64,000 nucleotides of DNA from positions 1 to 64,000 of the forward strand of contig DATLTN010000065.1 in NCBI GenBank assembly GCA_035533595.1, read 5' to 3'. Shown in pieces: positions 1-64,000 of this stretch. The DNA comes from Acidimicrobiales bacterium (GTDB lineage: Bacteria > Actinomycetota > Acidimicrobiia > Acidimicrobiales > Bog-793). Position numbers and translations under genes: made by a program. Within the stretch, counting starts at the first letter, position 1. Each line of letters begins with the position of its first letter. The notes under the pieces were generated by a model. The model searched no databases. It was not told where the DNA came from and saw only the letters and a list, made by a program, of their open reading frames with translations.

Positions 1-68
1 TCGGTGTCGATGAACGACCGCAGGAAGCGGTCCCCCCGGGAGGTGCGAACGCTCCGCTCAGTTGCCAT
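1..68 (-). CDS. partial CDS, 5' end only, unidentified
   Basis: A reading frame starts at an ATG (complement of 66-68) and runs off the left edge after 22 codons (MATERSVRTSRGDRF...). An AAAGGAG Shine-Dalgarno-like sequence lies about ten bases upstream. A plausible promoter (TTGCAC, 18-bp spacer, TACGGT) precedes it, and the divergent citrate-synthase-like gene shares the intergenic palindrome. Too little protein is visible to assign a family. The case rests on the start context and the divergent layout. Confidence 0.4.
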   Translation of the reverse strand, partial: MATERSVRTSRGDRFLRSFIDT

Positions 69-101
69 GCCCCTCGCTCCTTTGCCGCCGTGCGTTGGCC
101 C

Positions 102-131
102 ACCGTAACGCCGGGAACCGCCTTCGTGCAA
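102..131 (-). promoter_or_regulatory. putative promoter for the leftward partial gene
   Basis: On the minus strand TTGCAC (131-126) and TACGGT (107-102) are separated by 18 bp, a reasonable sigma-70-type pair. It lies about 35 bp upstream of the leftward ATG and abuts the palindrome at 131-152. Confidence 0.35.
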
Positions 132-152
132 GGTTGATCGATACGTCAACCT
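131..152. promoter_or_regulatory. palindromic operator candidate between divergent genes
   Basis: Two perfect 7-bp arms, AGGTTGA and TCAACCT, flank an 8-bp spacer. The site touches the -35 element of the leftward promoter and covers the expected -35 region of the rightward gene, whose -10 is at 174-179. The rightward product has an N-terminal helix-turn-helix, so autoregulation is the natural inference. Confidence 0.5.
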
Positions 153-173
153 GTCGTGAAGGTCGCAGCAACC

Positions 174-179
174 TATGCT
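174..179 (+). promoter_or_regulatory. -10 element for a leaderless transcript (TATGCT)
   Basis: TATGCT lies six bases upstream of the ATG at 186. This spacing and the TANNNT form recur before at least eight other starts in the window and match what is known of leaderless actinobacterial promoters. It is the main reason for choosing the 186 start, since no ribosome binding site is visible. Confidence 0.45.
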
Positions 180-185
180 GGCCCG

Positions 186-1373
186 ATGGGCGAGATGGTA
201 GACAGCGCGGAAGCCGCCCGTCGCCTTGGGATCAAGCTCGCCACGCTCTACTCTTACGTGAGCCGGGGCATCCTCCAGTCTCACCCCGCGCCCGAGGCCC
301 GACGGCGCCTCTTCGACCTCGACGAGGTCGAGCGGATCGCCCGTCGGGGCAAGAGCGGCCGCCAGGCCGACGACCACTCGATCCGTATCACGACGGCGAT
401 CACCCAGCTATTGCCGACCGGCCCCCGTTACCGCGGCATCCCCGCGGTTGAGCTCGCCACCACGGCTTCCTTCGAGGAGGTCGCCGCCTTGCTCTGGGAG
501 TCCGACGCGCCCGCCGGGTGGGTCCCCCTGGAGCTCCCTCCCGCTCCGGAGATGACGATGCGCAACCGGCTCAAGTGGTCGATCATGATGAGCGGCGCCC
601 GCGCCAGCCTCGCCTCGGACCTCCGCCGGCCCTCGATCGTCGAGATGGCGACCGCGCTGCTGGCGACGATCGTCGACTGCCTGCCGCCCGCCGCGCCCCC
701 CGGACGCGCATCCGAGCTGCGCCTCGACGGGGGGAGGACGGTCCGCGGCTCGCTCGCCGAGCGCCTCGCCGACCGCCTCGCCGAGGGCGGCGCCCGCCCA
801 GAGGTGGTGCGCGCCGTGAACGCCGCCCTCGTGGTGCTGGCCGATCACGAGCTGACGCCACCCGCCCTCGCGGTGCGCATCGCCGCCTCGGCGCGCGCCA
901 CCTACTTCGACGCGATGCTCGTCGGGGTGAGCGCCTCCTCGGCGCGGGCGCAGGGCTCGGCGAGCGAGCTCGCGCACGCGCTGCTGCAGGACGCCGAGTC
1001 CCAGGGCGCCGAGCAGGCGATGGACGATGCCCTCCGCCACCAGGGGGTCCTCCCGGGCTTCGGGCGCCGCGAGTACCCCGACGGGGACCCGCGCTTCTCG
1101 GCCCTCCAGCAGGAGGTCGAGCGCGTCGGGACACCGGAACGGTTCGCCGTGGTGCGGGCGGTGCTCGAGCTGGCCGACCTGCATCAGCTCCCCCGGCCGA
1201 GCGTCGACTTCGGCCTCGCGGCGATCATGTTCGCCGCGGACATGCCGCGCGCCGCGGGCCTCGTGATCACGACGATCGCCCGTCTCGCGGGGTGGACGGC
1301 GCATTTCCTCGAGGAGCTCGACGAGGAGCCCCTCAGGTTCCGACCGCAACCGGTCTACGTCGGCGCCACCTGA
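186..1373 (+). CDS. HTH-citrate synthase-like protein, probable metabolite-sensing regulator
   Basis: 395 residues. The first ~55 form an excisionase/MerR-type helix-turn-helix (SAEAARRLGIKLATLYSYVSRG); the rest follows the citrate synthase fold, including YRGIPAVELA, ADHE (near residue 219) and VDFGLAAI. Two of the three catalytic histidine regions are altered. The usual LHGGA loop reads ARAQGSA (about 252-258), and the usual GFGHxVY reads GFGRREY (about 291). ADHE and the aspartate-containing VDF are kept. I infer a non-catalytic domain used as a ligand sensor on a DNA-binding protein; a divergent active enzyme cannot be excluded. A palindrome sits just upstream, and the gene converges on the next one with a 19-bp overlap. 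A GTG at 156 is an alternative start. Confidence 0.75.
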   Translation: MGEMVDSAEAARRLGIKLATLYSYVSRGILQSHPAPEARRRLFDLDEVERIARRGKSGRQADDHSIRITTAITQLLPTGPRYRGIPAVELATTASFEEVAALLWESDAPAGWVPLELPPAPEMTMRNRLKWSIMMSGARASLASDLRRPSIVEMATALLATIVDCLPPAAPPGRASELRLDGGRTVRGSLAERLADRLAEGGARPEVVRAVNAALVVLADHELTPPALAVRIAASARATYFDAMLVGVSASSARAQGSASELAHALLQDAESQGAEQAMDDALRHQGVLPGFGRREYPDGDPRFSALQQEVERVGTPERFAVVRAVLELADLHQLPRPSVDFGLAAIMFAADMPRAAGLVITTIARLAGWTAHFLEELDEEPLRFRPQPVYVGAT

Positions 1374-2323
1374 ACCGCGTCGGCGGCGACCTCGTAGTCG
1401 AACTCTGCCCAGACGGCCTTGCCGCCATCGAGGAAGTCGTAGCCCCAGTCGCTCGCGAGGCGTGCGACGACGACGAGCCCGCGCCCCGAGTAGCGCTCGT
1501 TGGTGAGCTCGCGTACGACCGGGGGTTGCTCGCTGCCGTCGCGCACCGAGGCGCGGAGGCGCCCGTCACGGCGCGCCAGCTCCACGGTGAAGGGCGACTT
1601 GGCGTGGCGCAGGGCGTTGCTGGCGAGCTCGGTGACGACGACCGCGACCTCTTCGGCGCGCGCGCCCATCTCCCAGCGGCGGAGGACCTCGAGGGCGAAG
1701 TGGCGAGCCGCCCTCGCCGCGCCGCGGTGGCAGGGGAACTCCGACAGCGCGCGCTCAGCGGAGTCGCCGAAGGAAGCGCGCTCGTCGACGAGCGAGTCGT
1801 GCAGGCGCTCGATCGCCTCGCGGCCCTCCGCGTGCTCGTCGATGGACTCGCTCCGGTAGGCGCAGTAGAGCGAGAAGGGCTGGGAGCCCGCGAGGCGGTT
1901 CCAGCACGTCTCGAGCTCGAGGGCGCCCCCGACCTCGCCCTGCTCCCACAACAGCTGCACCATCTCCCCGTAGGCGGCGATGCGGCGCCCCCCGGCCGCG
2001 GCGCTACGGAGCAGCCCGCCGACCACCTCCTCGAAACGGCCCTCGTCGATCGCCCCGTCGACGACGAAGCGGGACAAGGTGCGCGCGGCGTCCGCCGAGA
2101 GGAGTCGTCCCTCGGCCCGGGCCGCCGCGAGGTCGACACCGCGGGCGGCGAGCAGCTCGCCGAAGGCCTGCAGGTGCGCGGGGGTGGCGACGATGACGAC
2201 CGCAGCACCCTCGTCGAGGGCGTGCGCGAGATAGCTGCAGGCACGCTGGGTGAGATCGGCGACGGAGGCGTAGAAGTCCACGACGTGGGCCCCGTGGGCC
2301 ACGACACTGGTCTCCGGAGTCAA
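1355..2323 (-). CDS. MEDS sensor domain fused to anti-sigma HATPase
   Basis: 322 residues. Residues ~8-165 resemble the MEDS domain (HVVDFYASVADL..., then VVIVATPAHLQAF), a ligand or redox input domain of DcmR-like regulators. Residues ~190-312 are an RsbW/SpoIIAB-type HATPase with an intact N-box (ELASNALRHA) and the GRGL motif, while the usual DxGxG is weaker (DGSEQ). The fusion probably couples a small-molecule signal to serine-kinase or sequestering activity against a STAS or sigma partner. The TTG start is supported by a GGTGAGG five bases upstream. A SigB-like promoter precedes it (2384-2360), so the gene may belong to the regulon of the sigma factor at 11401. Confidence 0.75.
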   Translation of the reverse strand: MTPETSVVAHGAHVVDFYASVADLTQRACSYLAHALDEGAAVVIVATPAHLQAFGELLAARGVDLAAARAEGRLLSADAARTLSRFVVDGAIDEGRFEEVVGGLLRSAAAGGRRIAAYGEMVQLLWEQGEVGGALELETCWNRLAGSQPFSLYCAYRSESIDEHAEGREAIERLHDSLVDERASFGDSAERALSEFPCHRGAARAARHFALEVLRRWEMGARAEEVAVVVTELASNALRHAKSPFTVELARRDGRLRASVRDGSEQPPVVRELTNERYSGRGLVVVARLASDWGYDFLDGGKAVWAEFDYEVAADAVQVAPT

Positions 2324-2359
2324 CTGCGCCTCACCTTCCCTACTCGCCGCCGGAGGGTT

Positions 2360-2384
2360 TTACCCGCTCCCGACCCCCCCAAAC
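2360..2384 (-). promoter_or_regulatory. SigB/SigF-type promoter candidate
   Basis: On the minus strand GTTT (2384-2381), 15 bp, GGGTAA (2365-2360). This matches the general-stress consensus of SigB/SigF sigma factors (GTTT...GGGTA). It lies 37 bp before the TTG of the MEDS-HATPase gene. Confidence 0.5.
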
Positions 2385-2429
2385 GCTGCGTCGGCGCCGA
2401 CAGCAGGGTAACGGCGGACGCTGCCAGAT

Positions 2430-4007
2430 TCAACGACCGGTCACTGCGCGGAGCAGCCCCTCGGGTGCCTCCGGTGGCGCGTCGCCGCGCCAGGCGACGA
2501 AGTGGTCAGGGCGCACCAGCACGAGGCGCGCGCCGTAGCGGAGGCGGTCGTCGGCGTAGCTGTCCTCGACGACGACGAGCGGCACGCCGGTCGCCGCGGC
2601 CGCGCTCGCGATCACGGCGGCCGCTTCGGATGCGTCGAACGCGAGGAGTGCGAAGCCGTCGCCGAGCTCGGCGAAGAGGTCCTTCCCCGAGGAGAGCTGG
2701 CAGGGCGCGAGGTGATGGCCGGCACGCGCCGTGAACTGGTGCTCACCGCGGATGCCGGTCACCCCGCCCCCGCCGACGACGATCGACGAGGCGTCGTAGT
2801 GCGGCTCGTACCACGAGGGCGCCATCTCCCCGCCGGTGCGGGCGCCCCAGGCGAGGGCGAACTCCTCGGGGTCGCGCTCCGGCGAGTAGCGGGCGAGGAA
2901 GGCGGCGTCGTCGTCGACCCAGGCGGCGATGACCTGCTCGCCGGTCTGCTCGAAGATTGGTTGGCGCTCGGCGGAGTAGGAGTCGAGGAGGCGATCACCG
3001 CCGAAACCCCCGAGCGCCGCCCAGAGCTTCCAACCGAGGTTGCGGACGTCCTCCAGGCCGGTGTTGAGGCCGAGGCCGCCGTAGGGAGGATGGCTGTGGC
3101 AGGCATCCCCCGCGATGAAGACCCGCCCGCGCCGATACTCGGTCGCGACGTCGATCCGCAGCTCCCAGAAGCCGATGTGCTCGAACTCGCAGGCGAAGTC
3201 CACGCCGGCGGCGGCGTGCATGAGCTCGAGGATCGTCCCGGTGTCCTCCGCGGTCGTCTCGCGCGGCACCGGCCCGTGGAAGAACCAGGTCTCCCCGAGG
3301 CGCACCCGGCCGAAGAAGAGCCAGACGCCGGCGTGCGCGGGGTCGAGCACCCGGTAGGTCGTGCGCTCGGGGAAGCGCGCCAGCCACTCGTGCAGCTCTG
3401 GCGAGCTGAAGACGGCGAGGACCATCTTCTGGTCCAAGTCGCGGCTGCGGCGGCTGACCCCCGACTGCTCGCGCACGAGCGAGCGCGCCCCGTCACAGCC
3501 GACCACATAGTCCGCAGCGAGCACCTCCTCCCGATCGGGAACCTCGTCGGTCACGAAGCGCACCCGCGTGCCCTCCGCGTCCTGCTCGACGGCGGTCACC
3601 GTGACGCCGAAGCGCAGGGTCGCGGAACGGAGCTGGCCGAGACGTACCCGCAGCACCTCCTCGGTCCGGTACTGCGGAAGGCGCTCGTTCGCCTCCGAGA
3701 AGTAGGCGCCGGCGCCGGCGAGGCCCTCGGGGAGGTACCAGTGCTCACCGGCGAGGTTGCGGTAGCCGGTGATCCCCCCGATCGGGTACCCCGGAGGCAG
3801 CAGCCGCGCGCTGCGCAACTCGTCGACGCAGCCCCAGGCCGCGAAGTGCTCGAGGCTGCGGTGCATCAAGTTCTGGCCCTTCGGGATGCGGCCGACCTCG
3901 CGGTGGCGCTCGAGGACGAGGACCTCGACGCCGCGCTGGGCGAGGTCGACGGCGAGCGCGACGCCGACGGGCCCTCCCCCGACGATGATGACCTGGTAGC
4001 GCTCCAC
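2430..4007 (-). CDS. FAD-dependent aromatic-type monooxygenase
   Basis: 525 residues, a class A flavoprotein hydroxylase of the PheA/TfdB/MhpA type, likely an NAD(P)H-dependent ring hydroxylase acting in the cytoplasm. Visible motifs are GGGPVG with a following dinucleotide fold at the N-terminus, the DG motif (VGCDGARSLVR), and the GD motif (VFIAGDACHSHPPYGGLGLNTG). The last ~130 residues fit the thioredoxin-like tail of this family. The GTG start follows a strong GGGAGGAGAGAGGG; the open frame continues upstream but without family similarity. It stands alone among regulatory genes, so the substrate cannot be inferred from neighbours, though aromatic-acid type genes occur 23-34 kb away. Confidence 0.85.
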   Translation of the reverse strand: MERYQVIIVGGGPVGVALAVDLAQRGVEVLVLERHREVGRIPKGQNLMHRSLEHFAAWGCVDELRSARLLPPGYPIGGITGYRNLAGEHWYLPEGLAGAGAYFSEANERLPQYRTEEVLRVRLGQLRSATLRFGVTVTAVEQDAEGTRVRFVTDEVPDREEVLAADYVVGCDGARSLVREQSGVSRRSRDLDQKMVLAVFSSPELHEWLARFPERTTYRVLDPAHAGVWLFFGRVRLGETWFFHGPVPRETTAEDTGTILELMHAAAGVDFACEFEHIGFWELRIDVATEYRRGRVFIAGDACHSHPPYGGLGLNTGLEDVRNLGWKLWAALGGFGGDRLLDSYSAERQPIFEQTGEQVIAAWVDDDAAFLARYSPERDPEEFALAWGARTGGEMAPSWYEPHYDASSIVVGGGGVTGIRGEHQFTARAGHHLAPCQLSSGKDLFAELGDGFALLAFDASEAAAVIASAAAATGVPLVVVEDSYADDRLRYGARLVLVRPDHFVAWRGDAPPEAPEGLLRAVTGR

Positions 4008-4253
4008 GGCAACCCTCTCTCTCCTCCCACAGCTTGGAGGAGGTCGACCTTGTACCGCAAAGAGCGGCGGGCGTGGCCGCGGACGGCGCCTGCGAAGGTC
4101 ATGCTTTGGCGAACGAATGCCATCAGTGACCGGGGCTGAGCTGCGGTGACGCAGCACCCTGTTGCAAAACCGCCCTCCACGACGCACGCACCGTCCGGTA
4201 GTGTCGGCCGCGGCTGGGAGCGCCCGAACTCGGCCGCGGGCGGGAGGAGCTCG

Positions 4254-5915
4254 ATGGCGTCGGATGAGCAAGGCGCGGGATCGGCCACCGCGACTGCCCC
4301 GCGTGCCGCGGCCCCCCCTCGCGCGCGCCGTCGCTCGCGGGTGCACGGGGCCGCTCTCGCAGTCCTGCTCGTCGGTTTCGCCCTCACCGCCGCCGCCAGC
4401 GTGACCACCAACGTCATCTACAACCGCAACGAGAACCGGCTGCTCGCCCTGCGCGTCAACGACGCCGGGGCGGCGATCGCCGGGGCGATCCCGAGCATCG
4501 AGACGCCCCTCGCCTCGGCCGACGAGCTCGCGCAGGCGACCGGGGGGGACACCCGCCAGTTCGACCGCTACATGGCCGCGGCGCTGAAGCTCCATGCCGG
4601 GGCAGTCTCGGGCTCGTTGTGGGCCCTCTCTCCCGGCCATGTCGCGCTGATGGCCAAGGTGGGCGTGGCCCCGGAGATCGCCGCGGACCGAGCGCTCGCA
4701 AGCACCTTCTTCACGCGCACCGCAAGGAGCGGGCTACTGGGCAGCATGATCGTGACGGGGCCCACCGGCGAGCGGATCGGCTACGCCTACGCGCCGAAGG
4801 GCTCGTCCTACCTCGTCTACGAAGAGACCTCGCTTAACCCAAGCCGGCGGGCGCCCGTCGCCTCGGACTCCTCGTTCGCCAACCTGCACTACGCGATCTA
4901 CTTCGGTCGCCGCGAGGCCCCCGCCGACCTTCTCGCCACCGACGAGGCGCAGCTCCCGATCACCGGCCGCCGGGCCTCGGTCTCGGTCCCCTTCGGCACC
5001 GGCTCCTTCCTCCTCGTGATGACCCCTGGGGCCTCCCTCGGCGGGACCTTCTTCGCCGACTTGAAGTGGATCGTCCTCGGCCTCGGGTTGCTCATCACCC
5101 TCGGAGCGGCGTGGCTCGTCGAGCGCCTCGTGCGCCGCCGCGCCGCCGCCGAGGCGATCGCCGGCGAGCGCGACGCTGCCGCGCGCGAGGTCGTCCGCCT
5201 CTACGACGAGCAGCGCCACATCGCGGAGACGCTGCAGCACGCCCTCCTCCCCGAGTCCATCCCTCCGCTCCCCGGCGTCGAGATCGGCGCCCGCTACCTG
5301 CCGGGCGTGCGGGGGATGGACATCGGCGGCGACTGGTACGACGTCGTGGGCATCGACGACGACCGCTTCCTCCTCGTCGTCGGCGACGTCTCGGGGCGGG
5401 GGCTGCGGGCCGCGACCGTGATGGCCGAGCTGCGCTACTCGATCCGCGCCTACCTCGCGGGGGGCGACTCGCCCGCCGGGATCCTCACCAAGCTCACCCA
5501 GCTCCACGACCTCGAGAGCGATGGACACTTCGCGACGGTGCTGCTCGCGCTCGCGGACCAGCGCATGCGCACCCTCACGATCGCGAACGCCGGCCACTTG
5601 AACCCGCTGCTGCTCGCGGACGGCGCCTGCCGCTCCATCGCGACCGTCGTCGGTGCCCCCGTCGGCGTCTCGACCCCGCTCCCGTACAGCGAGCTCGAGG
5701 TCGACCTGCCCCCCTACGCGACCTTCGTCGCCTTCACGGACGGGCTGGTGGAGCGGCGGGGTCAGTTGATCGACGAGTCGCTCGCCGAGCTGACGTCGAT
5801 GATTAACGCCGAGCACGGCTCTTTGGGAGAGTTGTTGGACAACGTGGTCGTGCATGCTGGTGCGTACGGTTCCGATGACGACACCGCGATCCTGGGGGTC
5901 CGATGGCTGAACTAG
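4254..5915 (+). CDS. membrane PP2C (SpoIIE/RsbU-type) phosphatase
   Basis: 553 residues. A basic N-terminus, a transmembrane helix at ~31-51, an extracytoplasmic region of ~215 residues, a second helix at ~268-290, a short linker helix and a PP2C SpoIIE domain from ~325. Phosphatase motifs are present: GGDWYD, GDVSGRG, NAGH, TDG and DDTAI. The family dephosphorylates STAS anti-sigma antagonists, and the outer domain would sense an envelope signal. The ATG at 4254 has GGGAGGAG four bases upstream; an upstream GTG at 4146 lacks this. The stop overlaps the STAS gene by 13 bp, and that gene overlaps an HATPase gene, giving an RsbU-RsbV-RsbW-like operon. Confidence 0.88.
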   Translation: MASDEQGAGSATATAPRAAAPPRARRRSRVHGAALAVLLVGFALTAAASVTTNVIYNRNENRLLALRVNDAGAAIAGAIPSIETPLASADELAQATGGDTRQFDRYMAAALKLHAGAVSGSLWALSPGHVALMAKVGVAPEIAADRALASTFFTRTARSGLLGSMIVTGPTGERIGYAYAPKGSSYLVYEETSLNPSRRAPVASDSSFANLHYAIYFGRREAPADLLATDEAQLPITGRRASVSVPFGTGSFLLVMTPGASLGGTFFADLKWIVLGLGLLITLGAAWLVERLVRRRAAAEAIAGERDAAAREVVRLYDEQRHIAETLQHALLPESIPPLPGVEIGARYLPGVRGMDIGGDWYDVVGIDDDRFLLVVGDVSGRGLRAATVMAELRYSIRAYLAGGDSPAGILTKLTQLHDLESDGHFATVLLALADQRMRTLTIANAGHLNPLLLADGACRSIATVVGAPVGVSTPLPYSELEVDLPPYATFVAFTDGLVERRGQLIDESLAELTSMINAEHGSLGELLDNVVVHAGAYGSDDDTAILGVRWLN

Positions 5916-6220
5916 GCGAGGGCGGGGTCACCGCCAACCTCGAGATGACCGAGGGGGGAGCCCCCTGCATCGCCATCGCCGGCGAGCTCGACTTCTCGAA
6001 CGCCGAGGGTGTGCGTACCGTCGTCGACGAGGCCCTCGCGAACGACCCCGAGGAGCTGGTCTTCGACCTCGAGAAGCTCTCCTTCATGGACAGCTCCGGG
6101 ATCGCCGTCCTCGTCCACGCGTCCAACCACGCGCGGGTGCTCCTCCGTCGACCGACGCCCATCGTGCTCCGCGTGATCGAGGTCACGGGCCTCACCGGCA
6201 CCTTCACCGTGGCCGAATGA
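5903..6220 (+). CDS. STAS anti-sigma factor antagonist
   Basis: 105 residues, a single STAS domain of the RsbV/SpoIIAA type. The phosphorylation site is intact in FMDSSGIAVLVHAS (second serine of DSSG). The unphosphorylated form is expected to bind an anti-sigma HATPase and free a sigma factor. Its start lies inside the end of the phosphatase gene and its stop overlaps the next ATG by four bases, so the three proteins are translationally coupled and likely act together. Confidence 0.88.
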   Translation: MAELGEGGVTANLEMTEGGAPCIAIAGELDFSNAEGVRTVVDEALANDPEELVFDLEKLSFMDSSGIAVLVHASNHARVLLRRPTPIVLRVIEVTGLTGTFTVAE

Positions 6221-6609
6221 TTTTCGAGCACGACTTCCCCCGCGCCTCGGGGTCGGTGCCTCGGGCCCGGCACTTCGCCGAGAAGTCACTTGTAGGACTG
6301 CCCGAGGCCTTCGTCGGCCTCGTCGCGCTGATGGTCTCCGAGCTCGCCACCAACGCGCTCCGCCACGGCGCGACCCCCTTCGACGTGAGGATCGACGCGG
6401 CTGACGACGGCGTGGCGGTCGAGGTCTCCGACAACGGCACGGGTGGCGCCGTCCGGCGCTCGCCGGTGAGCAGCGACCCGACGGGGCGCGGGCTGCAGGT
6501 CGTCGATGCGCTCGCCGACGAGTGGGGCGTACGGCCAGCCGCGATTCCTGGGTGGCGCAACACCGTGTGGTTCAGCCTCGCCCTGCCAGGTGCCGCCCGG
6601 AGCGGCTGA
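6217..6609 (+). CDS. anti-sigma HATPase (RsbW-type serine kinase)
   Basis: 130 residues, GHKL ATPase fold. The N-box (ELATNALRHG), G1 box (DNGTGG) and G2 box (PTGRGLQVV) are all intact, so ATP binding and STAS-kinase activity are expected. The ATGA overlap with the STAS gene makes that protein its probable substrate. No sigma factor follows directly; the only one in the window is at 11401. The gene converges on a diguanylate cyclase gene after five bases. Confidence 0.87.
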   Translation: MIFEHDFPRASGSVPRARHFAEKSLVGLPEAFVGLVALMVSELATNALRHGATPFDVRIDAADDGVAVEVSDNGTGGAVRRSPVSSDPTGRGLQVVDALADEWGVRPAAIPGWRNTVWFSLALPGAARSG

Positions 6610-6614
6610 ACGCC

Positions 6615-7601
6615 TCAGGAACTGCGGTCGGGGCCGCCCTGGGTGACCTTGGCCCGGTAGAGCAGCTCGTCGGCTCGCACGAGCGCCTCCTCGATCGTCC
6701 CCCCCTCGGCGAGGAAGGCCGCGCCCGAGGTCCACGCGATCGGGTGCACCTCGTGAAAGCGCTCGACGAGGGCGCCCACCTCGGGCGGGGAGAGGCCTGG
6801 CAGCAGCAGCACGAACTCGTCGCCACCGAAGCGCGCGAGGAGGTCGCCGGCTCGCAGCTGGGAGCGCCAGGAAGCGGTCGCCGCGACGAGCAGACGGTCG
6901 CCGCCCGCGTGGCCCTCGAGGTCGTTCACGCCCTTGAAGTTGTCGAGGTCGATCACGACCACGGCGACGACGAGTCCGGCGCGCTCTGAGATCGAGCGGG
7001 CGACCTCCGCCGCCTTGAAGAAGCCCCGGCGGTTGAGCAGCCCGGTGAGGGCGTCGGTCTCGGCCTCGCGCCGCAACTGGCCGACGGAGCGCTCGAGGAC
7101 GACGCCGGTGGTCACCGTGGTCACCGTGAGCACCACCCAGAAGCCCAGCCAGCGGTGGATGCCGTTGCTCGCGAGCGCAGCCGCCGAGCCGATCGTCGCC
7201 GCCGCGAGCACGACGTACATCTCCCGCCGGGCGAAGAACGACGCCGAGTAGACAGCGCTCCAGATGAAGGTGAGGCAGCCGAGCATCGCGCCCTGCGGGG
7301 TCGGCGCCTCGGCGATCACCGCGGACAGGATGGCGACCTGCACCAGCACGCCGATGACCAGGCCGGCCCGCTCGAGGCGGCTGCCGAGCGCCCAGGTCGC
7401 CGCCGCCGCCGCCGCGAGGAGGATGCCGCAGATGATGCCGACGCGCATGAAGTGGTGCATCGTCGCCGGCGCGAAAGCCGCCGCGATCACCGCCGCGGCA
7501 GCGATGACATCGATCGCGCTGAGCGTCCACACCGGGCGCGGGCGCGTGGAGAGGCGCGCGCGGAAGAACGCTGCGACGGCGCTCCCTTGCCGGGAAAGCA
7601 T
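6615..7601 (-). CDS. membrane-bound diguanylate cyclase (GGDEF)
   Basis: 328 residues. Several hydrophobic segments occupy ~20-160, followed by a GGDEF domain that starts at DALTGLLNRRGF. The active site RFGGDEF (about 258) is intact, and the RAGD five residues before it is a canonical RxxD inhibitory site, so product feedback by c-di-GMP is likely. The ATG at 7601 is chosen because a TAGCCT lies seven bases upstream (leaderless pattern) and because longer starts would overlap the next gene. No EAL or HD-GYP domain is present in the window. Confidence 0.85.
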   Translation of the reverse strand: MLSRQGSAVAAFFRARLSTRPRPVWTLSAIDVIAAAAVIAAAFAPATMHHFMRVGIICGILLAAAAAATWALGSRLERAGLVIGVLVQVAILSAVIAEAPTPQGAMLGCLTFIWSAVYSASFFARREMYVVLAAATIGSAAALASNGIHRWLGFWVVLTVTTVTTGVVLERSVGQLRREAETDALTGLLNRRGFFKAAEVARSISERAGLVVAVVVIDLDNFKGVNDLEGHAGGDRLLVAATASWRSQLRAGDLLARFGGDEFVLLLPGLSPPEVGALVERFHEVHPIAWTSGAAFLAEGGTIEEALVRADELLYRAKVTQGGPDRSS

Positions 7602-7648
7602 CGGCCTCAGGCTATCTGCATCCTGGGGCCAAGCCCTGGAGGCCTGGA

Positions 7649-8020
7649 TCAGGCGCTCTGGCGGTGCACCGTTCCGCTCGGCAGGGTGAACCACACGGCC
7701 TTCCCCGCGCCCCGCGTCTCGGCGCCCCAGCCGAGCGCGAGGGTGGCGACGATCTGCAGGCCACGGCCGGCCGAACCGCGCTCCCCCGGGAAGCGGAGCA
7801 CCGGCAGCTCGCGCGAGTCGTCGTGGACCTCGACGCGGATCACGTCGTCCATCTCCTGGACGCTCACTTCGATCTGTCCTTCGCCGTAGCGGACGGCGTT
7901 TGTCGCGAGCTCGGAGGCGAGCAGCGCGGCATCCTCGGCCGCGGGACGATCACCGATCACCGACACCACGAACTCGCGCACGGCTCGAACCGAACCAGGG
8001 ACCCGCGCAAACACACGCAC
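7649..8020 (-). CDS. stand-alone anti-sigma HATPase
   Basis: 123 residues, GHKL fold of the RsbW type. The N-box ELATNAVRYG and the GRGLQIVATL motif are present; the G1 region (HDDSRELP) is less typical. It is one of five such domains in the window and has no STAS partner next to it, so it could serve as an accessory kinase for one of the three STAS proteins. The GTG start has a purine-rich AGAGGGGG about ten bases upstream. A divergent HTH gene lies across 224 bp. Confidence 0.82.
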   Translation of the reverse strand: MRVFARVPGSVRAVREFVVSVIGDRPAAEDAALLASELATNAVRYGEGQIEVSVQEMDDVIRVEVHDDSRELPVLRFPGERGSAGRGLQIVATLALGWGAETRGAGKAVWFTLPSGTVHRQSA

Positions 8021-8035
8021 TTGAGCACCCCCTCT

Positions 8036-8045
8036 TCACTAGTGA
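8036..8045. promoter_or_regulatory. 10-bp perfect palindrome in a divergent intergenic region
   Basis: TCACTAGTGA lies 16 bp upstream of the leftward HATPase start, in the space shared with the HTH gene at 8245. A second inverted pair, CCCCC-TTT-GGGGG, follows at about 8071-8083. Either could be an operator; function is unproven. Confidence 0.3.
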
Positions 8046-8171
8046 GGGCAAGACCTCTTACCGAACCGCGCCCCCTTTGGGGGTCCGGACTTTGAACATG
8101 CCCCGCCCGCGGCCGTCCCAACCCTTGGCGACCCGAAATACCCCCTTTGAAGTGGCCAAATGCGCGCGTTG

Positions 8172-8195
8172 GTTAGTCCGGAGGAATGCGGGTAG
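8172..8195 (+). promoter_or_regulatory. weak SigB/SigF-type promoter candidate
   Basis: GTTA, 14 bp, GGGTAG. It is close to the stress-promoter form seen at 2384 and 8644 and gives a ~45-nt leader for the HTH gene at 8245. Confidence 0.3.
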
Positions 8196-8244
8196 CTATC
8201 CCCCGGCGCCGGCCCTGGCGCCCAACAAGGAGGCGCGGAGGAAG

Positions 8245-8625
8245 ATGGCAGTGGCCGAGACTGAACAGACTCGGGGGAGCGACCCAGTCATCGCCGCCCT
8301 CGACGAGGTCGAGCAAGCGGTGGCCGCGAACCTCAAGGACGAGCGAGAGCTCCTCGGCGAGCTGGAGCGTGTGCGTGCCGACCGCCAGGCGGGGCGTCCC
8401 ATGCGGCACGTCCTCGGCGAGGGCCGGCCGCGCGCCGTCATCCTCGCCGGAAGGGTTGCCAGTCGCGTCACCCGCGCGGGGGCGCGCCTCCAGCAGGGGC
8501 TCGCGCACTCGCTCGCCCGTGAAGGCGAGTCGGTGACGTCGATAGCCCGCCGCTTCGAGGTCTCCCACCAGCGAGTGTCGACGATCCTTCGGCGTGCACG
8601 GCACACCGAAGAGCAGGGCGCATAG
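8245..8625 (+). CDS. small helix-turn-helix protein
   Basis: 126 residues. The N-terminal half is charged and probably helical (DEVEQAVAANLKDERELLGELERVRADR). The C-terminus carries a clear helix-turn-helix (GESVTSIARRFEVSHQRVSTILRRAR) like sigma-70 region 4 or a resolvase tail. GGAGG directly precedes the ATG, which decides the start. It may be a DNA-binding regulator; no target is evident. It sits between partner-switching genes. Confidence 0.6.
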   Translation: MAVAETEQTRGSDPVIAALDEVEQAVAANLKDERELLGELERVRADRQAGRPMRHVLGEGRPRAVILAGRVASRVTRAGARLQQGLAHSLAREGESVTSIARRFEVSHQRVSTILRRARHTEEQGA

Positions 8626-8643
8626 CCCTTTTATCGGACCAAT

Positions 8644-8668
8644 GTTTTCTCCACCGCTGAACGGGGAA
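8644..8668 (+). promoter_or_regulatory. SigB/SigF-type promoter candidate
   Basis: GTTT (8644-8647), 15 bp, GGGGAA (8663-8668). The spacing equals that of the site at 2384-2360. The expected start lies near 8675, 30 bp before the DUF6458 gene. Confidence 0.45.
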
Positions 8669-8703
8669 GACGTATTAACAGGTCTTCACAGGAGGAATTG
8701 AGC

Positions 8704-8982
8704 ATGGCGATTGGTAGCAGCATTTTCCTCATGGCAGTGGGTGCAATTTTGCGATTTGCCGTCTACTACCATGTGCACGGTGCGTCGATCGGCATCATCG
8801 GGGTCATCCTCATGATCGCCGGCGCGCTTGGCCTCATCCTCGGCTTCACGGTGTGGGGCCCGATGTCGGCCCGCGGTCGGACCGAGCGGACGACCTCGGC
8901 CCGCACGACCACCGACGGCCTCGGCGATACGAACCGCACGGTCGTTCGCGAAGAGCGCACGCACACCGACGTCCTTCCGTAG
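8704..8982 (+). CDS. DUF6458-family small membrane protein
   Basis: 92 residues with two hydrophobic helices (GSSIFLMAVGAILRFAV and IGIIGVILMIAGALGLILGF) and a hydrophilic, Thr/Arg-rich cytoplasmic tail. The MAIGSSIFLMAVGAILRFAV start is characteristic of the actinobacterial DUF6458 family, whose role is unknown. AGGAGG lies eight bases before the ATG. A SigB-like promoter is upstream and a strong hairpin follows, so it appears to be a single-gene stress-type transcript. Confidence 0.7.
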   Translation: MAIGSSIFLMAVGAILRFAVYYHVHGASIGIIGVILMIAGALGLILGFTVWGPMSARGRTERTTSARTTTDGLGDTNRTVVREERTHTDVLP

Positions 8983-9006
8983 TCCCAAAGCAACCACTCC
9001 CTCCCC

Positions 9007-9044
9007 CGAAGACGCCGCCCGGGTTCGCCCGGGCGGCGTCTTCG
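9007..9044 (+). terminator. 17-bp stem terminator with UUCG loop
   Basis: CGAAGACGCCGCCCGGG and its perfect complement are separated by TTCG, 24 bp after the DUF6458 stop. No T-run follows, as is common in high-GC actinobacteria. It separates the DUF6458 unit from the next gene. Confidence 0.8.
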
Positions 9045-9338
9045 CGTGCGCGGCCGCAAGCGCTCCAGAGCGAGCCCCTCCCGGCAACACCGGGGCGCCA
9101 GGTGGCTGCTCGGCGCTGCGTGGCGGCCCCTCAAGGGCACCCTCACCCCCTACCGAGGTCCGCGGCCCGACGCGACCTTTCACCCGAAAACGGCCACCTC
9201 GGTGGTACACGGAGCGTTTGGCGGCGGGGGCGGTCGGGTAGCCCAATACCAACGAGATCGCTCGCCAGCGAGATCGCCAGACGGAGAAGTTGTTCCACCG
9301 CAATCCCCTGCGGTGGGCGTGGCCCGAGTGAGGAACAG
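9045..9338. other. 294-bp non-coding stretch with promoter and hairpin candidates
   Basis: No convincing gene. It contains GTTT (9216-9219), 16 bp, GGGTAG (9236-9241), another SigB-like pair, and an 8-bp-stem hairpin at 9295-9316 (CCACCGCA...TGCGGTGG) shortly before the next start, which could affect translation of the gene at 9339. Confidence 0.35.
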
Positions 9339-9719
9339 ATGCCGCAGCCGATTTCTGACCGTGACACCCAGCAGGCGCCCGAGGCACTGCTCGTAATCGA
9401 TTCCTGTCACAGCACTTGGCTCTTCGACGAGGCAAACCACCGCTTCCGGCGGATGGTGAAGGGCCTCGACGAGCACCTTCCGGTGACGACGGACTGGCGC
9501 CCCTACGACCGCCTCGTGATCGAGGAGTCGAGCGACGCCTTCCTCGTCTTCCTCGACCGCTCGAGCACCCGCCTGCTCCGCTCGCGCCGCCACCTCGGCG
9601 CCGGCTGCGACCGCTGCCTTGAAGAGGCGACGAGCGAGCTCTCGCTGCGGGCGATCGCCGACTTCCCCGCCGCAGCCCTCCGTGATCTCGCGACGACCGC
9701 ACCGGCGTTCGCCGGCTGA
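9339..9719 (+). CDS. hypothetical protein
   Basis: 126 residues, soluble, not assigned to a family. Two features stand out: an N-terminal core (ALLVIDSCHSTWLFDEANHRFRRMVKG) and a later CDRC pair (GAGCDRCLEEATSELSLR), so a metal site is possible but unproven. The ATG has GAGTGAGG upstream. A SigB-like pair about 100 bp upstream suggests a place in the same regulon. The following membrane-protein gene starts 29 bp later, probably in the same transcript. Confidence 0.5.
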   Translation: MPQPISDRDTQQAPEALLVIDSCHSTWLFDEANHRFRRMVKGLDEHLPVTTDWRPYDRLVIEESSDAFLVFLDRSSTRLLRSRRHLGAGCDRCLEEATSELSLRAIADFPAAALRDLATTAPAFAG

Positions 9720-9748
9720 AGGCGCCTACAACCGTGACGGAGCTGGCG

Positions 9749-10495
9749 ATGTCGACACTCCCAGAGACTGCTGACGGCCCCTTCCCCGGGGGCGCGCCCA
9801 CCCACCACGTGATGCTCGGGTCCTTCGACTCGACCGGTTTCGAGCAGCTGCGCTTCGCGGCGCTCTCGCTGGCGACGTCGCCGGCAGCGCACGAGACGTC
9901 GGCGGACACGATCAGCCTCCCGGTGACTCGCCTCGGGCTCGACACGGCGCCGGTGCGGATCGCCGCCCCCCTCCCTCCTGCGCTGCCCCAGCGACCGCCC
10001 CGGCGGCCGGCCCCCTCCGCGGTGCGCGGGGCGGTGCTAAGCCTGCTCGCGATCGTCGTGTTCTCGAACCTCGGCCTGGCGGTGCTGAAGCTCCAGCCGA
10101 AGCTGCTGGCCGCGGTGAAGGCCGACCTCCACCCGACGGCCTCGGTCGCCTCGGCAGCCACGGTGGAGCGGCCGGCGGCCGCGCACTTCGGCCTCGTCTC
10201 AAGCGGTGCCGCGAGCGCGACCTACGCCGTGCCGAGCGCGCACTACACGATCAGCCTGTCGATCGACCGCCCCTGCTGGGTCGTCGTCCGCTCGCCGATC
10301 GACGCCGCGAAGCCACTGCTGGCGAGCGTGCTCGTGCCGGCCACCGCGACCCCCATTCCCGTCACCGGGAGCGCCTCGATCGTCATCGCCGCCCGCGCCC
10401 AGTCGATCACGATCAGCAACGGCGCCAAGGTGCTCGGGGTGATCCCCTCCCCCGTGCTCGACACCACCTACACCTTTAGCCCGAACGTTCGCTGA
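9749..10495 (+). CDS. single-pass membrane protein with RodZ-like (DUF4115) C-terminal domain
   Basis: 248 residues. A proline-rich cytoplasmic N-terminal part is followed by one transmembrane helix (SAVRGAVLSLLAIVVFSNLGL) and an extracytoplasmic domain. That domain resembles DUF4115, the C-terminal domain of RodZ (ISLSIDRPCWVVVRSPIDA..., then SITISNGAKVLGV). RodZ links cell-wall synthesis to MreB, but this protein has no HTH at its N-terminus, so only the outer domain supports the comparison. GGAG six bases before the ATG at 9749 favours that start over the GTG at 9734. Confidence 0.5.
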   Translation: MSTLPETADGPFPGGAPTHHVMLGSFDSTGFEQLRFAALSLATSPAAHETSADTISLPVTRLGLDTAPVRIAAPLPPALPQRPPRRPAPSAVRGAVLSLLAIVVFSNLGLAVLKLQPKLLAAVKADLHPTASVASAATVERPAAAHFGLVSSGAASATYAVPSAHYTISLSIDRPCWVVVRSPIDAAKPLLASVLVPATATPIPVTGSASIVIAARAQSITISNGAKVLGVIPSPVLDTTYTFSPNVR

Positions 10496-10664
10496 AGCGG
10501 CCTTGACCCGCACTTCTCGCGCGCTGACGCGCGCGCCCGCGGGCGCTCTCGGTCACGCTGTGACGCCTCCTCCAGCTTGGGCCGTAAGGTGTGCGCCAAT
10601 CCAAGGTGGGTTGGTGCGAAGCGCTGGGGCGACTGCCGGCGCCGATGACGCGGGAGGGGAGCAC

Positions 10665-11006
10665 GTGGCAGGGCTGTTGGAGGTAACGGTTGAGGAACGG
10701 GCGGGCGTCTACGTGATCCACGCAACCGGGGAGGTCGACATCTCGACGGCCGCGGAGCTGCGCGAGCAGCTCGACGCGGCTCCGGCCGACGCGACCCGCG
10801 TCGTCGCCGACCTTGGTGGCGTGAGCTTCCTCGACTCGACCGGCCTCGGGGTGCTCATCTCGACGCACAAGCGCCTCGAGGAAGGCGCGGCCGGCGGCCT
10901 GGAGCTCGTGATCAGTGCGCGCCCGGTGTTGAAGGTGCTCGAGGTGACGGGCCTCCTCGGCCTCTTCACCGTGCACGAGACCCTCGACGCTGCGCTCGCC
11001 GGATGA
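10665..11006 (+). CDS. STAS anti-sigma factor antagonist (RsbV-type)
   Basis: 113 residues, one STAS domain with the phosphorylation site in FLDSTGLGVLISTHKR. The GTG start follows GGGAGGGGA; longer in-frame starts add no homology. Its stop overlaps the next ATG by four bases, and that gene overlaps a sigma factor gene by one base. The three form a compact rsbV-rsbW-sigB-like operon. The 169 bp upstream holds no clear promoter, only a weak TAAGGT near 10582. Confidence 0.87.
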   Translation: MAGLLEVTVEERAGVYVIHATGEVDISTAAELREQLDAAPADATRVVADLGGVSFLDSTGLGVLISTHKRLEEGAAGGLELVISARPVLKVLEVTGLLGLFTVHETLDAALAG

Positions 11007-11401
11007 GCCTGGACGACGGAGGACGGTCTCAGGCCAGCTTCGATCTCCCGGCTGACCCGGAGATGTGGACGCTCGCCCGCATGGGAGTGAGCGCCATCGC
11101 CACCGGCATCGATTTCGGGATCGACGACATCGAGGACCTGCGTCTCGCGGTCAGTGAGCTGTGCAGCACCTGCGCCGTGGGGGCCACCGGTGAGAGCCGC
11201 ATGGTCCTCGAATGCTCGTGGGACAAGTCGGCGATCAGCGTGCGCTGCGAGGTGAACGCGATCGGCTTCGACGAGGGCGAGGAGGACGACCTCTCCCGGC
11301 GGATCCTCGCGGCACTGACCGACGAGTACGAGGTCGGCAAGCTCACCGACGGCGCGCGAGGCGGATCCTTCCGCAAAGGTCGCGAACCGGCCGGGCACTG
11401 A
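11003..11401 (+). CDS. anti-sigma factor, HATPase fold with degenerate N-box
   Basis: 132 residues. The layout DDIEDLRLAVSELCSTC... matches the anti-sigma GHKL family, and the position between STAS and sigma genes identifies it as the RsbW equivalent. However, the N-box asparagine (E-x-x-x-N) is replaced by threonine (ELCST), and no DxGxG or GxGL loop is visible. It may therefore bind sigma factor and antagonist without acting as a kinase. The same loss occurs in the paralogue at 39879. Confidence 0.78.
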   Translation: MSLDDGGRSQASFDLPADPEMWTLARMGVSAIATGIDFGIDDIEDLRLAVSELCSTCAVGATGESRMVLECSWDKSAISVRCEVNAIGFDEGEEDDLSRRILAALTDEYEVGKLTDGARGGSFRKGREPAGH

Positions 11402-12147
11402 TGACGGGCGATCCGAAAGACGCCGAAGCATTCCGGGAGAAGTTCCAGGAGTTCGCACGGACGCGCGACCCTCAGCTGCGCGACGAGCTGATCACCGCGT
11501 ACCTCCCCCTCGTCGAGCAGCTCGCGCGGCGTTTCGCGCACCGCAACGAGCCCTTCGACGACCTCGTGCAGGCCGGCTCGATCGGCCTCATCAAGGCGGT
11601 CGAGGGCTTCGACCCCGACCTCGGCTTCGAGTTCTCCGCCTACGCAGCGACGACGATCATCGGGGAGCTGAAGCGCCACTTCCGCGACCGCGGCTGGTCG
11701 GTGCGCGCGCCGCGCCGGGTGCAGGAGCTGTACCTCAGCCTCGGGCCGATCGTGGAGGAACTCTCCCAGCGCTTCGGTCGCTCGCCCACCGTCCGCGAGC
11801 TCGCCTCGGAGGCCAACGTGAGCGAGGAGGCGGTCCTCGAGGCGCTGGAGGCGGCACACGCCTATCGCTCCGCCTCCCTCGACGCCCCCGCTCCCGAAGG
11901 GGACTCGCTCGGCAGCCGCCTCGGTGCGCTCGACGAGGACTTCGCCACGGTCGAGAACCGCACGACGCTGCTCCCCCAGCTCGCCGCGCTGGCGCCGCGA
12001 GACCGGTTGATCATCGAGCTCCGTTTCGTCGAGGGCCTCACCCAGTCCGAGATCGCCACCCGCCTCGGCCTCTCCCAGATGCAGATCTCCCGGCTCCTCA
12101 GCCGGAGCCTCGCCGTGCTGCACGAGGCCTTCAGCGATTCGGACTGA
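11401..12147 (+). CDS. RNA polymerase sigma factor, SigB/SigF family
   Basis: 248 residues with regions 2 (FDDLVQAGSIGLIKAVEGFDPDLGFEFSAYA), 3 (GRSPTVRELASEANVSEEAV) and 4 (LTQSEIATRLGLSQMQISRLLSRSL). Length and order fit the SigB/F/G general-stress or sporulation-type group. The ATG shares its first base with the stop of the anti-sigma gene, so translation is coupled. Activity is expected to be released when the STAS protein engages the anti-sigma factor. Candidate target promoters lie at 2360-2384, 8172-8195, 8644-8668 and 9216-9241. Confidence 0.92.
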   Translation: MTGDPKDAEAFREKFQEFARTRDPQLRDELITAYLPLVEQLARRFAHRNEPFDDLVQAGSIGLIKAVEGFDPDLGFEFSAYAATTIIGELKRHFRDRGWSVRAPRRVQELYLSLGPIVEELSQRFGRSPTVRELASEANVSEEAVLEALEAAHAYRSASLDAPAPEGDSLGSRLGALDEDFATVENRTTLLPQLAALAPRDRLIIELRFVEGLTQSEIATRLGLSQMQISRLLSRSLAVLHEAFSDSD

Positions 12148-12187
12148 AGCAACGGCCCTGACGCTGCCCACCGCCTCCCCCAGCCGC

Positions 12188-12193
12188 TACGGT
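12188..12193 (+). promoter_or_regulatory. -10 element TACGGT before a leader peptide
   Basis: TACGGT lies six bases before the GTG at 12200, the same spacing as other leaderless starts in the window. It would make the short ORF at 12200-12244 the first translated unit of the desaturase mRNA. Confidence 0.4.
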
Positions 12194-12199
12194 CGTGGG

Positions 12200-12244
12200 G
12201 TGCGCCACGACCAGCAACGACGCCCCCTCACCACGAGCGCGTGA
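12200..12244 (+). CDS. possible 14-codon leader peptide, coupled to desaturase
   Basis: The frame encodes MRHDQQRRPLTTSA followed by TGA. Its stop overlaps the desaturase GTG in a GTGA tetranucleotide, and it starts six bases after a TACGGT -10 candidate. The desaturase start has no Shine-Dalgarno sequence, so re-initiation from this peptide is a reasonable way for it to be translated. The run of Gln, Arg and Pro codons could also slow ribosomes. Only position and coupling support it. Confidence 0.4.
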   Translation: MRHDQQRRPLTTSA

Positions 12245-13092
12245 AAATCCTCGCCCTCGCGGGCCTCACCGTCCTCGCCGGCCTCATCGGCGCCGGCTTC
12301 GCGGGCGTCACGATCACCGTCTTTCTCCACCGCGGGGTGACCCACCGGGCGCACCGCATGTCGCGGCCGGTCTACGAGATCGGGCGGCTGATGACCTACC
12401 TCACGGTCTTCATGCGGCACTGGGAGTGGCGGCGCATCCACCGCAAGCACCACCTCTACACCGACGTCTGGCTCGACGAGGTGCGCCACGACCCGCACTC
12501 GCCGGTGATCATCAGCGAGCGCGAGGGGATCGACGGTTACAAGCGCGTCTCTTGGCACATGGCCGCCATCTTCCACGCCGAGGCGCAGTGCCCGGACATC
12601 CGCGATGACACCTACGACCTCGCCGACGACCGCCCCTTCGATGCCCTCGACCGCGCCGTCTACGGCACGCCGGTCGTCGGCGCCGTGGTCACCGGCGTCC
12701 TCTACGCCCTCGCCTTCGCGCTCTTCGCCCCGCCGATCCTCGGCGTCGGCCGCAGCCTCGCCTGGGAGCTCGCCGCGGTGGCCTTCGGCGCCCTCTGCGT
12801 CGGGGTGCACATCGCCGTGGTGCTCCGCTTCGGCGGGTCGATCAACTCCGACTGCCATCGCGCCAAGTCCTTCGTCGAGGGTGGCGCGGGCTACGCGATC
12901 AACGTCCGGGCGCTCTCGTTCCTCATCTTCGGTGAGGGCGAGCACTACACCCACCACCTGAACCCGCACTTCGCGCAGATCAGCAAGCGCTTCGACCTCG
13001 GCTGGCAGGTGATCCGCGTGCTGCGCACGGCGCGCCTCACCAAGGTCGTCGCCGAGCGCCCCCGCGAGCTCGTCGGCGCGAGCGCCCCCTGA
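12241..13092 (+). CDS. acyl-CoA / fatty acid desaturase
   Basis: 283 residues, membrane di-iron desaturase family 1. The three histidine boxes are present: HRGVTH (~30), HRKHH (~73) and GEHYTHH (~237). Hydrophobic segments lie at the N-terminus and around 145-200. The enzyme introduces a double bond into acyl chains using O2 and an electron donor, affecting membrane fluidity. The GTG start overlaps a 14-codon upstream frame by four bases. No desaturase reductase is adjacent. Confidence 0.88.
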   Translation: MKILALAGLTVLAGLIGAGFAGVTITVFLHRGVTHRAHRMSRPVYEIGRLMTYLTVFMRHWEWRRIHRKHHLYTDVWLDEVRHDPHSPVIISEREGIDGYKRVSWHMAAIFHAEAQCPDIRDDTYDLADDRPFDALDRAVYGTPVVGAVVTGVLYALAFALFAPPILGVGRSLAWELAAVAFGALCVGVHIAVVLRFGGSINSDCHRAKSFVEGGAGYAINVRALSFLIFGEGEHYTHHLNPHFAQISKRFDLGWQVIRVLRTARLTKVVAERPRELVGASAP

Positions 13093-13147
13093 GTCTCCCC
13101 GCCGGCAGGGCGCGGCACCGACGCGAGCGGGTGACCGAGGAGGTGTG

Positions 13148-14092
13148 ATGGAACGGCGCAGCATCGGGAGCCTCTCGGTCTCGGTCGTCGGAATGGGGTG
13201 CAACAACTTCGGCATCCGCTTCCAAGAGGAACAGAGCGCGGAGGTCGTGCACGCCTCGCTCGAGGCCGGGATCAACTACTTCGACACCTCCGACTCCTAT
13301 GCGGACGGCAGGAGCGAGGAGTGTCTCGGCAGCGCGCTCGCCGGCCACCGTGACGAGGCGGTGATCGCGACCAAGTACGACGGCCCTCCCTCGCACGTCC
13401 GGCGGTCGGCGGAGGCGAGCCTCCGCCGCCTCGGGGTCGAGGTGATCGATCTCTTCCAGCTCCACCACCCCTACCCCGACGCGCCGATCGGCGAGACCCT
13501 CGCCGCCCTCGGGGAGCTCGTCGCCGAGGGCAAGGTGCGCGAGATCGGCTGCTCCAACTTCTCCGTCGCCCAGCTGCGCGCCGCCGAGGCGGCGGTGGCG
13601 GGGGGAGCGCCCCGCTTCGTGAGCGTCCAGAACGACTACAACCTCCTCAACCGCAAGGCCGAGTTCGACGTGCTCCCCGAGTGCGTCGCCACGGGCGTTG
13701 CCTTCAACGCCTACTTCCCCCTCTACCACGGCCTGCTGACCGGCAAGTTCCGCCGCGGCGAGCCGCTCCCGGAAGGGACGCGGCTCGCGGCCGCCAGCCC
13801 CGAGCGCAAGGCGGCGGTCTTCACCGAGCACAACTTCGACGTCGTCGAGGCGCTCACCGCCTTCGCCGAGGCGCGCGGCCACGCCGTGTTGGAGCTGGCC
13901 TTCGCCCGACTGCTCGCCGAGCCCGGCGTCGTCTCGGTGATTGCCGGCGCCACCTGGGGCGAGCAGGCGCGGGCCAACGCTGCCGCCGGCGCTTGGCAGC
14001 TGAGCGCCGACGAGATCGCCGAGGTCGACCGCCTCGCGCCCGCCTCCGCGGACGACGCGGACACGCCCTCGCGCGCGCACGGCGTCGCCTGA
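13148..14092 (+). CDS. aldo/keto reductase
   Basis: 314 residues, AKR (beta/alpha)8 fold, NADPH-dependent carbonyl reduction. The catalytic tetrad is recognisable: Asp and Tyr in YFDTSDSYADGRSE, Lys in ATKYDG and His in QLHHPYP. The C-terminal cofactor-binding GATWGEQARANAAAG is typical. AGGAGG four bases upstream of the ATG decides the start over the GTG at 13145. It is in the same direction as the desaturase, 55 bp downstream; the substrate is unknown. Confidence 0.88.
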   Translation: MERRSIGSLSVSVVGMGCNNFGIRFQEEQSAEVVHASLEAGINYFDTSDSYADGRSEECLGSALAGHRDEAVIATKYDGPPSHVRRSAEASLRRLGVEVIDLFQLHHPYPDAPIGETLAALGELVAEGKVREIGCSNFSVAQLRAAEAAVAGGAPRFVSVQNDYNLLNRKAEFDVLPECVATGVAFNAYFPLYHGLLTGKFRRGEPLPEGTRLAAASPERKAAVFTEHNFDVVEALTAFAEARGHAVLELAFARLLAEPGVVSVIAGATWGEQARANAAAGAWQLSADEIAEVDRLAPASADDADTPSRAHGVA

Positions 14093-14102
14093 GGCGACCG
14101 CT

Positions 14103-14654
14103 TCAGCCCTCGAGCAAGCGCACCCGCTCGCCGACGCGCAGCCCGCCGTCGGCCTCGATCCAGTAGCCGCAGAGGTTGCCTGCGGTCGCCGCCTCGCCGC
14201 GCAGACGGTGCTCGACGGCGCGCAGCACCCCGCCGTGCGCGACGACGAGCACCGCGGCCTCGTCTCCGGTGACAAGGCGCTCGAGGACCGGGAGGACCCT
14301 CCCGACAAGCGCCTCGTCGCTCTCCCAGCCCGGCGGGGTGCGGCCCGCGGCGCGGTCACCGGGGTAGTCCCGGTCGACCTCGGAGTTGGTGAGGCCCGAC
14401 CAGACGCCGACGTCGCGCTCGCGCAGCTCGGGGTAGGCCTCCCCGAGCACCGAGGCCGCGGCGAGCAGCTCCGCGGTACGCCGCGCCCGCCGCAGGTCCG
14501 AGGAGACGACCCGGCCGATCCCCCCGAGCGCCTCGCCGGCGCGCCGTGCCTGTTCCTCGCCGTGGGCGCTGAGCGGCGGGTCCGCGTGGCCCTGCCAGCG
14601 TCCAACGGCGTTCCACGCCGACTCACCGTGGCGGAGGAGGAGCAGGCGGGCCAT
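14103..14654 (-). CDS. histidine phosphatase family protein
   Basis: 183 residues, phosphoglycerate-mutase-like. The catalytic RHGESAWN motif is at the N-terminus, and the second histidine lies in VVAHGGVLRAV. Members act as phosphatases on small phospho-compounds or as cofactor-dependent mutases; the short length favours a phosphatase. A TACCAT eight bases before the ATG fits the leaderless pattern. Divergent from the ornithine cyclodeaminase homologue. Confidence 0.85.
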   Translation of the reverse strand: MARLLLLRHGESAWNAVGRWQGHADPPLSAHGEEQARRAGEALGGIGRVVSSDLRRARRTAELLAAASVLGEAYPELRERDVGVWSGLTNSEVDRDYPGDRAAGRTPPGWESDEALVGRVLPVLERLVTGDEAAVLVVAHGGVLRAVEHRLRGEAATAGNLCGYWIEADGGLRVGERVRLLEG

Positions 14655-14704
14655 CGTCGAGCATGGTAGGAGGATCGGACGAAGAACCCCACAAGGAGCC
14701 TCCC

Positions 14705-15583
14705 GTGCGCATCCTCACCGACGACGACGCCCTCGCCCTCACCCCCGCCGAGGCGGTGGCGGCGATGCGCGAGGCGCTCCTCGCCCACGAGCGGGGCGAG
14801 TACCACTCGCCACCGCGGCTCTCGCTCAACGTCGGAGACGTGCGCCTCATCCTCGGGGCCGGTGGCGACGGTGAGCGGGGTGTCGGCCTGCGGGTCGCCG
14901 GGCCGGCCAACGCCCCGCTCGAGCACCTCACCGTGACCTGGACGCCACAGGGCGCGATCGACGCCGTCATCGTCGGCAACGAGATCGGGGCACGGCGGAC
15001 CGGGGCGGTCGCCGCCGTCGCCGCCGACCTCCTCGCCCGTCCCGGGGCGCTGCGCGTCGGCCTGCTCGGGAGCGGCCGCAACGGATGGGCGCAGATCTGG
15101 GGGCTGACGGGGGCGCGCGAGGTCGCTGCGCTCTCCGTCTTCAGCCCCAATCCTGCTCACCGCGAGGCCTTCGCGGCACGGGCCCGCGACGAGCTCTCCC
15201 TCGACGCCGTCGCCGTCGGCTCGGCGCGCGAGGCGACCGATGCCATGGACGTCGTCATCTTGTGCACGACGAGCCGCGAGCCCGTGATCGAGGCCGACTG
15301 GGTCGCTCCCAGGGCCCACGTGACTTCGATCGGAGCGAAGACGACGTCCGCCCACGAGGCACCGGCGGAGCTGCTCGTCCGCACCCGCCGCGTCGTGAGC
15401 GACGCGCCCGACGACCTCACCTCGCCGCTCAGCGAGCTCGCCGGCCTGCCCCTCGTGGCGCTCGGCCGCCTGCTCGGCGAAGGGGTGCCGGCGCGGGGCG
15501 ACGACGAGGTCTCGCTCTTTTTGTACTGCGGGCTCGGTGGCGCCGACGCCGCCTACGGCCAGGCGGTGGCGCGCCGCGGCTGA
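14705..15583 (+). CDS. ornithine cyclodeaminase / mu-crystallin family protein
   Basis: 292 residues. The N-terminal half has family signatures (TPAEAVAAMREALLAHERGEY; GLRVAG), and the central NAD(P) site reads GLLGSGRNGWAQIWGL. Relatives include ornithine cyclodeaminase, alanine dehydrogenase and ketimine reductases, so the reaction cannot be fixed. The GTG at 14705 follows AAGGAG. Its stop is immediately followed by the stop of the opposing LLM gene. Confidence 0.83.
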   Translation: MRILTDDDALALTPAEAVAAMREALLAHERGEYHSPPRLSLNVGDVRLILGAGGDGERGVGLRVAGPANAPLEHLTVTWTPQGAIDAVIVGNEIGARRTGAVAAVAADLLARPGALRVGLLGSGRNGWAQIWGLTGAREVAALSVFSPNPAHREAFAARARDELSLDAVAVGSAREATDAMDVVILCTTSREPVIEADWVAPRAHVTSIGAKTTSAHEAPAELLVRTRRVVSDAPDDLTSPLSELAGLPLVALGRLLGEGVPARGDDEVSLFLYCGLGGADAAYGQAVARRG

Positions 15584-16438
15584 CTACAGGCCGATCGCCT
15601 CGGCGAGCAGCTCGATCTGCTCCGGCTCGTACTCCGCCGGCGAGAGGCAGAGCACGTCGCAGCCGGCCGCGGCGAACGCCGCCATCTGCTCACGGATCTC
15701 CTCGCCGCTCGTCATCACGGGCCGCAGCGTCTGGGTCACTGACGAGGTGGCGTGCGCGGCGTTGTAGGCGCGGACGGCCTCGTCTGCCGCGGCCTCGGCC
15801 TTCGCGCCGAGTGCGTAGCGGGGCCCGTTCGCCAACAGCCGCGGGCGGCGGTCGCGCGACTCGGCCTCCCAGAGCTTTGCGAGCTCCTCCTTGGCCACGG
15901 TGAAGCCCTCGACGCCGCCCGAAGTCGGGCAGATCCACCCCGCGCCCCAGCGCGCGACTCGCTGCAGCACCGCGGGCGCGCGGCCCCCGAAGAGGATCGG
16001 CGGGCCGCCCGGCGTGTACGGGGCGGGGCCGACTTCGGGGAGCATCCCCCGCCAGATCGAGGTGATCCGCTCGAGCTGCGCGTCCATCAGCGCACCGCGG
16101 CGATGGAAGTCGACCCCCGACTCGGCATAGTCCTCGGCCCTCGACCCGACACCGAGGCCGAGCGTGAGCCGCCCCTCGGAGAAGTGGTCGAGCGTCGCCA
16201 CCTCACGGGCGAAGGCGAGGTGGTTGGCCCGCAGCGGAGAGAGGATCACCGAGGTGATGAGCTCGATCCGCTCGGTGCAGGCGGCCACCGCGGCGAAGGA
16301 GACCAGAGTCTCGAGGTCGGTCGTGATCATGCGGTCGCCCGAGGTGAGGATCTTGAAACCGGCACCCTCGGCGCGCCGCGCCCAGGTGATGACGCCCTTG
16401 GCGGGGAGGCTTGTGGGCAGGCTGACCGAGATCTCCAT
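15584..16438 (-). CDS. LLM-class (F420-type) oxidoreductase
   Basis: 284 residues, luciferase-like monooxygenase TIM barrel. Typical segments are MEISVSLPTS, LITSVILSPLRANHLAFAREVATLDHFSEGRLTLGLGVGSR and PPILFGGRAPAVLQRVARWGAGW. Actinobacterial members with LGVG and this spacing usually use cofactor F420 rather than FMN, but no specificity residue can be proven. GGAGGGAG precedes the ATG. The gene ends next to the left boundary of the 16.6-21.2 kb island. Confidence 0.85.
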   Translation of the reverse strand: MEISVSLPTSLPAKGVITWARRAEGAGFKILTSGDRMITTDLETLVSFAAVAACTERIELITSVILSPLRANHLAFAREVATLDHFSEGRLTLGLGVGSRAEDYAESGVDFHRRGALMDAQLERITSIWRGMLPEVGPAPYTPGGPPILFGGRAPAVLQRVARWGAGWICPTSGGVEGFTVAKEELAKLWEAESRDRRPRLLANGPRYALGAKAEAAADEAVRAYNAAHATSSVTQTLRPVMTSGEEIREQMAAFAAAGCDVLCLSPAEYEPEQIELLAEAIGL

Positions 16439-16622
16439 GATGCTCCCTCCGGTTCGGCGCGACCTTAAAGCCTGCGGGCCAACCCCGCGCCACGATCGTC
16501 TCGCCCGCGGCCGCAGCCACAAGCGCCCTCGAGGCTGCTCGGGCTCGGAACGCGCGCCGCCTGTCGACCTCGCAGTGATCCGCAGGGGCCCGAGGCGAGG
16601 CGACGACGGCTTCGTTTTTCGT

Positions 16623-16649
16623 CACTTTCTGCTACTTCCAGCGGAAGTG
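16623..16649. repeat. left 27-bp direct repeat (att-like)
   Basis: Begins CACTTTCTGCTAC and ends CAGCGGAAGTG, identical to 21185-21211 and in the same orientation. It includes an inner inverted repeat ACTTCC-AGC-GGAAGT that could be a recombinase core. Here it lies outside any gene and would be the displaced original 3' end of the Smr gene. Confidence 0.75.
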
Positions 16650-16754
16650 ACAGAGGCAGTCCGACAACGAGGCCGAGTCCGTAGAAGTGGCTCCTGACCA
16701 GGTAGTTTGATGGTCCACTGTTGACCGTTGGTGACCTCGAGTTTCCATGCTCGC

Positions 16755-16773
16755 GTGTCAGAACTGCGTCAAC
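16755..16773. repeat. left arm-type repeat candidate
   Basis: GTGTCAGA-act-GCGTCAAC lies 106 bp inside the left boundary. A close relative, with two GCGTCAGA units 11 bp apart, lies 46 bp inside the right boundary. Paired arm sites inside the ends are a feature of tyrosine-recombinase attachment sites. Confidence 0.3.
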
Positions 16774-17039
16774 GGGTGAGATGTCGCGGACGGCGCGGGG
16801 ATGCACGATGGATCACACGTGTATACGCGATAGGTGATACCTGCGAAGTCCCCTGACTGGTCGACCAAGAGGTCCGAGAATCGGTTCAGCGAGGGTTCAT
16901 CGCACAACCCCATCGGCTCCTCCCAGCGGAGCCGGCCCAGGGGCAAAGGGGGGCACACTCCCGAACCGGCCCGCCTAAGACCGACCGCCGTCGGCGAAAC
17001 TGCGCTGCTGGGGCGTCTTCGTCGGCGCCGGAGGTTTCG

Positions 17040-18308
17040 ATGCCGAGGGAAGAGAAAGACCTGAAGCGACTCGTTCGCGAGCGCATGTCACGGACGGGCG
17101 AGACCTACTCGACGGCGAGGTCCAATCTGTTCGCCAATCGCGACGCCACACAGCCAGCGATTGAGCTGGGTGACCTGTTCGTGTTGGCGCACGACCTGCC
17201 GATGGCAATTCGCCGTGTCCACGTGGCTACACGACAGACAAGTGGCCCGGGCGCTCGGGCAATGACCGAGGAACGTGAGCGGGCCCTCGGCCGCACATTC
17301 GTCCCGTCCGAGGGACGGACGAGGGTTCCCTCGAACCAGCCGAACTGGCACGGCGAAACGTGGATGGAACTCGACGCGCAGTCTTGGCGAGACCCGTTTT
17401 CGACCCTTCGTCCCGCGCGCTACCGGGAGGAGGGCGTCGGTGAGGGTCGCCGCGCAGCGCAGCTCTCGGGGATCGCAGCGACCGACGGCTCAATCTTCTG
17501 GTGGGAGAACGCCGACGGTCTCGGCAGCCGGTCGCTGGAGAACCGCAGCATGGCTCGTCCCGTGCATGCAGGTTGGGTGTGCGATTCCTCCTGGTCGAGC
17601 GAGCCAGGCAGCCTCGAAGTCGAGGCCGTCGGTGAGTACTCCGGCCGACCGGCGGCGACGGTCCTGTTCACGCCGATCGATTTCGAGCTCGTGCACGAAG
17701 CACCCCGGCCGCGAGCGGCGCGTGCCTTCGATCTCGGCAACGAGCATCGACTAATTATCGATCTTGCGACCGGCTGCACCCTGAGGCGCATCAACTACTA
17801 CCGGGGTGAGCCGATTCTCGAGAGGGAGGTCACCGATCTCGACTTCCCAGAGGCATTCGACGACGCACTGTTCGCGCCGCCGAGCGGCCGCGTGCTGCCG
17901 TCCACTCCTGGACCTCGCCACTACCGGCAATTGTCCGAGATTGTTGAGGCGGTGCCCTTCCAGGTCCTCGTCCCGCGGGTGCCGGAAGGCTGGCGTTTCA
18001 GCGGCGGAGCCGTCTTCGAGGAAGGAGACGGTCCTCCCCGCGTCGCCTTGATCTACATCAAAGGTCCGGGGGTGGGCTTCACCATCGCCGAGGCGCCCGT
18101 CGAGGCCGAGGAGCGACCAACGCACATCGACTGGATACCGGTCGAGCGCGATGGCCGCGTGGTCGAGATCTCGAGCGTCGACCCGACATCGTGTGTCCGC
18201 AATGTCCGAACGGTGGTGGGAGGCATCCGGGCCGAGATTCAGCCTTGCCCGCTGCAGCGGGAGGAGGCTGTGGAGCTCGCCCTCTCGCTCACTCCCGCCG
18301 AATCATGA
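17040..18308 (+). CDS. unfamiliar 422-residue protein, possible LolA/RseB-like fold
   Basis: 422 residues without signal peptide or membrane segment. The first ~30 residues (KDLKRLVRERMSRTGETYSTA) resemble a short basic segment seen in small actinobacterial proteins. The middle and C-terminal parts suggest beta-rich LolA/RseB-like and DUF4367-like folds: PAATVLFTP, LIIDLATGCTLRRINYYRGE, then VPRVPEGWRFSGGAVFEEGD. That comparison is by pattern only. GGAGG is five bases before the ATG. It is the first gene of the island, and its role is unknown; a cargo or defence-related function is possible but not shown. Confidence 0.6.
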   Translation: MPREEKDLKRLVRERMSRTGETYSTARSNLFANRDATQPAIELGDLFVLAHDLPMAIRRVHVATRQTSGPGARAMTEERERALGRTFVPSEGRTRVPSNQPNWHGETWMELDAQSWRDPFSTLRPARYREEGVGEGRRAAQLSGIAATDGSIFWWENADGLGSRSLENRSMARPVHAGWVCDSSWSSEPGSLEVEAVGEYSGRPAATVLFTPIDFELVHEAPRPRAARAFDLGNEHRLIIDLATGCTLRRINYYRGEPILEREVTDLDFPEAFDDALFAPPSGRVLPSTPGPRHYRQLSEIVEAVPFQVLVPRVPEGWRFSGGAVFEEGDGPPRVALIYIKGPGVGFTIAEAPVEAEERPTHIDWIPVERDGRVVEISSVDPTSCVRNVRTVVGGIRAEIQPCPLQREEAVELALSLTPAES

Positions 18309-18430
18309 CCGAGCGCCGCCGCGCTCGGGTGCACCGAGGAGCAGCCAACCGATTCAGGCCCATTCACTGTTGTGGGGCACCTCGGTGGTCGAGCGACAGT
18401 CGCGTTATCGGACTGGCCCGAGGGACCCGT

Positions 18431-18763
18431 TCAGCCGCTCGAAGCAACACCGAGAAAGACGACGACGGCCCGATTGAGCCGGACGATGTCGGCATCGGAA
18501 AGCTCGCCTATACGATCACCGAGCCGCGAACGACGGACCGTCGTGATCTTGTCGACCATGAGCCGGCACGCCTGGTTCAGCCCGTTGTCAGTGCCCGGCT
18601 CGATCTCCACCCGAAACAGTGGCGCCTCAGTGCGGTCAGTCGTAAACGGACATACCGTCACGGAGTCGGTATCGAACCTGTCGTCTTGGAGGACGACTGC
18701 TGGCCTCGGTTTGCCGGCGTAGTCACTGCCACCGGCGACGGTCCAGATCTCGCCTCGTCTCAC
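18431..18763 (-). CDS. PemK/MazF-family toxin
   Basis: 110 residues. MRRGEIWTVAGGSDYAGKPRPAVVLQDD is the hallmark N-terminus of MazF/PemK endoribonucleases, followed by VCPFTTDRTEAPLFRVEIEP and LMVDKITTVRRSRLG, which hold the conserved T/S and DK residues. It should cleave mRNA at short motifs and is neutralised by the upstream antitoxin. Its GTG start overlaps the antitoxin stop (GTGA), so the two are co-translated. Confidence 0.9.
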   Translation of the reverse strand: MRRGEIWTVAGGSDYAGKPRPAVVLQDDRFDTDSVTVCPFTTDRTEAPLFRVEIEPGTDNGLNQACRLMVDKITTVRRSRLGDRIGELSDADIVRLNRAVVVFLGVASSG

Positions 18764-18975
18764 TCCTCGGGCCAGAGCGACACCGAATCGACGAAAGCTT
18801 GGTCGTCAGCACTGTGCTCGCTCGCAGCGACAGCCCTCGCCTGGCGGTGCGCCTCTGCTGCGAATCCCGGAGCACGCACGTCAGGCACCCAGATCTGCAC
18901 GGGCCGCAGCCCCTGGGCACGCAAGCGCGCGCGGTGTTCAGCGACGCGATGTCTCGATGCACCTATTGGAGCCAT
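18760..18975 (-). CDS. MazE-type antitoxin (DUF3018-like)
   Basis: 71 residues. The sequence RVAEHRARLRAQGLRPVQIWVPDVRAPGFAAEAHRQ is characteristic of the DUF3018/MazE-like antitoxin family paired with MazF toxins. The N-terminal part should bind DNA and the C-terminal part the toxin. GGAGG four bases before the ATG supports this start over the long upstream extension. A 14-bp palindrome lies just upstream and probably mediates autoregulation. Confidence 0.85.
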   Translation of the reverse strand: MAPIGASRHRVAEHRARLRAQGLRPVQIWVPDVRAPGFAAEAHRQARAVAASEHSADDQAFVDSVSLWPEE

Positions 18976-18986
18976 GATGCCTCCTT

Positions 18987-19003
18987 CGTTACATGTAACG
19001 ATA
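18987..19003 (-). promoter_or_regulatory. toxin-antitoxin promoter/operator
   Basis: CGTTACATGTAACG (18987-19000) is a perfect 14-bp palindrome 11 bp before the antitoxin ATG. On the minus strand it overlaps a TATCGT -10 candidate (19003-18998), so a bound antitoxin or toxin-antitoxin complex would block initiation. Confidence 0.65.
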
Positions 19004-19207
19004 GCAGGCGTTCCGTCGGCACAGCGCGTCGCTGCACCCAATCCCGGCGTTACGAGGCGCTTTTGCGTCGGCAGTCGGAGCCGCGTCTGACTCCGCGCTC
19101 TACCGCCCGTCGCACCTCTCGTCTGCGCGGCGAGAAGCACAGATAGAAGAACGAGTGAGTGCATTGCTACGTCGGGTCAGCTCGTCTCTGACGATTTACA
19201 CCACCAC

Positions 19208-19221
19208 GGAGGCTGTCGCAC
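19208..19221. repeat. left terminal inverted repeat of the IS
   Basis: GGAGGCTGTCGCAC, 49 bp before the transposase ATG; reverse complement at 20798-20811. Confidence 0.85.
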
Positions 19222-19269
19222 GAATGCCTCGGTACTCGCGTTTTCCGAGGGCGCGCGAGACAATTGTCC

Positions 19270-20712
19270 ATGGCGATCAACTTGCGCGAAGCCGACCGCG
19301 ACCAGCTCTATCTGCTACCGCCGTCGGTCGCTGACTGGCTGCCCGAGGACCACTTCGCGTACTTCATTCTCGATGTCGTCGCGCAGTTCGACCTCACCGC
19401 GTTCTACGCGGGACTCCGTGAGGACGGCCGCGGCGGCGCGGCCTACGACCCAGCCACGGTCCTCGCCGCCTTGCTCTACGCCTACAGCGTCGGTGAGCGC
19501 TCCTCGCGACGGATCGAGCAGCGGCTCATAGAGGACGTCGCCTTCCGGGTCGTCGCCGCGAACCAGCAGTTCGACCACGCGACGCTCGCGCGCTTTCGTC
19601 GCCGACACGCCGATGCGCTCTGCGACCTGTTCGCTCAGGTGCTCGGACTCTGCGTCTCCGAAGGGCTCGTCATGTCGGGCGTGGTCTCGATCGATGGCAC
19701 GAAACTCGAGGCCAACGCGTCGCTGGCGGCAAACCGGACGCGCCGACAGCTCGCCGAGGAGGTCCTGGGCGAAGCAGAGCAGGTCGACCACGATGACGAC
19801 GAGCGACTGGGCGACGCCCGCGGCGACGAGCTTCCGGATCGCTGGCGACGTCGCGATGGCCGCCGGGCTCGCGTTGCCGAGGCGCTTCGCCAGCTCGACG
19901 AGGCCGACGCTTCGGACTATGAGTTCCGTCTCGCCGCCCGTGCACAAAAGGAGGCCGAGCTCGGGCACAAGCTCTCGGGCGCCAAGCCGTCACCAACGAG
20001 TGGCCGCGCGAAGGAACGGATCGCGAACCCGACCGATCCGGACTCCCGTCCGTTGCGCAGTCACGGCCACTTCATCCAGGGCTACAACGCGCAGGCCGCG
20101 GTCAGCGCTGACCAGGTCATCGTGGCCGCCGAGGTGACGAACGCCGCGAGCGACACGACGATGTTCATCCCGATGGTGCGCGCAACCGAGGAGAACCTCG
20201 CACGTGCCGGCGCTGCACCAGCCGCGACCTTCGCTGCCGACACCGGTTACTGGAATGTCGAGAACGTGACGATGGATGTCGACGCAGAGCTACTCGTCAC
20301 CCCGATGCCCGTGGTCAACGGCAATCTCGAACCTGGCGACACTCGGCTCGAGCTTCGGGAGGCAATCTTTGCTCGTGTCGAACGAGGCGAGCTCTCGCTC
20401 CCCGCAGCAGCAGTCGAGATGGACATCTCCGCGGCCTGGGCGTGGAGGTTGTTCACCAACCGGCAGCGGGGGCGAGGCGACCCCGCAGTGCTACGTAAAC
20501 AGATGCTCGAACGGCTCGACTCACCCGAAGGACGGCGCCGCTACGCGCTCCGGAAGGTGACGACCGAGCCGGTCTTCGGCAACATCAAAGCGAACCTCCG
20601 CTTCCGACGACTGTCGGGACGCGGCATCGTGCTTGCTACCAGCGAGTGGAGACTCATCTGCACCGTTCACAACCTCTTCAAGGTGCGAAATCACCGGCTC
20701 CGGATGGCTTGA
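19270..20712 (+). CDS. IS1182-family transposase
   Basis: 480 residues. The N-terminal DUF772/InsH domain starts NLREADRDQLYLLPPSVADWLPEDHFAYFILDVV. The DDE domain includes SIDGTKLEANAS (first Asp), FAADTGYW (second Asp) and the C-terminal EPVFGNIKANLRFRRLSGRG with the glutamate. The frame is intact, so the element may be active. A perfect palindrome (GACAATTGTC, 19259-19268) lies directly upstream of the ATG. The upstream TTG at 19264 is a possible alternative start. Confidence 0.93.
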   Translation: MAINLREADRDQLYLLPPSVADWLPEDHFAYFILDVVAQFDLTAFYAGLREDGRGGAAYDPATVLAALLYAYSVGERSSRRIEQRLIEDVAFRVVAANQQFDHATLARFRRRHADALCDLFAQVLGLCVSEGLVMSGVVSIDGTKLEANASLAANRTRRQLAEEVLGEAEQVDHDDDERLGDARGDELPDRWRRRDGRRARVAEALRQLDEADASDYEFRLAARAQKEAELGHKLSGAKPSPTSGRAKERIANPTDPDSRPLRSHGHFIQGYNAQAAVSADQVIVAAEVTNAASDTTMFIPMVRATEENLARAGAAPAATFAADTGYWNVENVTMDVDAELLVTPMPVVNGNLEPGDTRLELREAIFARVERGELSLPAAAVEMDISAAWAWRLFTNRQRGRGDPAVLRKQMLERLDSPEGRRRYALRKVTTEPVFGNIKANLRFRRLSGRGIVLATSEWRLICTVHNLFKVRNHRLRMA

Positions 20713-20797
20713 TCGGCGGCTATCGATGGATCCGACCCTGATCAGCGAGTGATGTCGCTCGAGTCATCCACGTTGAGGTCCGCACTGCTGTCCATCT

Positions 20798-20811
20798 GTG
20801 CGACAGCCTCC
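20798..20811. repeat. right terminal inverted repeat of the IS
   Basis: GTGCGACAGCCTCC, reverse complement of 19208-19221, 85 bp after the transposase stop. Confidence 0.85.
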
Positions 20812-21193
20812 ACGCGGGACGCGATCTCCGGGCGTCTGGGATACGCAACAACGAGTGCTTCCTAGCCCCCGAGGAGCCGGAGGATCCAGGCGCCGGCTCG
20901 ACTCCGCCAAGTCCGCGGTTTCTGGTCAGGCTGGCGCACGCGGCGACTGCGAGGTCGCGGCACACCTACGGGATAGACGGGGAAGCGCTGGTAGCGCCGA
21001 TAGTGACGAATACTTCCCGACACGTCCTGCAGGCTACCGACGACTAACCGTGGCGGAGGCCGCGTCCCGGCAGCGAGGATCGCACCCGGTCGGCAGTCGA
21101 CGAGGTGTTTCAATCCGCTGCGTCAGATCTGCGTCAGACTGGTGTCCCCGACCGACAAAAGAGCAGCTCGTAGCAGATTTTGGCCACTTTCTG
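20812..21193. other. 382-bp gene-poor right end of the island
   Basis: No gene recognised between the IS and the right boundary. It holds the two-unit GCGTCAGA repeat at 21120-21139 and part of the 27-bp repeat at 21185-21211. Composition is less GC-rich than the flank. Confidence 0.45.
21120..21139. repeat. right arm-type repeat candidate
   Basis: GCGTCAGA-tct-GCGTCAGA, two direct 8-bp units, 46 bp inside the right 27-bp repeat; related to 16755-16773 at the left end and in the same orientation. Confidence 0.3.
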
Positions 21194-21211
21194 CTACTTC
21201 CAGCGGAAGTG
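21185..21211. repeat. right 27-bp direct repeat (att-like), 3' end of Smr gene
   Basis: Identical to 16623-16649. On the minus strand it encodes the last residues of the Smr protein (HFRWK) and its TAG stop, then continues nine bases beyond it. This places the crossover at a gene 3' end that is regenerated on insertion. Confidence 0.75.
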
Positions 21212-21451
21212 GACGAACAGGCGGCCGAAGTTCTTCGAGTCCTTCTCGACCCGGTGGTAGAGCGCCTTGATCTCGGGCTCGTCGAGGAAGCGCAGCACGT
21301 GCTTCTTGAGGGCCCCGGAGCCCTTGCCGGGGATGATCTCGACCTCGCTCGCGTGGATGCGGACCGCCTCGTCGATGATCCCCCGCAGCGCGGCGTCGAT
21401 GTCGTGGCCGCGGTTGTAGATGTCGTGCAGGTCCAGCTTCAGCTTCGCCAC
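21194..21451 (-). CDS. Smr-domain (MutS2-type) protein
   Basis: 85 residues, a stand-alone Smr domain. DLHDIYNRGHDIDAALRGIIDEAV gives the conserved LDLH-type start, and the GKGSGALKKHVLRFL segment corresponds to the HGxGxG loop with His replaced by proline-lysine (IIPGKGSG). Such domains are nicking or RNA-cleaving nucleases in MutS2. The GTG at 21451 is chosen because longer starts would overlap the divergent CoA-transferase gene. Its 3' end forms the right island boundary. Confidence 0.75.
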   Translation of the reverse strand: MAKLKLDLHDIYNRGHDIDAALRGIIDEAVRIHASEVEIIPGKGSGALKKHVLRFLDEPEIKALYHRVEKDSKNFGRLFVHFRWK

Positions 21452-21546
21452 GCGACAAGTCTTCCCGCTCTCGGGCGTGCCCACCGCGAGGGTCGGAGGG
21501 GCACGCCCCTGAGCCGCGGGCGGTGCCCCGTTAGCATCCCGGCGCA

Positions 21547-22746
21547 ATGGCCCGCGTCCTCGAGCACATCAAGGTCCTCGACCTCTCGCGCGTGCTCGCC
21601 GGCCCCTACTGCACCCAGTTCCTCGGGGAGCTCGGCGCCGAGGTCGTGAAGGTCGAGCCGCCGGGTCACGGGGACGACACGCGGCTCTGGGGGCCTCCCT
21701 TCGTCGGCCCGGAGGACGCGCCGGAGTCGCTCTACTTCCTCTCGGCGAACCGCAACAAGAAGAGCGTCGTCATCGACCTGCAGCGCGCCGAGGGCCAGGA
21801 GATCATCCGCCGCCTCGCACAGGGCGCGGACATCGTCGTCGAGAACTTCCGCCCCGGGACCCTCGAGCGCTGGGGCCTCGACTACCCGGCGCTCGCCGCC
21901 CTGAACCCGCGCATCGTGCACGTCGCCATCTCGGGCTTCGGTCAGAGCGGTCGCTACCGCGACCGGCCCGGCTACGACCTCATCGCCCAGGGGATGGGCG
22001 GGCTGATGGCGGCGACCGGCGAGCCGGGCGGCGAGCCGGTGAAGATCGGCCTGCCGATCGCCGACCTGAACGCCGGCAACTGGGCGATCATCGGGGTGCT
22101 GATGGCGCTCTACGCCCGCGAGTCGACCGGCAGGGGCCAGTACCTCGACGTCTCGCTCCTCGAGGCGCAGCTGGCGCTGCATGTCTACGCCACCGGCCTG
22201 CACTTCTACCGAGACAGCTCGCCGGCGCCGATGGGGACCGCGCACCAGATCATCACCCCCTACCAGGCCTACCGCTGCAGCGACGGCGCGATCAACGTCG
22301 CCGTCGGCTCCGAGCGCCTCTGGCAGCAGTTCTGCGCAGCGCTCGGCCTCCCGATCGCCGACGACGAGCGCTTCTCCTCCAACGAGCGGCGCGTCGCCAA
22401 CCGCGATGCCCTCGCCGAGCTGCTCGAAGCGCGCTTCGCGAGCGGGACGCGCGCCGAGTTCCTCGAACGCCTCGTCGCCGCCGGGGTCCCCTGCGGTCCG
22501 ATCAACACCACCGGCGAGCTCTACGACGACCCCTGGGTCGCCGAGCGCGGCCAGCTCGTCCGCCTCGAGCACCCGACCGTCGGCGAGTACGTGGGGACCG
22601 GCTACCCGCTGGCGGGCGCCGGCGACCAGCTCGGGCCGAGCGGGCCGCCGCCGCTCCTTGGCGAGCACACGCGCGAGGTCCTCGCCACCCTCGGTTACGC
22701 CGAGGCGGCGATCGCCGGCCTCTACTCGGCGGGCGTCGTCGCCTAA
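21547..22746 (+). CDS. CaiB/BaiF family (class III) CoA-transferase
   Basis: 399 residues, full length. Family signatures: VLDLSRVLAGPYCTQFLGELGAEVVKVEPPGHGDDTR, NRNKKSVVIDLQRAEGQEI, ENFRPGTLERWGL, and ADLNAGNWAIIGVLMAL, which carries the catalytic aspartate (~173). Members transfer CoA between carboxylic acids (formyl-, succinyl-, carnitine-type donors). TAGCAT lies nine bases before the ATG, so the transcript is leaderless or nearly so. It ends in a 4-bp tail overlap with the opposing LapA-like gene. Confidence 0.92.
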   Translation: MARVLEHIKVLDLSRVLAGPYCTQFLGELGAEVVKVEPPGHGDDTRLWGPPFVGPEDAPESLYFLSANRNKKSVVIDLQRAEGQEIIRRLAQGADIVVENFRPGTLERWGLDYPALAALNPRIVHVAISGFGQSGRYRDRPGYDLIAQGMGGLMAATGEPGGEPVKIGLPIADLNAGNWAIIGVLMALYARESTGRGQYLDVSLLEAQLALHVYATGLHFYRDSSPAPMGTAHQIITPYQAYRCSDGAINVAVGSERLWQQFCAALGLPIADDERFSSNERRVANRDALAELLEARFASGTRAEFLERLVAAGVPCGPINTTGELYDDPWVAERGQLVRLEHPTVGEYVGTGYPLAGAGDQLGPSGPPPLLGEHTREVLATLGYAEAAIAGLYSAGVVA

Positions 22747-23126
22747 CCGGGTGGGCGCTCGCCGCGGCGGCGGGCGACGGCACGACCGAGGCGGCGGAAG
22801 GCGGCGACGTCCTCGACGCCGTGACGCTTGGCGAGGCGGCGCAGCACGAGGATCCGCACCGTGCCGATGATGAGGACGAGCACCGCGCCGACGAGCGCGG
22901 CGATGAGCAGCGCGAGGCCGAGGTCGAGCTGCGCGTGGAGGAAGAGGAAGGTGACGTGCACCGCCTTCGCGTTCTCCGCGATGAAGACGATCAGCGCCGC
23001 GAGGACGACCGCGCCGGCCCCCGCCCCGACCCAGGCGGCACCCGAACCGCTTTTCTCGATGCGGTGCGGCTGCGGCTCCGCGGGCAGCTCCGCCGCCGCG
23101 CCGCTCTCGATCTCGTCCTCGGCCAT
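22743..23126 (-). CDS. LapA-domain (DUF1049) membrane protein
   Basis: 127 residues. A charged N-terminus of ~30 residues, two transmembrane helices (GAGAVVLAALIVFIAENAKAV and LALLIAALVGAVLVLIIGTVRILVL) and a basic C-terminal tail. The FIAENAKAVHVTFLF stretch between the helices is the LapA signature. In proteobacteria LapA helps lipopolysaccharide assembly; the actinobacterial role is unknown. It follows the DUF4129 gene by 12 bp and may be the last gene of that operon. Confidence 0.75.
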   Translation of the reverse strand: MAEDEIESGAAAELPAEPQPHRIEKSGSGAAWVGAGAGAVVLAALIVFIAENAKAVHVTFLFLHAQLDLGLALLIAALVGAVLVLIIGTVRILVLRRLAKRHGVEDVAAFRRLGRAVARRRGERPPG

Positions 23127-23138
23127 CGCGCCTCCCCG

Positions 23139-24632
23139 TCAGTCAGAAGAAGTTGTACCCGCTGCCGCCACCGCAGGCCCGTCCGCCGCGCCGCCGACGA
23201 GGGCGGCGAACGCCGCCACGAGGACGTCGGCCGCGCCCTCCGAGCCCCCCTCGGAGGGCGCGCCGGCGTAGCGGGCGCGCTCGTAGCGGTCGGTGAGGCC
23301 CGCCAGCAGCTCCGCCCCCTCGCCGAGCTCGGGCGCGACGCGGCTCGCGAACTCCCGCGGCGTCTCGGAAAGGGAGCGCCCGCGGCCCGCCTCGTGCGCG
23401 GCGAGCAGCACCCGGCGGTAGTCGCCGCGCACCCCGACGGGGTGCGCGGTCCGGCGCCGCGGCGCACGGCGCCGGGAGAGCCGCGAGCCCAGGCGGGAGA
23501 GGAGGCGCCGGGCGGCCGCGAAGAGGAGCGCGAAGAGCTTCCCCCAGGTGAAGACCGAGCTCACGAGCTCGGGGGGCGTCGCCACCTTCGGCGCCTTGGC
23601 GCGCGGTGGGCGGTGGCGGATGACGAGCACCGCCAGCCCCCCGAGGAGGCCGGCCGCCACGATGCCGCCGACGAAGGGGGGGATCTTCGGCGGCGGGTAG
23701 ACCTTCGGGGGCTTCGCGCTCTTCGCCGCGTGCAGCGCGCCGCCCTTCGGGATCGGGTGGTGGACGAACAGCCCGACGATCGCCCCGATCCCCGCGGCGA
23801 TGCCCAACGTGACGTGCACGATGGCGAAGACGAGCCCGAGGCCGGCCGCCCGCAACGCCCCGCCGAGGGCGTGCCCGGCGTCGAGAGCCGCGGTCGTGAG
23901 GCCGCTCCCCCAGGCGCCGAGCGCGGCGGCGGCGAGGAAGCCGGCGCCGACGACGACGATCACCGGGACGAGGAGGATCGCCCCCCACACCCGGCGGTCG
24001 CCGCCGCGGGTCATCCCGGCCCCTACCGACGACGCCTCGCGGTTGCGCATCACGTAGCCGAGGAGGAAGACCTCGAGGAAGTAGACGACGAACAGCGGCC
24101 CGGCGCCGCGCGTCGCGGCGTGCAGCGCGCGGCCGGGCACCGCGGCGAGCACGATGAACAGGGTGAGGAAGGCGAGGCCGGTCCACGCCGCGGAGCGTCC
24201 GATCTGGCGGAACGAGCCGTGCGAGAGGCCGAGAACGACGCCCCGCAGCACCACCACCGCGACCGCGAGCCACGCGATCGTCGAGACCGCCGAGGGGGTC
24301 GCGCCGCGGACGCTGAAGGGGTCGACGGCGACCCGCCCGAAGGCCCCCGCGACGCTGCGCGAGGCGAGCGCCCCCGCGCCGAGGGCGATCACGGCGAGGC
24401 CGGCGACGCTCCCGAGGACGACCCGTGGCCACAGCGGGGCGCGCACGCAGCGCATCGCCCGCCCGACGAGCGCGCCCGCCGCCGCGGGGAGGGCGAGGGC
24501 GAGGTAGGGGACGTCCATCCGCAGGGTGCCCGTGGTGTTCACGAGCGCGGAGATGACGAGCGCGATCCACGTCGCCTCGCTCGCCGCGAGCGCCGCCGCA
24601 GGGAGCGGGTTATTCGGTGAGCGCCAGCGCAT
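23139..24632 (-). CDS. polytopic membrane protein with DUF4129 C-terminal domain
   Basis: 497 residues with about ten hydrophobic segments up to ~330 and a cytoplasmic C-terminal part. LLAAHEAGRGRSLSETPREFASRVAPELGEGAELLAGLTDRYERARYAG is typical of DUF4129. This domain often occurs at the end of transglutaminase-like proteins beside MoxR and DUF58 genes; no transglutaminase core is visible here. The ATG overlaps the DUF58 stop by 23 bp, so translation is coupled. Confidence 0.75.
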   Translation of the reverse strand: MRWRSPNNPLPAAALAASEATWIALVISALVNTTGTLRMDVPYLALALPAAAGALVGRAMRCVRAPLWPRVVLGSVAGLAVIALGAGALASRSVAGAFGRVAVDPFSVRGATPSAVSTIAWLAVAVVVLRGVVLGLSHGSFRQIGRSAAWTGLAFLTLFIVLAAVPGRALHAATRGAGPLFVVYFLEVFLLGYVMRNREASSVGAGMTRGGDRRVWGAILLVPVIVVVGAGFLAAAALGAWGSGLTTAALDAGHALGGALRAAGLGLVFAIVHVTLGIAAGIGAIVGLFVHHPIPKGGALHAAKSAKPPKVYPPPKIPPFVGGIVAAGLLGGLAVLVIRHRPPRAKAPKVATPPELVSSVFTWGKLFALLFAAARRLLSRLGSRLSRRRAPRRRTAHPVGVRGDYRRVLLAAHEAGRGRSLSETPREFASRVAPELGEGAELLAGLTDRYERARYAGAPSEGGSEGAADVLVAAFAALVGGAADGPAVAAAGTTSSD

Positions 24633-25842
24633 CGCTTCGCCGCCAGTCGCGTGGCCGCTCGGTGCGGAGGATCGCGTCGACCGTGCCCGCCGGGGGGGCG
24701 AGCGACCCCGGGCCGTCGACGAACAGCGCCGTCACCGGGGCCCGGCGGCGCACCTCGGCGAGGACGCCGAGCACCGTCGGCGAGAAGCGGGAGGAGATCA
24801 CGAGCACGAGCGCCTGACGGCGGAGGCGACGGCTCTCGAGGTTCAGCACCCCGGCGAGGTTCGCCTGCGGGTCGGGCTCGCAGAGCGCGAGCAGCTCGAG
24901 CATCCGGCCGATCGCGTCGGGGGCGCTCGAAGGGTCGGCGGCGACGGGGTCGCCGTCAGCGAGGCCCGGCCCGAAGAGGCCGACCGGGAGGCCCTTGCCC
25001 CCGAAGTGCACCACGAAGGAGGCGGCGAGGCTGAGCGAGAACTCCCGCGCCTCCTCGGCGCCCTCTGAGCCCGACTGGTCGAGATCGAAGAAGACCGCCA
25101 CCCGCGGGTTCGTCGTCGCCTCGAAGTCGCGCACGAGGAGCTCCCCCGAGCGCGCCGTCGCCCGCCAGTCGACGTGGCGGAGGGGGTCGCCGGCGCGGTA
25201 CTGACGCATGCCGGCGATGCGGGTGGGGTCGGCGAGCAGCAGCGAGCGGGCGCGGCGTTCGCCGATCGGGGTGCGCGCCGCGAGGTCGAGCGGCGGCACG
25301 GCGAGGATCTTCGGGTAGACGACGAGCTCGTCGGCCCGCTCCTGGCGGGCGACGCGGTGGCGGAGGCCGAGGGGGTCGCCCGAGCGCACCTCGCTGCCGC
25401 CGAAGAGGTGGCGCCCCCGGTGGTCGCAGACGATCTCGATGCGGCGGAGCGAGCGCTGGAAGGGAAGGAGCGAGAAGGCCTGCAGGAGCGCCCGGTCCCC
25501 CTCCTCCTCGCGGTGCTCCACCGAGAGGCCGGGGAAGTCGAGCCGCTCGGGGACGACGTCGGTCACCCGGATCCAGGGGAGCGGGAGGAGCTTGTCGTTC
25601 ACGAGCTCGCTCTCCAAGGTGACGTGCTCCCCGAACTCGGCGCGGTGCTGGGAGAGGCGGCGCGAGTAGGCGAGACCGACGAGGCAGGTCCGCTGCCAGA
25701 GGTACAGGACGAGGCTCGCCATGAGGCCGAGCGCCCCGAAGAGGGCGAGCGCCGCGGCATGCAGCCAGCCCCCGACGCCGGCGATGCCGGCGAAGACGAC
25801 GATGGCGACGAGCTCGGGGTTGAGGTCCCAGAGCCAGTTCAT
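24610..25842 (-). CDS. DUF58 (VWA-like) protein
   Basis: 410 residues. Two N-terminal membrane helices, then the DUF58 core with MRQYRAGDPLRHVDWRATARSGELLVRDFEATTNPRVAVFFDLDQSGSEG, the family signature next to a degenerate VWA metal site. DUF58 proteins work with MoxR AAA+ ATPases in assembly or stress functions of the cell envelope. It starts 11 bp after the MoxR gene ends. Confidence 0.87.
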   Translation of the reverse strand: MNWLWDLNPELVAIVVFAGIAGVGGWLHAAALALFGALGLMASLVLYLWQRTCLVGLAYSRRLSQHRAEFGEHVTLESELVNDKLLPLPWIRVTDVVPERLDFPGLSVEHREEEGDRALLQAFSLLPFQRSLRRIEIVCDHRGRHLFGGSEVRSGDPLGLRHRVARQERADELVVYPKILAVPPLDLAARTPIGERRARSLLLADPTRIAGMRQYRAGDPLRHVDWRATARSGELLVRDFEATTNPRVAVFFDLDQSGSEGAEEAREFSLSLAASFVVHFGGKGLPVGLFGPGLADGDPVAADPSSAPDAIGRMLELLALCEPDPQANLAGVLNLESRRLRRQALVLVISSRFSPTVLGVLAEVRRRAPVTALFVDGPGSLAPPAGTVDAILRTERPRDWRRSDALALTE

Positions 25843-25853
25843 CGCGGGGCGGC

Positions 25854-26828
25854 TCAGCTCGCGGGGCTGGCTTCGGGATCGAGCTCCTCGACGGGGACGT
25901 TCGTCCCGTCGACGATGCTCGCCACCACCTGCAGCTCGCTCACGCCCCTGAGGCGCGCCTGCGCGGAGAGGACGAGGCGGTGGGCGAGGACCGCCCCGGC
26001 GAGCGCCTTCACGTCGTCGGGGAGGGCGAAGGCGCGGCCCGCGATGAGGGCGCGGGCCTGCACCGCACGGTGCAGCGCGAGGGCGGCGCGGGGGCTCGCC
26101 CCGAGGCGGACCCGCGCATCGCCACGGGTCGCCCGCACGACGTCGAGGAGGTAGTCGCGCACCTCCTCTGAGACGAGCACCTCGGTGCGGGCGGCCTGCA
26201 GCGCCACGATCTCCTCGGGGGAGGTGACGGCCGTGAGCGTGGCGAGCGGGTCGGCCCGCTCGTAGCGGGTGAGGATCTCGTGCTCCTCGGCGAGGCTCGG
26301 GTAGCCGAGGTCGACGCGCACGAGGAAGCGGTCGAGCTGGGCCTCGGGGAGGGGGAAGGTCCCCTCGAGGTCGACGGGGTTCTGCGTGGCGACGACGAAG
26401 AAGGGCTCGGGGAGGCGGCGGGTCTCGCCGTCGACGGTGACCTGCCGCTCCTCCATCGCCTCGAGCAGCGACGACTGGGTGCGCGGGGTGGCCCGGTTGA
26501 TCTCGTCGGCGAGCAGGACCTGGGTGAAGACCGGCCCGGCGCGGAACTCGAACTCGCCGCTCTTCTGGTTGTAGACGCTCGAACCGGTGACGTCGGAGGG
26601 GAGCACGTCGGGGGTGAACTGCACGCGCCCGAACGAGGCGCCGCTCACCGTGGCGAGCGAGCGAGCGAGGAGGGTCTTGCCGACGCCGGGGACGTCCTCC
26701 AACAGCGCGTGCCCCCGGCAGAGCAGCGCCACGAGGAGCTGCTCGAGCGCTGCCTCCTTGCCGACGACGACCGAGCCGACCGCCGCCGCGACGCGCGCCA
26801 ATGCCGCCGAAGTCTGCCCGTTCTCCAC
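25854..26828 (-). CDS. MoxR-family AAA+ ATPase
   Basis: 324 residues. Walker A EDVPGVGKT, Walker B VLLADEINRATPRTQ, MEERQVTVDG (pore-side insert) and sensor 1 VVATQNPVDLEGTFPLPEAQLDRF are all present. Such ATPases act as chaperones for VWA partner proteins; here the DUF58 product is the likely partner. The GTG at 26828 is chosen at the point where the conserved sequence starts (GQTSAALARVAAAV); the frame stays open upstream without similarity. Confidence 0.92.
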   Translation of the reverse strand: MENGQTSAALARVAAAVGSVVVGKEAALEQLLVALLCRGHALLEDVPGVGKTLLARSLATVSGASFGRVQFTPDVLPSDVTGSSVYNQKSGEFEFRAGPVFTQVLLADEINRATPRTQSSLLEAMEERQVTVDGETRRLPEPFFVVATQNPVDLEGTFPLPEAQLDRFLVRVDLGYPSLAEEHEILTRYERADPLATLTAVTSPEEIVALQAARTEVLVSEEVRDYLLDVVRATRGDARVRLGASPRAALALHRAVQARALIAGRAFALPDDVKALAGAVLAHRLVLSAQARLRGVSELQVVASIVDGTNVPVEELDPEASPAS

Positions 26829-26958
26829 GCCCGCGAACCCGCCCCTCGCTCGATCCTGCCCCCGCCGTGCAACTACCCCGGGGATGGCGGGACAGGCTAG
26901 ACGGCCAAGCTGTGGTTTCGGCGAGAGGAACCTCCAGGCGGTCGGAGCTGGCCGAGGG

Positions 26959-27726
26959 CTAGGCGAGGGCCTCCTCGTCGGCAAGGCTCCGGTAGTAGCG
27001 ATAGGCGGCGAGCATCCCCACCTCGCCCCCCGCCGAGCCGCGCGGGCGCGCCGGGTCGAGGGGGGCGGAGATGATCTCCTGGTCCTCGGGGAGGATCGGC
27101 TGCGGGTCGCCGATCAGGCAGGCCTGGTACATCATCGAGACGAGGCGGTTAGCGGTCACGCAGCGCACCGTGACGTCGGCGACGCTCGAGCCCGTCGCGC
27201 TGATCCCGTGGCCGCGCATCATCGTCACCTTGTGGTCGCCCATGAAGGTCGCGAGCCCCTCGCCGAGCTCGTCGTTGGCGACGGTGACGCTCCTCGGGTA
27301 GGTCGGCACCCCCTCGATCGCCATCTGCGCGGCACCGATGTCGAAGGCGCCGACGATCGGCACGATCTCCCGCTCGCCGATCGTGAGCAGCACCGCGGGG
27401 ACGGGGTGGATGTGCGCGACCGAGCGCACCTCGGGGTGCAGCTTGTAGAGCCAGAGGTGGATGAAGCTCTCCGACGGCGGCTGCAGGCCGTCGGGGCCGC
27501 CCACCTTCTCGGCGTCGAAGTCGATCTCCAAGATGTCGTCGACCGAGGTGTAGCGCAGCCCCGCCTCGTCGACCCCCTTCCCCTTGATGAGGACGGTGTC
27601 GGCGCCCTCGGGGCGGTAGCTCACGTGGCCGAGGGCGGCGTGGGTGAGGCCGAGCTTGCCCATGATCCGGCACGACTGCGCGATCTCGGCGGCGAGTCGC
27701 GCCTTGTCCCCGCTGAAGGCGGCCAT
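26959..27726 (-). CDS. class II aldolase/adducin family protein
   Basis: 255 residues. The zinc-binding histidines are visible in SVAHIHPVP and MMRGHGI, and GLTHAALGHVSYR matches the substrate-phosphate loop region. The family contains fuculose-phosphate aldolase, ribulose-phosphate epimerase and decarboxylating enzymes for hydroxyaryl acids. It starts two bases after the dihydroxyphthalate decarboxylase-like gene ends, so the two form an operon, and a role in the same degradation pathway is inferred. Confidence 0.87.
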   Translation of the reverse strand: MAAFSGDKARLAAEIAQSCRIMGKLGLTHAALGHVSYRPEGADTVLIKGKGVDEAGLRYTSVDDILEIDFDAEKVGGPDGLQPPSESFIHLWLYKLHPEVRSVAHIHPVPAVLLTIGEREIVPIVGAFDIGAAQMAIEGVPTYPRSVTVANDELGEGLATFMGDHKVTMMRGHGISATGSSVADVTVRCVTANRLVSMMYQACLIGDPQPILPEDQEIISAPLDPARPRGSAGGEVGMLAAYRYYRSLADEEALA

Positions 27727-27728
27727 CG

Positions 27729-28724
27729 CTACAGCTCCAGCGTCGGCGGGTAGAAGAGCTCCTCGAGGCCGAGGCGGCGCGGCGTCAGCCCCTGCTCGTG
27801 GGAGTACTCGGTGATCGTCTCCAGGGTTTCCCGCTGGGCCTGCACGCCGTAGAGGAAGAGGTCCTTGTGGAGCGCCTGCAGGCTCTCGCCGCTGAGCAGC
27901 CCAGCCTCGCGGTAGGGCGTCGCGGTGGCGAGCGCCTCGGCGTGCGCGAGCTGCTTGGCCTCGAGGAGCATCGAGTAGAGGTTGAGCACCACCCACGGGT
28001 ACGCCTCGACGACGTCCCGGCGGACGACCACGCAGTGGTTGATCGGGTAGAAGCCGGTCTTCTCGTAGTAGCGGATCGACTCGGCACGGGGGTCGGGGAA
28101 GAGGCGGGTGATCGTCGTGCCGGTGCTGAGGTCGGCACGGCTGCGGTCGACGAGGTTGCGGTCGGCGATGTAGAGGAGGGTCGCGTCGAGGGTGCCCGCC
28201 ATCAGCATCTCGCCGATGTTGGAGTCGCGGTCGACGTAGTCGAGCTGCACCCCGGCGGGGGGCGTGAAGCCGGTCGCGCCGCCGTGGCTCTGCTCGGGGG
28301 GGCGCTCCATGAACCAGTGGAGGTCCTCGGGCTTCACCCCGAACTCGTGGAGCAGGACACCGCGTCCCCAGAGCGCCGCGGTCTGCTGGTACTCAGGGAC
28401 GCCGACGCGCTTGCCGACGAGGTCCTCGGGCTTCGCGATGCCGGCGTCGGCGCGCACGAGGATGCCGGTGTGGAAGAACTGCCGGGAGGTGAAGACCGGG
28501 AGCGCGACCCAGGTGTCGTCGCCGTGGGCACGCGCCGCGAGCAGCGAGGACATCGACATCTCGGAGACCTCGAACTCCTGGAAGTGGAGCTGGCGCCAGA
28601 ACATCTCCGAGGGGTGGACCTTGGTGACGTGCAGGTCGATCCCCTGGGCCTTCACCCGCCCCTGGTGGACCGGCTCGGTCCTCGCGTTCCCCGACAGCGC
28701 CGCGCCGAGCTCGATGTTGCCCAT
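27729..28724 (-). CDS. 4,5-dihydroxyphthalate decarboxylase-like protein (copy 1)
   Basis: 331 residues with a periplasmic-binding-protein fold but no signal peptide. Signatures: MFWRQLHFQEFEVSEMSMSSLLAARAHGD, GKRVGVPEYQQTAALWGRGVLLHEFGV, HWFMERPPEQSHGGATGF and GFYPINHCVVVRRDVVEAYPWVVLNLY. These match the family of 4,5-dihydroxyphthalate decarboxylase (Pht5-like), which acts in the cytoplasm on aromatic acids. Substrate is not proven. GGAGGGG precedes the ATG. A same-length paralogue lies at 33808-34803. Confidence 0.82.
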   Translation of the reverse strand: MGNIELGAALSGNARTEPVHQGRVKAQGIDLHVTKVHPSEMFWRQLHFQEFEVSEMSMSSLLAARAHGDDTWVALPVFTSRQFFHTGILVRADAGIAKPEDLVGKRVGVPEYQQTAALWGRGVLLHEFGVKPEDLHWFMERPPEQSHGGATGFTPPAGVQLDYVDRDSNIGEMLMAGTLDATLLYIADRNLVDRSRADLSTGTTITRLFPDPRAESIRYYEKTGFYPINHCVVVRRDVVEAYPWVVLNLYSMLLEAKQLAHAEALATATPYREAGLLSGESLQALHKDLFLYGVQAQRETLETITEYSHEQGLTPRRLGLEELFYPPTLEL

Positions 28725-28848
28725 GTGGCTCCCCTCCGCGCCGCGGCGGACGCCCGGCCCAGCCGATCGTATTGAGCACCCGCAGGCCTGTCGAGGGGGG
28801 GCGGAATACCGCGGCCCCGGGGGCGTTAGAACATTCACGCAACGACGC

Positions 28849-28862
28849 GTAATCGAAATTAC
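28849..28862. promoter_or_regulatory. short AT-rich palindrome upstream of lon
   Basis: GTAAT-CGAA-ATTAC, 24 bp before the Lon ATG, in the divergent space with the decarboxylase-like gene. A TTAGAA...TAATCG pair with 18-bp spacing overlaps it, so it may be promoter plus operator. No HspR-type inverted repeat was found. Confidence 0.35.
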
Positions 28863-28885
28863 ACCCGCTGAACGGCGAGGAGAAG

Positions 28886-31237
<2,352 letters not shown>

Positions 31238-31245
31238 GGGGCCGG

Positions 31246-31251
31246 TAGGTT
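31246..31251 (+). promoter_or_regulatory. -10 TAGGTT for leaderless acylphosphatase mRNA
   Basis: TAGGTT lies six bases before the GTG at 31258. It begins eight bases after the lon stop, so the small gene can be transcribed on its own. Confidence 0.4.
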
Positions 31252-31257
31252 CCCTTT

Positions 31258-31545
31258 GTGCCCGACGCCCCGCCGACGGTGCGGCGCATCATCCTCGTGA
31301 GCGGCCTCGTGCAGGGGGTCTACTTCCGAGAGAGCTGCCGCGTCGAGGCGGGGCGTCTCGGCGTCTCGGGCACCGTCGAGAACCTCACCGACGGGAGGCT
31401 GCGCGGCGACTTCGAGGGCCCCGAGCCGGCCGTCGAGGCGCTCGTCGCCTGGTGCGGGCACGGCCCGGCGCGCGCCCGAGTCGAGGGGCTGGCGGCGAGC
31501 GACGCCACCCCGCAGGGCGCGTCGGACTTCTGCATCCTGCACTGA
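31258..31545 (+). CDS. acyP: acylphosphatase
   Basis: 95 residues. The catalytic arginine lies in VSGLVQGVYFRES and the asparagine in GTVENLTDG, both in the normal places. It hydrolyses acyl phosphates such as acetyl phosphate. The GTG start fits the leaderless pattern. It is 20 bp downstream of lon and converges on the GAF-PP2C gene. Confidence 0.92.
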   Translation: MPDAPPTVRRIILVSGLVQGVYFRESCRVEAGRLGVSGTVENLTDGRLRGDFEGPEPAVEALVAWCGHGPARARVEGLAASDATPQGASDFCILH

Positions 31546-31560
31546 AGCGGCGGCCGCTCC

Positions 31561-32769
31561 CTACCGGTCGGCGGCGTCGTCGGCGGGCCTCTGCCACCGG
31601 ACGATGAGCACCGTGGCGTCGTCGCGGAGCGCTCCCTCGTGGTGCTCGACGACGGCACGGACGAGGTGCCGCACGATGAGCGGGATGGGGACCTCGTCAA
31701 AGGCGCAGCGATCGACGAGGTCGATCAGCCGTTCGGTGCCGAAGCCCTCGGTCCCCCGGCCCTCGGTGATCCCGTCGGTGTAGAACAGCACGCCGTCACC
31801 GGGCTCGAGGGGCTCCTGGTGCACCGTGCAGACGCCGTGACCGGTGCCCCACGGCCCCGTCGGTGGCCCGACGAGCTCCCCGACCACCTGCCCGTGGCGG
31901 ATGAGCATCGGCGCGGGGTGGCCGGCGTTGATCCAGTGGAGGACGCCGCTGTCGAGGTCGAGGCGGCCGATCTGGCCCGTGACGAAGCCGTCGCCGCGGT
32001 GCTCGGAGGCGACGACGCGGTCGACGCTCTCGTGGATGTGCTCGAGGGTCCGGCTCTCGCGGCGGTCGTGGCGGTAGCAGCCGAGGGCGAGCGCGGCGAG
32101 CATCGCCGACCGCAGCCCGTGGCCCATCGAGTCCATGAAGGCGAAGTCGAGCTGGGAGCCGTTCAGCGCATAGTCGAAGCAGTCCCCGCCGACCTCGTAG
32201 GCGGGCTCGAGCATGCCCGCCACCGCGACGCGCGGCGTGGCGAGGGTGAGGGGTGGGAGCAGGTCCCACTGCATGCTCGCCGCCAGCGACATCGACTTCC
32301 GCCGGCGATGCAGCCCGTAGGTGTCGGTGACCCGGCTCTGGATCGCGAGCGCGAAGCCGGCGAGCACGCCGAGGTCCTCGCACTGCGCCAGCACTGCGGG
32401 GTCGCCCGCGGGAAGCGTGAGCGCCAGCACCCCGGTGACATCGGAGCCTTCGACGATCGGGGCCCAGACGCGCGTACCGTCGGCGCGCTCGACCGCGACG
32501 ACCTCGCGCTGTAGGAAGGCCCTCCCCGCGACCGTGCTGTTCACGTCCTCGGAGTGCGGCAGCTCCTCGTGGGCGGAGCGGTTGGGGAGCGGCTCGAGCA
32601 CCTGCTGCTCGAAGTCGACGACGTAGAGCACGAGGTCGGCGCCGCCGAGCGAGGCGGCGGCGGAGGCCATCGCGTCCGCGACGTCGGAGGGGTCGGCGCG
32701 GCGCATCGCGCGGACGAGGCCGCCCAGCTCGAGCTTCTCGGGTGACGATTCGATTACCGACCCTCCCAC
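31561..32769 (-). CDS. GAF-domain PP2C (SpoIIE/RsbU-type) phosphatase
   Basis: 402 residues, soluble. A GAF-like sensor domain occupies ~15-160 (VADAMASAAASLGGADLVLYVVDFEQQVLEP), followed by a PP2C domain with GGDCFDY, FMDSMGHGLRSAM, NAGHPAPML, YTDGITEG and DDATVLI. It should dephosphorylate STAS proteins in response to a cytoplasmic signal, complementing the membrane phosphatase at 4254. No STAS gene is adjacent; the pair at 39544 and the operon at 10665 are candidates. The GTG start is the best available but lacks a clear ribosome site. Confidence 0.83.
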   Translation of the reverse strand: MGGSVIESSPEKLELGGLVRAMRRADPSDVADAMASAAASLGGADLVLYVVDFEQQVLEPLPNRSAHEELPHSEDVNSTVAGRAFLQREVVAVERADGTRVWAPIVEGSDVTGVLALTLPAGDPAVLAQCEDLGVLAGFALAIQSRVTDTYGLHRRRKSMSLAASMQWDLLPPLTLATPRVAVAGMLEPAYEVGGDCFDYALNGSQLDFAFMDSMGHGLRSAMLAALALGCYRHDRRESRTLEHIHESVDRVVASEHRGDGFVTGQIGRLDLDSGVLHWINAGHPAPMLIRHGQVVGELVGPPTGPWGTGHGVCTVHQEPLEPGDGVLFYTDGITEGRGTEGFGTERLIDLVDRCAFDEVPIPLIVRHLVRAVVEHHEGALRDDATVLIVRWQRPADDAADR

Positions 32770-32818
32770 ATGACGCCCGACCGCTCCTGCGCAGTCCGGG
32801 ACGGCGGGGTGGCGCGGC

Positions 32819-33691
32819 TCACGGCGCGGCGTCGAAGAGCCCGGGCAGCCAGGCCTCGATCCCCATCGAACGCGCCAGCCCGACCGGCCCGAGGTAGGGG
32901 GTGGCGCGGAAGGCACGCCCCTCCCGCGCGAGCTCGCCGAGGGTGTCGTCCATCGCCCGCGAGGCGGCGTCGACGAGCAGCGCCGGATAGATGACGAGGG
33001 CGTAGCCGAGCGCCGCGAGCTCGTCGTCGGTGACCTCCACTGAGGCGATCGAGCCCACCATGTTCAGCATCTTCGGTCCCGCCACCTCGCGCCCGATCAC
33101 CTCGAGCTCGTCGCGCGACGAGATCCCCTCGACAAAGACGAGGTCCGCGCCCGCCGCGCGGTAGCGCCGGCAGCGCGCCACCGCCTCGTCGACGCCGAGC
33201 AGGTCGAGCGCGTCGGTGCGGGCGATCACGAGGAAATCGGGGTCGCTGCGGGCCGCGGCCGCCGCCGCGAGGCGCTCGGCGAACTCGGCGGCGTCGACGA
33301 CGCTCTTGCCCGGGAGGAAGCCGCAGCGCTTGGGGAAGGACTGGTCCTCGAGGTGCACTGCGGCGGCGCCCGCCCTCTCGAGGAGCGAGACGAAGCGGGC
33401 CACCTGGGAGGGCCCCCCGTAGCCGGTGTCGCCGTCGGCGACGAGGGGGACCTTCGTCGTCGCCGCGAGGCGACGCACGTGCTCGACGACCTCGGTCATC
33501 GAGACGAGGCCGATGTCGGGGAGGCCGAAGGCCGAGCCCGCGCCGGCGCTCCCGCTCACGTGCGCGGCCCGAAAGCCCGCACGTTCGACGGCACGCAGCG
33601 AGAGGCCGTCGAAGACGCTCGGTGCGACGAGCACGCCGCCGCCCTGAAGGGCCGCGCGCAGCGCCGCCGGCCCCTCGAGCGCGCGCTCCAC
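32819..33691 (-). CDS. isocitrate lyase / PEP mutase family enzyme
   Basis: 290 residues. VPLVADGDTGYGG holds the metal-binding aspartates, VHLEDQSFPKRCGFLPGK gives the catalytic cysteine loop (KRCG), and VIARTDALD is conserved. The group includes 2-methylisocitrate lyase, carboxyphosphonoenolpyruvate mutase and oxaloacetate decarboxylases; the C-C lyase subgroup is most likely. TAGCGT seven bases before the GTG fits the leaderless pattern. It lies beside the second dihydroxyphthalate decarboxylase-like gene, divergently. Confidence 0.87.
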   Translation of the reverse strand: MERALEGPAALRAALQGGGVLVAPSVFDGLSLRAVERAGFRAAHVSGSAGAGSAFGLPDIGLVSMTEVVEHVRRLAATTKVPLVADGDTGYGGPSQVARFVSLLERAGAAAVHLEDQSFPKRCGFLPGKSVVDAAEFAERLAAAAAARSDPDFLVIARTDALDLLGVDEAVARCRRYRAAGADLVFVEGISSRDELEVIGREVAGPKMLNMVGSIASVEVTDDELAALGYALVIYPALLVDAASRAMDDTLGELAREGRAFRATPYLGPVGLARSMGIEAWLPGLFDAAP

Positions 33692-33807
33692 CTCCCCGAC
33701 GCTAACCGCGGCCCCTGCGCCGCCCGGGCCGAAGCGCGCGCCGAGCCATTAGCTTCGAGGCCCGAAGTGATCGCGCCCGCGAAGCCGCCGGGGAAAGGAA
33801 GATTCCG

Positions 33808-34803
33808 ATGCCGGACCTCGAGCTCGCCTTCGCCATCGGCGACAACCCCCGCTCGCGCGCGATCCTCACCGGGGCGGTGAAGCCGCAGGGGATCAACCTG
33901 CACGCCAGCAAGGTGCACGGCTCGGAGATCTTCTGGCGCCAGCTCCACTTCCAGGAGTTCGAGGCGAGCGAGCTCTCGATGTCGAGCCTCATGATCGCCC
34001 GCGCGCGGGGCGACGACACCTGGATCGGCCTCCCCGTCTTCACCTCGCGGAGCTTCTTCCACCTCGGCATCCTCGTCCGCGAGGACGCCGGCATCGCGGC
34101 CCCCGCCGACCTCGTCGGAAAGCGCGTCGGCATCCCCGAGTACCAGCAGACCGCGGCGCTGTGGAAGCGGGCCGTGCTGCTGCACGAGTTCGGGGTCGCC
34201 CCCGAGCAGATGCACTGGTTCATGGAGCGCCAGCCGGAGATGAGCCACGGCGGCGCGACCGGCTTCGTCGCGCCCGACGGCGTCGACTTCAAGTACGTCC
34301 CCGCGGACTCGAACATCGGCGAGATGCTGATGGCCGGCGAGCTCGACTGCGCGCTCGGCTACATCACCGACAACAACCTCGTCGACAAGAGCCGCATCCA
34401 GTTCGGCCCCGGCTCGGGCGTGCGGCGCCTGTTCCCCGACCCCGTCGCCGAGGCGCGCCGCTACTACACCTCGAGCGGCTTCTTCCCGATCAACCACTGC
34501 GTCGCCGTGCGCCGAGACGTCGCCGAGGCGCACCCCTGGGTGATGCTCAACCTCTACTCCGCGTTCCTCGAGGCCAAGGAGCGCGCCCGCGAGGCGGTCG
34601 TCACCGACCTCGGCCCCTTCCTCGAGGCCGGCGTCGTCGGCGGCGAGATCGAGTCCCAGCTCTCGAGCGACCTCTTCCCCTACGGGGTGCAGGCCAACCG
34701 GAAGATCCTCGAGGCGATGACGAGCTACTCCCACGAGCAGGGGCTCACCCCCCGCAAGCTCTCCCTCGAGGAGATCTTCTACCCGCCCTCGCTCGAGCTC
34801 TGA
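33808..34803 (+). CDS. 4,5-dihydroxyphthalate decarboxylase-like protein (copy 2)
   Basis: 331 residues, same length and motif order as copy 1: IFWRQLHFQEFEASELSMSSL, GKRVGIPEYQQTAALW, HWFMERQPEMSHGGATGF and GFFPINHCVAVRRDVAEAHPWVMLNLY, ending FYPPSLEL versus FYPPTLEL. It has no signal peptide, consistent with a cytoplasmic enzyme rather than a transporter subunit. AAAGGAAG is a few bases before the ATG. The two copies may act on related acids. It converges on a nitroreductase gene. Confidence 0.82.
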   Translation: MPDLELAFAIGDNPRSRAILTGAVKPQGINLHASKVHGSEIFWRQLHFQEFEASELSMSSLMIARARGDDTWIGLPVFTSRSFFHLGILVREDAGIAAPADLVGKRVGIPEYQQTAALWKRAVLLHEFGVAPEQMHWFMERQPEMSHGGATGFVAPDGVDFKYVPADSNIGEMLMAGELDCALGYITDNNLVDKSRIQFGPGSGVRRLFPDPVAEARRYYTSSGFFPINHCVAVRRDVAEAHPWVMLNLYSAFLEAKERAREAVVTDLGPFLEAGVVGGEIESQLSSDLFPYGVQANRKILEAMTSYSHEQGLTPRKLSLEEIFYPPSLEL

Positions 34804-34818
34804 GGGGCGCGCCGCGGC

Positions 34819-35439
34819 TCAGAAACGGTCGCGGTGGACGACGCTCCCGAGGTCGCGGCGGGGCGCGGCCCTGAGCGCGGCGCCGAGGAGGTAGCCGACG
34901 GGGACGAGCGCGACCTGCGCGACCTCGTCGTAGGGGATGCCGAGGAGCTCGGCCGCCTCGCGCTCGTAGGAGAGGTGCATCGTCGTGAACGCCGTGCCGA
35001 GGCCGCGGCTCCTCGCCGCGAGGCAGAAGCTCCACACCGCCGGCAGGATCGAGCCGAAGTAGGCGGCGAGCGAGGAGGTCGACCGCCCCTCGGGGCGCCC
35101 TTCGGCGCAGGCGACGAGGTGGACGGGGACCTCGCCGAGGTGCTCCGCGAGGTAGCGCGCCGAGTCGTGCACCCGCGCCGTCGCCGCGTCGGGGGCCGGC
35201 CCCGCCGCGATGCGCTCCTCGTAGCGGGAGAAGGCCCGCGCGTAGAGGGCGGCGAGGCCGGCGCGCAGCGCGCCGTCGGTGACCACGACGAAGTGCCATC
35301 CCTGGCGGTTGGAGCCGCTCGGTGCCTGCAGCGCGAGGGCGAGGCACTCCTCGACGAGCTCCTCGGGCACGGGCCGAGCGAGGTCGAGCCGTCGGCGCAC
35401 CGCCCGCGTGGTGCTCAGCAGCTCATCGGGTCCGAGCAT
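34819..35439 (-). CDS. nitroreductase family protein
   Basis: 206 residues. LLSTTRAVRRRLDLARPVPEE is the typical FMN-phosphate binding start, followed by QAPSGSNRQGWHFVVV and, near the end, GIPYDEVAQVALVPVGYLLG. Members reduce nitro groups, quinones or enones with NAD(P)H and FMN. GAGGAGGAG precedes the ATG. It follows the atypical SDR gene on the same strand, with a hairpin between them. Confidence 0.88.
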   Translation of the reverse strand: MLGPDELLSTTRAVRRRLDLARPVPEELVEECLALALQAPSGSNRQGWHFVVVTDGALRAGLAALYARAFSRYEERIAAGPAPDAATARVHDSARYLAEHLGEVPVHLVACAEGRPEGRSTSSLAAYFGSILPAVWSFCLAARSRGLGTAFTTMHLSYEREAAELLGIPYDEVAQVALVPVGYLLGAALRAAPRRDLGSVVHRDRF

Positions 35440-35457
35440 CGGCTCCTCCTCGAACGG

Positions 35458-35490
35458 CCACGGCCCCGGCAGAAAACGCCCGGGCCGTGG
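35458..35490 (-). terminator. hairpin between SDR and nitroreductase genes
   Basis: CCACGGCCC pairs with GGGCCGTGG around an ~15-base loop, with two more pairs possible across a bulge. Placed 29 bp after the SDR stop in the direction of transcription, so it could end or attenuate that transcript. No T-run. Confidence 0.5.
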
Positions 35491-35519
35491 TAGTGGTCTC
35501 GGCGCTTCGCGCCGCGGGG

Positions 35520-36470
35520 CTATTCGGCGTTGCCCGCCTGCAGCCAGCCGACGTAGTCGGCGATCCCCGACTCGGTCGAGTACTGCGGCTCGAAGCCGGT
35601 GTCCTCGTGGATCCAGCTGAGGTCGAGGTAGGGCACCTCGCCGGGGCTGTTCGGGGCGTGGCCGGCGGGGAGCTCGAGCTCGGCGTCGGGGAGCACCTTG
35701 TGGACCGCGGCGACGAGGTCCTCGTTCCTCGTCGCCCGCCCGGAAGCGATGTTGTAGGTACGGTGGTTGAGCTTCTCCGCGACCTGCAGCAGGGCGATGC
35801 CCCGCCCGCAGTCCTTCACGTAGCACATGTCCCCGCCGTCCTCGGCGTAGGGGACGCCGCGCGGCCCTTCGAGGTTGGGCTTCTCGCCCTTCACCGCGGC
35901 GTGCACGAGCTTGGAGGGGAGGTTCGCCATCGAGTGGTAGAGCGGCCCCCAGATGCCAGCGATGCGGAGGTTCACGAGGTCGATCCCGGTGCGGCCGGCG
36001 AAGTGGGTGCCGAGGATCTCGTAGGACTTCTTGAAGGCCTCGGTCGGGTTGCCGCCGGTCATCGGCAGCGGCATGTCCTCGCGGTAGGGGAGCTCGCGCA
36101 CCCCGGAGTAGACGGCGAGCGAGCTCGCGATCCCGATCCGCTTGACCTCCCAGTCCTGGGCCGCCTGCAGGGCGTTCAGCAGGCCGTTCATGTTCACGCG
36201 GAAGTCGTCGGCGGGGCTGAGGGCACCGAGGCCCGGCACCGCGAGGTGGACGATGCCGTCGATGTGGTGCTTCTTGCCGATCGCCATGAACGACTCGGTG
36301 TCGGTCACGTCGAGCTGCTCGATGAAGACCCGCTTGCCGACCTCGTCCTTGATGAAGTCGGGCTCGCGCGCCACGCGGTACTGAGTGAGGACGCAGGTCT
36401 CCCCCAGGTCGAGCAGCGCCCGCGCCGTGTGCAGGCCGATGAAACCGAGTCCCCCGGTCACCAGGATCAT
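35520..36470 (-). CDS. NAD-dependent epimerase/dehydratase-like SDR with altered active site
   Basis: 316 residues, extended SDR fold. MILVTGGLGFIGLHTARALL binds the cofactor, and DGIVHLAVPG and IGIASSLAVYSG are in their usual places. At the catalytic YxxxK position the protein reads FKKSY, so both tyrosine and lysine are replaced by Phe and Tyr. A normal hydride-transfer mechanism is therefore doubtful. It may be a structural or binding protein, or a lyase. It sits beside a nitroreductase and two RraA-type aldolase genes. Confidence 0.78.
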   Translation of the reverse strand: MILVTGGLGFIGLHTARALLDLGETCVLTQYRVAREPDFIKDEVGKRVFIEQLDVTDTESFMAIGKKHHIDGIVHLAVPGLGALSPADDFRVNMNGLLNALQAAQDWEVKRIGIASSLAVYSGVRELPYREDMPLPMTGGNPTEAFKKSYEILGTHFAGRTGIDLVNLRIAGIWGPLYHSMANLPSKLVHAAVKGEKPNLEGPRGVPYAEDGGDMCYVKDCGRGIALLQVAEKLNHRTYNIASGRATRNEDLVAAVHKVLPDAELELPAGHAPNSPGEVPYLDLSWIHEDTGFEPQYSTESGIADYVGWLQAGNAE

Positions 36471-36625
36471 CTCGGTGCTCCTTTCCCTTCGTCCGGCGCC
36501 CTCGCGCCCGTGACGTGCTGCACCGGCGGCGGAGTGCCGGCCGGAGGCTCTGCCCCGCAGGGCGTCCGCACCTTAGAGCCCTCGCCCCGCCCCGTGAGGG
36601 CCGGGAGGCCGGCGGCGCGGGCGCT

Positions 36626-37282
36626 CTATCGCTTGGTCTGCAGGTTGTGGTAGCCGTGCTTCGCGCGCGCGTCGGAGAGGCGCGTGTTGTTCTTCAGCGC
36701 TTCGTCGCTGATCGCCTGCTCGGTCGACTCGATCTCGGTGGCAAGCTTCGCGATCTCCTCGGCCCGCTCGCGCGGCAGCACGATGATCCCGTCGGCGTCG
36801 CCGACGATCACGTCGTCGGGGCGCACGAGGCAGCCGCCGACGGCGACCGCGATCTGCATCGCCTCGGCGCGCACGCGGTCCTTGCCGGTGCGCATCCAGT
36901 GCGCACGCGCGTAGAGCGAGTAGTCGACGTCAAAGGCGCGCTGCACGTCGCGGCAGATGCCGTCGATCACCGTCGCCGAGATGCCCCGGTGCTCGGCGAC
37001 CTCGGAGAGGATCCCGCCCCACACGGTGACGTCGGTGCGGCCGTGGTTGGAGAGCACGATCACCGAGCCCGGCTCGACGTCGTCGATGTAGTCGCCCACG
37101 GTGCCGCCCTCGGTGCCGACCGGCACGTACTGCACCGTGAAGGCGCGACCGGCGATCGTGCCCGACCCGGCGACGCGGATGATCCCGCTCGCCTGGGTGA
37201 TGAGCCCGAGACGGTCACAGGTGTCGGAGACCACCGCGGTGTTGAGCTTGCGCAGACTGGTGAGGACCTCGTCGTCGGCCAT
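36626..37282 (-). CDS. RraA-family protein (HMG/CHA aldolase type), copy A
   Basis: 218 residues. VIDGICRDVQ holds the arginine and aspartate of the active site, and DDVIVGDADGIIVLPRERAEEI is the signature C-terminal stretch. Catalytic relatives cleave 4-hydroxy-4-methyl-2-oxoglutarate or 4-carboxy-4-hydroxy-2-oxoadipate to pyruvate and a second acid in protocatechuate and gallate degradation; others regulate RNase E. The upstream paralogue ends two bases before this ATG. AAAGGA five bases upstream favours this start over the ATG at 37288. Confidence 0.85.
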   Translation of the reverse strand: MADDEVLTSLRKLNTAVVSDTCDRLGLITQASGIIRVAGSGTIAGRAFTVQYVPVGTEGGTVGDYIDDVEPGSVIVLSNHGRTDVTVWGGILSEVAEHRGISATVIDGICRDVQRAFDVDYSLYARAHWMRTGKDRVRAEAMQIAVAVGGCLVRPDDVIVGDADGIIVLPRERAEEIAKLATEIESTEQAISDEALKNNTRLSDARAKHGYHNLQTKR

Positions 37283-37284
37283 CG

Positions 37285-37956
37285 TCATCCTTTCTTCAGC
37301 ATCGACTCGTAGTTGCCGCTCAGCACGTCGGTGACGGTGACCCCGGCGCGGAGCTGAGCGGCCATCTCCGCCTCCTTGGCGTAGAGCTCGTCGGCCTTGT
37401 CGAGCACCTCCGAGGCGTTCGCGGCCGAGAGGAAGACCACCCCGGAGCGATCGGCGAGGACGAGGTCGCCCTCCTCGAGCACCACGTTCTCGAGCTCGAG
37501 CGGCTCGCCGTTGGAGATCTCGACGGTGCGCGCCCGCGCCGTGCGGGGGGTCGCGGAGTGCGCGTAGTAGGGGAGGCCGACCTCGGCGACGTCGTCGACG
37601 TCGCGCGCCGCGCCGTAGACGACGACGCCGGCGACCTGCTTGATGCTCGCCGCCAGCGAGAGCAGGCCGCCCCAACCCGCCGACTCGCCCTTGCCGGCGC
37701 GGTTGTCGACGACGATCACGTCGCCCGGCTCGGAGGCGGCGATCGCCGCCGAACCGAGGTGGCGGGCGGGCAGGCCCTTCGCCTCGGCGGCGGGGCCGAG
37801 GCCCACGGTCTTCACGCGGCCAGCGATCTTCGGGCACTCCCACAGGGGGCGGATGCCAATGATGGAGCCCGGCAGGCCGAGGGCGTCCAGGGCGTCGGAC
37901 ACCGTGCAGGTGTCCATCTTCTCGAGCCGCTCTACGAGCGCGCGCACGTCACTCAC
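37285..37956 (-). CDS. RraA-family protein (HMG/CHA aldolase type), copy B
   Basis: 223 residues. GAARDVDD keeps the Arg-Asp pair and GDLVLADRSGVVFLSAANASEVL the C-terminal metal-binding stretch. It is only distantly similar to copy A, so the pair may form a heteromer or act on different substrates. The GTG follows GGAGG at seven bases. The two genes overlap in their control region and form one operon, divergent from the MFS exporter gene. Confidence 0.83.
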   Translation of the reverse strand: MSDVRALVERLEKMDTCTVSDALDALGLPGSIIGIRPLWECPKIAGRVKTVGLGPAAEAKGLPARHLGSAAIAASEPGDVIVVDNRAGKGESAGWGGLLSLAASIKQVAGVVVYGAARDVDDVAEVGLPYYAHSATPRTARARTVEISNGEPLELENVVLEEGDLVLADRSGVVFLSAANASEVLDKADELYAKEAEMAAQLRAGVTVTDVLSGNYESMLKKG

Positions 37957-38051
37957 CGCGCTGCCTCCGGAGGTGTCGGGAGCGGCGGCGCCGCTCTTCC
38001 GCTGAAGCGTCGACACCCTATCCCGGGAGCGCGCGCTCCTCCCGGGGGCGC

Positions 38052-38086
38052 CGGGTCGATCCTTCGGACTGCGAAGGACCGACCCG
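38052..38086. promoter_or_regulatory. 15-bp-stem hairpin between RraA operon and MFS gene
   Basis: CGGGTCG-a-TCCTTCG and CGAAGGA-c-CGACCCG pair around a 5-base loop with one mismatch. It lies upstream of both divergent genes, so it cannot terminate either. An operator or an mRNA leader element is more likely. Confidence 0.4.
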
Positions 38087-38109
38087 CAGCCAGTAGGGTG
38101 GCGTCGGTC

Positions 38110-39369
38110 GTGGGCAAATTCTTCGTCGACACCACGCCGCTCCGGCTCTACCCCGAGTTCCGCAGGGTCTGGATCGGCGCCGCCGTCTCCGCGGTCGGCT
38201 CGCAGCTCGCCGTGGTGGCCGTCGCCTACCAGGTCTACCGGCTGACCCACTCCTCGCTCGACGTCGGCCTCATCAGCCTCGTCCAGCTCGGACCCTCCCT
38301 CGTCGGCTCGGTGCTCGGCGGCTCGATCGCCGACGCCTTCGACCGGCGGCGGCTGCTCTTGTTCACCGGGAGCACGATGGCGGTGGTCTCCTGCGGCCTC
38401 GCCCTGAACGCCGCGCGCCACCACCCCTCGCTGCTGTTGATCTACGTCCTCGCCGGGGCGAACGCCGCGCTGCAGGGCGTCGACGGGCCGGCCCGGCAGG
38501 CGCTATTGATCTCGATCGTCGAGCGCGAGCTGCTGATCTCGGCGAACGCCCTCCGCCAGCTGATCGGCCAGGTCTCCCAGGTCCTCGGCCCCTCCCTCGG
38601 CGGCATCCTGCTCGCGGCGTTCGGGGTGGAGATCGTCTTCTTCCTGAACGCCGGGAGCTTCGTCGTCGCCGTCGGCGCGGTGCTCACCGTCGGCGCGCAC
38701 CCGCCGCTCGGCGGGGCGACGCGCTTCGGGCTGCGCTCGATCGCCGAGGGCTTCCAGTTCCTGAAAGGGCGCCAGGCGATCCAGGGCTGCTTCATCGCCG
38801 ACCTCAACGCCACGATCCTCGGCATGCCGACTGCGCTCTTCCCGGCGCTCGCCACCGTCCAGTTCCACGGCGGGGCCGGGACCGTCGGCCTCCTCTACGC
38901 CGCGCCGGGGGCGGGCGCGGTGGTCGCCTCCGCCTTCTCCGGCTGGACGCGCCGCATCCGCCGCCCCGGCTACGCCGTCTGCGTGGCGATCGTCTGCTGG
39001 GGGGTCGCCCTCACCGCCTTCGGCTTCGCCCGCCAGGTCGTCCTCGCCTTCGGGCTGCTCGCGATCGCCGGCGGCGCCGACGTCATCTCGGCCGTCTTCC
39101 GCTCGACGATCATCCAGACCGAGACGCCGGACCGCCTGCGCGGTCGGCTCACCTCGATCCAGCTCGCGGTGGTCCAAAGCGGCCCCCGCCTCGGCAACGC
39201 CGAGGCGGGGCTCGTCGCGGCAGCCTCGAGCAACCAGCTCTCGGTCGTCTCGGGCGGCCTCGGGTGCATCGTCGGCATCGCGATCGTCGCCCGCTTGATG
39301 CCACGCTTCATCCGTTACGAGCTCGGCCGCGACGAGCACGAGACCGCGGCCCAGCCGCGCGGCGCATAG
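38110..39369 (+). CDS. MFS exporter (EntS-like)
   Basis: 419 residues with about 12 transmembrane helices. The intracellular loop GGSIADAFDRRRLLLFTGS between helices 2 and 3 has the MFS motif A pattern, and GANAALQGVDGPARQALLISIV is typical of the MFS_3/enterobactin-exporter group. It probably expels small organic molecules. The GTG at 38110 is chosen; a TAGGGT lies ten bases upstream. An earlier GTG at 38098 is possible. Confidence 0.85.
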   Translation: MGKFFVDTTPLRLYPEFRRVWIGAAVSAVGSQLAVVAVAYQVYRLTHSSLDVGLISLVQLGPSLVGSVLGGSIADAFDRRRLLLFTGSTMAVVSCGLALNAARHHPSLLLIYVLAGANAALQGVDGPARQALLISIVERELLISANALRQLIGQVSQVLGPSLGGILLAAFGVEIVFFLNAGSFVVAVGAVLTVGAHPPLGGATRFGLRSIAEGFQFLKGRQAIQGCFIADLNATILGMPTALFPALATVQFHGGAGTVGLLYAAPGAGAVVASAFSGWTRRIRRPGYAVCVAIVCWGVALTAFGFARQVVLAFGLLAIAGGADVISAVFRSTIIQTETPDRLRGRLTSIQLAVVQSGPRLGNAEAGLVAAASSNQLSVVSGGLGCIVGIAIVARLMPRFIRYELGRDEHETAAQPRGA

Positions 39370-39446
39370 GTTTGCGAGCCTCCGGGACCGGGTAGCAACC
39401 TTTGGAGTTCTCCCCGCCGCCGCCTCCTTGCGCGCGCGGAATCCCA

Positions 39447-39475
39447 TGTCACGGGCTGGAAGCGCGATCTAGAGT
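39447..39475 (+). promoter_or_regulatory. promoter candidate for STAS-HATPase pair
   Basis: TGTCAC, 17-bp spacer, TAGAGT. It gives a ~62-nt leader to the ATG at 39544. It is of housekeeping rather than SigB type. Confidence 0.45.
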
Positions 39476-39543
39476 TGTACCCGGAAAGGGCCGCCTGAGC
39501 ACGGCCACCCCTCGCGGCCGGGCACGAGAACGGCAGGAGCCAG

Positions 39544-39882
39544 ATGGACGAGCTGCTCGACATCAGTGAGACCTCGGACAACGGCGTCCCGGTGCTCGCG
39601 CTGCGCGGCGAGATCGACCTCTCGAGCAGCCCGCAGCTGCGCGAGGCGCTCGTCCGCCTGCAGGAGGAGGAGCCGCCGGTCGTCGTGCTCGACCTCTCCG
39701 ACGTCACCTTCCTCGACTCGACCGGCCTCGGCATCCTGATCGGCGCCCTGAAGCGCCGGGAGAGCGCGGGTGGTGACCTGCGCCTCGTGATCACCCGGCC
39801 GAACCTGCTGAAGGTCTTCGAGATCACCGGGCTGACGACCGTCTTCCGGCTCTTCCCGAGCCGGGCGGAGGCCTGTACGTGA
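39544..39882 (+). CDS. STAS anti-sigma factor antagonist
   Basis: 112 residues, one STAS domain with the phosphorylation site in FLDSTGLGILIGALKR. It is closely related to the STAS protein at 10665 (GEIDLSSSPQLREAL versus GEVDISTAAELREQL). GGCAGGAG precedes the ATG. The stop overlaps the next start by four bases. Unlike the locus at 10665 no sigma factor follows, so this pair probably feeds into a sigma factor encoded elsewhere. Confidence 0.87.
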   Translation: MDELLDISETSDNGVPVLALRGEIDLSSSPQLREALVRLQEEEPPVVVLDLSDVTFLDSTGLGILIGALKRRESAGGDLRLVITRPNLLKVFEITGLTTVFRLFPSRAEACT

Positions 39883-40289
39883 CCCACCCCAACCTCGAGC
39901 TCGTGCCCCACGAGGAGACCGAGGTGACGCTCGTGCTGCCGATCGAGGCCGACTGGCTCGCCCTCGCGCGCACCACCGGCGCCGCGGTGGCGGCGCGCGC
40001 GGACTTCACCTACGACGAGATCGCCGACCTCCGGCTGGCGATCGACGAGCTGTGCCTCTCGCTCATCGAGCGCCACGCGACGCGCGGTCGGATCGAGCTC
40101 ACCTACACCCTGAACAGCGACACGCTGCGCGTCGAGGCCTGCCTCACCGAGCTCCCCCTCGACACCCCGCAGCTCGAGCGGGCGGGGCAGGAGTTCTCCC
40201 AGCGCATCCTCGACGCCCTGGTCGACACGCACGCGCTGCGCGAGGACGCCCCCGCGGCCTGGTTTACCAAGCGGCGGACCGCGCACTGA
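39879..40289 (+). CDS. anti-sigma factor, HATPase fold with degenerate N-box
   Basis: 136 residues. The family core is visible (YDEIADLRLAIDELCLSLIERHATRGRIELTYTL), but the N-box asparagine is replaced by serine (ELCLS), and no DxGxG motif is present. The same kind of loss occurs in the protein at 11003, suggesting a subfamily that binds without phosphorylating. GTG start overlapping the STAS stop. A deacetylase-like gene begins one base after its stop. Confidence 0.75.
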   Translation: MTHPNLELVPHEETEVTLVLPIEADWLALARTTGAAVAARADFTYDEIADLRLAIDELCLSLIERHATRGRIELTYTLNSDTLRVEACLTELPLDTPQLERAGQEFSQRILDALVDTHALREDAPAAWFTKRRTAH

Positions 40290-40290
40290 G

Positions 40291-41157
40291 GTGACCGGTC
40301 GCCACGCGCCGATCGCGCGCGGCCCGGCACGACGGGACCTCGAGGGGCCCGCGGGCAAGCGCCTCGTCGTGCAGGTCGTGATCAACGCCGAGAGCTGGGC
40401 CTACGACCGGCCGATGCCGCGGCGGATCCTCGGGGCGCCGCACGGCAGCGAGACCGTCCCCGACGTCCCGAACTTCAGCTGGGTCGCCTACGGCATGCGC
40501 CGCGGCCTGCCCCGCCTCCTCGATGCCCTCGCCGCCCGCCACCTGCCGGCGACGGTCGCCCTCAACGCCTCGGTGATCGAGGACTACCCCGAGGCCGCGG
40601 CCGCCCTCGCCGAGGCGGGCCACGAGCTGGTCGGCCACGGCGTCGAGCAGGAGACCCTGCACCGCGCAGGCGACGAGGCCCTCGTGATCGCCGAGTCCCT
40701 GCGCCGCCTCGCGGCCCTCTCGGGGAGGCCCGTGCGGGGCTGGCTCGGCCCCGGCCTGCAGGAGACCTTCGCCACCCTCGACCACCTCTCGGGCGCAGGG
40801 GTCGACTACGTCCTCGACTGGGTGATCGACGACGTCCCGGTCTGGCTCGAGGCCTCGCCCCGGCCGGTGCTCTCGGTCCCCTACTCCCTCGAGCTCAACG
40901 ACTCGGTGCTCTTCGCCGCCCACGAATACCCGACGGGCGAGTACCTCGCCCGCCTGCACGCGACCCTCGACGGCCTCGCCCCCGACCTCGAGGAGGGCGC
41001 GGTCGTCCTCTCGCTCCCCCTCCACCCGCACCTCCTCGGCGTCCCCCACCGCATCGGCTCGTTCACGGCCGCGCTCGACCTGCTGGCCGCCCGCGACGAC
41101 TGCACCTTCCTTGACGGAAGCGGCATCCACGACTGGTTCACCGCCGCGACGCGCTGA
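40291..41157 (+). CDS. polysaccharide deacetylase-like hydrolase (PuuE type)
   Basis: 288 residues, NodB-like barrel. VINAESWAYDRPMPRRI, YGMRRGLPRLLDALAARHLPATVALNASVIEDYPE and GHELVGHGVEQETLHRAGDEA follow the pattern of PuuE-type allantoinases and related amide hydrolases rather than secreted chitin deacetylases. No signal peptide is present, in line with a cytoplasmic metabolic enzyme. It starts one base after the anti-sigma gene, probably in the same transcript. Confidence 0.8.
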   Translation: MTGRHAPIARGPARRDLEGPAGKRLVVQVVINAESWAYDRPMPRRILGAPHGSETVPDVPNFSWVAYGMRRGLPRLLDALAARHLPATVALNASVIEDYPEAAAALAEAGHELVGHGVEQETLHRAGDEALVIAESLRRLAALSGRPVRGWLGPGLQETFATLDHLSGAGVDYVLDWVIDDVPVWLEASPRPVLSVPYSLELNDSVLFAAHEYPTGEYLARLHATLDGLAPDLEEGAVVLSLPLHPHLLGVPHRIGSFTAALDLLAARDDCTFLDGSGIHDWFTAATR

Positions 41158-41240
41158 CCGTTCCCGTGCAGCGGGGGCGAAGTCGCGCGAACCTTCGCCG
41201 GTGGCGGCAAAGAGCGCCGCCGCCGAGGAGGCGAACAGCG

Positions 41241-41678
41241 ATGTTCGACGTCAATGAGATCGGCCTGCAGGGGCGCGCCACCCGACTGCACCACCTCGGC
41301 TGGGCCGTGCCCGCACTCGACGCCGGGAGCGGCGTCTTCGGGGAGGTGCTCGGCCTCCCGCACCTCCTCGACGAGAGCCTCCCCGGCGTGGAGCTGCGCT
41401 TCTTCGAGGCCGGGGAGTGCCTGGTCGAGCTGCTCGCCCCCACCGCCTCGGGGGGCGTCGAGGCGCTCGTCGCCCGCCAGGGGGGTGGCCTGCATCACCT
41501 CGCCTTCGCCGTCGACGACGTCGACGCCGCGCTCTCGGCCTGCGCCCGCGAGGGCTGCACCCTGATCGACCACTCCAAGCGGCCGGGCAGCCGGCGCACC
41601 GAGATCGGCTTCGTCGACCCGGCCTGGCCAGGCGGCGTGCTCCTCGAGTTCGTCGAGGACCCGAGCTTGTCGGGCTGA
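41241..41678 (+). CDS. VOC family protein (methylmalonyl-CoA epimerase-like)
   Basis: 145 residues, two VOC repeats. LHHLGWAVPALDAG and LHHLAFAVDDVDAALSACAREG supply metal-ligand histidines, and ELLAPTASGG and VLLEFVED the glutamates. This arrangement fits methylmalonyl-CoA epimerase or lactoylglutathione lyase relatives. GAGGAGG precedes the ATG. It converges on the MaoC gene; together they may act on branched acyl-CoA. Confidence 0.8.
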   Translation: MFDVNEIGLQGRATRLHHLGWAVPALDAGSGVFGEVLGLPHLLDESLPGVELRFFEAGECLVELLAPTASGGVEALVARQGGGLHHLAFAVDDVDAALSACAREGCTLIDHSKRPGSRRTEIGFVDPAWPGGVLLEFVEDPSLSG

Positions 41679-41700
41679 GCTTCTCGGGCTGGGGGAGCCC

Positions 41701-42234
41701 TCAGCGCCGGGGCTCGACCGCCCGCACCTGCGGACCGAAGCCCCGCCGGTAGACCATCAGGGTCCGCTTGAAGGTGATCACGATCGTCCCGTCCTGCTTG
41801 AAGCCGGTGGTGGCCACGGTGACGATCCCGACCTCGGGGCGGGAGCGGCTCTCGCGGGCCTCGAGGACCTCGGACTCGGAGTAGATCGTGTCGCCCTCGA
41901 AGACGGGGGCGGGGAGGCGCACCTCGTCCCAGCCGAGGTTGGCGAAGACGTTCTGGCTGACGTCGACGACGCTCTGCCCGGTGACGAGGGCGAGGGTGAA
42001 GGTCGAGTCGACGAGGGGGCGGCCGAACTCGGTCTGGGAGGCGTAGTGGCGGTCGAAGTGGACGGGCGCGGTGTTCTGGGTGAGCAGGGTCATCCAGATG
42101 TTGTCGGTCTCGGTCACCGTCCGCCCGAGCGGATGGCGGTAGCGGTCGCCGACGCGGAAGTCCTCGAAGAAGCGTCCCGCCCAGGAGACGATCGGCTCGC
42201 CGGCGGGGGGCGTCGGGTCGGGTGCCTGGCTCAC
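41701..42234 (-). CDS. MaoC-like (hot-dog fold) hydratase
   Basis: 177 residues. The hydratase signature is visible around LLTQNTAPVHFDRHYASQTEFGRPLVDSTFTLALVTG, with the Asn/His pair of the R-hydratase site, followed by VFEGDTIYSESEVLEAR. It resembles mesaconyl-CoA or beta-methylmalyl-CoA hydratases as well as general enoyl-CoA hydratases. GTG start; the upstream extension lacks similarity. Confidence 0.85.
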   Translation of the reverse strand: MSQAPDPTPPAGEPIVSWAGRFFEDFRVGDRYRHPLGRTVTETDNIWMTLLTQNTAPVHFDRHYASQTEFGRPLVDSTFTLALVTGQSVVDVSQNVFANLGWDEVRLPAPVFEGDTIYSESEVLEARESRSRPEVGIVTVATTGFKQDGTIVITFKRTLMVYRRGFGPQVRAVEPRR

Positions 42235-42275
42235 GGGGGCGATGATGGCAGATCGACCGCGTTCCCCAGTCGCCC

Positions 42276-45200
42276 TCAACGGAAGTCCCGCGAGCGGGCG
42301 AGCGCGAGGGGGAGCTCGAGGCGCTCGAGGCGCTCGGCGACGACGTTCACCGCCTCGCCGCCCGAGCCCGAGCGCTCGAGGCGGCCGGTGACGAGGAGGG
42401 CCGGGGAGGCCGCCTCCCTGCGGTAGCGGAGCCACAGCCCCGCCGAGCAGATCACGTTCAGCACCCCGGTCTCGTCCTCGAGGTTGACAAAGACCGTCCC
42501 CCCCGCGGTCGAGGGGCGCTGGCGGTGGGTGACCGCCCCGGCGACGACCACCCTCCCTCCCTGCTCCTCCCCGCCGACGAGCGAGGCGGCGGTGCGCACC
42601 CCGCGGCCGTCGAGGAAGGGGCGCAGGAGGGCGAGCGGGTGGGCACCGGTGTGCACCCCCGTCGCCCAGAGGTCCGCCGCGGTCTCCTCGAGGGGGGTCA
42701 TCTCCGGGAGCGGCGGGGCGTGCGCCCCGACGGCGGTGCCCGGGAGGCGCCCCGCGGCGCCCGCCACCGCCCCCGCCGCCCACAGCGCCTCGCGTCGCGA
42801 CAGGCCGCGGCGCGAGCGGCCGTCGCTGAGGGGGGCGAGGTCACCGAGGGCGCCCGCGGTGGCGAGCGCCTCCAGCTGCGCGGCGCCCGCCCCGCTCGCC
42901 GCGGCGAGGGCCTCGAGGTCGCCGTAGCCGCCCTCGGGGCGGAGGGCGACGATGCGCTCGGCGAGGGGCACCCCGACGCCGCGCACCGAGGAGAGGCCGA
43001 GGCGGACCGCCGGCGCGGCGGGCGGCCCCTCGAGGGTGGCCTCGGCACCGGAGCGGTTCACCTCGGGGCCGAGGACCACCACACCGTGGCGGCGGGCGTC
43101 CGCGGTGAGGCTCTGCGGCGACCAGAAGCCCATCGGCTGGGAGTTGAGGAGGCCGGCGAGGAAGGCGGCCGGGTAGTGCAGCTTCAGCCAGGACGAGGAG
43201 TAGACGAGGTAGGCGAAGGAGACGGCGTGGGACTCGGGGAAGCCGAAGTTCGCGAACGCGGCGAGCTGTTCGAAGACGGCGTCCGCGACCTCCTCGCTCA
43301 GCCCCCGCTCGGCCATCCCCGAGTAGAGCCGCCCGCGCAGGCGCTCCATCTTCTCCCGTGAGCGCTTCGACCCCATCGCCTGGCGGAGCTGGTCGGCCTC
43401 GGCCGCGCTGAAGCCGGCGACGTCGATCGCCAACTGCATCAGCTGCTCCTGGAAGAGCGGGACGCCGAGGGTCTTCTCGAGCGCCGCCTTCATCAAGGGG
43501 TGGGGGTAGGTGACCTCCTCCTCGCCGTTGCGCCGCCGGAGGTAGGGGTGGACCGAGCCTCCCTGGATCGGCCCGGGGCGGATGAGCGCGACCTCGACGA
43601 CGAGGTCGTAGAACTCCTTCGGCCGGAGGCGCGGCAGGGTCGCCATCTGGGCGCGGCTCTCCACCTGGAAGACCCCCATCGAGTCGGCGTGCGAGAGCAT
43701 CTCGTAGACCGCCTCCTCCTGGGGGAGCTGGGAGAGGTCGAGCGCCTCCCCGTGGTGGGCGGCGACGAGATCGACCATGCGGTGCAGCGCCTCGAGCATC
43801 CCGAGGCCGAGGAGGTCGAACTTCACGAGGCCGATCGCCGCGCAGTCGTCCTTGTCCCACTGCAGGACCGTCCGCCCCTCGCGTCGTGCCCACTCGACCG
43901 GGCAGACCTCGATGACGGGGCGGTCGCAGATCACCATCCCCCCCGAGTGGATGCCGAGATGGCGGGGGAAGCCCTCGAGCTCCCCGGCGAGGGCGCGCAC
44001 CTCGGCGGGGATCCCGAGCTCGGGCTCGCTGGCGGAGGGGACGTGGGCGAAGAAGTGCGTCGAGAGCTCCTTGGACCAGGCGTCGAGGGTCCCCGGCGGG
44101 TAGCCGAGCGCACGGCCGACGTCGCGGATCGCCGAGCGGGGGCGGTAGGTGATGACGTTCGCCACCTGCGCGGTGTGCTCACGGCCGTAGCGCTCGTAGA
44201 CGTAGGCGATCACCTCGTCGCGCCTCCCCGACTCGATGTCGAGGTCGATGTCGGGCGGCCCCTCGCGCGCCGGCGAGAGGAAGCGCTCGAAGAGCAGGCC
44301 GAGGCCGACGGCGTCGGCGTTGGTGATCCCGAGGGCGTAGCAGACGGCCGAGTTCGCGGCCGAGCCCCTTCCCTGGCAGTAGATCCCCTCCCGGTTGCAG
44401 AACTCGACGATGTCCCAGACGACGAGGAAGTAGCCGGGGAAGTCGAGGGCCTCGATCACCTCGAGCTCGTGGGCGATCTGCCGGCGGGCGCCGGGGACCC
44501 GCTCCGCCTGGGGGGGGCCGTAACGCCGCAGCGCCCCCTCCTCGGCGAGGCGGCGGAGGTGGTCGATCTCCCGCTCGCCCGCGGGGAGGGGGAAGGGGGG
44601 GAGGCCCGGCGCGAGGAGGGAGAGGTCGAAGGAGAAGGCCCTCCCGAGCGCCGCCGCGGTCTCGACGGCGCCGGGGTAGCGGCGGAAGCGGCGGCTCTGC
44701 TCGGCCCCCGAGCGCAGCGACGCGCCGCCCCATGCCGGGAGCCACCCCTCCACCTGCTCGAGGCTGTGCCGGGAGCGGATCGCCGCGAGGGCGGTGGCGA
44801 GGGGGTAGCGCCGCGGCGTCGCGTAGTGGGCGTTGGTCGTGGCGCAGAGCGCGACACCGGCACGCGCCGCGAGGGCGGCGAGGGCGTCGTTGCGCGCCCC
44901 GTCGAGGGGGGCGCCCTCGTCGAAGAGCTCGACGACGACGTGCTCGCGCCCGAAGGCCGCGACGAGACGAGCGAGCTCGCGCGCCGCGGCCGCCGGGCCC
45001 TGCTCCTCGAGCGCTCGCGGGACGGCCCCCCGGCGGCAGCCCGTGAGGACGGTCCAGCTCCCCCCGTGCGCGGCGGCGAGCTCCTCCAAGGAGAAGCGCG
45101 GCCGTCCCTTCTCCCCGCCAGCGAGCTGTGCGCGAGCGATCGCCGCCGAAAGGCGAGCGTAGCCGGCGGGGCCCTCGGCGAGGGCGACGAGGTGGGTCCC

Positions 45201-45638
45201 CTGCGGGTCGATCGCCCCGGCGCGCGCCTCGGCGCGCTCGCCCGTCGCGCCGGGGAGGGAGAGCTCGGCGCCGTAGAGGGTCGGGAGGCCGAAGGCCCTC
45301 GCCGCCTCGGCGAAGCGCACGATCCCGTAACAACCGTCGTGGTCGGTGAGGGCGAGCGCCTCGAGGCCGAGGCGGACGGCCTCCTCGACGAGCTCCTCCG
45401 GGCTCGAGGCGCCGTCCAGGAAGCTGAAGTGGGAGTGGCAGTGGAGCTCGGCGTAGGGCACCGTGCCCGGGGCGCGGGAGAGCGCCGGCGGAGGGAGGTA
45501 CTCGGGGCGGTGGCGGGAGAAGCCCGGGGCGTCGCCCCCGTCCCCCACGAGGAGGGGACGCTCCCCCTTCCCAGCGGGGCGGCCGGAGAGGCGCCGCTCG
45601 AGCTCGGACCACGGGACGATCGGGTTGAAGGTGCCCAT
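42276..45638 (-). CDS. dnaE2: error-prone DNA polymerase III alpha subunit DnaE2 (ImuC)
   Basis: 1120 residues. An N-terminal PHP domain starts at YAELHCHSHFSFLDGASSPEELVEEA, the polymerase core holds PDIDLDIE and the QLMQLAIDVAGFSAAEADQLRQAMGSKR region, and an OB-fold domain ends the protein. This is the translesion polymerase that works with ImuA and ImuB after DNA damage. TATCGT lies seven bases before the ATG, and a LexA box abuts it, so transcription starts at or very near the ATG and is SOS-controlled. A GTG at 45647 is an alternative start. Confidence 0.95.
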   Translation of the reverse strand: MGTFNPIVPWSELERRLSGRPAGKGERPLLVGDGGDAPGFSRHRPEYLPPPALSRAPGTVPYAELHCHSHFSFLDGASSPEELVEEAVRLGLEALALTDHDGCYGIVRFAEAARAFGLPTLYGAELSLPGATGERAEARAGAIDPQGTHLVALAEGPAGYARLSAAIARAQLAGGEKGRPRFSLEELAAAHGGSWTVLTGCRRGAVPRALEEQGPAAAARELARLVAAFGREHVVVELFDEGAPLDGARNDALAALAARAGVALCATTNAHYATPRRYPLATALAAIRSRHSLEQVEGWLPAWGGASLRSGAEQSRRFRRYPGAVETAAALGRAFSFDLSLLAPGLPPFPLPAGEREIDHLRRLAEEGALRRYGPPQAERVPGARRQIAHELEVIEALDFPGYFLVVWDIVEFCNREGIYCQGRGSAANSAVCYALGITNADAVGLGLLFERFLSPAREGPPDIDLDIESGRRDEVIAYVYERYGREHTAQVANVITYRPRSAIRDVGRALGYPPGTLDAWSKELSTHFFAHVPSASEPELGIPAEVRALAGELEGFPRHLGIHSGGMVICDRPVIEVCPVEWARREGRTVLQWDKDDCAAIGLVKFDLLGLGMLEALHRMVDLVAAHHGEALDLSQLPQEEAVYEMLSHADSMGVFQVESRAQMATLPRLRPKEFYDLVVEVALIRPGPIQGGSVHPYLRRRNGEEEVTYPHPLMKAALEKTLGVPLFQEQLMQLAIDVAGFSAAEADQLRQAMGSKRSREKMERLRGRLYSGMAERGLSEEVADAVFEQLAAFANFGFPESHAVSFAYLVYSSSWLKLHYPAAFLAGLLNSQPMGFWSPQSLTADARRHGVVVLGPEVNRSGAEATLEGPPAAPAVRLGLSSVRGVGVPLAERIVALRPEGGYGDLEALAAASGAGAAQLEALATAGALGDLAPLSDGRSRRGLSRREALWAAGAVAGAAGRLPGTAVGAHAPPLPEMTPLEETAADLWATGVHTGAHPLALLRPFLDGRGVRTAASLVGGEEQGGRVVVAGAVTHRQRPSTAGGTVFVNLEDETGVLNVICSAGLWLRYRREAASPALLVTGRLERSGSGGEAVNVVAERLERLELPLALARSRDFR

Positions 45639-45652
45639 CGGCCGCACGATAT

Positions 45653-45666
45653 CGAACGTATGTTCG
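45653..45666 (-). promoter_or_regulatory. LexA (SOS) box of dnaE2
   Basis: CGAACATACGTTCG on the coding strand, the full actinobacterial LexA consensus CGAAC-N4-GTTCG. The palindrome extends with ATAT/ATAT arms to 45649-45670. It abuts the -10 of dnaE2 (45646-45651). Confidence 0.93.
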
Positions 45667-45692
45667 ATATGCGTCGGCGCTCTCCCCTGGCG

Positions 45693-47279
45693 TCAGTCGT
45701 ACTGCCCCTCGAGCTGCCAGGCGCCCTGCTCGAGGCTCAACAGCAGCGCCCTCCCGTCCTCGAGGAGGACCTGGATCCGGGCGCGGCGACGGTGGCGCGC
45801 CGCCTCCCACCAGTGCTCGTCAGCGGGCCACGGGCCGCTCCAGGCGACGACGGCGCACCCCACCCCCTCCTCGAGGAGCAGCGCCGGCGGGGCGGTGACG
45901 GCCCCCCGCCCGTTCACCGCCACGCTCCGGCCGGCGGCGTCGAGCACCCCGAGCGGGCGGCCGTCGAGGAGGGCCGGCGACGGCGGGGGGAGGCCACCCG
46001 GCCAGGGGGCGCCCGCGAGGCTCTCGCCGACGGCGAGGCCCTCCCCGAAGGGGACGAGTCGGACCCGCTCGCCCGGTCCACGGCCGCCGACGAGGACGGC
46101 GCGCAGCACCGCCTGCGGGCCGGCGATCCCCTGCAGGCGGGCGAAGGTCCTCCCCACCCTCTCCTCGTCGTGCACCGGCGTCCCCCACAGCTCGAAGGCG
46201 CGGCCCGAGTCCGCCGCGACCTCGAGGGCCTCCAGGCGGAGGCCCTCGATCCCGCGCCCCTCCCTCGCGCCCTCCTCCCCCTCCCCCCGCCCGAGGAGGA
46301 AGACCTCGAGCTGGAAGCGGAGGCGCTCGGCGACGAGCACGGCGGAGAAGGGGCCCTCGTGGCTCCAGCGGCGGACGACCCGCCCCCCGTCGGAGAGCTC
46401 GACCGCCACCTCGAGGAGGCTGCAGGCGAGGCCGCCCACCGAGAGGCGGTGGGCGAGCTCGGCGGCGAGCGCGCGCACGACGAAGGCCGCCTCGTCGACG
46501 CGGGTGATCGGCGGGTCGGGGGCCACCTCGACGACGAGCGCCTCCGTGAGGGCGCGCGGCGAAAGGGGGGTGACCTCCTCGCCGCGGGCGAGTGCCTGCA
46601 GGCGCCCCCCCTCCACCCCGAAGCGGGCGAGGACGTCGCGCTCACCGAGCCCCGCGAACTCGCCGAGGGTGTAGACGCCGAGGCGTCCGAGGAGGTCGGC
46701 GGTCGCCGGGTCGCCGAGCACCGCCACCGGGAAAGGGGAGAGGAAGGTCGCCGTCTCCCTGGAGGGGACGAGGGCGCCGGTGCGCGCCGCCAGCCCCGCC
46801 GCGAAAGCGCTGTCGGCCACCCCGACCCGGAAGGCCCCCGCCCCGAGCAGCGCCTCGAGCGCCTCGCCGACCCGTTCGGCGAAGGCCCCCTCTCCCCCGA
46901 AGTAGCGGGCCGGGCCGCGCGTCGGGAGTGCCGCCCAGCCGGGGCGACCGAGGGCGACCGGCGGCCCGAAGGCCTCGAGGGCGCGCACCACCGGCTCGAA
47001 GGCCCGCCGCTCGGCGGCCTCGTCACGCGCTCGTGCGACGAGGGCGGGGCAGCGGCTCTGGGCATCGCGGCGACGCTGTCCGCGCGCCACCCCGAAGCGG
47101 CGCGCCGCGGCCGAGGTGGCGAACACGCGCCCCTTCTCCATGACCGCCACGGCCTCGGCACCCTCCCCGAGGGCGACCACCGGCCAGTCCGGGCAGTGCA
47201 CCACGAGGACGCGCGCCGGGCGCGCCGCGCCGCGGGGCGGGGGCGGCGGCGGGTCAGCCGAGCGAGAGCGCCGCGCCAT
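45693..47279 (-). CDS. imuB: ImuB, Y-family polymerase-like mutasome subunit
   Basis: 528 residues. ARVLVVHCPDWPVVALGEG replaces the catalytic start of true Y-family polymerases (acidic residues absent), as is normal for ImuB, which serves as a beta-clamp-binding hub. Little-finger and C-terminal regions are present, and the C-terminal tail is typical. The ATG overlaps the imuA end by 26 bp, so the two are coupled. The stop lies 27 bp before the dnaE2 SOS box. Confidence 0.9.
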   Translation of the reverse strand: MARRSRSADPPPPPPRGAARPARVLVVHCPDWPVVALGEGAEAVAVMEKGRVFATSAAARRFGVARGQRRRDAQSRCPALVARARDEAAERRAFEPVVRALEAFGPPVALGRPGWAALPTRGPARYFGGEGAFAERVGEALEALLGAGAFRVGVADSAFAAGLAARTGALVPSRETATFLSPFPVAVLGDPATADLLGRLGVYTLGEFAGLGERDVLARFGVEGGRLQALARGEEVTPLSPRALTEALVVEVAPDPPITRVDEAAFVVRALAAELAHRLSVGGLACSLLEVAVELSDGGRVVRRWSHEGPFSAVLVAERLRFQLEVFLLGRGEGEEGAREGRGIEGLRLEALEVAADSGRAFELWGTPVHDEERVGRTFARLQGIAGPQAVLRAVLVGGRGPGERVRLVPFGEGLAVGESLAGAPWPGGLPPPSPALLDGRPLGVLDAAGRSVAVNGRGAVTAPPALLLEEGVGCAVVAWSGPWPADEHWWEAARHRRRARIQVLLEDGRALLLSLEQGAWQLEGQYD

Positions 47280-47997
47280 CTCCGCCTCGGGAATCGGGCT
47301 CCTCGAAGACGATGCGCCCGTCGGCGGCGGGCAGCCAGAGCGCGCCGCTGCGGGCGGCGCCACCCCGGCGGCGGCGCGCCGCCACCTCGAGACGGCGGGC
47401 GGCGAGGCGGCCCTCCCCCGCCCCGAGGCCGACGAAGCTCCCCCCGGTCACCGTCAGGGTCAGGTCGCACCCCTCCGGCCAGGAAGGGGCGGAGCGCCGC
47501 TTGCGCCGCCGGGGGAGGAGGAGCAGCACCCCGCGGCGCTCCCGCGCGCGGGCGGTGAGGCGCCGCGCCTCGAGAGAGGGGAGCGGTCGCTGCAGGGTCG
47601 CGCAGACGACGTCGCACCCCTCGAGCAGGGTGCCGAGGAACATCGCCTCCCGCCCCCCCGCGTCGGGGACGAGCACGAGCCGCTCGAGGCAGACCCCGAG
47701 CTCGGCGGCAGCGGCGAGGCCGAGCTCGGGAAGGCCGAGGACCGCACACCACAACCCCTCGCTGCTCGCCGCGGCGAGGAGGGCGAGGGCGAGCGCCGTG
47801 CTCCCGGGGAAGGGGGAGTTCTCGATGAGCACCGTGCTCCCCCGCTGCAGGCCAGGGAGGGCGAGGAGGGCGGCGAGCGGGGGCAGGAGGGGGACGAAGC
47901 GCTCCCCGGCGAGCTGCGGCCCTTGATGGCGGAGGGCGAGGGCGCGCAGCTCCTCGCGCTGCTCGGTGCTCGCGCGGGGAAGGGGCGCCGCGGCCAT
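47254..47997 (-). CDS. imuA: ImuA, RecA-like mutasome subunit
   Basis: 247 residues. ALLALPGLQRGSTVLIENSPFPGSTALALALLAAASSEGLWCAVLGLPELGL resembles the RecA/SulA-like fold of ImuA, although the Walker A loop is degenerate (SPFPGSTA). The family recruits the mutasome to damaged DNA. It is placed first in the imuA-imuB unit, 25 bp after the LexA box. The ATG at 47997 is preferred; TACAGT lies nine bases upstream. Confidence 0.82.
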   Translation of the reverse strand: MAAAPLPRASTEQREELRALALRHQGPQLAGERFVPLLPPLAALLALPGLQRGSTVLIENSPFPGSTALALALLAAASSEGLWCAVLGLPELGLAAAAELGVCLERLVLVPDAGGREAMFLGTLLEGCDVVCATLQRPLPSLEARRLTARARERRGVLLLLPRRRKRRSAPSWPEGCDLTLTVTGGSFVGLGAGEGRLAARRLEVAARRRRGGAARSGALWLPAADGRIVFEEPDSRGGDGAALSLG

Positions 47998-48013
47998 GGG
48001 AAGACGACTGTAG

Positions 48014-48043
48014 CCAACTATCGAACACACGTTCGATAGTTGG
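48014..48043 (-). promoter_or_regulatory. LexA (SOS) box of imuA-imuB
   Basis: The core CGAAC-N4-GTTCG lies at 48022-48035. Both arms extend perfectly to 13 bp (CCAACTATCGAAC and its complement around a 4-base centre). This is an unusually long palindrome for a LexA site and lies over the -35 region of imuA. Confidence 0.93.
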
Positions 48044-48125
48044 CCCTCACCCGCGCCGCCGCGCTCACCGGGACCGCCGCGAGCGCGCCCTCCCTCCGCC
48101 GCGCCGGCGAGGCGAACCTCGGCGC

Positions 48126-48818
48126 CTAGCCCGCCACCTCGGCGAGCAGCTGCGGCCCGTCGTTCTTCACGTTCGAGACGTCGCTCGGGACGCGCCGGGC
48201 GGTGAGGAAGTCCTCGGGGGCGGGGGCGAGCAGCGCGGCCTGCTCGGCGGGGGTGAGGGGACGGCGCTCGAGCCAGCGCGAGAAGTCCTCGGGGGCGAGG
48301 AGCACGGGCATCCGTTCGTGCACCGGCGCCATCAGCGAGTTCGCCCGCGTGGTGATCACCGTGCAGGTGAGCAGCCAGGCCCCCTCGGGGTGGCGCCAGC
48401 GCTCCCAGAGGCCGGCGAGCGCGAGGAGCGGCCCCTCGCGGGGGGCGAAGTACCAGGGGAGGCGGGGGGCCCGCCCGCCGCCCTCGGGGCGCTGCCACTC
48501 GTAGAAGCCGTCGGCGGGCAGGAGGCAGCGGCGCTTCACGAAGGCGTCCCGGTAGGCCCGCGAGCTCATGAGCGTCTCGGCGCGCGCGTTGATCATCCGG
48601 TTCCCGACCGCGGGGCTCTCCGCCCAGGGGGGGACGAGGCCCCAACGGAACTGCTCGAGGCGTCGGGTCGTGCCGTCGGACTCGCAGGCGACCGCCGGAA
48701 CGAGCTGGGTGGGTGCGACGTTGAAGCGTGGCTCAGCGGGCTCGACGACGCTGTGGTCGACCCCGAAGAACTCGACCAGCTCGTCGCTCGGCGTCGTGAG
48801 GACGTAGCGACCGCACAC
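48126..48818 (-). CDS. SRAP (YedK/HMCES) abasic-site protein
   Basis: 230 residues. The catalytic cysteine directly follows the initiator (MCGRYVLTT), then FNVAPTQLVPAV, GLVPPW, NRMINARAETL, RRCLLPADGFYEWQ and the histidine-containing PVHERMPVLL. SRAP proteins trap abasic sites in single-stranded DNA through that cysteine. Processing of Met is needed, so the GTG at 48818 is required. Its position next to imuA-imuB fits the known genomic association with SOS genes, but it has no LexA box of its own. Confidence 0.95.
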   Translation of the reverse strand: MCGRYVLTTPSDELVEFFGVDHSVVEPAEPRFNVAPTQLVPAVACESDGTTRRLEQFRWGLVPPWAESPAVGNRMINARAETLMSSRAYRDAFVKRRCLLPADGFYEWQRPEGGGRAPRLPWYFAPREGPLLALAGLWERWRHPEGAWLLTCTVITTRANSLMAPVHERMPVLLAPEDFSRWLERRPLTPAEQAALLAPAPEDFLTARRVPSDVSNVKNDGPQLLAEVAG

Positions 48819-48853
48819 CGTGCAATTGAAGCGCGCCCGGCAATTGCCGTGCG

Positions 48854-49060
48854 CTAGGGGCGCCGCCCCGACCGTAGGACGAGCTTCACGACGAGGGCGA
48901 CGATCGCCACGACGATGGCGAACTTCACGACGTAGCCGACGACGCTCACGAGCGACGACAGCACCACGAAGGCGACGACCGCGGCCACCGCGACTCCCGC
49001 GACCACAGCCACACCGTGCACCGGGCGCAGCCCTGAGGACCTTCCAGTCGGTCGGATCAT
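48854..49060 (-). CDS. small hydrophobic membrane protein
   Basis: 68 residues with one or two long hydrophobic segments (VAVVAGVAVAAVVAFVVLSSLVSVVGYVV and AIVVAIVALVVKLVL) and basic ends. AGAGG lies nine bases before the ATG. No family is recognised. Leftward of tatA and in the same direction; whether the two are co-transcribed is unclear. Confidence 0.5.
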   Translation of the reverse strand: MIRPTGRSSGLRPVHGVAVVAGVAVAAVVAFVVLSSLVSVVGYVVKFAIVVAIVALVVKLVLRSGRRP

Positions 49061-49150
49061 GAGCCACCAGCCTCTCTTGTTGCACCGACCCTACCAACAG
49101 CACCTTTGTCGAACTGGACGGGCGCGGCGCGGCGCCGAGGGGCTCCGAGG

Positions 49151-49381
49151 TCAGGCCGGGAAGTGCGCGCCGTCCGGGGCGGGGGCGGTCGTGCCCTCCG
49201 CGGGGACGCTCTTCTGCTCGGCCGCGGGCGGGTCGCCCTCGGCGATGCCCTTCTTGAACTCGTGCGAGGCGCTGCCGAGGCCGCGTGCCAGCTGCGGCAG
49301 CTTCGCGCCGCCGAAGAGCAGCACCGCCGCCGCGACGACGACCACGATGAGACCGTCCGGACCAAGAATCATTGCCAGCAT
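49151..49381 (-). CDS. tatA: twin-arginine translocase subunit TatA
   Basis: 76 residues. One membrane helix (LIVVVVAAAVLLFGGAKLPQLARGLG) is followed by the amphipathic helix (SASHEFKKGI) and an acidic-neutral tail. The F-G-x-x-K-L-P motif is diagnostic. It oligomerises for Tat export of folded proteins. GAGGAGG is five bases before the ATG. A Tat-signal protein gene lies 2 kb upstream in the same direction; tatB and tatC are not in the window. Confidence 0.88.
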   Translation of the reverse strand: MLAMILGPDGLIVVVVAAAVLLFGGAKLPQLARGLGSASHEFKKGIAEGDPPAAEQKSVPAEGTTAPAPDGAHFPA

Positions 49382-49443
49382 CTTTCCCTCCTCGGGTTGG
49401 CCTCCCGGCGCTGCCGAGAGGGTGATGACGTTCCTCGGTACCG

Positions 49444-49752
49444 CTACTTCGCCGGCTCGTAGGTGAGCTCGGTGATCCTCCCGCCCTCGATCGTCACCCT
49501 CTGCCCCGAGCCGGCGAGGGTGTAGGAGCCCTTGAGCAGCTCGGGGTAGACCGCCGCGTACCGCCGCTGCGAGCCGACCCGGCGCTCCCGCACCGCGCTG
49601 TGGGTGTGCGGGCGGGCGGGGTCGTCGGGGTTGAGGTCGATCTCGTCGCCGAACCGCTCGGCGGCGGCGTGCAGCACCAGGGCGCCGACGTCGCCGCCGA
49701 TGTCGAGCACGACGCTCGCCACGGTGCTCGGCGCGAGCTCCGCCTCGGCCAC
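49444..49752 (-). CDS. conserved hypothetical protein
   Basis: 102 residues, no signal peptide. VASVVLDIGGDVGALVLHAAAERFGDEIDL, then THSAVRERRVGSQRRYAAVYPELLKGSYTLAG and VTIEGGRITELTYEP. Proteins of this pattern are common in actinobacteria without known role. The gene starts three bases before the DUF4331 stop, so it belongs to that operon. Confidence 0.6.
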   Translation of the reverse strand: MAEAELAPSTVASVVLDIGGDVGALVLHAAAERFGDEIDLNPDDPARPHTHSAVRERRVGSQRRYAAVYPELLKGSYTLAGSGQRVTIEGGRITELTYEPAK

Positions 49753-49755
49753 GGC

Positions 49756-51153
49756 TCAGGCCGCCGGGGCCGCGGCGGCCGGCACGTCGTAGCCGCTGTG
49801 CGGCGTCCCGAGGTACGGGAAGGTCGCGAGCAGCGGGATCCCCGTGCCGCTCACCCCGTCGCTCACGGCGGAGATCGCCTTGTCGGGGGTGAAGCTCTTG
49901 TCGACGAGCGGGATCGTCGCCCCGGCGAGGGCGCGCAGCTCGATCGTCACCACGTCGTCGGCGACCCTGCGGCCGTTCGGGAAGCCGGCCACGTCGCCGC
50001 CGACGACCCCGAGCGCGTTGGGCGAGGACGCTGCCGGGATGGCGACGTTCAGCCGCAGCATGTCGGCCTCAGTCTTCCCGGTGAAGGTCGAGAAGGCCGG
50101 GGAGACGACGCCGGCGGGGATCCCCGTGAGGAAGATCGCCGCGAGGTCGGCGCGCGCCTTGGTGTAGGCCGCGAGGTTCGGGAAGGCGCCCGGGTACAAG
50201 ACGTTGAGCAGCCCTGCGAGCTCGGGGTGGGCCGCGCCGGCGAGGAACTGGTGGTCGTCCTTGGGGGCCTGAGCGTTCCAGTAGTCCTTCTTCGACAGCG
50301 GCACCAGCACCTCGTTCACGAGCGGGTTGCCGAGGCGCGAGACCTGCACCCAGGGGCCGCTCTCGGCGCCTGCGCCGCCGCTCGAGCCGAGCACGCGGGC
50401 ACGGCGGCGGCTGGCGGTCGTCCAGACGCCGATCGTGGCGTGGGGCGAGGTCGCGCTGGCGGGCATCCTGCCGCCCTCGGTGAGGTCCTCGATCGGCACC
50501 TGGAGGGCGATGCTGTGCACGTTCACCGAGGCGGTGGCGTTCACCCCCGCCGCGGCCTTGAGCGCCGGGAGGCCGAAGGTGGCGTGCAGGTTCTCGATCG
50601 GGCGCAGGTCGCCGAGGTCGAAGATCGAGCCGAGGTCGACGAAGAAGGCCTCCGCCCGCTGGCCGGCGAAGACCCGGCGCCCGCTCGGGAGGGGGTGCAC
50701 GGCCTCGCTCGCGAGGAGCGGGTAGTTCGGCGTGGAGAGTGGCCCGATGTTGCAGGGCGGGCAGATGAGGTCCTTCGCCAGCCTCACCGTGCGCCCGTGC
50801 CGCGCGACGCGGGTGACGCTGTAGTACTGGCGGCGGTTCCAGTACTTGCTGGAGAGGGACTCGATCGGGCCGGTGTTGTAGAGGAAGGTCTCCGGGTCGG
50901 TGTTCTGGCTGTGGAACTCGAACTGGAAGGTGACCTCGGCGACGCCGTCGCCGTTGTTGTCGACGTGGAACTCGTAGAGGACGTCGTCGCCGAACTCGAA
51001 GAAGTTCGGTCCGGCGGCGGGCGCCTGCAGCGGGATGTAGTTGGCGATGATCGTCGCGGTGCCGGGCCTGTCCGGGCTGACGAACGCGTACAGGTCGGTG
51101 CTGTCGGCGACGGGGTCCTTGGCGATCTCGGGGGCTTCACGGTGTGACGACAT
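49756..51153 (-). CDS. DUF4331 family protein
   Basis: 465 residues. MSSHREAPEIAKDPVADSTDLYAFVSPDRPGTATIIANYIPLQ is the DUF4331 signature, and later segments include EFGDDVLYEFHVDNNGDGVAEVTFQFEF and RRVFAGQRAEAFFVDLGSIFDLGDL. The function of the family is unknown; members are often secreted. No signal peptide is present here, so export would need the preceding Tat-signal partner. It starts 11 bp after that gene. AGAGGA precedes the ATG. Confidence 0.85.
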   Translation of the reverse strand: MSSHREAPEIAKDPVADSTDLYAFVSPDRPGTATIIANYIPLQAPAAGPNFFEFGDDVLYEFHVDNNGDGVAEVTFQFEFHSQNTDPETFLYNTGPIESLSSKYWNRRQYYSVTRVARHGRTVRLAKDLICPPCNIGPLSTPNYPLLASEAVHPLPSGRRVFAGQRAEAFFVDLGSIFDLGDLRPIENLHATFGLPALKAAAGVNATASVNVHSIALQVPIEDLTEGGRMPASATSPHATIGVWTTASRRRARVLGSSGGAGAESGPWVQVSRLGNPLVNEVLVPLSKKDYWNAQAPKDDHQFLAGAAHPELAGLLNVLYPGAFPNLAAYTKARADLAAIFLTGIPAGVVSPAFSTFTGKTEADMLRLNVAIPAASSPNALGVVGGDVAGFPNGRRVADDVVTIELRALAGATIPLVDKSFTPDKAISAVSDGVSGTGIPLLATFPYLGTPHSGYDVPAAAAPAA

Positions 51154-51164
51154 GGCGAGTCCTC

Positions 51165-51461
51165 TCAGCGGGTCGCGCGCACGAGGCGTGCGGCGACGGT
51201 GCGGTCGTGGATGAGCACCTCGCGGGTGCCGACGAACAGGCTGATCGCCCCGCTCTGCGGGTCGACGACGTGGGCGATGATGCTGTCCCCCTCGTTCAGC
51301 TGCTCGGAGGCGAGCAGCTCGGGCTCGCTCGCCGTGCCCTTGCGTGGCGGGCCGGCGGTGACCGCGCTCGCGACGGCGGCGGGTGCCACCGCGGCCGCCC
51401 CGGCGATCGCGACGGCACCTCCCGCCTGCTTGAAGAACCTTCTCCTGCTGATGGATTCCAA
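51165..51461 (-). CDS. small Tat-exported protein
   Basis: 98 residues. A twin-arginine signal occupies the first ~30 (SRRRFFKQAGGAVAIAGAAAVAPAAVASA). The mature part contains DSIIAHVVDPQSGAISLFVGTREVLIHDRTVAARLVRA, which has no recognised domain. The start is a TTG with GGAGG four bases upstream; it is the only start that places the signal correctly. First gene of a unit with the DUF4331 gene, a plausible partner for piggy-back export. Confidence 0.72.
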   Translation of the reverse strand: MESISRRRFFKQAGGAVAIAGAAAVAPAAVASAVTAGPPRKGTASEPELLASEQLNEGDSIIAHVVDPQSGAISLFVGTREVLIHDRTVAARLVRATR

Positions 51462-51761
51462 GGGACCTCCAGGCGATCGGGCCGGCCGGTGCGGTCGGGC
51501 GCTCGGAGTGTCTACGGAGCCGCGACCGGCCGTGGATGCGCGAGCGGGACGGCCCGCGTTGACACCCCGGGGGAGGTTCCCTATTGGGGAGGCCCCGACC
51601 ACGGTGCAGCTCGCCCGCCGCAGCTTCGAACAGCTCGCCCTCGGCGAGGGTGAGCGGGTCTATGTGCGCCGCGCGCACGCCGGCGTCCTCGAGGCGACCC
51701 CGGCCTGAGCGACGCGGCGCCGTCGAAGGCGGGTGAGCCGTCGGGCAATAGCCTGTCGCGT
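51462..51761. other. 300-bp divergent region with ABC-ATPase remnant and promoter
   Basis: A good sigma-70-type pair lies at 51559-51587 (TTGACA, 17 bp, TATTGG) on the plus strand. The TOBE-like fragment at 51604-51708 follows. TAGCCT at 51749-51754 is the glnD -10. No full gene. Confidence 0.5.
51604..51708 (+). pseudogene. TOBE-domain-like C-terminal fragment, probable remnant
   Basis: A 34-codon frame starting at a GTG and ending in TGA reads LARRSFEQLALGEGERVYVRRA and resembles the end of a TOBE domain as found at the C-terminus of molybdate/sulfate ABC ATPases. The rest of such a gene is missing. A decayed remnant is most likely; a genuine mini-protein cannot be excluded because a promoter is present just upstream. 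Confidence 0.35.
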
Positions 51762-54134
51762 GTGCCGAGCGAGCAGCCAAGGACCTCCACCATCACAATG
51801 AGCGTGGAGGCGGTGGCGCTGAAGGGCGCGCGCGAGGCGCTGCTCTCGGCCGTGCGCGCCGGCCAGCTCGCCGCGACGGAGTTCCCGCGCCGCTACGCCG
51901 CGGCGGCCGACGAGTGGCTGGCGCAGCGCTTCGCGGAGGCGACCGGTGGAAAGGCCAAGGGCTTCGCCCTGCTCGCCGTCGGCGGCTACGGCCGCGGCGA
52001 GCTCTGCCCGGGGAGCGACCTCGACCTCCTCCTCCTCCACAAGGGGCGCCGCCGCACCGCGGCGGTCGCCGACCACCTCTGGTACGCGGTCTGGGACACC
52101 GGGATCGGGCTCGACCACAGCGTGCGCACCCGCGGCGAGGCGCTCACGATGGTGCGCTCGGACCTGAAGGTCGCCCTCGGCCTCCTCGACGCGCGCCTCG
52201 TCGCCGGCGACCGGGCGCTCGCCGAGAGCCTTCTCGGCGAGGCGAGGGCCCGCTACCGCAAGGAGTCGCGCGAGCTGCTCAGCGAGCTCGAGGAATCGGT
52301 CGGGGCCCGCCACAAGAGCTTCGGCGAGCTCGCCTTCCTCCTCGAGCCGGACCTCAAGCAGTCCGCCGGGGGGCTGCGCGACCTCGGCGCGCTGCGCGCC
52401 ATCGCCGAGGCGATCCCCGCCCTCGCCCCGATGGCCAACTCGCCGGCGGTGCGCGACGCCGAGCAGACGATCCTCGCGGCGCGCGTCGCCCTCCAGTCGC
52501 GCACCGGCAACACCGGCGACCGCCTCCTCCTCCAGGAGCAGGACCAGGTCGCCGAGATCCTCGGCTTCGGCGACGCCGACCTCTTGATGGCCGCGGTCGC
52601 CGAGGCGGGCCGCACGGTGGCGGCGACCGCCTCGGAGGCCTGGCAGCGGGCGCGTGCGACGCTTGCTCCGACCGAGCCCGAGGAGCGGCCGATCGGCGAC
52701 GACCTCCACCTCTCGAACGGCCAGGTCGCCCTCGATCCCGGCGCCGACCCCGGCATCGACCCGAGCCTCCTGCTGCGGGTCGCGCTCGCCGCCGCGCAGC
52801 GCCATGCGCTGATCGCCGAGGAGACCCTCGACCGCCTCGCCTCACGGGCGAGCGCGCCCCGCGAGCCCTGGAACCTCGCGACCCGCGAGTCCTTCCTCGC
52901 CCTCCTGCAGACCGGCGACGCGCTCGTCCCCGTCGTCGAGTCGCTCGACCAGCGCCGCCTCTTCGAGCTCCTCATCCCCGAGTGGTCGGCCGTGCGCAAC
53001 AAGCCGCAGCGCAACGCCTACCACCGCTTCACCGTCGACCGTCACCTGCTCGAGGCCGTGGCGCGCGCCGCGGAGCACCTCGGCGAGGTCGACCGCCCCG
53101 ACCTGCTCGTCCTCGGCGCCCTCCTGCACGACATCGGGAAGGGCTTCCCCGGGGACCACTCCGAGGTGGGCACGGAGGTCGCGGCCCGGATCTCGCGCCG
53201 CATCGGCCTCCCCGAGCCCGACGTGGAGACGATCGTCGACCTCGTCGCCTTCCACCTCGTGCTCCCGGAGTTCGCCACCCGCCGCGACCTCGAGGACCCC
53301 TCGACGGCCGCGGTCGTCGCCCGTCTCGTGAAGGACCAGCGCCGCCTCTCGCTCCTCGCCGCGCTCTGCCAGGCGGACGGCCAGGCGACGGGCACCGCCG
53401 CCTGGGGATCGTGGAAGGCCGAGCTCGTGCAGCGCCTCGTCGAGCGCGCCGGCGAGGTCCTCGACGGCAAGCCGATCCCCGTCGCCGCCGCGGTCGAGCC
53501 GACGCCGGCGCAACGCGAGCTGCTCGCCGCCGGGAAGCTCGCCGTCGAGGCCTCCGGCAAGCGGGTCACCGTCGTCGCCCCCGACCGCCCCGGCCTCCTC
53601 GCCGCGGTGACCGGCGTCCTCGCGCTGCACGGCTGCAACGTGCGACGCGCCACCGCCGGGAGCGGGAACGCCGAGATGGCGATCGACGTCTTCGACGTCG
53701 AGCCGGTCTTCGAGCGCCTCCCGGACTGGGCCAAGGTGGAGCGCGACCTCGCCGCCGCCCTCGACGGCCAGATGCCCCTCGCCGACGAGCTCGCCCGCCA
53801 GGAGGCCGCCTACGCCCGCGGCCGGCGCCCCTCCTCGGCGACCCCAGCCCAGCACCACGTGCTCATCGACAACGAGACCTCGGCGCTGGCGACGATCATC
53901 GAGGTGCGCGTCCCGGACCGCATCGGCCTCCTCCACCACATCGCCGAGGCCTTCGCCGAGCTCGAGGTCGACGTCGTGTCGGCCCTCGTCGACACGCTCG
54001 GCCACGAGGTGATCGACACCTTCTACGTCCGCGACACCGCGGGCGCGAAGCTCGAGTCGCCGGCGCGCACCGACGCCGTCGCCGCGGCGCTAGAGGCGGC
54101 GATCGGCGCGAGCCCGGGAGCGGCCCCCGCCTGA
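51762..54134 (+). CDS. glnD: PII uridylyltransferase homologue (GlnD)
   Basis: 790 residues. Nucleotidyltransferase domain (LAVGGYGRGELCPGSDLDLLLLHK), GlnD linker region (ELAFLLEPDLKQSAGGLRDLGAL), HD domain (LLVLGALLHDIGKGFPGDHSEVG), and two C-terminal ACT domains (VVAPDRPGLLAAVTGVLALHG and VRVPDRIGLLHHIAEAFAELEVDV). All four modules of the nitrogen sensor are present. It would modify a PII protein encoded elsewhere; no glnB or amtB is nearby. TAGCCT seven bases before the GTG fits the leaderless pattern. Confidence 0.93.
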   Translation: MPSEQPRTSTITMSVEAVALKGAREALLSAVRAGQLAATEFPRRYAAAADEWLAQRFAEATGGKAKGFALLAVGGYGRGELCPGSDLDLLLLHKGRRRTAAVADHLWYAVWDTGIGLDHSVRTRGEALTMVRSDLKVALGLLDARLVAGDRALAESLLGEARARYRKESRELLSELEESVGARHKSFGELAFLLEPDLKQSAGGLRDLGALRAIAEAIPALAPMANSPAVRDAEQTILAARVALQSRTGNTGDRLLLQEQDQVAEILGFGDADLLMAAVAEAGRTVAATASEAWQRARATLAPTEPEERPIGDDLHLSNGQVALDPGADPGIDPSLLLRVALAAAQRHALIAEETLDRLASRASAPREPWNLATRESFLALLQTGDALVPVVESLDQRRLFELLIPEWSAVRNKPQRNAYHRFTVDRHLLEAVARAAEHLGEVDRPDLLVLGALLHDIGKGFPGDHSEVGTEVAARISRRIGLPEPDVETIVDLVAFHLVLPEFATRRDLEDPSTAAVVARLVKDQRRLSLLAALCQADGQATGTAAWGSWKAELVQRLVERAGEVLDGKPIPVAAAVEPTPAQRELLAAGKLAVEASGKRVTVVAPDRPGLLAAVTGVLALHGCNVRRATAGSGNAEMAIDVFDVEPVFERLPDWAKVERDLAAALDGQMPLADELARQEAAYARGRRPSSATPAQHHVLIDNETSALATIIEVRVPDRIGLLHHIAEAFAELEVDVVSALVDTLGHEVIDTFYVRDTAGAKLESPARTDAVAAALEAAIGASPGAAPA

Positions 54135-54149
54135 TCGGGGCCGCGCCGC

Positions 54150-55067
54150 TCAGAGGAGCGAGATCGCGAAGGAGGCCCGGAACTCCTCCGCGGGCTGCAG
54201 CGCGACGACGCCCTCCCCGCTGCGGAAGGCGTCCGGCGGACAGGTCATCGGCTCGATCGCCACCGCGCTCCGCCGCTCGTTGCCGCTGAGCTGGTCGGCG
54301 CTGTAGAGCATCACGTGGCTGAAGGCGCCGTCGCCGCGCAGCGCGAGCCGCCGCGGCGCGCCGGCGACGGGGGTGAAGACAACGCTCCAGCGGCCGTCGG
54401 CACCGGCCGGGAGCGCTGCGTAGCAGTCGTCGAAGTGTGCCTCGCCGAGCGCCTCCTCACCGGAGAGCAGCGCGCCGTTCGCCGAGGAGGCGACGGCCTC
54501 GGAGCCGGTCGGCAGCCCGCGCTCGTCGAGCAGCAGGTGGCGCGCCGCGGGGAGCGCGACCGCCGCCGCCCCCGCGCCGCGCGGCGCCGCGAAGTAGGGG
54601 TGGAAGCCCACCCCGAAGGGGGCGGGGCGGCCGCTCTCGTTCGTCGCCACCACGGTCACCGCGAGCTCACGGTCGGTGAGGGAGTAGAGGACGACGAGGC
54701 GCAGGCGCCAGGGGTAGGCGGGCTGGGGCTGGAGGAGCGTCTCGAGGACGACCTCGGAGGCGCTGCGCAGCGCGGGGCGGAAGGAGCTCCAGCGCACGAG
54801 GCCGTGGATCGCGTTGTGGCGCTCCGGCTCGTTGAGCGGCGCGACGCCCTCGACGCCGTCAAAGGAGTAGCTGCCCTCCCCGAGGCGGTTCGGCCAGGGG
54901 GCGAGGACCTGCCCCCGGCCGTCGTGGCAGAGCTCGTGCTCAGCGAAGGAGAGGAGCACCTCCTCGCCGCCGAGCTCGAGGCTGCGCAGCGTCGCGCCGA
55001 CCTCGGTCACAACGGCGCGGGCGGTCCCTGACTCGAGGAGGAACTGCTCGCCGGAGGGCGGGAGCAC
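54150..55067 (-). CDS. aldose 1-epimerase family protein
   Basis: 305 residues, galactose mutarotase-like beta-sandwich. APWPNRLGEGSYSFDG gives the NR substrate-binding pair, HNAIHGLVRWSSF and VGFHPYF the catalytic and binding histidines. It interconverts alpha and beta sugars or acts on hexose-6-phosphates. The GTG at 55067 is chosen because TACCAT lies six bases upstream (leaderless) and the upstream frame has no similarity. Divergent from the Rpf-like gene. Confidence 0.86.
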   Translation of the reverse strand: MLPPSGEQFLLESGTARAVVTEVGATLRSLELGGEEVLLSFAEHELCHDGRGQVLAPWPNRLGEGSYSFDGVEGVAPLNEPERHNAIHGLVRWSSFRPALRSASEVVLETLLQPQPAYPWRLRLVVLYSLTDRELAVTVVATNESGRPAPFGVGFHPYFAAPRGAGAAAVALPAARHLLLDERGLPTGSEAVASSANGALLSGEEALGEAHFDDCYAALPAGADGRWSVVFTPVAGAPRRLALRGDGAFSHVMLYSADQLSGNERRSAVAIEPMTCPPDAFRSGEGVVALQPAEEFRASFAISLL

Positions 55068-55423
55068 CGGCTCATGGTAACGAGCGGGGACGGGGCGGCC
55101 GCGGGCGTCCTTCCGTTTTCCTGTGAGGTTTGCTACAGTTTCATTACTAGCCACCGGCGGTTGGACGCTCCGAGCGTCACCGCAGCGCCCGGCGACGCCT
55201 CTTCTTGCGCCCGGACGCTTGCGTCCCGCCTCCGGTTCCCAACTGCCCCGAAAGGGAGCCGCCTTCCGCACACATCCCAGGGCCGTACCCGTCTGCACCT
55301 CGTAGGGGACAACGACACCCTGGCACGCCCGCCCTACCGGCGCCGCGCCGCGAGTCGCATGCAACGAGACGGGATGCCCGCATCTCCCACCCACCTGTCG
55401 AGCCCAAGGCTCAAGGAGGAAAG
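55068..55423 (+). promoter_or_regulatory. promoter and ~280-nt leader of the Rpf-like gene
   Basis: TTCCGT (55111-55116), 17 bp, TACAGT (55134-55139) predicts a start near 55146 and a leader of about 280 nt. It contains hairpins such as GGACGC-tt-GCGTCC near 55212 and GAGCC-caa-GGCTC at 55400-55412 right before the AAGGAGG site. Rpf genes of other actinobacteria often carry a c-di-AMP riboswitch here, but its conserved core was not recognised, so the leader is unassigned. Confidence 0.45.
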
Positions 55424-56050
55424 ATGCGCAAGCACCCTCGCTTCGCACAGGCGACCTTCAGCGTCGTCATCGCCATCAGCACCCTCACCAGCTTCTTCGC
55501 CTCCGCCGCCTCTGCTGCGGGGAGGCGGATCCCGGCCGCGGCGATCCACGCCGTGACCCACCGGCACCACCTGCGCCACGCCCGCCGCAACCCGGCGGCG
55601 CTCCTTGCGGCCGAGCGCCGCGTCGCCCACCAGCGGGCCGTCGCCCACCGGGCGGCGCTGCACCGGGCAGCCGAGCGGCGCGCCGCCGAGCACCGCGCGG
55701 CAGCGCGCTGGGCGGCGGCACACCGGGCGGCGCTCCGCCTCAGCGCGGCGCGCCTCGCGGCCGCACGCCACGCCGCCGGCGCAGTCCGCCTCGCCCACGC
55801 CGAGATCCCCGCGGGGGGCGTCTGGCGGCAGCTCCGCTCCTGCGAGTCGGGCGGCAACTACCGCGAGGACAGCGGCAACGGCTACTACGGCGCCTACCAG
55901 TTCTCGCTCTCGACCTGGCGGGCGATGGGCGGCGCGGGGCTCCCCAACCAGGCTCCGTACACCGTCCAGGACACCCTCGCCGAGCGCCTGCAGGCGAACG
56001 GCGGGTGGCACTCCTGGCCCTCCTGCTCGGTGCAGCTCGGCCTCGGCTGA
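55424..56050 (+). CDS. Rpf-like transglycosylase with Ala/His/Arg-rich linker
   Basis: 208 residues. Signal peptide (~1-32, cleavage after ASAASA), a linker of ~95 residues rich in Ala, Arg and His with a repeating AHRAA/ERRAA pattern, and a C-terminal resuscitation-promoting-factor domain. That domain reads WRQLRSCESGGNYREDSGNGYYGAYQFSLSTW, with the catalytic Glu in CESGGNY. It should cleave peptidoglycan at the cell surface. AAGGAGG is four bases before the ATG. The linker may bind metal or wall polymers. Confidence 0.87.
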   Translation: MRKHPRFAQATFSVVIAISTLTSFFASAASAAGRRIPAAAIHAVTHRHHLRHARRNPAALLAAERRVAHQRAVAHRAALHRAAERRAAEHRAAARWAAAHRAALRLSAARLAAARHAAGAVRLAHAEIPAGGVWRQLRSCESGGNYREDSGNGYYGAYQFSLSTWRAMGGAGLPNQAPYTVQDTLAERLQANGGWHSWPSCSVQLGLG

Positions 56051-56087
56051 CGGCGGCGAATTCAGGCCGCCGGTGCCTCCGGCCCGG

Positions 56088-56093
56088 TAGGGT
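56088..56093 (+). promoter_or_regulatory. -10 TAGGGT of guaB
   Basis: TAGGGT predicts a start near 56100, which places the TTG at 56093 outside the message and supports the TTG at 56129 as the start. Confidence 0.35.
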
Positions 56094-56128
56094 TGGAGGG
56101 AACACCGGCGGACCTGAGGAGGCCGAAG

Positions 56129-57619
56129 TTGTTCGACGCAGCGCCCGAGTCGCCCTTCGAGCTCGCGCTCACCTTTGACGACGTCCTGCTCGTCCCCCAA
56201 GCCTCCGACGTGCTGCCGAACGAAGCCGACACGACGACCGCGCTCTGTGACCGCCTCTCGCTGAACATCCCCCTGCTCTCGGCAGCGATGGACACCGTCA
56301 CCGAGGCCCGCCTCGCGGTGGCGATCGCCCGCCTCGGCGGCCTCGGCGTCATCCACCGCAACATGAGCGTCGAGCACCAGGCCGAAGAAGTGGACAAGGT
56401 GAAGCGCTCCGAGGCGGGGATGGTCCTCAACCCCGTGAAGATCCACCCCGAGCGGCCCGTCGCCGAGGCGCGCGAGCTGATGGCCCGCTTCCACATCTCC
56501 GGCGTCCCCGTCGTCGACGCGGACGACCACCTCGTCGGCATCATCACCAACCGTGACCTGCGCTTCCACGAGGACGCGAGCGCCGCGGTGCGCGAGGTGA
56601 TGACCTCAGACGGCCTCGTCACCGCGCCGATCGGCACCGACCTCGTGCAGGCGCGGCGCCTGCTGCAGCGGGCGCGCGTCGAGAAGCTGCCGATCGTCGA
56701 CGGCGAGGGGCGGCTGCGCGGCCTCATCACGGTGAAGGACATCACCAAGCAGGAGAACTTCCCCCAGGCGGCCAAGGACTCCGAGGGGCGGCTGCGGGTC
56801 GCGGCCGCCGTCGGCGTCGGCATCGACGGCCTCAGCCGCGCGAAGGCGCTGATCGACGCCGAGATCGACGTGATCTGCGTGGACACCGCGCACGGCCACT
56901 CCCGGCGGGTGATCGAGACCGTCGCGGAGCTGCGCGAGAACTGGCGGACCGGCGTGATCTTCGCCGGCAATGTAGCGACGCGCGAGGCGACGCGCGCCCT
57001 CGCGGAGGCCGGCGCCGACGTGGTGAAGGTCGGGATCGGACCCGGCGCGATCTGCACGACGCGCGTCGTCACCGGCATCGGGGTGCCGCAGTGGACGGCG
57101 ATCCACGAGTGCGCGATCGAGGCGCGCGCGCACGGGGTGGGGATCATCGCCGACGGCGGCATCCGCTACTCGGGCGACATCGCGAAGGCGATCGGCGCGG
57201 GGGCGCACGCGGTGATGCTCGGCGGCCTCTTCGCCGGCGTCGACGAGAGCCCCGGCGAGATCACGATGATCGGCAACCAGCCGCGCAAGCGCTACCGCGG
57301 GATGGGGAGCATGGGGGCGATGTCCTCGCGCTCGTTCTCCAAGGACCGCTACTCCCAGGAGGACGTCGTCGAGGCCGAGAAGGTCGTCCCCGAGGGGGTC
57401 GAGGGCAACGTCCCCTACCGCGGCCCGCTCGGCGAGGTCGTCCATCAACTCGTCGGCGGCCTCCGCCAGGCGATGGGCTACAGCGGGACGCGGACCATCA
57501 CCCAGCTGCGCGAGCGGGCCAAGTTCACGCGGGTGACCTCGATGGCCAACCGCGAGAGCCACCCGCACGACCTGCAGGGCGTGGTGGACGCGCCCAACTA
57601 CTGGGCGAGCGAGCTGTGA
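56129..57619 (+). CDS. guaB: inosine-5'-monophosphate dehydrogenase
   Basis: 496 residues. [21 protein letters not shown] start, two CBS domains in the middle ([27 protein letters not shown] and [26 protein letters not shown]), catalytic Cys in [17 protein letters not shown], and the [10 protein letters not shown] loop. It converts IMP to XMP with NAD, the first step to GMP. The TTG start is decided by GAGGAGG six bases upstream. Confidence 0.96.
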
Positions 57620-57667
57620 CCGCGCCGGCACCGGCCGGCGAGCTCCCCCCCGTCGCTGAGGGGGCCG

Positions 57668-58123
57668 ATGCACATCTCCGCGAAGGTCGACTACGCGGTC
57701 CGCGCCCTCGTCTCGCTCGCGGCCGGCGACGGCACCGCCGTCTCGGGGCGGCGCTCGCCGCCGGCCAGCAGCTCCGGTGAAGTTCCTCGAGGGCATCCTC
57801 GCCGAGCTCCGACGCTCGGGGATCGTCGCCAGCCAGCGCGGCTCGGAGGGCGGCTACCGCCTCGCCCGCCCGGCCGGCGAGATCACCGTCGCCGACGTGA
57901 TGCGGGCGATCGACGGCCCGCGCTCGCGGAGGTGCGCGGCGAGCGCCCCGAGCACACCGCCTACGAGGGCGCCGCCCGCTCGCTGCAGGACGTCTGGATC
58001 GCGGTGCGCGCCGCGCTGCGGGCGGTCCTCGAGCGTACGACGCTCGCCGAGATCGCGAGCGGGCACCTCCCCGCGCACGTCCGCCGCCTCGCCGCCGACC
58101 CCGCTGCCTTGGTCCCCCACTGA
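57668..58123 (+). pseudogene. Rrf2-family regulator with three -1 frameshifts
   Basis: The N-terminus MHISAKVDYAVRALVSLAAGDG, the middle VKFLEGILAELRRSGIVASQRGSEGGYRLARPAGEITVADVMRAIDG (another frame) and LAEVRGERPEHTAYEGAARSLQDVWIAVRAALRAVLE (first frame again) are consecutive parts of one Rrf2 protein. Shifts fall near 57750, 57775 and 57925, each needing one extra base and each next to a G or C run. Three losses restore the frame. Either sequencing errors or a recent pseudogene. Cluster-binding cysteines of the IscR type are not visible. Confidence 0.7.
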
Positions 58124-58148
58124 GCCGAGGCGGGCGCCCCGCGGCGGG

Positions 58149-59732
58149 TCAGCCGAGCGAGATGCTCTGCCAGGGGAAGCGCGAGTAGGGGTCGACGGGG
58201 ATCCCCTTCACCGCCTTGGCGACGATGTTGTAGGGGCTCATCGCGGCGATGTCGTCCCAGGGCGCGAGGCCCGACAGCAGGCTGTTCAGCTTGAGGTAGC
58301 TGGCGCGCCGGGCGCTCGAGCCGTAGTCGGCGCGCCCCGTGCGGATGTACTGGTCGACGGCCGGACTGTTCATGCCGTTCTCGGTGAACGGGCTCGAGGA
58401 GTAGAACCACGGATAGACCATGTCGTCGGGATCCGGGAGCGCCGGCGAGGTCGTGAGCGCCGCCTGGTAGTTGAGGGTGTGCAGGTCGCTGAGGAGCACC
58501 GAGGGGGCGACGGGGCTGATCTGCGCGTCGATCCCGACCGACTGCCACTGGGCCTGCAACGCCTCGGCGAGCTGCAGCTGGGCGGGAGTGTCAGCAACGA
58601 GCATCGTGAAGCTCACACTGCCGAGCTTGGCGAGCAGGCTCGCCACCTGCCGCGGGTCGTAGGCGGGGTAGTTCTTCTCCGTGCCGCCCGAGTAGGCCCA
58701 GCTGGAGGGGGGGAAGACCCCCTCGATCGGCCGGAAGAGGTTGTGGTAGAGGGTGAGGTCGATCGTCTTCGCGTCGGTCGCCGCTGTCACCACCTGGCGG
58801 ACGACGGGGTTGTCGAAGGGCGAGTGGGTGAAGGCGAAGTCAACGTGGGTGATCGAGGGGGCGCGGCCGCTCGTCACGACCAGCGCCGGGTCGTGCCTCG
58901 CCTCGAGGATGTCCGGCGCCGCGGCGGTGTCGGCCGAGGAGAGCCAGGCCTGCGCGGCGCCCGAGTGGAGCGTCGCGTAGGCGGCGCCGTCGGACTCGAC
59001 CGCCTCGACGGTGATCTCGCCCAGCTTGGGGCGGCCGCCCCAGTAGCCGTCGAAGCGGGTGAAGTCGGCGACCGTGCCGGGGAGGCCGCCCGCATAGGCG
59101 AAGGGCCCGGTGCCGACGGGGTCCTCGGCGAAGTTCGCCCCCTCGCTCAGGTAGGCCGTCGGCGAGACCATGAGGGCACAAGGCTGGGTGGCGAGGAGAG
59201 CGAGGAGGCCCGCGTCGCGCGAGCTCAGGTGGAGGGCCACCTGGTAGGGGCCGCTCGCGACGACCTTGGAGACCACCTGCAGGTCGGGCTCGCACTGCGA
59301 GGCGACAGCGGGGCTCATCGACCGCTCGAGGTTCCAGACCACGGCCTGCGCGTCGAAGGGCGTCCCGTCCTGGAACTTCACGTTCCGGCGCAGGCTGATG
59401 GTGATCGTCCGCCCCCCGTCACCGATGCGGTAGCCGGTGGCGAGGGCGTTGGTGCGGATCGCGTTCGTCACCGGGTCGACATTGAACAGCGCGTCGTAGA
59501 CCGGGAAGAGCGCCGCGGTCCCGGGGGCGAGGGCGGGGGCGAAGGGGTCCATCCCGACCCAGCTCCCGCCCGCCTGCACGGTGACGACCGTGAGGTGGCC
59601 CCCCGAGCGCCCGGCGCTCAGGTGGCCCCGCGGCCCGACCGTCAGGGCCGCGGCGCCCGAGGCGGCGCCGGCGGTGAGGGCGAGGAGCAGGCAGCAGAGG
59701 GCGGCCCCGCGCGCGGGTCGCCTCCGTCGCAT
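58149..59732 (-). CDS. oligopeptide/nickel-type ABC substrate-binding protein (SBP_bac_5)
   Basis: 527 residues. A signal peptide (MRRRRPARGAALCCLLLALTAGAASG, without an obvious lipobox) is followed by the SBP_bac_5 fold: ITISLRRNVKFQDGTPFDAQAVVWNLERS, DPVGTGPFAYAG and VRQVVTAATDAKTIDLTLYHN. It should deliver peptides or similar solutes to an ABC importer. Neither permease nor ATPase genes are in the window, so it is an orphan. GGGGGG precedes the ATG at 59732. Confidence 0.88.
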   Translation of the reverse strand: MRRRRPARGAALCCLLLALTAGAASGAAALTVGPRGHLSAGRSGGHLTVVTVQAGGSWVGMDPFAPALAPGTAALFPVYDALFNVDPVTNAIRTNALATGYRIGDGGRTITISLRRNVKFQDGTPFDAQAVVWNLERSMSPAVASQCEPDLQVVSKVVASGPYQVALHLSSRDAGLLALLATQPCALMVSPTAYLSEGANFAEDPVGTGPFAYAGGLPGTVADFTRFDGYWGGRPKLGEITVEAVESDGAAYATLHSGAAQAWLSSADTAAAPDILEARHDPALVVTSGRAPSITHVDFAFTHSPFDNPVVRQVVTAATDAKTIDLTLYHNLFRPIEGVFPPSSWAYSGGTEKNYPAYDPRQVASLLAKLGSVSFTMLVADTPAQLQLAEALQAQWQSVGIDAQISPVAPSVLLSDLHTLNYQAALTTSPALPDPDDMVYPWFYSSSPFTENGMNSPAVDQYIRTGRADYGSSARRASYLKLNSLLSGLAPWDDIAAMSPYNIVAKAVKGIPVDPYSRFPWQSISLG

Positions 59733-59940
59733 CGGTTCCCCCCTCGTTCGCGACCGCGGTGGCGAACTGCGCCCGCCGACCGTCCCCCGGCCTGTGTTGA
59801 CAAACTTTTGCGGCTTCGTCACCTAATCGCAGTATTACCCGGCCGCCCAGAGGGGTCAAGAACGCCCGCCGGCGCCGGCGAGGGCCACGCACGGTGGCGA
59901 GCCGCAGGCCAGGCCCCCCGGGGAGGCGGCCGTCACCCGG
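59733..59940. other. intergenic promoter region, no complete gene
   Basis: AT-richer than its surroundings. A consensus TTGACA lies at 59797-59802 on the plus strand, followed by TAATCG at 59824-59829 (spacing 21, too long). On the minus strand a TAATAC at about 59836-59831 could serve the binding-protein gene. Confidence 0.35.
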
Positions 59941-60150
59941 ACCGGTCGGCGCGAGCTGGCGATAACGCGCATGCAGGCCGAGGCCGACGCGCACGGCGCG
60001 CACGGCCTCGTCGGCGTGCGCGCCGGGGTGTCGAACCATGTCTGGGGCGAGCACGCGACCGAGTTCCTCGCGCTCGGGACCGCGGTGCGCCGCATCGACG
60101 GGACCGTCTCGTCGGTCCCCGTCTCGCTCACGCTCCCGCTGCGCACCTGA
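59941..60150 (+). pseudogene. truncated YbjQ-like heavy-metal-binding domain
   Basis: The frame reads RRELAITRMQAEADAHGAHGLVGVR..., then WGEHATEFLALGTAVRR, matching the second half of the YbjQ/heavy-metal-binding domain (ARELAxxRMxxEAxxLGAxGVVGVR...). The first half with its typical SxxYHxG segment is not found upstream. An ATG at 59971 would give only 59 residues. Probably a remnant; a short functional fragment is possible. Confidence 0.55.
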
Positions 60151-60187
60151 GGACGGCACCCCGAGGCGATCGGGGCGCCGGCGCGCC

Positions 60188-62017
60188 TCAGCCCGGCGAG
60201 GCGGCGAGGAGCGGGCGCACCCGCTCGAGGAAGAGCGGCACGAACTCCGCCCAGTCGCCGACCACCCCGTAGTCGGCGGCCTCGAAGCCCGGCAGCTCGG
60301 GATCGGTGTTGACGAGGACGATCGTCCCCGCCTGACGGAGGCCGACGACGTGGTTGACCTTGCCGGCGACGGCGAGGCCGAGGACGAGCCGCGGGTGGAG
60401 GTGGATGCCGGTGAGGCCGACCTGGCGCGTCCGCGGCAGCCAGCCCTTGTCGGTCACCTTGCGGGTCGCGACGAGCTCGGCGCCGAGGGCGCGCCGGAGC
60501 TCCTCGACCTCCCCGTAGCGCTCGGGGTCCATCCCCGCCCCGATGCTGATCAGCACCTCGGCGGCGGGGAGAAGCTCGGACTCCCCGTCCCGACGGTGGT
60601 CGCGGTAGCTGACCCGCCCGGCAGGGGTGAGGAGCTCCTCGCGCACCACCGCCGCGGCGGCGCGCGGCACGAGGAGGGGCAGCGCCCCCGGGCGGACCGT
60701 CGCGCACTGCGTGCGCGTCGACGCGGTGATCGCCGCCTCGAGCTGGCCCCCGAAGGCCGGCTTCCAGGCGACGAGGCGGCCGCCGCGGATCTCGAGCGCG
60801 CTCGCGTCGCCGGTGAGGCCGGCGCCGAGACGCGCCGCGAGGCGCGAGCAGACCTCGCGACCCCACGAGGTCGAGGGGCCGAGGACGACCGGCACCTGCT
60901 CCGCCTCTGCGTAGGCGCAGAGCGCGTGCGCCACGTCCTCGGGGGCGAGCGGTCGGCCGTCCGCGCTGCGGTAGCAGATCACCTCGTCGGCGCCGTCGGC
61001 ACCGAGCTCGCGGGCGTCGAAGTCGATCGCCCCGGCGGCGACGACCCGTCCGCCAAGGGCGCGCGCCACGAGGGCGGCCCCTCCGAGGAGCTCGCGCGCC
61101 CCTCGGTGGCGGCCGGGCTCGAGGGCGACGAGGACCGCGGGCGCACCGCCCGAGGGCTCCGGGACCGGCGTCCGGCTGAGGTGGTGGTCACCCTCGGTAA
61201 GGACGCCGCGCTCGAGCAGCGCGCCGACCAGCTCCTCCACCTGCTCGGCGAGGCTCCCCTCGAGGCGCCGGCCGAGGCGGGGGCTCTCGAGGAAGCGCAC
61301 CTCGCCGACCTCGGTCGGGCTGCCCGCCTGCCCCCAGGGGCCGGGGCCGAGGTCGCCCGCGCTGCGGACCGCGACCTTCGCTGCGTCGACCGCGGCGCGT
61401 TCTGCGGGGTCGCGCTTCGCGGGGTAGGTGAGGCGCTCGGCGACCGAGACGACTGCGGGGAGGCTCACCTCGGCGCGCAGCAGGCCGTCGTCGCGCTCGC
61501 AGTCGAGGACCAGCCGCTCGCCGCGCAGCTCGATCTCGCGCGCCCCCGAGACGAAGGGCAGGCCGAGCAGCTCGGCGAGCTCGGGGGCGACCTGGCCGGT
61601 GTCGGCATCGACGGAGTAGAGGCCGGCGAGGACGAGGTCGAAGGGCCCCTCGGCGGTGAGCACCGCGGCGAGCGCCCGCGAGGTGGCGAGGGTGTCCGAG
61701 CCGGCGAAGGCGGGGTCGGTGATGAGCACCGCGTCGCTCGCGCCCGCGGCCACCGCCTCGCGCAGCGCGTCCTCGGCCGAGGGGGGCCCCAGCGTGACCA
61801 CGAGCGAGCGCCCTCCCGCCCCCGCGGCGAACTCGATGCCCTTGGTGATCGCCCGCCGGCAGAAGGGGTTGATCTCGAGCTCGATGCCGCCGCGCTCGAG
61901 GCGGCCGTCGTGGCCGAGCTTCATCGGCTCGTTGTTGCCGTCGACCAGGGGGACCTGCTTGATGAGGACCGCGACGCGCAGCCCCGGGCCGCTCGCGGCC
62001 TCCGGACGCTCGGGCAT
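60188..62017 (-). CDS. fused electron transfer flavoprotein, beta plus alpha subunits
   Basis: 609 residues. Residues ~10-255 match ETF beta (VAVLIKQVPLVDG, INPFCRRAITKG, VLITDPAFAGSDTLATSRALA, GLYSVDADTGQVAPELA), and ~280-605 match ETF alpha with the FAD-binding C-terminus (DKGWLPRTRQVGLTGIHLHP, GLAVAGKVNHVVGL, VNTDPELPGFEAADYGVVGDWAEFVP). The order beta-alpha in one chain is unusual; most bacteria have two genes. It carries electrons from acyl-CoA-type dehydrogenases. No dehydrogenase or ETF-quinone reductase is adjacent. AAAGGGG precedes the ATG. Confidence 0.88.
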   Translation of the reverse strand: MPERPEAASGPGLRVAVLIKQVPLVDGNNEPMKLGHDGRLERGGIELEINPFCRRAITKGIEFAAGAGGRSLVVTLGPPSAEDALREAVAAGASDAVLITDPAFAGSDTLATSRALAAVLTAEGPFDLVLAGLYSVDADTGQVAPELAELLGLPFVSGAREIELRGERLVLDCERDDGLLRAEVSLPAVVSVAERLTYPAKRDPAERAAVDAAKVAVRSAGDLGPGPWGQAGSPTEVGEVRFLESPRLGRRLEGSLAEQVEELVGALLERGVLTEGDHHLSRTPVPEPSGGAPAVLVALEPGRHRGARELLGGAALVARALGGRVVAAGAIDFDARELGADGADEVICYRSADGRPLAPEDVAHALCAYAEAEQVPVVLGPSTSWGREVCSRLAARLGAGLTGDASALEIRGGRLVAWKPAFGGQLEAAITASTRTQCATVRPGALPLLVPRAAAAVVREELLTPAGRVSYRDHRRDGESELLPAAEVLISIGAGMDPERYGEVEELRRALGAELVATRKVTDKGWLPRTRQVGLTGIHLHPRLVLGLAVAGKVNHVVGLRQAGTIVLVNTDPELPGFEAADYGVVGDWAEFVPLFLERVRPLLAASPG

Positions 62018-62130
62018 GACGCCCCTTTCCCGGGACGCGCCGGATGACGCGGCCACGACGCCGTAGGGAGAGATCGCGACGTTTTTAGCACCGCCGCCGG
62101 CACCGCCGACAGTGCCGCCCGGGGTGCCGC

Positions 62131-62580
62131 CTAGAGCTGGAGGGCCTTCACCGGCGCGAGCACCGCCGCGGGGTTGCTCCAGTCGACGCCGGGGACGTCG
62201 ATGTAGAGCTCGAGCTCGTTGCCGTCGGGGTCGAAGATGTAGAGGCTGTGGGTCACCGTGTGGTCCGAGGAGCCGACGACGTGCACCCCCTCGGCGACCA
62301 GCTGGTCGAGCGCGGCGCGCAGCTCGTCGTCGCTGTCGCCGACCTTCAGCCCGAAGTGGTACAGGCCGGCGCGGCGTCCGCTGCCGGGGTGGGGGGCGTC
62401 CTCGCCGACCTCGATGAGCAGCAGCTCGTGGTGGGTGCGGCCGCTCGTGAAGGCCTGCGCCCGCCAGCCGGCGCCCTCGTTCACGATCGGGGCGAAGCCG
62501 AGGACGTCTCGGTAGAAGTGGACCGAGCGCTCGAGGTTCTTCACGTACAAGACGATGTGCCCGAGCTCTTTGACCTGCAT
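62131..62580 (-). CDS. VOC family protein, extradiol dioxygenase-like
   Basis: 149 residues. KELGHIVLYVKNLERSVHFYRDVLGFAP starts the first VOC module, YHFGLKVGDSDDEL and HSLYIFDPDGNELELY complete the second, with His/His/Glu ligands as in glyoxalase and type I extradiol dioxygenase relatives. The short length argues against a full dioxygenase. The ATG at 62580 has GAGAGGTGG upstream. Downstream of pdxT on the same strand. Confidence 0.83.
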   Translation of the reverse strand: MQVKELGHIVLYVKNLERSVHFYRDVLGFAPIVNEGAGWRAQAFTSGRTHHELLLIEVGEDAPHPGSGRRAGLYHFGLKVGDSDDELRAALDQLVAEGVHVVGSSDHTVTHSLYIFDPDGNELELYIDVPGVDWSNPAAVLAPVKALQL

Positions 62581-62616
62581 CACGCCACCTCTCTCACCGC
62601 TCTCCGGCGCGCGAGC

Positions 62617-63252
62617 TTACGGTCGGGACGCGGCGACGATGTCGAGGAAGCGCCGGTGCAGGCGCACCTCGCCGGAGAGCTCGGGGTGGAAGGCGGCGAC
62701 GAGGACGTTGCGCTGCGCGCAGACCACCGGGCGGAGGCCGCCCACGGGCCCCTCGACGCGCGCCAGCACCTCGACGCCGCCGCCGACGGCCTCGACGAAG
62801 GGGGCGCGGATGAAGACGGCGTGCAGCGTGCCCGCCATCCCCGAGACCGAGAGGTCGGACTCGAAGGACTCCACCTGGCGGCCGAAGGCGTTGCGCCGCA
62901 CGGTGATGTCGATCGCGCCGAGCGGCACCTGGTCCGCCCGCCCGTCGAGCACCGCGCGCGAGAGGAGGATCATCCCGGCGCAGGTCCCGAAGGCCGCCAT
63001 CCCCGCCGCGAGGCGCGCCGCGAGCGGCTCGCGCAGCCCCGAGGAGTCGAGGAGCATCCCGAGGGTCGTCGACTCGCCGCCGGGGAGGACGAGGCCGCCG
63101 ACGCGCTCCAGCTCGGCGGGGGTGCGCACCTCCACCACCTCCGCGCCGAGACCCTCGAGGAGGGCGCGGTGCTCGCGCACGTCGCCCTGCAGGGCGAGCA
63201 CCCCGACGGGTGGGAGGTTGACCGGGAGGGCGCGCGGGGCGCCGCCGCTCAC
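62617..63252 (-). CDS. pdxT: pyridoxal 5'-phosphate synthase glutaminase subunit PdxT
   Basis: 211 residues. [33 protein letters not shown] start, [10 protein letters not shown], catalytic Cys in [11 protein letters not shown], and His-Glu in AFHPELSGE. It supplies ammonia from glutamine to PdxS. The GTG overlaps the pdxS stop in GTGA, so subunits are translated together. Confidence 0.95.
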
Positions 63253-64000
63253 CAGCCCCGGTCTTGCAGGCGCAGCGGCAGGCCGGCGATCTCCGCGCCC
63301 GCCATCGGCTCCCCGAGGCCCGTCGACACCTTGGCGAGGATCTCGGGGTCCGCGTAGTGCGCCGTCGCCTCGACGATCGCCCGCGCCCGGCGCTCGGGCT
63401 CGGCGCTCTTGAAGATCCCCGAGCCGACGAAGACCGCCTCGGCCCCGAGCTGCATCACGAGGGCGGCGTCGGCGGGGGTGGCGAGGCCGCCCGCGCAGAA
63501 CAGCGGCACGGGGAGCTTGCCGGTGGCGGCGACCTCCTCGATGAGGTCGATCGGCGCCTGCAGCTCCTTGGCCCAGCCGTAGCGCTCGGCGGAGTCGGCG
63601 GTCGCGATCTTCTTGATGTCGCCGAGGATCTGACGGAGGTGGCGGACGGCCTCGACGACGTTGCCGGTCCCGGCCTCGCCCTTGGAGCGGATCATCGCCG
63701 CCCCCTCCGAGATCCGCCGCAGCGCCTCTCCGAGGTTGGTGGCACCGCAGACGAAGGGGACCTGGAAGGCCCACTTGTCGATGTGGTGCGCCTCGTCGGC
63801 GGGGGTGAGGACCTCGCTCTCATCGACGTAGTCGACGCGCAGCGCCTGCAGGATCTGCGCCTCGGCGAAGTGGCCGATGCGCGCCTTGGCCATCACGGGG
63901 ATGGTCACGGCCTCCTCGATGGCGGTGATCAGGGCGGGGTCGCTCATGCGCGCGACGCCGCCGTCGCGGCGGATGTCGGCGGGGACCCGCTCGAGGGCCA
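63249..64000 (-). CDS. pdxS: pyridoxal 5'-phosphate synthase subunit PdxS (5' end beyond window)
   Basis: About 250 residues are visible. [21 protein letters not shown] near the edge continues into [43 protein letters not shown], with the active lysine in MAKARIGH, and [19 protein letters not shown], the second lysine. It condenses ribose 5-phosphate, glyceraldehyde 3-phosphate and ammonia to pyridoxal phosphate. The N-terminal ~50 residues lie to the right of the window. Confidence 0.96.

Follow-up and report, generated by a model that had tools for sequence, protein, structure and literature searches.

A citrate synthase-type protein without catalytic histidines as a probable transcription factor divergent from a dioxygenase gene

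The 64,000-nucleotide stretch of Acidimicrobiales DNA analyzed here (the window) opens with a gene that joins a DNA-binding domain to a citrate synthase fold, which raises the question of whether its product is an enzyme or a regulator that senses a metabolite. Citrate synthase catalyzes entry into the TCA cycle, and in trigger enzymes and other enzyme-derived regulators, an enzyme domain acts as a metabolite sensor coupled to DNA binding; the window protein is like this class in having an enzyme domain joined to a DNA-binding domain. The reading that we favor, and hold to be probable though far from certain, is that the protein is a local transcription factor made from citrate synthase, that is, an enzyme-derived sensor that moved from a citrate synthase locus to aromatic catabolism.

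Domains of the window protein and its family

The gene and its DNA-binding domain lie as follows.
186..1373, + strand: HTH-citrate synthase (HTH-CS) fusion protein, 395 aa, probable transcription factor (open reading frame; HTH_17 and Citrate_synt)
201..350, + strand: HTH_17/MerR-like DNA-binding domain, residues 6-55 (Pfam HTH_17)

The start codon is the ATG at 186, and M1, E3, and M4 are shared with the nearest homolog. Pfam recognizes HTH_17 (E 1e-6), followed by a full Citrate_synt domain (PF00285, E 8e-44), both over cut-off, which bears out an earlier note, made from the letters of this DNA, of an excisionase/MerR-type HTH joined to a citrate-synthase-like domain. The MerR and MerR_1 models scored 19.2 and 19.4 bits, below their curated cut-offs of 28.2 and 21.6, respectively, and the NCBIfam citrate synthase models all match far under their cut-offs. 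The protein thus resembles the MerR family in its HTH_17/MerR-like winged HTH and its HTH-wing layout, but it has no MerR coiled coil and its effector domain is a citrate synthase. The nearest solved structures are the citrate synthases 3hwk (Mycobacterium tuberculosis; E 5e-21) and 1aj8 (Pyrococcus furiosus), and an AlphaFold2 model built from two sequences was discarded at a pLDDT of 37.

The protein aligns over its full length with 98 homologs, giving a set of 99 HTH-CS proteins. Counting the window protein, 95 of these belong to the family and order of the window, and the other four are encoded on named plasmids of Embleya, Ensifer, Burkholderia, and Comamonas. The recognition region of the HTH, T-Y-Y-SRG, is near-invariant across the set, and the signature is intact in the window protein. 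The HTH-CS family is widespread and functionally uncharacterized, being annotated only as "citrate synthase" or "citrate synthase family protein". Among 396 genomes of the phylum, no close relative of the window protein was found outside the window genome at E values up to 1e-80, and the viral contigs searched held no relatives either. The window lineage has two members, namely the window protein and its homolog in the genome G032 (57% identical).

A divergent dioxygenase gene and a candidate operator

On the opposite strand, the contig begins within a second gene.
3..68, - strand: Rieske ring-hydroxylating dioxygenase alpha-subunit gene, represented by its first 22 codons and ended by the contig edge at base 1 (peptide identity)

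This gene starts at an ATG (68-66) after an AAGGAG Shine-Dalgarno sequence, and its peptide (68-3), MATERSVRTSRGDRFLRSFIDT, is 84% and 74% identical over 19 residues to the N-termini of a 469-aa protein in G032 and a 467-aa protein in the genome G015, respectively. The G032 protein has a Rieske domain, and the gene after it encodes a ring-hydroxylating beta subunit. Further, contig C68 of the window genome starts inside a gene of this kind, whose 45 C-terminal residues are 80% identical to residues 425-469 of the G032 protein. Next come three genes recognized by eye from the sequence, for a beta-subunit-like protein, a conserved small protein, and a ferredoxin-like protein. The sole other Rieske alpha-subunit copy in this genome is a complete paralog on contig C4, beside a LysR-like gene. 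No other contig overlaps the edge of the window contig, and the simplest reading is that the pieces on C65 (the window) and C68 are one Rieske gene split by an assembly gap of ~1.2 kb, with the operon presumably continuing across it. An HpaB-type monooxygenase was also considered for the divergent gene and rejected, as PF11794 gave no support there and the peptide search led to the Rieske alpha subunit.

The HTH-CS gene of G032 is divergent from VOC and Amidohydro_2 genes, and contig C60 of the window genome carries, at ~15,867-16,049 (L034 3868-4050), what remains of a second HTH-CS gene, a frameshifted C-terminal piece (~60 residues, 58% identical) flanked by MFS transporter and Amidohydro_2 genes. 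Together with the Rieske neighbor, these settings suggest that the window lineage serves aromatic or related acid catabolism; since the divergent gene encodes a ring-hydroxylating dioxygenase, the likely signal shifts away from the TCA cycle.

The Rieske and HTH-CS starts are separated by a shared divergent intergenic region of 117 bp, with three features of interest.
128..137, + strand: GCAAGGTTGA, diverged copy of the family unit TCAAYRTTGA, with 2 mismatches (motif scan)
131..152, no strand assigned: palindrome AGGTTGA-TCGATACG-TCAACCT (7-8-7), putative operator (inverted-repeat scan)
173..178, + strand: TATGCT, putative -10 element from which the HTH-CS gene would be transcribed without a leader; CAACCTAT[A/G]CTG..CCGATG is also found in G032

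The palindrome that the earlier note had taken as the likely operator is present. As stand-alone evidence, however, it was rejected: when the intergenic region was shuffled by dinucleotides, 6% of the shuffles carried an equally perfect 7-bp inverted repeat, and the window holds 321 such repeats. The right arm, TCAACCT, is not kept in G032, the only close relative. The weight of the palindrome comes solely from its left half, which the GCAAGGTTGA unit overlaps and which matches an operator seen family-wide. Side-by-side reading of the upstream regions of HTH-CS homologs showed a common TCAACGTTGA element, often in two copies. Exact TCAANNTTGA occurs in 23 of 37 upstream regions, against 0.08 expected from dinucleotide shuffles. 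With up to one mismatch, TCAAYRTTGA lies within 150 bp upstream of 95/99 homologs, whereas mononucleotide shuffles gave a mean of 0.96. Neighboring units are most often 15 bp apart (52 cases in the 99 regions). These counts are not independent, as many of the 99 loci are related. The unit is found in Actinomycetota, including Embleya, as well as in Ensifer and Comamonas, whose HTH-CS neighbors differ, and simple inheritance of unconstrained DNA is unlikely because protein identities fall to 31-35%. The plainest reading is that HTH-CS proteins would bind the TCAAYRTTGA element and regulate both themselves and the divergent gene. This family-wide motif argues for the transcription factor proposed in the earlier note more strongly than that note could. 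In one upstream region (L066, genome G247), ~5 tandem CAA[C/T]ATTGAT units follow one another with a 15-bp period, forming an expanded operator array.

In the window, the spacing of the putative operator is 18 bp, compared with the 15 bp of the family. The first seven bases of the unit, GCAAGGT, are the same in G032 and lie at an identical distance from the ATG; from the start of the unit to the end of the ATG, a span of 61 bp, 36/61 positions are identical. The family's double operator was not found elsewhere in the window genome with up to 2 mismatches.

The putative operator lies ~20 bp upstream of TATGCT. If this -10-like hexamer is used, the plus-strand transcript would be leaderless, given its position at 173-178, and autorepression is favored, because protein bound at the operator would contact the -35 region of the HTH-CS promoter. 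A sigma-70 consensus scan called no promoter, including TATGCT; of the divergent promoters claimed previously, the divergence of the genes stands, while a sigma-70 consensus match is lacking.

The protein might regulate itself alone, leaving the dioxygenase operon outside its control. The palindrome has no second exact copy in the genome, the putative operator sits ~34 bp from the HTH-CS start compared with ~60 bp from the Rieske start, and the Rieske genes of G015 and G032 do not adjoin any HTH-CS gene (in G032, the two are on different contigs), all of which would fit such a role. A shared divergent intergenic region of this size is nevertheless the standard layout of local control, and HTH-CS genes are usually divergent from their presumed target, so we regard self-regulation alone as unlikely.

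Catalytic histidines, ligand residues, and neighbors across the family

To place the active-site residues, the window protein was aligned to P. furiosus citrate synthase, in which Arg271 and Arg356 bind carboxylate, as is established for the fold. In that enzyme, His223, His262, and Asp312 are catalytic, and His188 and Arg337 contact citrate (PMC1876251). The corresponding positions in the window are listed below.
846..848, + strand: His221, kept citrate/oxaloacetate ligand (P. furiosus His188); 99/99 homologs (alignment; PMC1876251)
951..953, + strand: Gln256, replacing the catalytic His of LHGG (P. furiosus His223) (alignment)
1065..1067, + strand: Arg294, replacing the catalytic His of GFGH (P. 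furiosus His262); Arg likewise in the nearest relative (alignment)
1092..1094, + strand: Arg303, kept carboxylate ligand (P. furiosus Arg271); 99/99 (alignment)
1206..1208, + strand: Asp341, kept catalytic Asp (P. furiosus Asp312); 99/99 (alignment)
1281..1283, + strand: Arg366, kept carboxylate ligand (P. furiosus Arg337); Arg in 94/99, Lys in 5/99 (alignment; PMC1876251)
1341..1343, + strand: Arg386, kept carboxylate ligand (P. furiosus Arg356); 99/99 (alignment)

Both catalytic histidines are therefore absent, as the earlier note had seen, whereas the catalytic Asp and four carboxylate ligands are present; the residues for chemistry have been lost and the grip on a carboxylate retained. The protein is thus like citrate synthase and 2-methylcitrate synthase (PF00285; 3hwk, 1aj8) in its fold, as judged by sequence, in its Asp, and in its carboxylate ligands, and it differs from them in the replacement of both histidines and in its extra N-terminal HTH. 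Classified from its sequence, it is an HTH-CS family member by its domains and not a citrate synthase by its catalytic residues.

The histidine losses are not general among the homologs: the LHGG His is kept in 92/99 proteins and the GFGH His in 90/99, while His221, Arg303, Asp341, and Arg386 are invariant. Because most homologs keep both histidines, the word "dead" fits the window lineage and one other clade only. The window and G032 proteins both have GFGR, with Gln (window) or Ile (G032) at the LHGG position, and the second group comprises seven other genomes with GFGM, five of which also lack the LHGG His. On the tree, loss of the catalytic histidines requires two changes, i.e., two independent losses. 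The window and G032 group together with support of 100/100 and are sister, at 100/98, to six genomes with intact histidines (37-row tree).

In these six sister genomes, the divergent neighbor of the HTH-CS gene is a CBS-domain citrate synthase (CBS read from sequence, not by HMM). A divergent (CBS-)citrate synthase is the usual neighbor of Actinomycetota members, and it is absent beside the window gene. Proteobacterial members likewise have no citrate synthase neighbor, and such a neighbor is not a strict mark of the family. On the Burkholderia cepacia and Comamonas plasmids (L187 and L188), the HTH-CS gene adjoins VOC, MFS, or SDR genes or is divergent from genes for a 2-hydroxyacid dehydrogenase, a fumarylacetoacetate hydrolase, and a tricarboxylate transporter. 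The divergent citrate synthases themselves (L037, L038, L039, L078-L083, and others) often carry an N-terminal CBS-like pair. Those that were aligned read NVEF rather than the NVD or NLD of ordinary citrate synthases, with Glu replacing the catalytic Asp. In the GFGM clade (loci L189-L195 in G360, G102, G345, G218, G194, G261, and G279), the divergent citrate synthase gene looks intact in all seven.

Citrate synthase is an obligate dimer in which one Arg comes from the partner subunit, and the domain could accordingly sense no small molecule, serving instead as a dimerization scaffold or forming mixed dimers that report on an ordinary citrate synthase. The window genome has just two further citrate synthase genes, both ordinary and with no third, which could supply such a partner, and the independent clade lacking histidines always adjoins an intact-looking citrate synthase gene. 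A domain serving purely as a scaffold could, however, do without the ligand residues, and these are invariant; the usual partner gene, moreover, has been lost from the window genome. Both points make a role without ligand quite unlikely.

Slightly further down the scale, and improbable in our estimate, is a bifunctional or active enzyme in which Gln256 and Arg294 would support Claisen-type or lyase chemistry that is slow or altered and uses a different 2-oxo acid, with the HTH localizing the protein or autoregulating its gene. The kept Asp341 and four carboxylate ligands would suit such an activity, and most family members, whose catalytic residues are complete, may act as trigger enzymes. In the window lineage, however, both substrate-activating residues are replaced, and one of the two sites differs between the window and G032 (Gln, Ile), as expected if the chemistry is not under selection.

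Between the window and G032 HTH-CS genes, codon positions 1, 2, and 3 are 69%, 75%, and 30% identical, respectively. With dN at 0.35 and dS at saturation, the pattern is one of strong purifying selection and shows that the gene is being kept. That it is a decaying relic of an HTH-CS/citrate synthase pair heading for loss, as the missing partner and the frameshifted remnant on C60 could imply, is highly improbable against full-length reading frames in two genera at 57% identity, this selection pattern, and an intact HTH signature. With the carboxylate-anchoring residues all kept and the gene under selection, the earlier proposal of a sensor with a dead enzyme domain is supported for the window protein.

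Proposed mechanism and related systems

From the computed domains, histidine losses, kept ligands, selection, family operator, and neighborhoods, we infer DNA binding, the ligand class, the direction of control, and the target operon for a citrate synthase-derived transcription factor. The N-terminal HTH_17 would bind one or two TCAACGTTGA-type units between the divergent genes, and the citrate synthase domain would dimerize and bind (i) a carboxylate or (ii) a carboxylate together with a CoA thioester; ligand binding would then drive domain closure and alter DNA binding. Most family members, which keep the catalytic residues and lie beside a citrate synthase gene, probably control that gene and themselves. 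The window lineage has lost both catalytic histidines, the citrate synthase neighbor, and the ancestral operator spacing, and it now stands divergent from a presumed ring-hydroxylating dioxygenase operon. The window protein itself is most likely a ligand-relieved repressor, or else an activator, and its signal may be an intermediate of aromatic catabolism, either an acid or an acyl-CoA. The ligands proposed in the earlier note, a CoA thioester or a 2-oxo acid, stand as candidates.

The closest parallel by layout is a Streptomyces coelicolor gene pair in which SCO5832 (citA4) presumably carries the HTH and lies beside SCO5831 (citA3). This is a citrate-synthase-type pair with a shared, regulated intergenic region, whereas the window protein lacks both catalytic histidines and its divergent neighbor is a dioxygenase rather than a citrate synthase. 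SCO5831 and SCO5832 are described as two putative citrate synthases, with MtrA reported at the intergenic site TTGACTTAACTGTCCA (PMC12323332). In the literature searched, which covered few subscription journals, we found no citrate-synthase-derived regulator and no HTH-CS protein treated as a regulator.

More tentatively, with the chances in our view a little short of even, HTH-CS proteins may be an uncharacterized and widespread class of transcription factors with the citrate synthase fold as sensor, which became a pure pseudoenzyme sensor in at least two lineages; in the window lineage, its control may have passed from citrate synthase to aromatic ring hydroxylation, the operator and the DNA-binding wing (Ser41 to Arg) changing to match. 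If true, a transcription factor made from citrate synthase would read a central metabolic crossroads directly, and many genes annotated "citrate synthase" may be regulators. With the shared motif (TCAACGTTGA units at a 15-bp spacing), all family members can be tested together, as both the protein and its expected DNA are named, and the independent loss of catalytic histidines in two lineages offers a natural experiment in the passage from enzyme to sensor.

Two further minus-strand genes follow in the window. One (1355-2323) encodes a fusion of a MEDS sensory domain with an anti-sigma-type HATPase and is convergent with the HTH-CS gene, whose 3' end it overlaps; the other (2433-4013) encodes an FAD-dependent aromatic-ring hydroxylase (FAD_binding_3 and Rng_hyd_C), possibly of the same catabolic theme.

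Follow-up and report, generated by a model that had tools for sequence, protein, structure and literature searches.

Background

In mycobacteria, an ATG or GTG (RTG) at the 5' end of an mRNA is reported to be both necessary and sufficient for leaderless translation; small ORFs with such a start number in the hundreds (Shell 2015, PMC4633059). The same study describes small ORFs coupled through an RTGA overlap as enriched, with 23 of 220 compared to 32 of 1000 random; conservation among orthologues is reported for some examples, and sometimes the layout alone is conserved. A review (PMC12548453), citing Shell, gives the delivery of ribosomes through a short, coupled ORF as one proposed mode of initiation. 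Acidimicrobiia are listed by anti-Shine-Dalgarno type in another source (PMC10783764). A search of mainly open-access papers for leaderless and coupled small ORFs returned no earlier description for the order Acidimicrobiales.

We analyzed a window of 64,000 nucleotides (contig DATLTN010000065.1, positions 1 to 64,000) from an Acidimicrobiales genome, designated G000, in which a short GTG frame precedes a gene for a membrane fatty acid desaturase. This frame resembles the coupled leaderless small ORFs described in mycobacteria in its putative 5' GTG, its length within 5-50 codons, a TGA that overlaps an RTG, and a peptide that is not conserved (PMC4633059). It differs from them in that it belongs to an Acidimicrobiaceae-type genome, is known from sequence alone, and has a layout that is not kept in six orthologues. 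With termination-reinitiation at 4-base overlaps, as described by Huber et al. (2019, PMC6728339), it shares the -4 spacing and a presumed hand-over of ribosomes. However, the upstream frame here has 14 codons and a product that is only putative, and a downstream Shine-Dalgarno sequence is typical in that study, whereas the desaturase start is without one. The mycobacterial attenuator ORFs that respond to cysteine (Canestrari et al. 2020, cited in PMC9094748) are likewise leaderless short ORFs 5' of a gene, but no codon run, attenuator structure or conservation was found here. The desaturase leader is probably one of fifteen cases that extend the mycobacterial phenomenon, already known, to another order.

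Arrangement of the desaturase start

The desaturase gene (12241-13092, plus strand) encodes 283 amino acids. Its product matches PF00487 (E 1.2e-11; 45.3 bits, cut-off 29.7) and contains the histidine motifs HRGVTH, HRKHH and HYTHH, and this profile score above cut-off together with the histidine boxes places it among the membrane fatty acid desaturases. Against the NCBIfam DesA family it scored 82.6 bits, under the cut-off of 400. The start at 12241 appears correct as far as homology tells: two orthologues (L032 and L033) have an ATG at the residue matching desaturase residue 1, and in four (L034, L035, L036 and L058) the start falls two residues further on.

The original prediction had placed here a -10 candidate, six bases, and a 14-codon GTG frame whose TGA overlaps the desaturase GTG, and this layout proved exact to the base. 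The -10-like hexamer TACGGT (12188-12193, plus strand) is the only TANNNT within 200 bases 5' of the desaturase start. It is followed by the six-base spacer CGTGGG (12194-12199, plus strand), which would put the start of transcription at about 12200. A probable leaderless small ORF then occupies 12200-12244 on the plus strand. It opens with GTG at 12200, encodes the peptide VRHDQQRRPLTTSA (residue 1 read as M) and closes with TGA at 12242-12244, and its 14 codons fall inside the 5-50 codon range of coupled leaderless small ORFs. The leader stop and the desaturase start (GTG, 12241-12243) overlap with -4 spacing in a GTGA junction at 12241-12244 (plus strand), which has the RTGA form of that class; a second codon starting with A turns any RTG start into RTGA. 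The desaturase had also been said to lack a ribosome site, and indeed no GGAG, GAGG, AGGA or AAGG was present 5-18 bases 5' of its start.

Leaderless starts in the source genome

Gene starts were taken from our own simple codon-usage caller and are therefore approximate. Within 419 kb, a TANNNT lay 6-8 bases 5' of 43 of the 701 in-frame candidate starts, compared to 4 of the 497 out-of-frame ATG/GTG/TTG controls. Spacings of 6, 7 and 8 contributed 15, 14 and 14 of the former and 2, 1 and 1 of the latter. When 1.06 Mb of the 2.79 Mb genome was examined for a larger test (72% GC there), the leaderless peak comprised 143 gene-start matches against 16 expected. G000 uses leaderless starts heavily, with a spacing peak at 6-8 bases.

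The density of TANNNT in 419 kb of G000 was 1.81 per kb between called genes versus 0.08-0.14 per kb inside them. The PWM score of TACGGT was low within the leaderless set, with 32 of 41 training sites scoring at least as high, and 35 of 66 intragenic TANNNT also equalled or exceeded it. Because the PWM separates poorly, the case for a promoter at 12188 is made from the location and spacing of the hexamer and not from its score. A scan for sigma-70 promoters with two hexamers found none.

Orthologues of the desaturase

A search of the order at 1e-40 matched the desaturase in 7 of 397 genomes, its own included. The six orthologues compared here (L032-L036 and L058) show 60-68% identity. Five of these loci, in named records, are from metagenome-assembled Acidimicrobiaceae and Actinomycetes genomes, from which the window most likely derives from an uncultured bacterium of Acidimicrobiaceae type. 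The 35 family genomes searched included no other from the genus of the window.

A coupled leader at leaderless spacing was kept in none of the six orthologues; among the seven loci, only the window has it. In L035, the desaturase's own start is leaderless. L032 has a short leader with GGGGG and a TACCGT that starts 37 bases 5' of the ATG, with no RTG at the right place; it has CCGCTAC(C)GTCG in common with the window site. L032 and L033 contain only frames of 3-5 codons ending in ATGA, and L034 and L036 carry Shine-Dalgarno-like motifs. No TANNNT was found in the 200 bases upstream in L033, L034, L036 or L058. Since the leader is present in the window alone among the seven loci, its peptide is not under visible selection. 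Conservation of the frame or overlap in relatives, by which the original prediction proposed to be judged, goes against it at the desaturase.

At L033 3945-3982, just 5' of the desaturase orthologue, two copies of a 19-base unit are arranged head to tail.

Chance and the class of coupled frames

The arrangement could have arisen by chance, as a real promoter with a 41-base untranslated leader, an accidental GTG frame thrown up by GC-rich sequence, and a direct desaturase start without a Shine-Dalgarno sequence. We examined 5000 dinucleotide shuffles of 12148-12240. A frame of 5-30 codons ending in GTGA appeared in 33% of them, in keeping with such an accident; a TANNNT appeared in 7.6%, and in 0.16% such a frame was preceded by a TANNNT at a spacing of 6-8 bases. 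Such frames were seen at 19 of the 66 gene starts with A next in the first 419 kb, and because the shuffle mean was 20.7, frame and overlap alone are no signal. They are ordinary on their own; the added promoter spacing is unusual. An accidental frame is also in line with its conservation in 0 of 6 orthologues, and with the 131 of 266 genes examined that carry no leaderless hexamer and no Shine-Dalgarno-like motif. Most newly found M. tuberculosis ORFs are, moreover, described as non-functional in one account (PMC9094748).

A first class test, covering 419 kb, pointed to chance as well: short frames numbered 8 against 8.7 expected, with no excess, and at spacing 6-8 only the desaturase leader ended at a gene start. 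It was replaced by a larger test with changed definitions, in which the limit was 50 rather than 45 codons and the minimum 5 codons. Genes had to be at least 100 amino acids long with a score >20 and a start no more than 30 bases from the called one, and hexamers of leaderless genes were excluded. A loose version gave 9 coupled frames in 1.06 Mb of G000 versus 1.83 expected; we considered two of these nine (window 8780 and L055) dubious, and stricter rules removed both. L081 has an alternative upstream start with a Shine-Dalgarno sequence. Under the stricter version, with frames of 5-50 codons, 1.06 Mb of G000 yielded 7 cases versus 1.17 expected from other spacings, the 7 including the desaturase case that prompted the test (6 without it). 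Coupled leaderless small ORFs were thus over-represented in G000.

Parts of four other genomes, picked before sequence testing, were treated in the same way; two belong to the same order (G036 and G040) and two to the same family (G003 and G012). Coupled cases numbered 4 in G036 (0.5 expected), 1 in G003 (0.42) and 3 in G012 (0.5), and none occurred in the examined part of G040 (0.33). Together these four genomes gave 8 cases versus 1.75 expected, a result independent of the desaturase case, and the parts of all five genomes gave 15 versus 2.92. Dinucleotide shuffling placed G000 at 6 versus a mean of 1.2 (maximum 5 in 200) and the other four genomes at 7 versus a mean of 1.26 (maximum 4 in 200), or 13 versus 2.4 when the five were summed. 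At spacings 6-8, 15 of the 54 short frames were coupled, compared to 35 of the 448 with spacings of 0-4 or 10-40 (Fisher 6e-5). Uncoupled short frames showed no clear excess, with 17 versus about 18.5 in the 1.06 Mb and 39 versus about 34 in the five genomes. A Shine-Dalgarno-like motif was present at 4 of the 15 coupled genes versus 205 of 394 others with a non-leaderless promoter hexamer (one-sided p 0.047). Not all control hexamers, which were similar in composition, were flat (AT...T, 10 versus 4.4; T...AT, 7 versus 4.5; TT...A, 2 versus 3.9), so base context or promoters in a different register may account for a modest part of the coupled excess.

By these counts, chance would account for about one such site in six, and the rate in the class makes it quite likely that the desaturase leader is genuinely a coupled leaderless small ORF. 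The excess of roughly five- to six-fold at this exact spacing and overlap argues against an accidental frame, which we consider a doubtful explanation of the locus. The original claim of a leader translationally coupled to the desaturase is partly supported, by the layout and by the class-level excess; conservation at the desaturase orthologues speaks against it.

From their first residues, some of the coupled genes can be tentatively named: G000 and G012 each have a putative rmlA-like nucleotidyltransferase gene, G000 also has a putative galT-like gene, and G036 a putative pyrG-like gene. The coupled leaderless frame of the presumed pyrG-like gene has 27 codons (L112 2831-2914, plus strand). 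The architecture that is not kept at the desaturase is present at rmlA in two genomes, where the frame has 18 codons in G000 and 8 codons in G012 and the peptides are unlike each other. The rmlA-like gene itself was found in 34 of the 35 family genomes. These rmlA-like mini-frames, at L087 10901-10957 on the minus strand and at L163 16813-16839 on the plus strand, belong to two genera.

Neighboring genes and other readings of the leader

A gene for a SigB/SigF/SigG-family sigma factor (11401-12147, plus strand; TIGR02980, 250 bits, above cut-off) lies upstream of the desaturase. Directly 5' of the desaturase, STAS, HATPase_c_2-like and SigB/F/G-family sigma factor genes stand in a row at 10503-12147, with stop/start overlaps at 11003-11006 (ATGA) and 11399-11403 (TGATG); the HATPase_c_2 protein is a weak match (23 bits, cut-off 27.4). 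The desaturase might be read mainly from this sigma-factor operon, with the element at 12188 inactive. Only 93 bases separate the sigma-factor stop from the desaturase start, with no terminator-like site, and would allow such read-through. Against an inactive element, the density of TANNNT between called genes is at least about 13-fold that within them, and TACGGT stands at the exact leaderless spacing. Nor is the neighborhood kept, since the sigma factor, STAS and HATPase had no tblastn match at 1e-3 in the six orthologue loci (3.8-8.8 kb each). We regard transcription mainly from the operon as improbable.

It is very unlikely that GTG 12200 is instead the desaturase's own leaderless start, in a frame broken by a base indel in the assembly or the strain. 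The two frames are one phase apart, and among distant desaturase loci from relatives a leaderless-spaced GTG or ATG was the desaturase start in 22 of 25, as it is in L035. However, a start at 12200 would lengthen the protein by about 14 residues ahead of its first membrane segment, and all six orthologues, the leaderless start of L035 included, begin at residue 1 or two residues later.

The leader had further been suggested to act as an attenuator or as a temperature- or amino-acid-responsive device, and here the analysis disagreed. The attenuator was rejected, as the terminator scan, the fold and Rfam were all without support. No terminator-like site, and so no terminator/antiterminator pair, was found in 12000-12500, and RNA folding of 12200-12300 was ordinary (z -0.48). 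No Rfam family reached its gathering score in 11900-12500, where the sole sub-threshold match was to GRIK4_3p_UTR on the other strand (E 0.65). The peptide VRHDQQRRPLTTSA showed no codon run over two that would mark a sensed amino acid. An attenuator or stalling peptide would suit the leader by position and length, and mycobacteria have leaderless leaders that respond to cysteine (cited in PMC9094748), but with these results and with none of six orthologues conserved, such a regulatory leader is scarcely credible.

Proposed route of ribosome delivery

Overall, we favor a coupled leaderless leader that delivers ribosomes to the desaturase start as the likely reading of this locus. From the observed layout, leaderless habit and class excess, we infer where the transcript starts, that the frame is translated and how it is coupled, as follows. 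TACGGT would start a transcript at or beside G12200, giving an mRNA that begins with GUG. Ribosomes would initiate at this 5' GUG by the leaderless route and read the 14 codons, the identity of which would matter little. Termination at UGA 12242-12244 would then be followed by re-initiation on the overlapping desaturase GUG at 12241, without a Shine-Dalgarno sequence. The small frame would accordingly serve as a ribosome-delivery element and not as a sensor.

Whether coupled leaderless mini-frames are a general way of starting genes without a Shine-Dalgarno sequence in Acidimicrobiia, and not only in mycobacteria, is in our view an evenly balanced question. In such a scheme, a promoter and a throw-away 5'-terminal frame would replace the ribosome site, being kept at rmlA despite drift in peptide and length and gained or lost elsewhere, as at the desaturase. 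The present counts provide control-tested sequence evidence that coupled leaderless ORFs, found in mycobacteria by ribosome profiling, occur in another actinobacterial order, and the coupled set provides testable genes. For short 'leader peptides' in GC-rich genomes, the first reading should be ribosome delivery rather than sensing.

A direct repeat links the leader to the desaturase gene. Copy 1 lies at the leader start (12199-12216, plus strand) and copy 2 within the desaturase (12480-12497, plus strand), where its codons read VRHDP. The copies agree at 17 of 18 bases, compared to a best of 15 in 300 shuffles, and in upstream-to-gene similarity the desaturase ranked first among 220 genes. 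Both copies share a reading phase, with VRHDQ in the leader and VRHDP in the second histidine region of the desaturase. A small local duplication, or chance, may be enough to account for this repeat.
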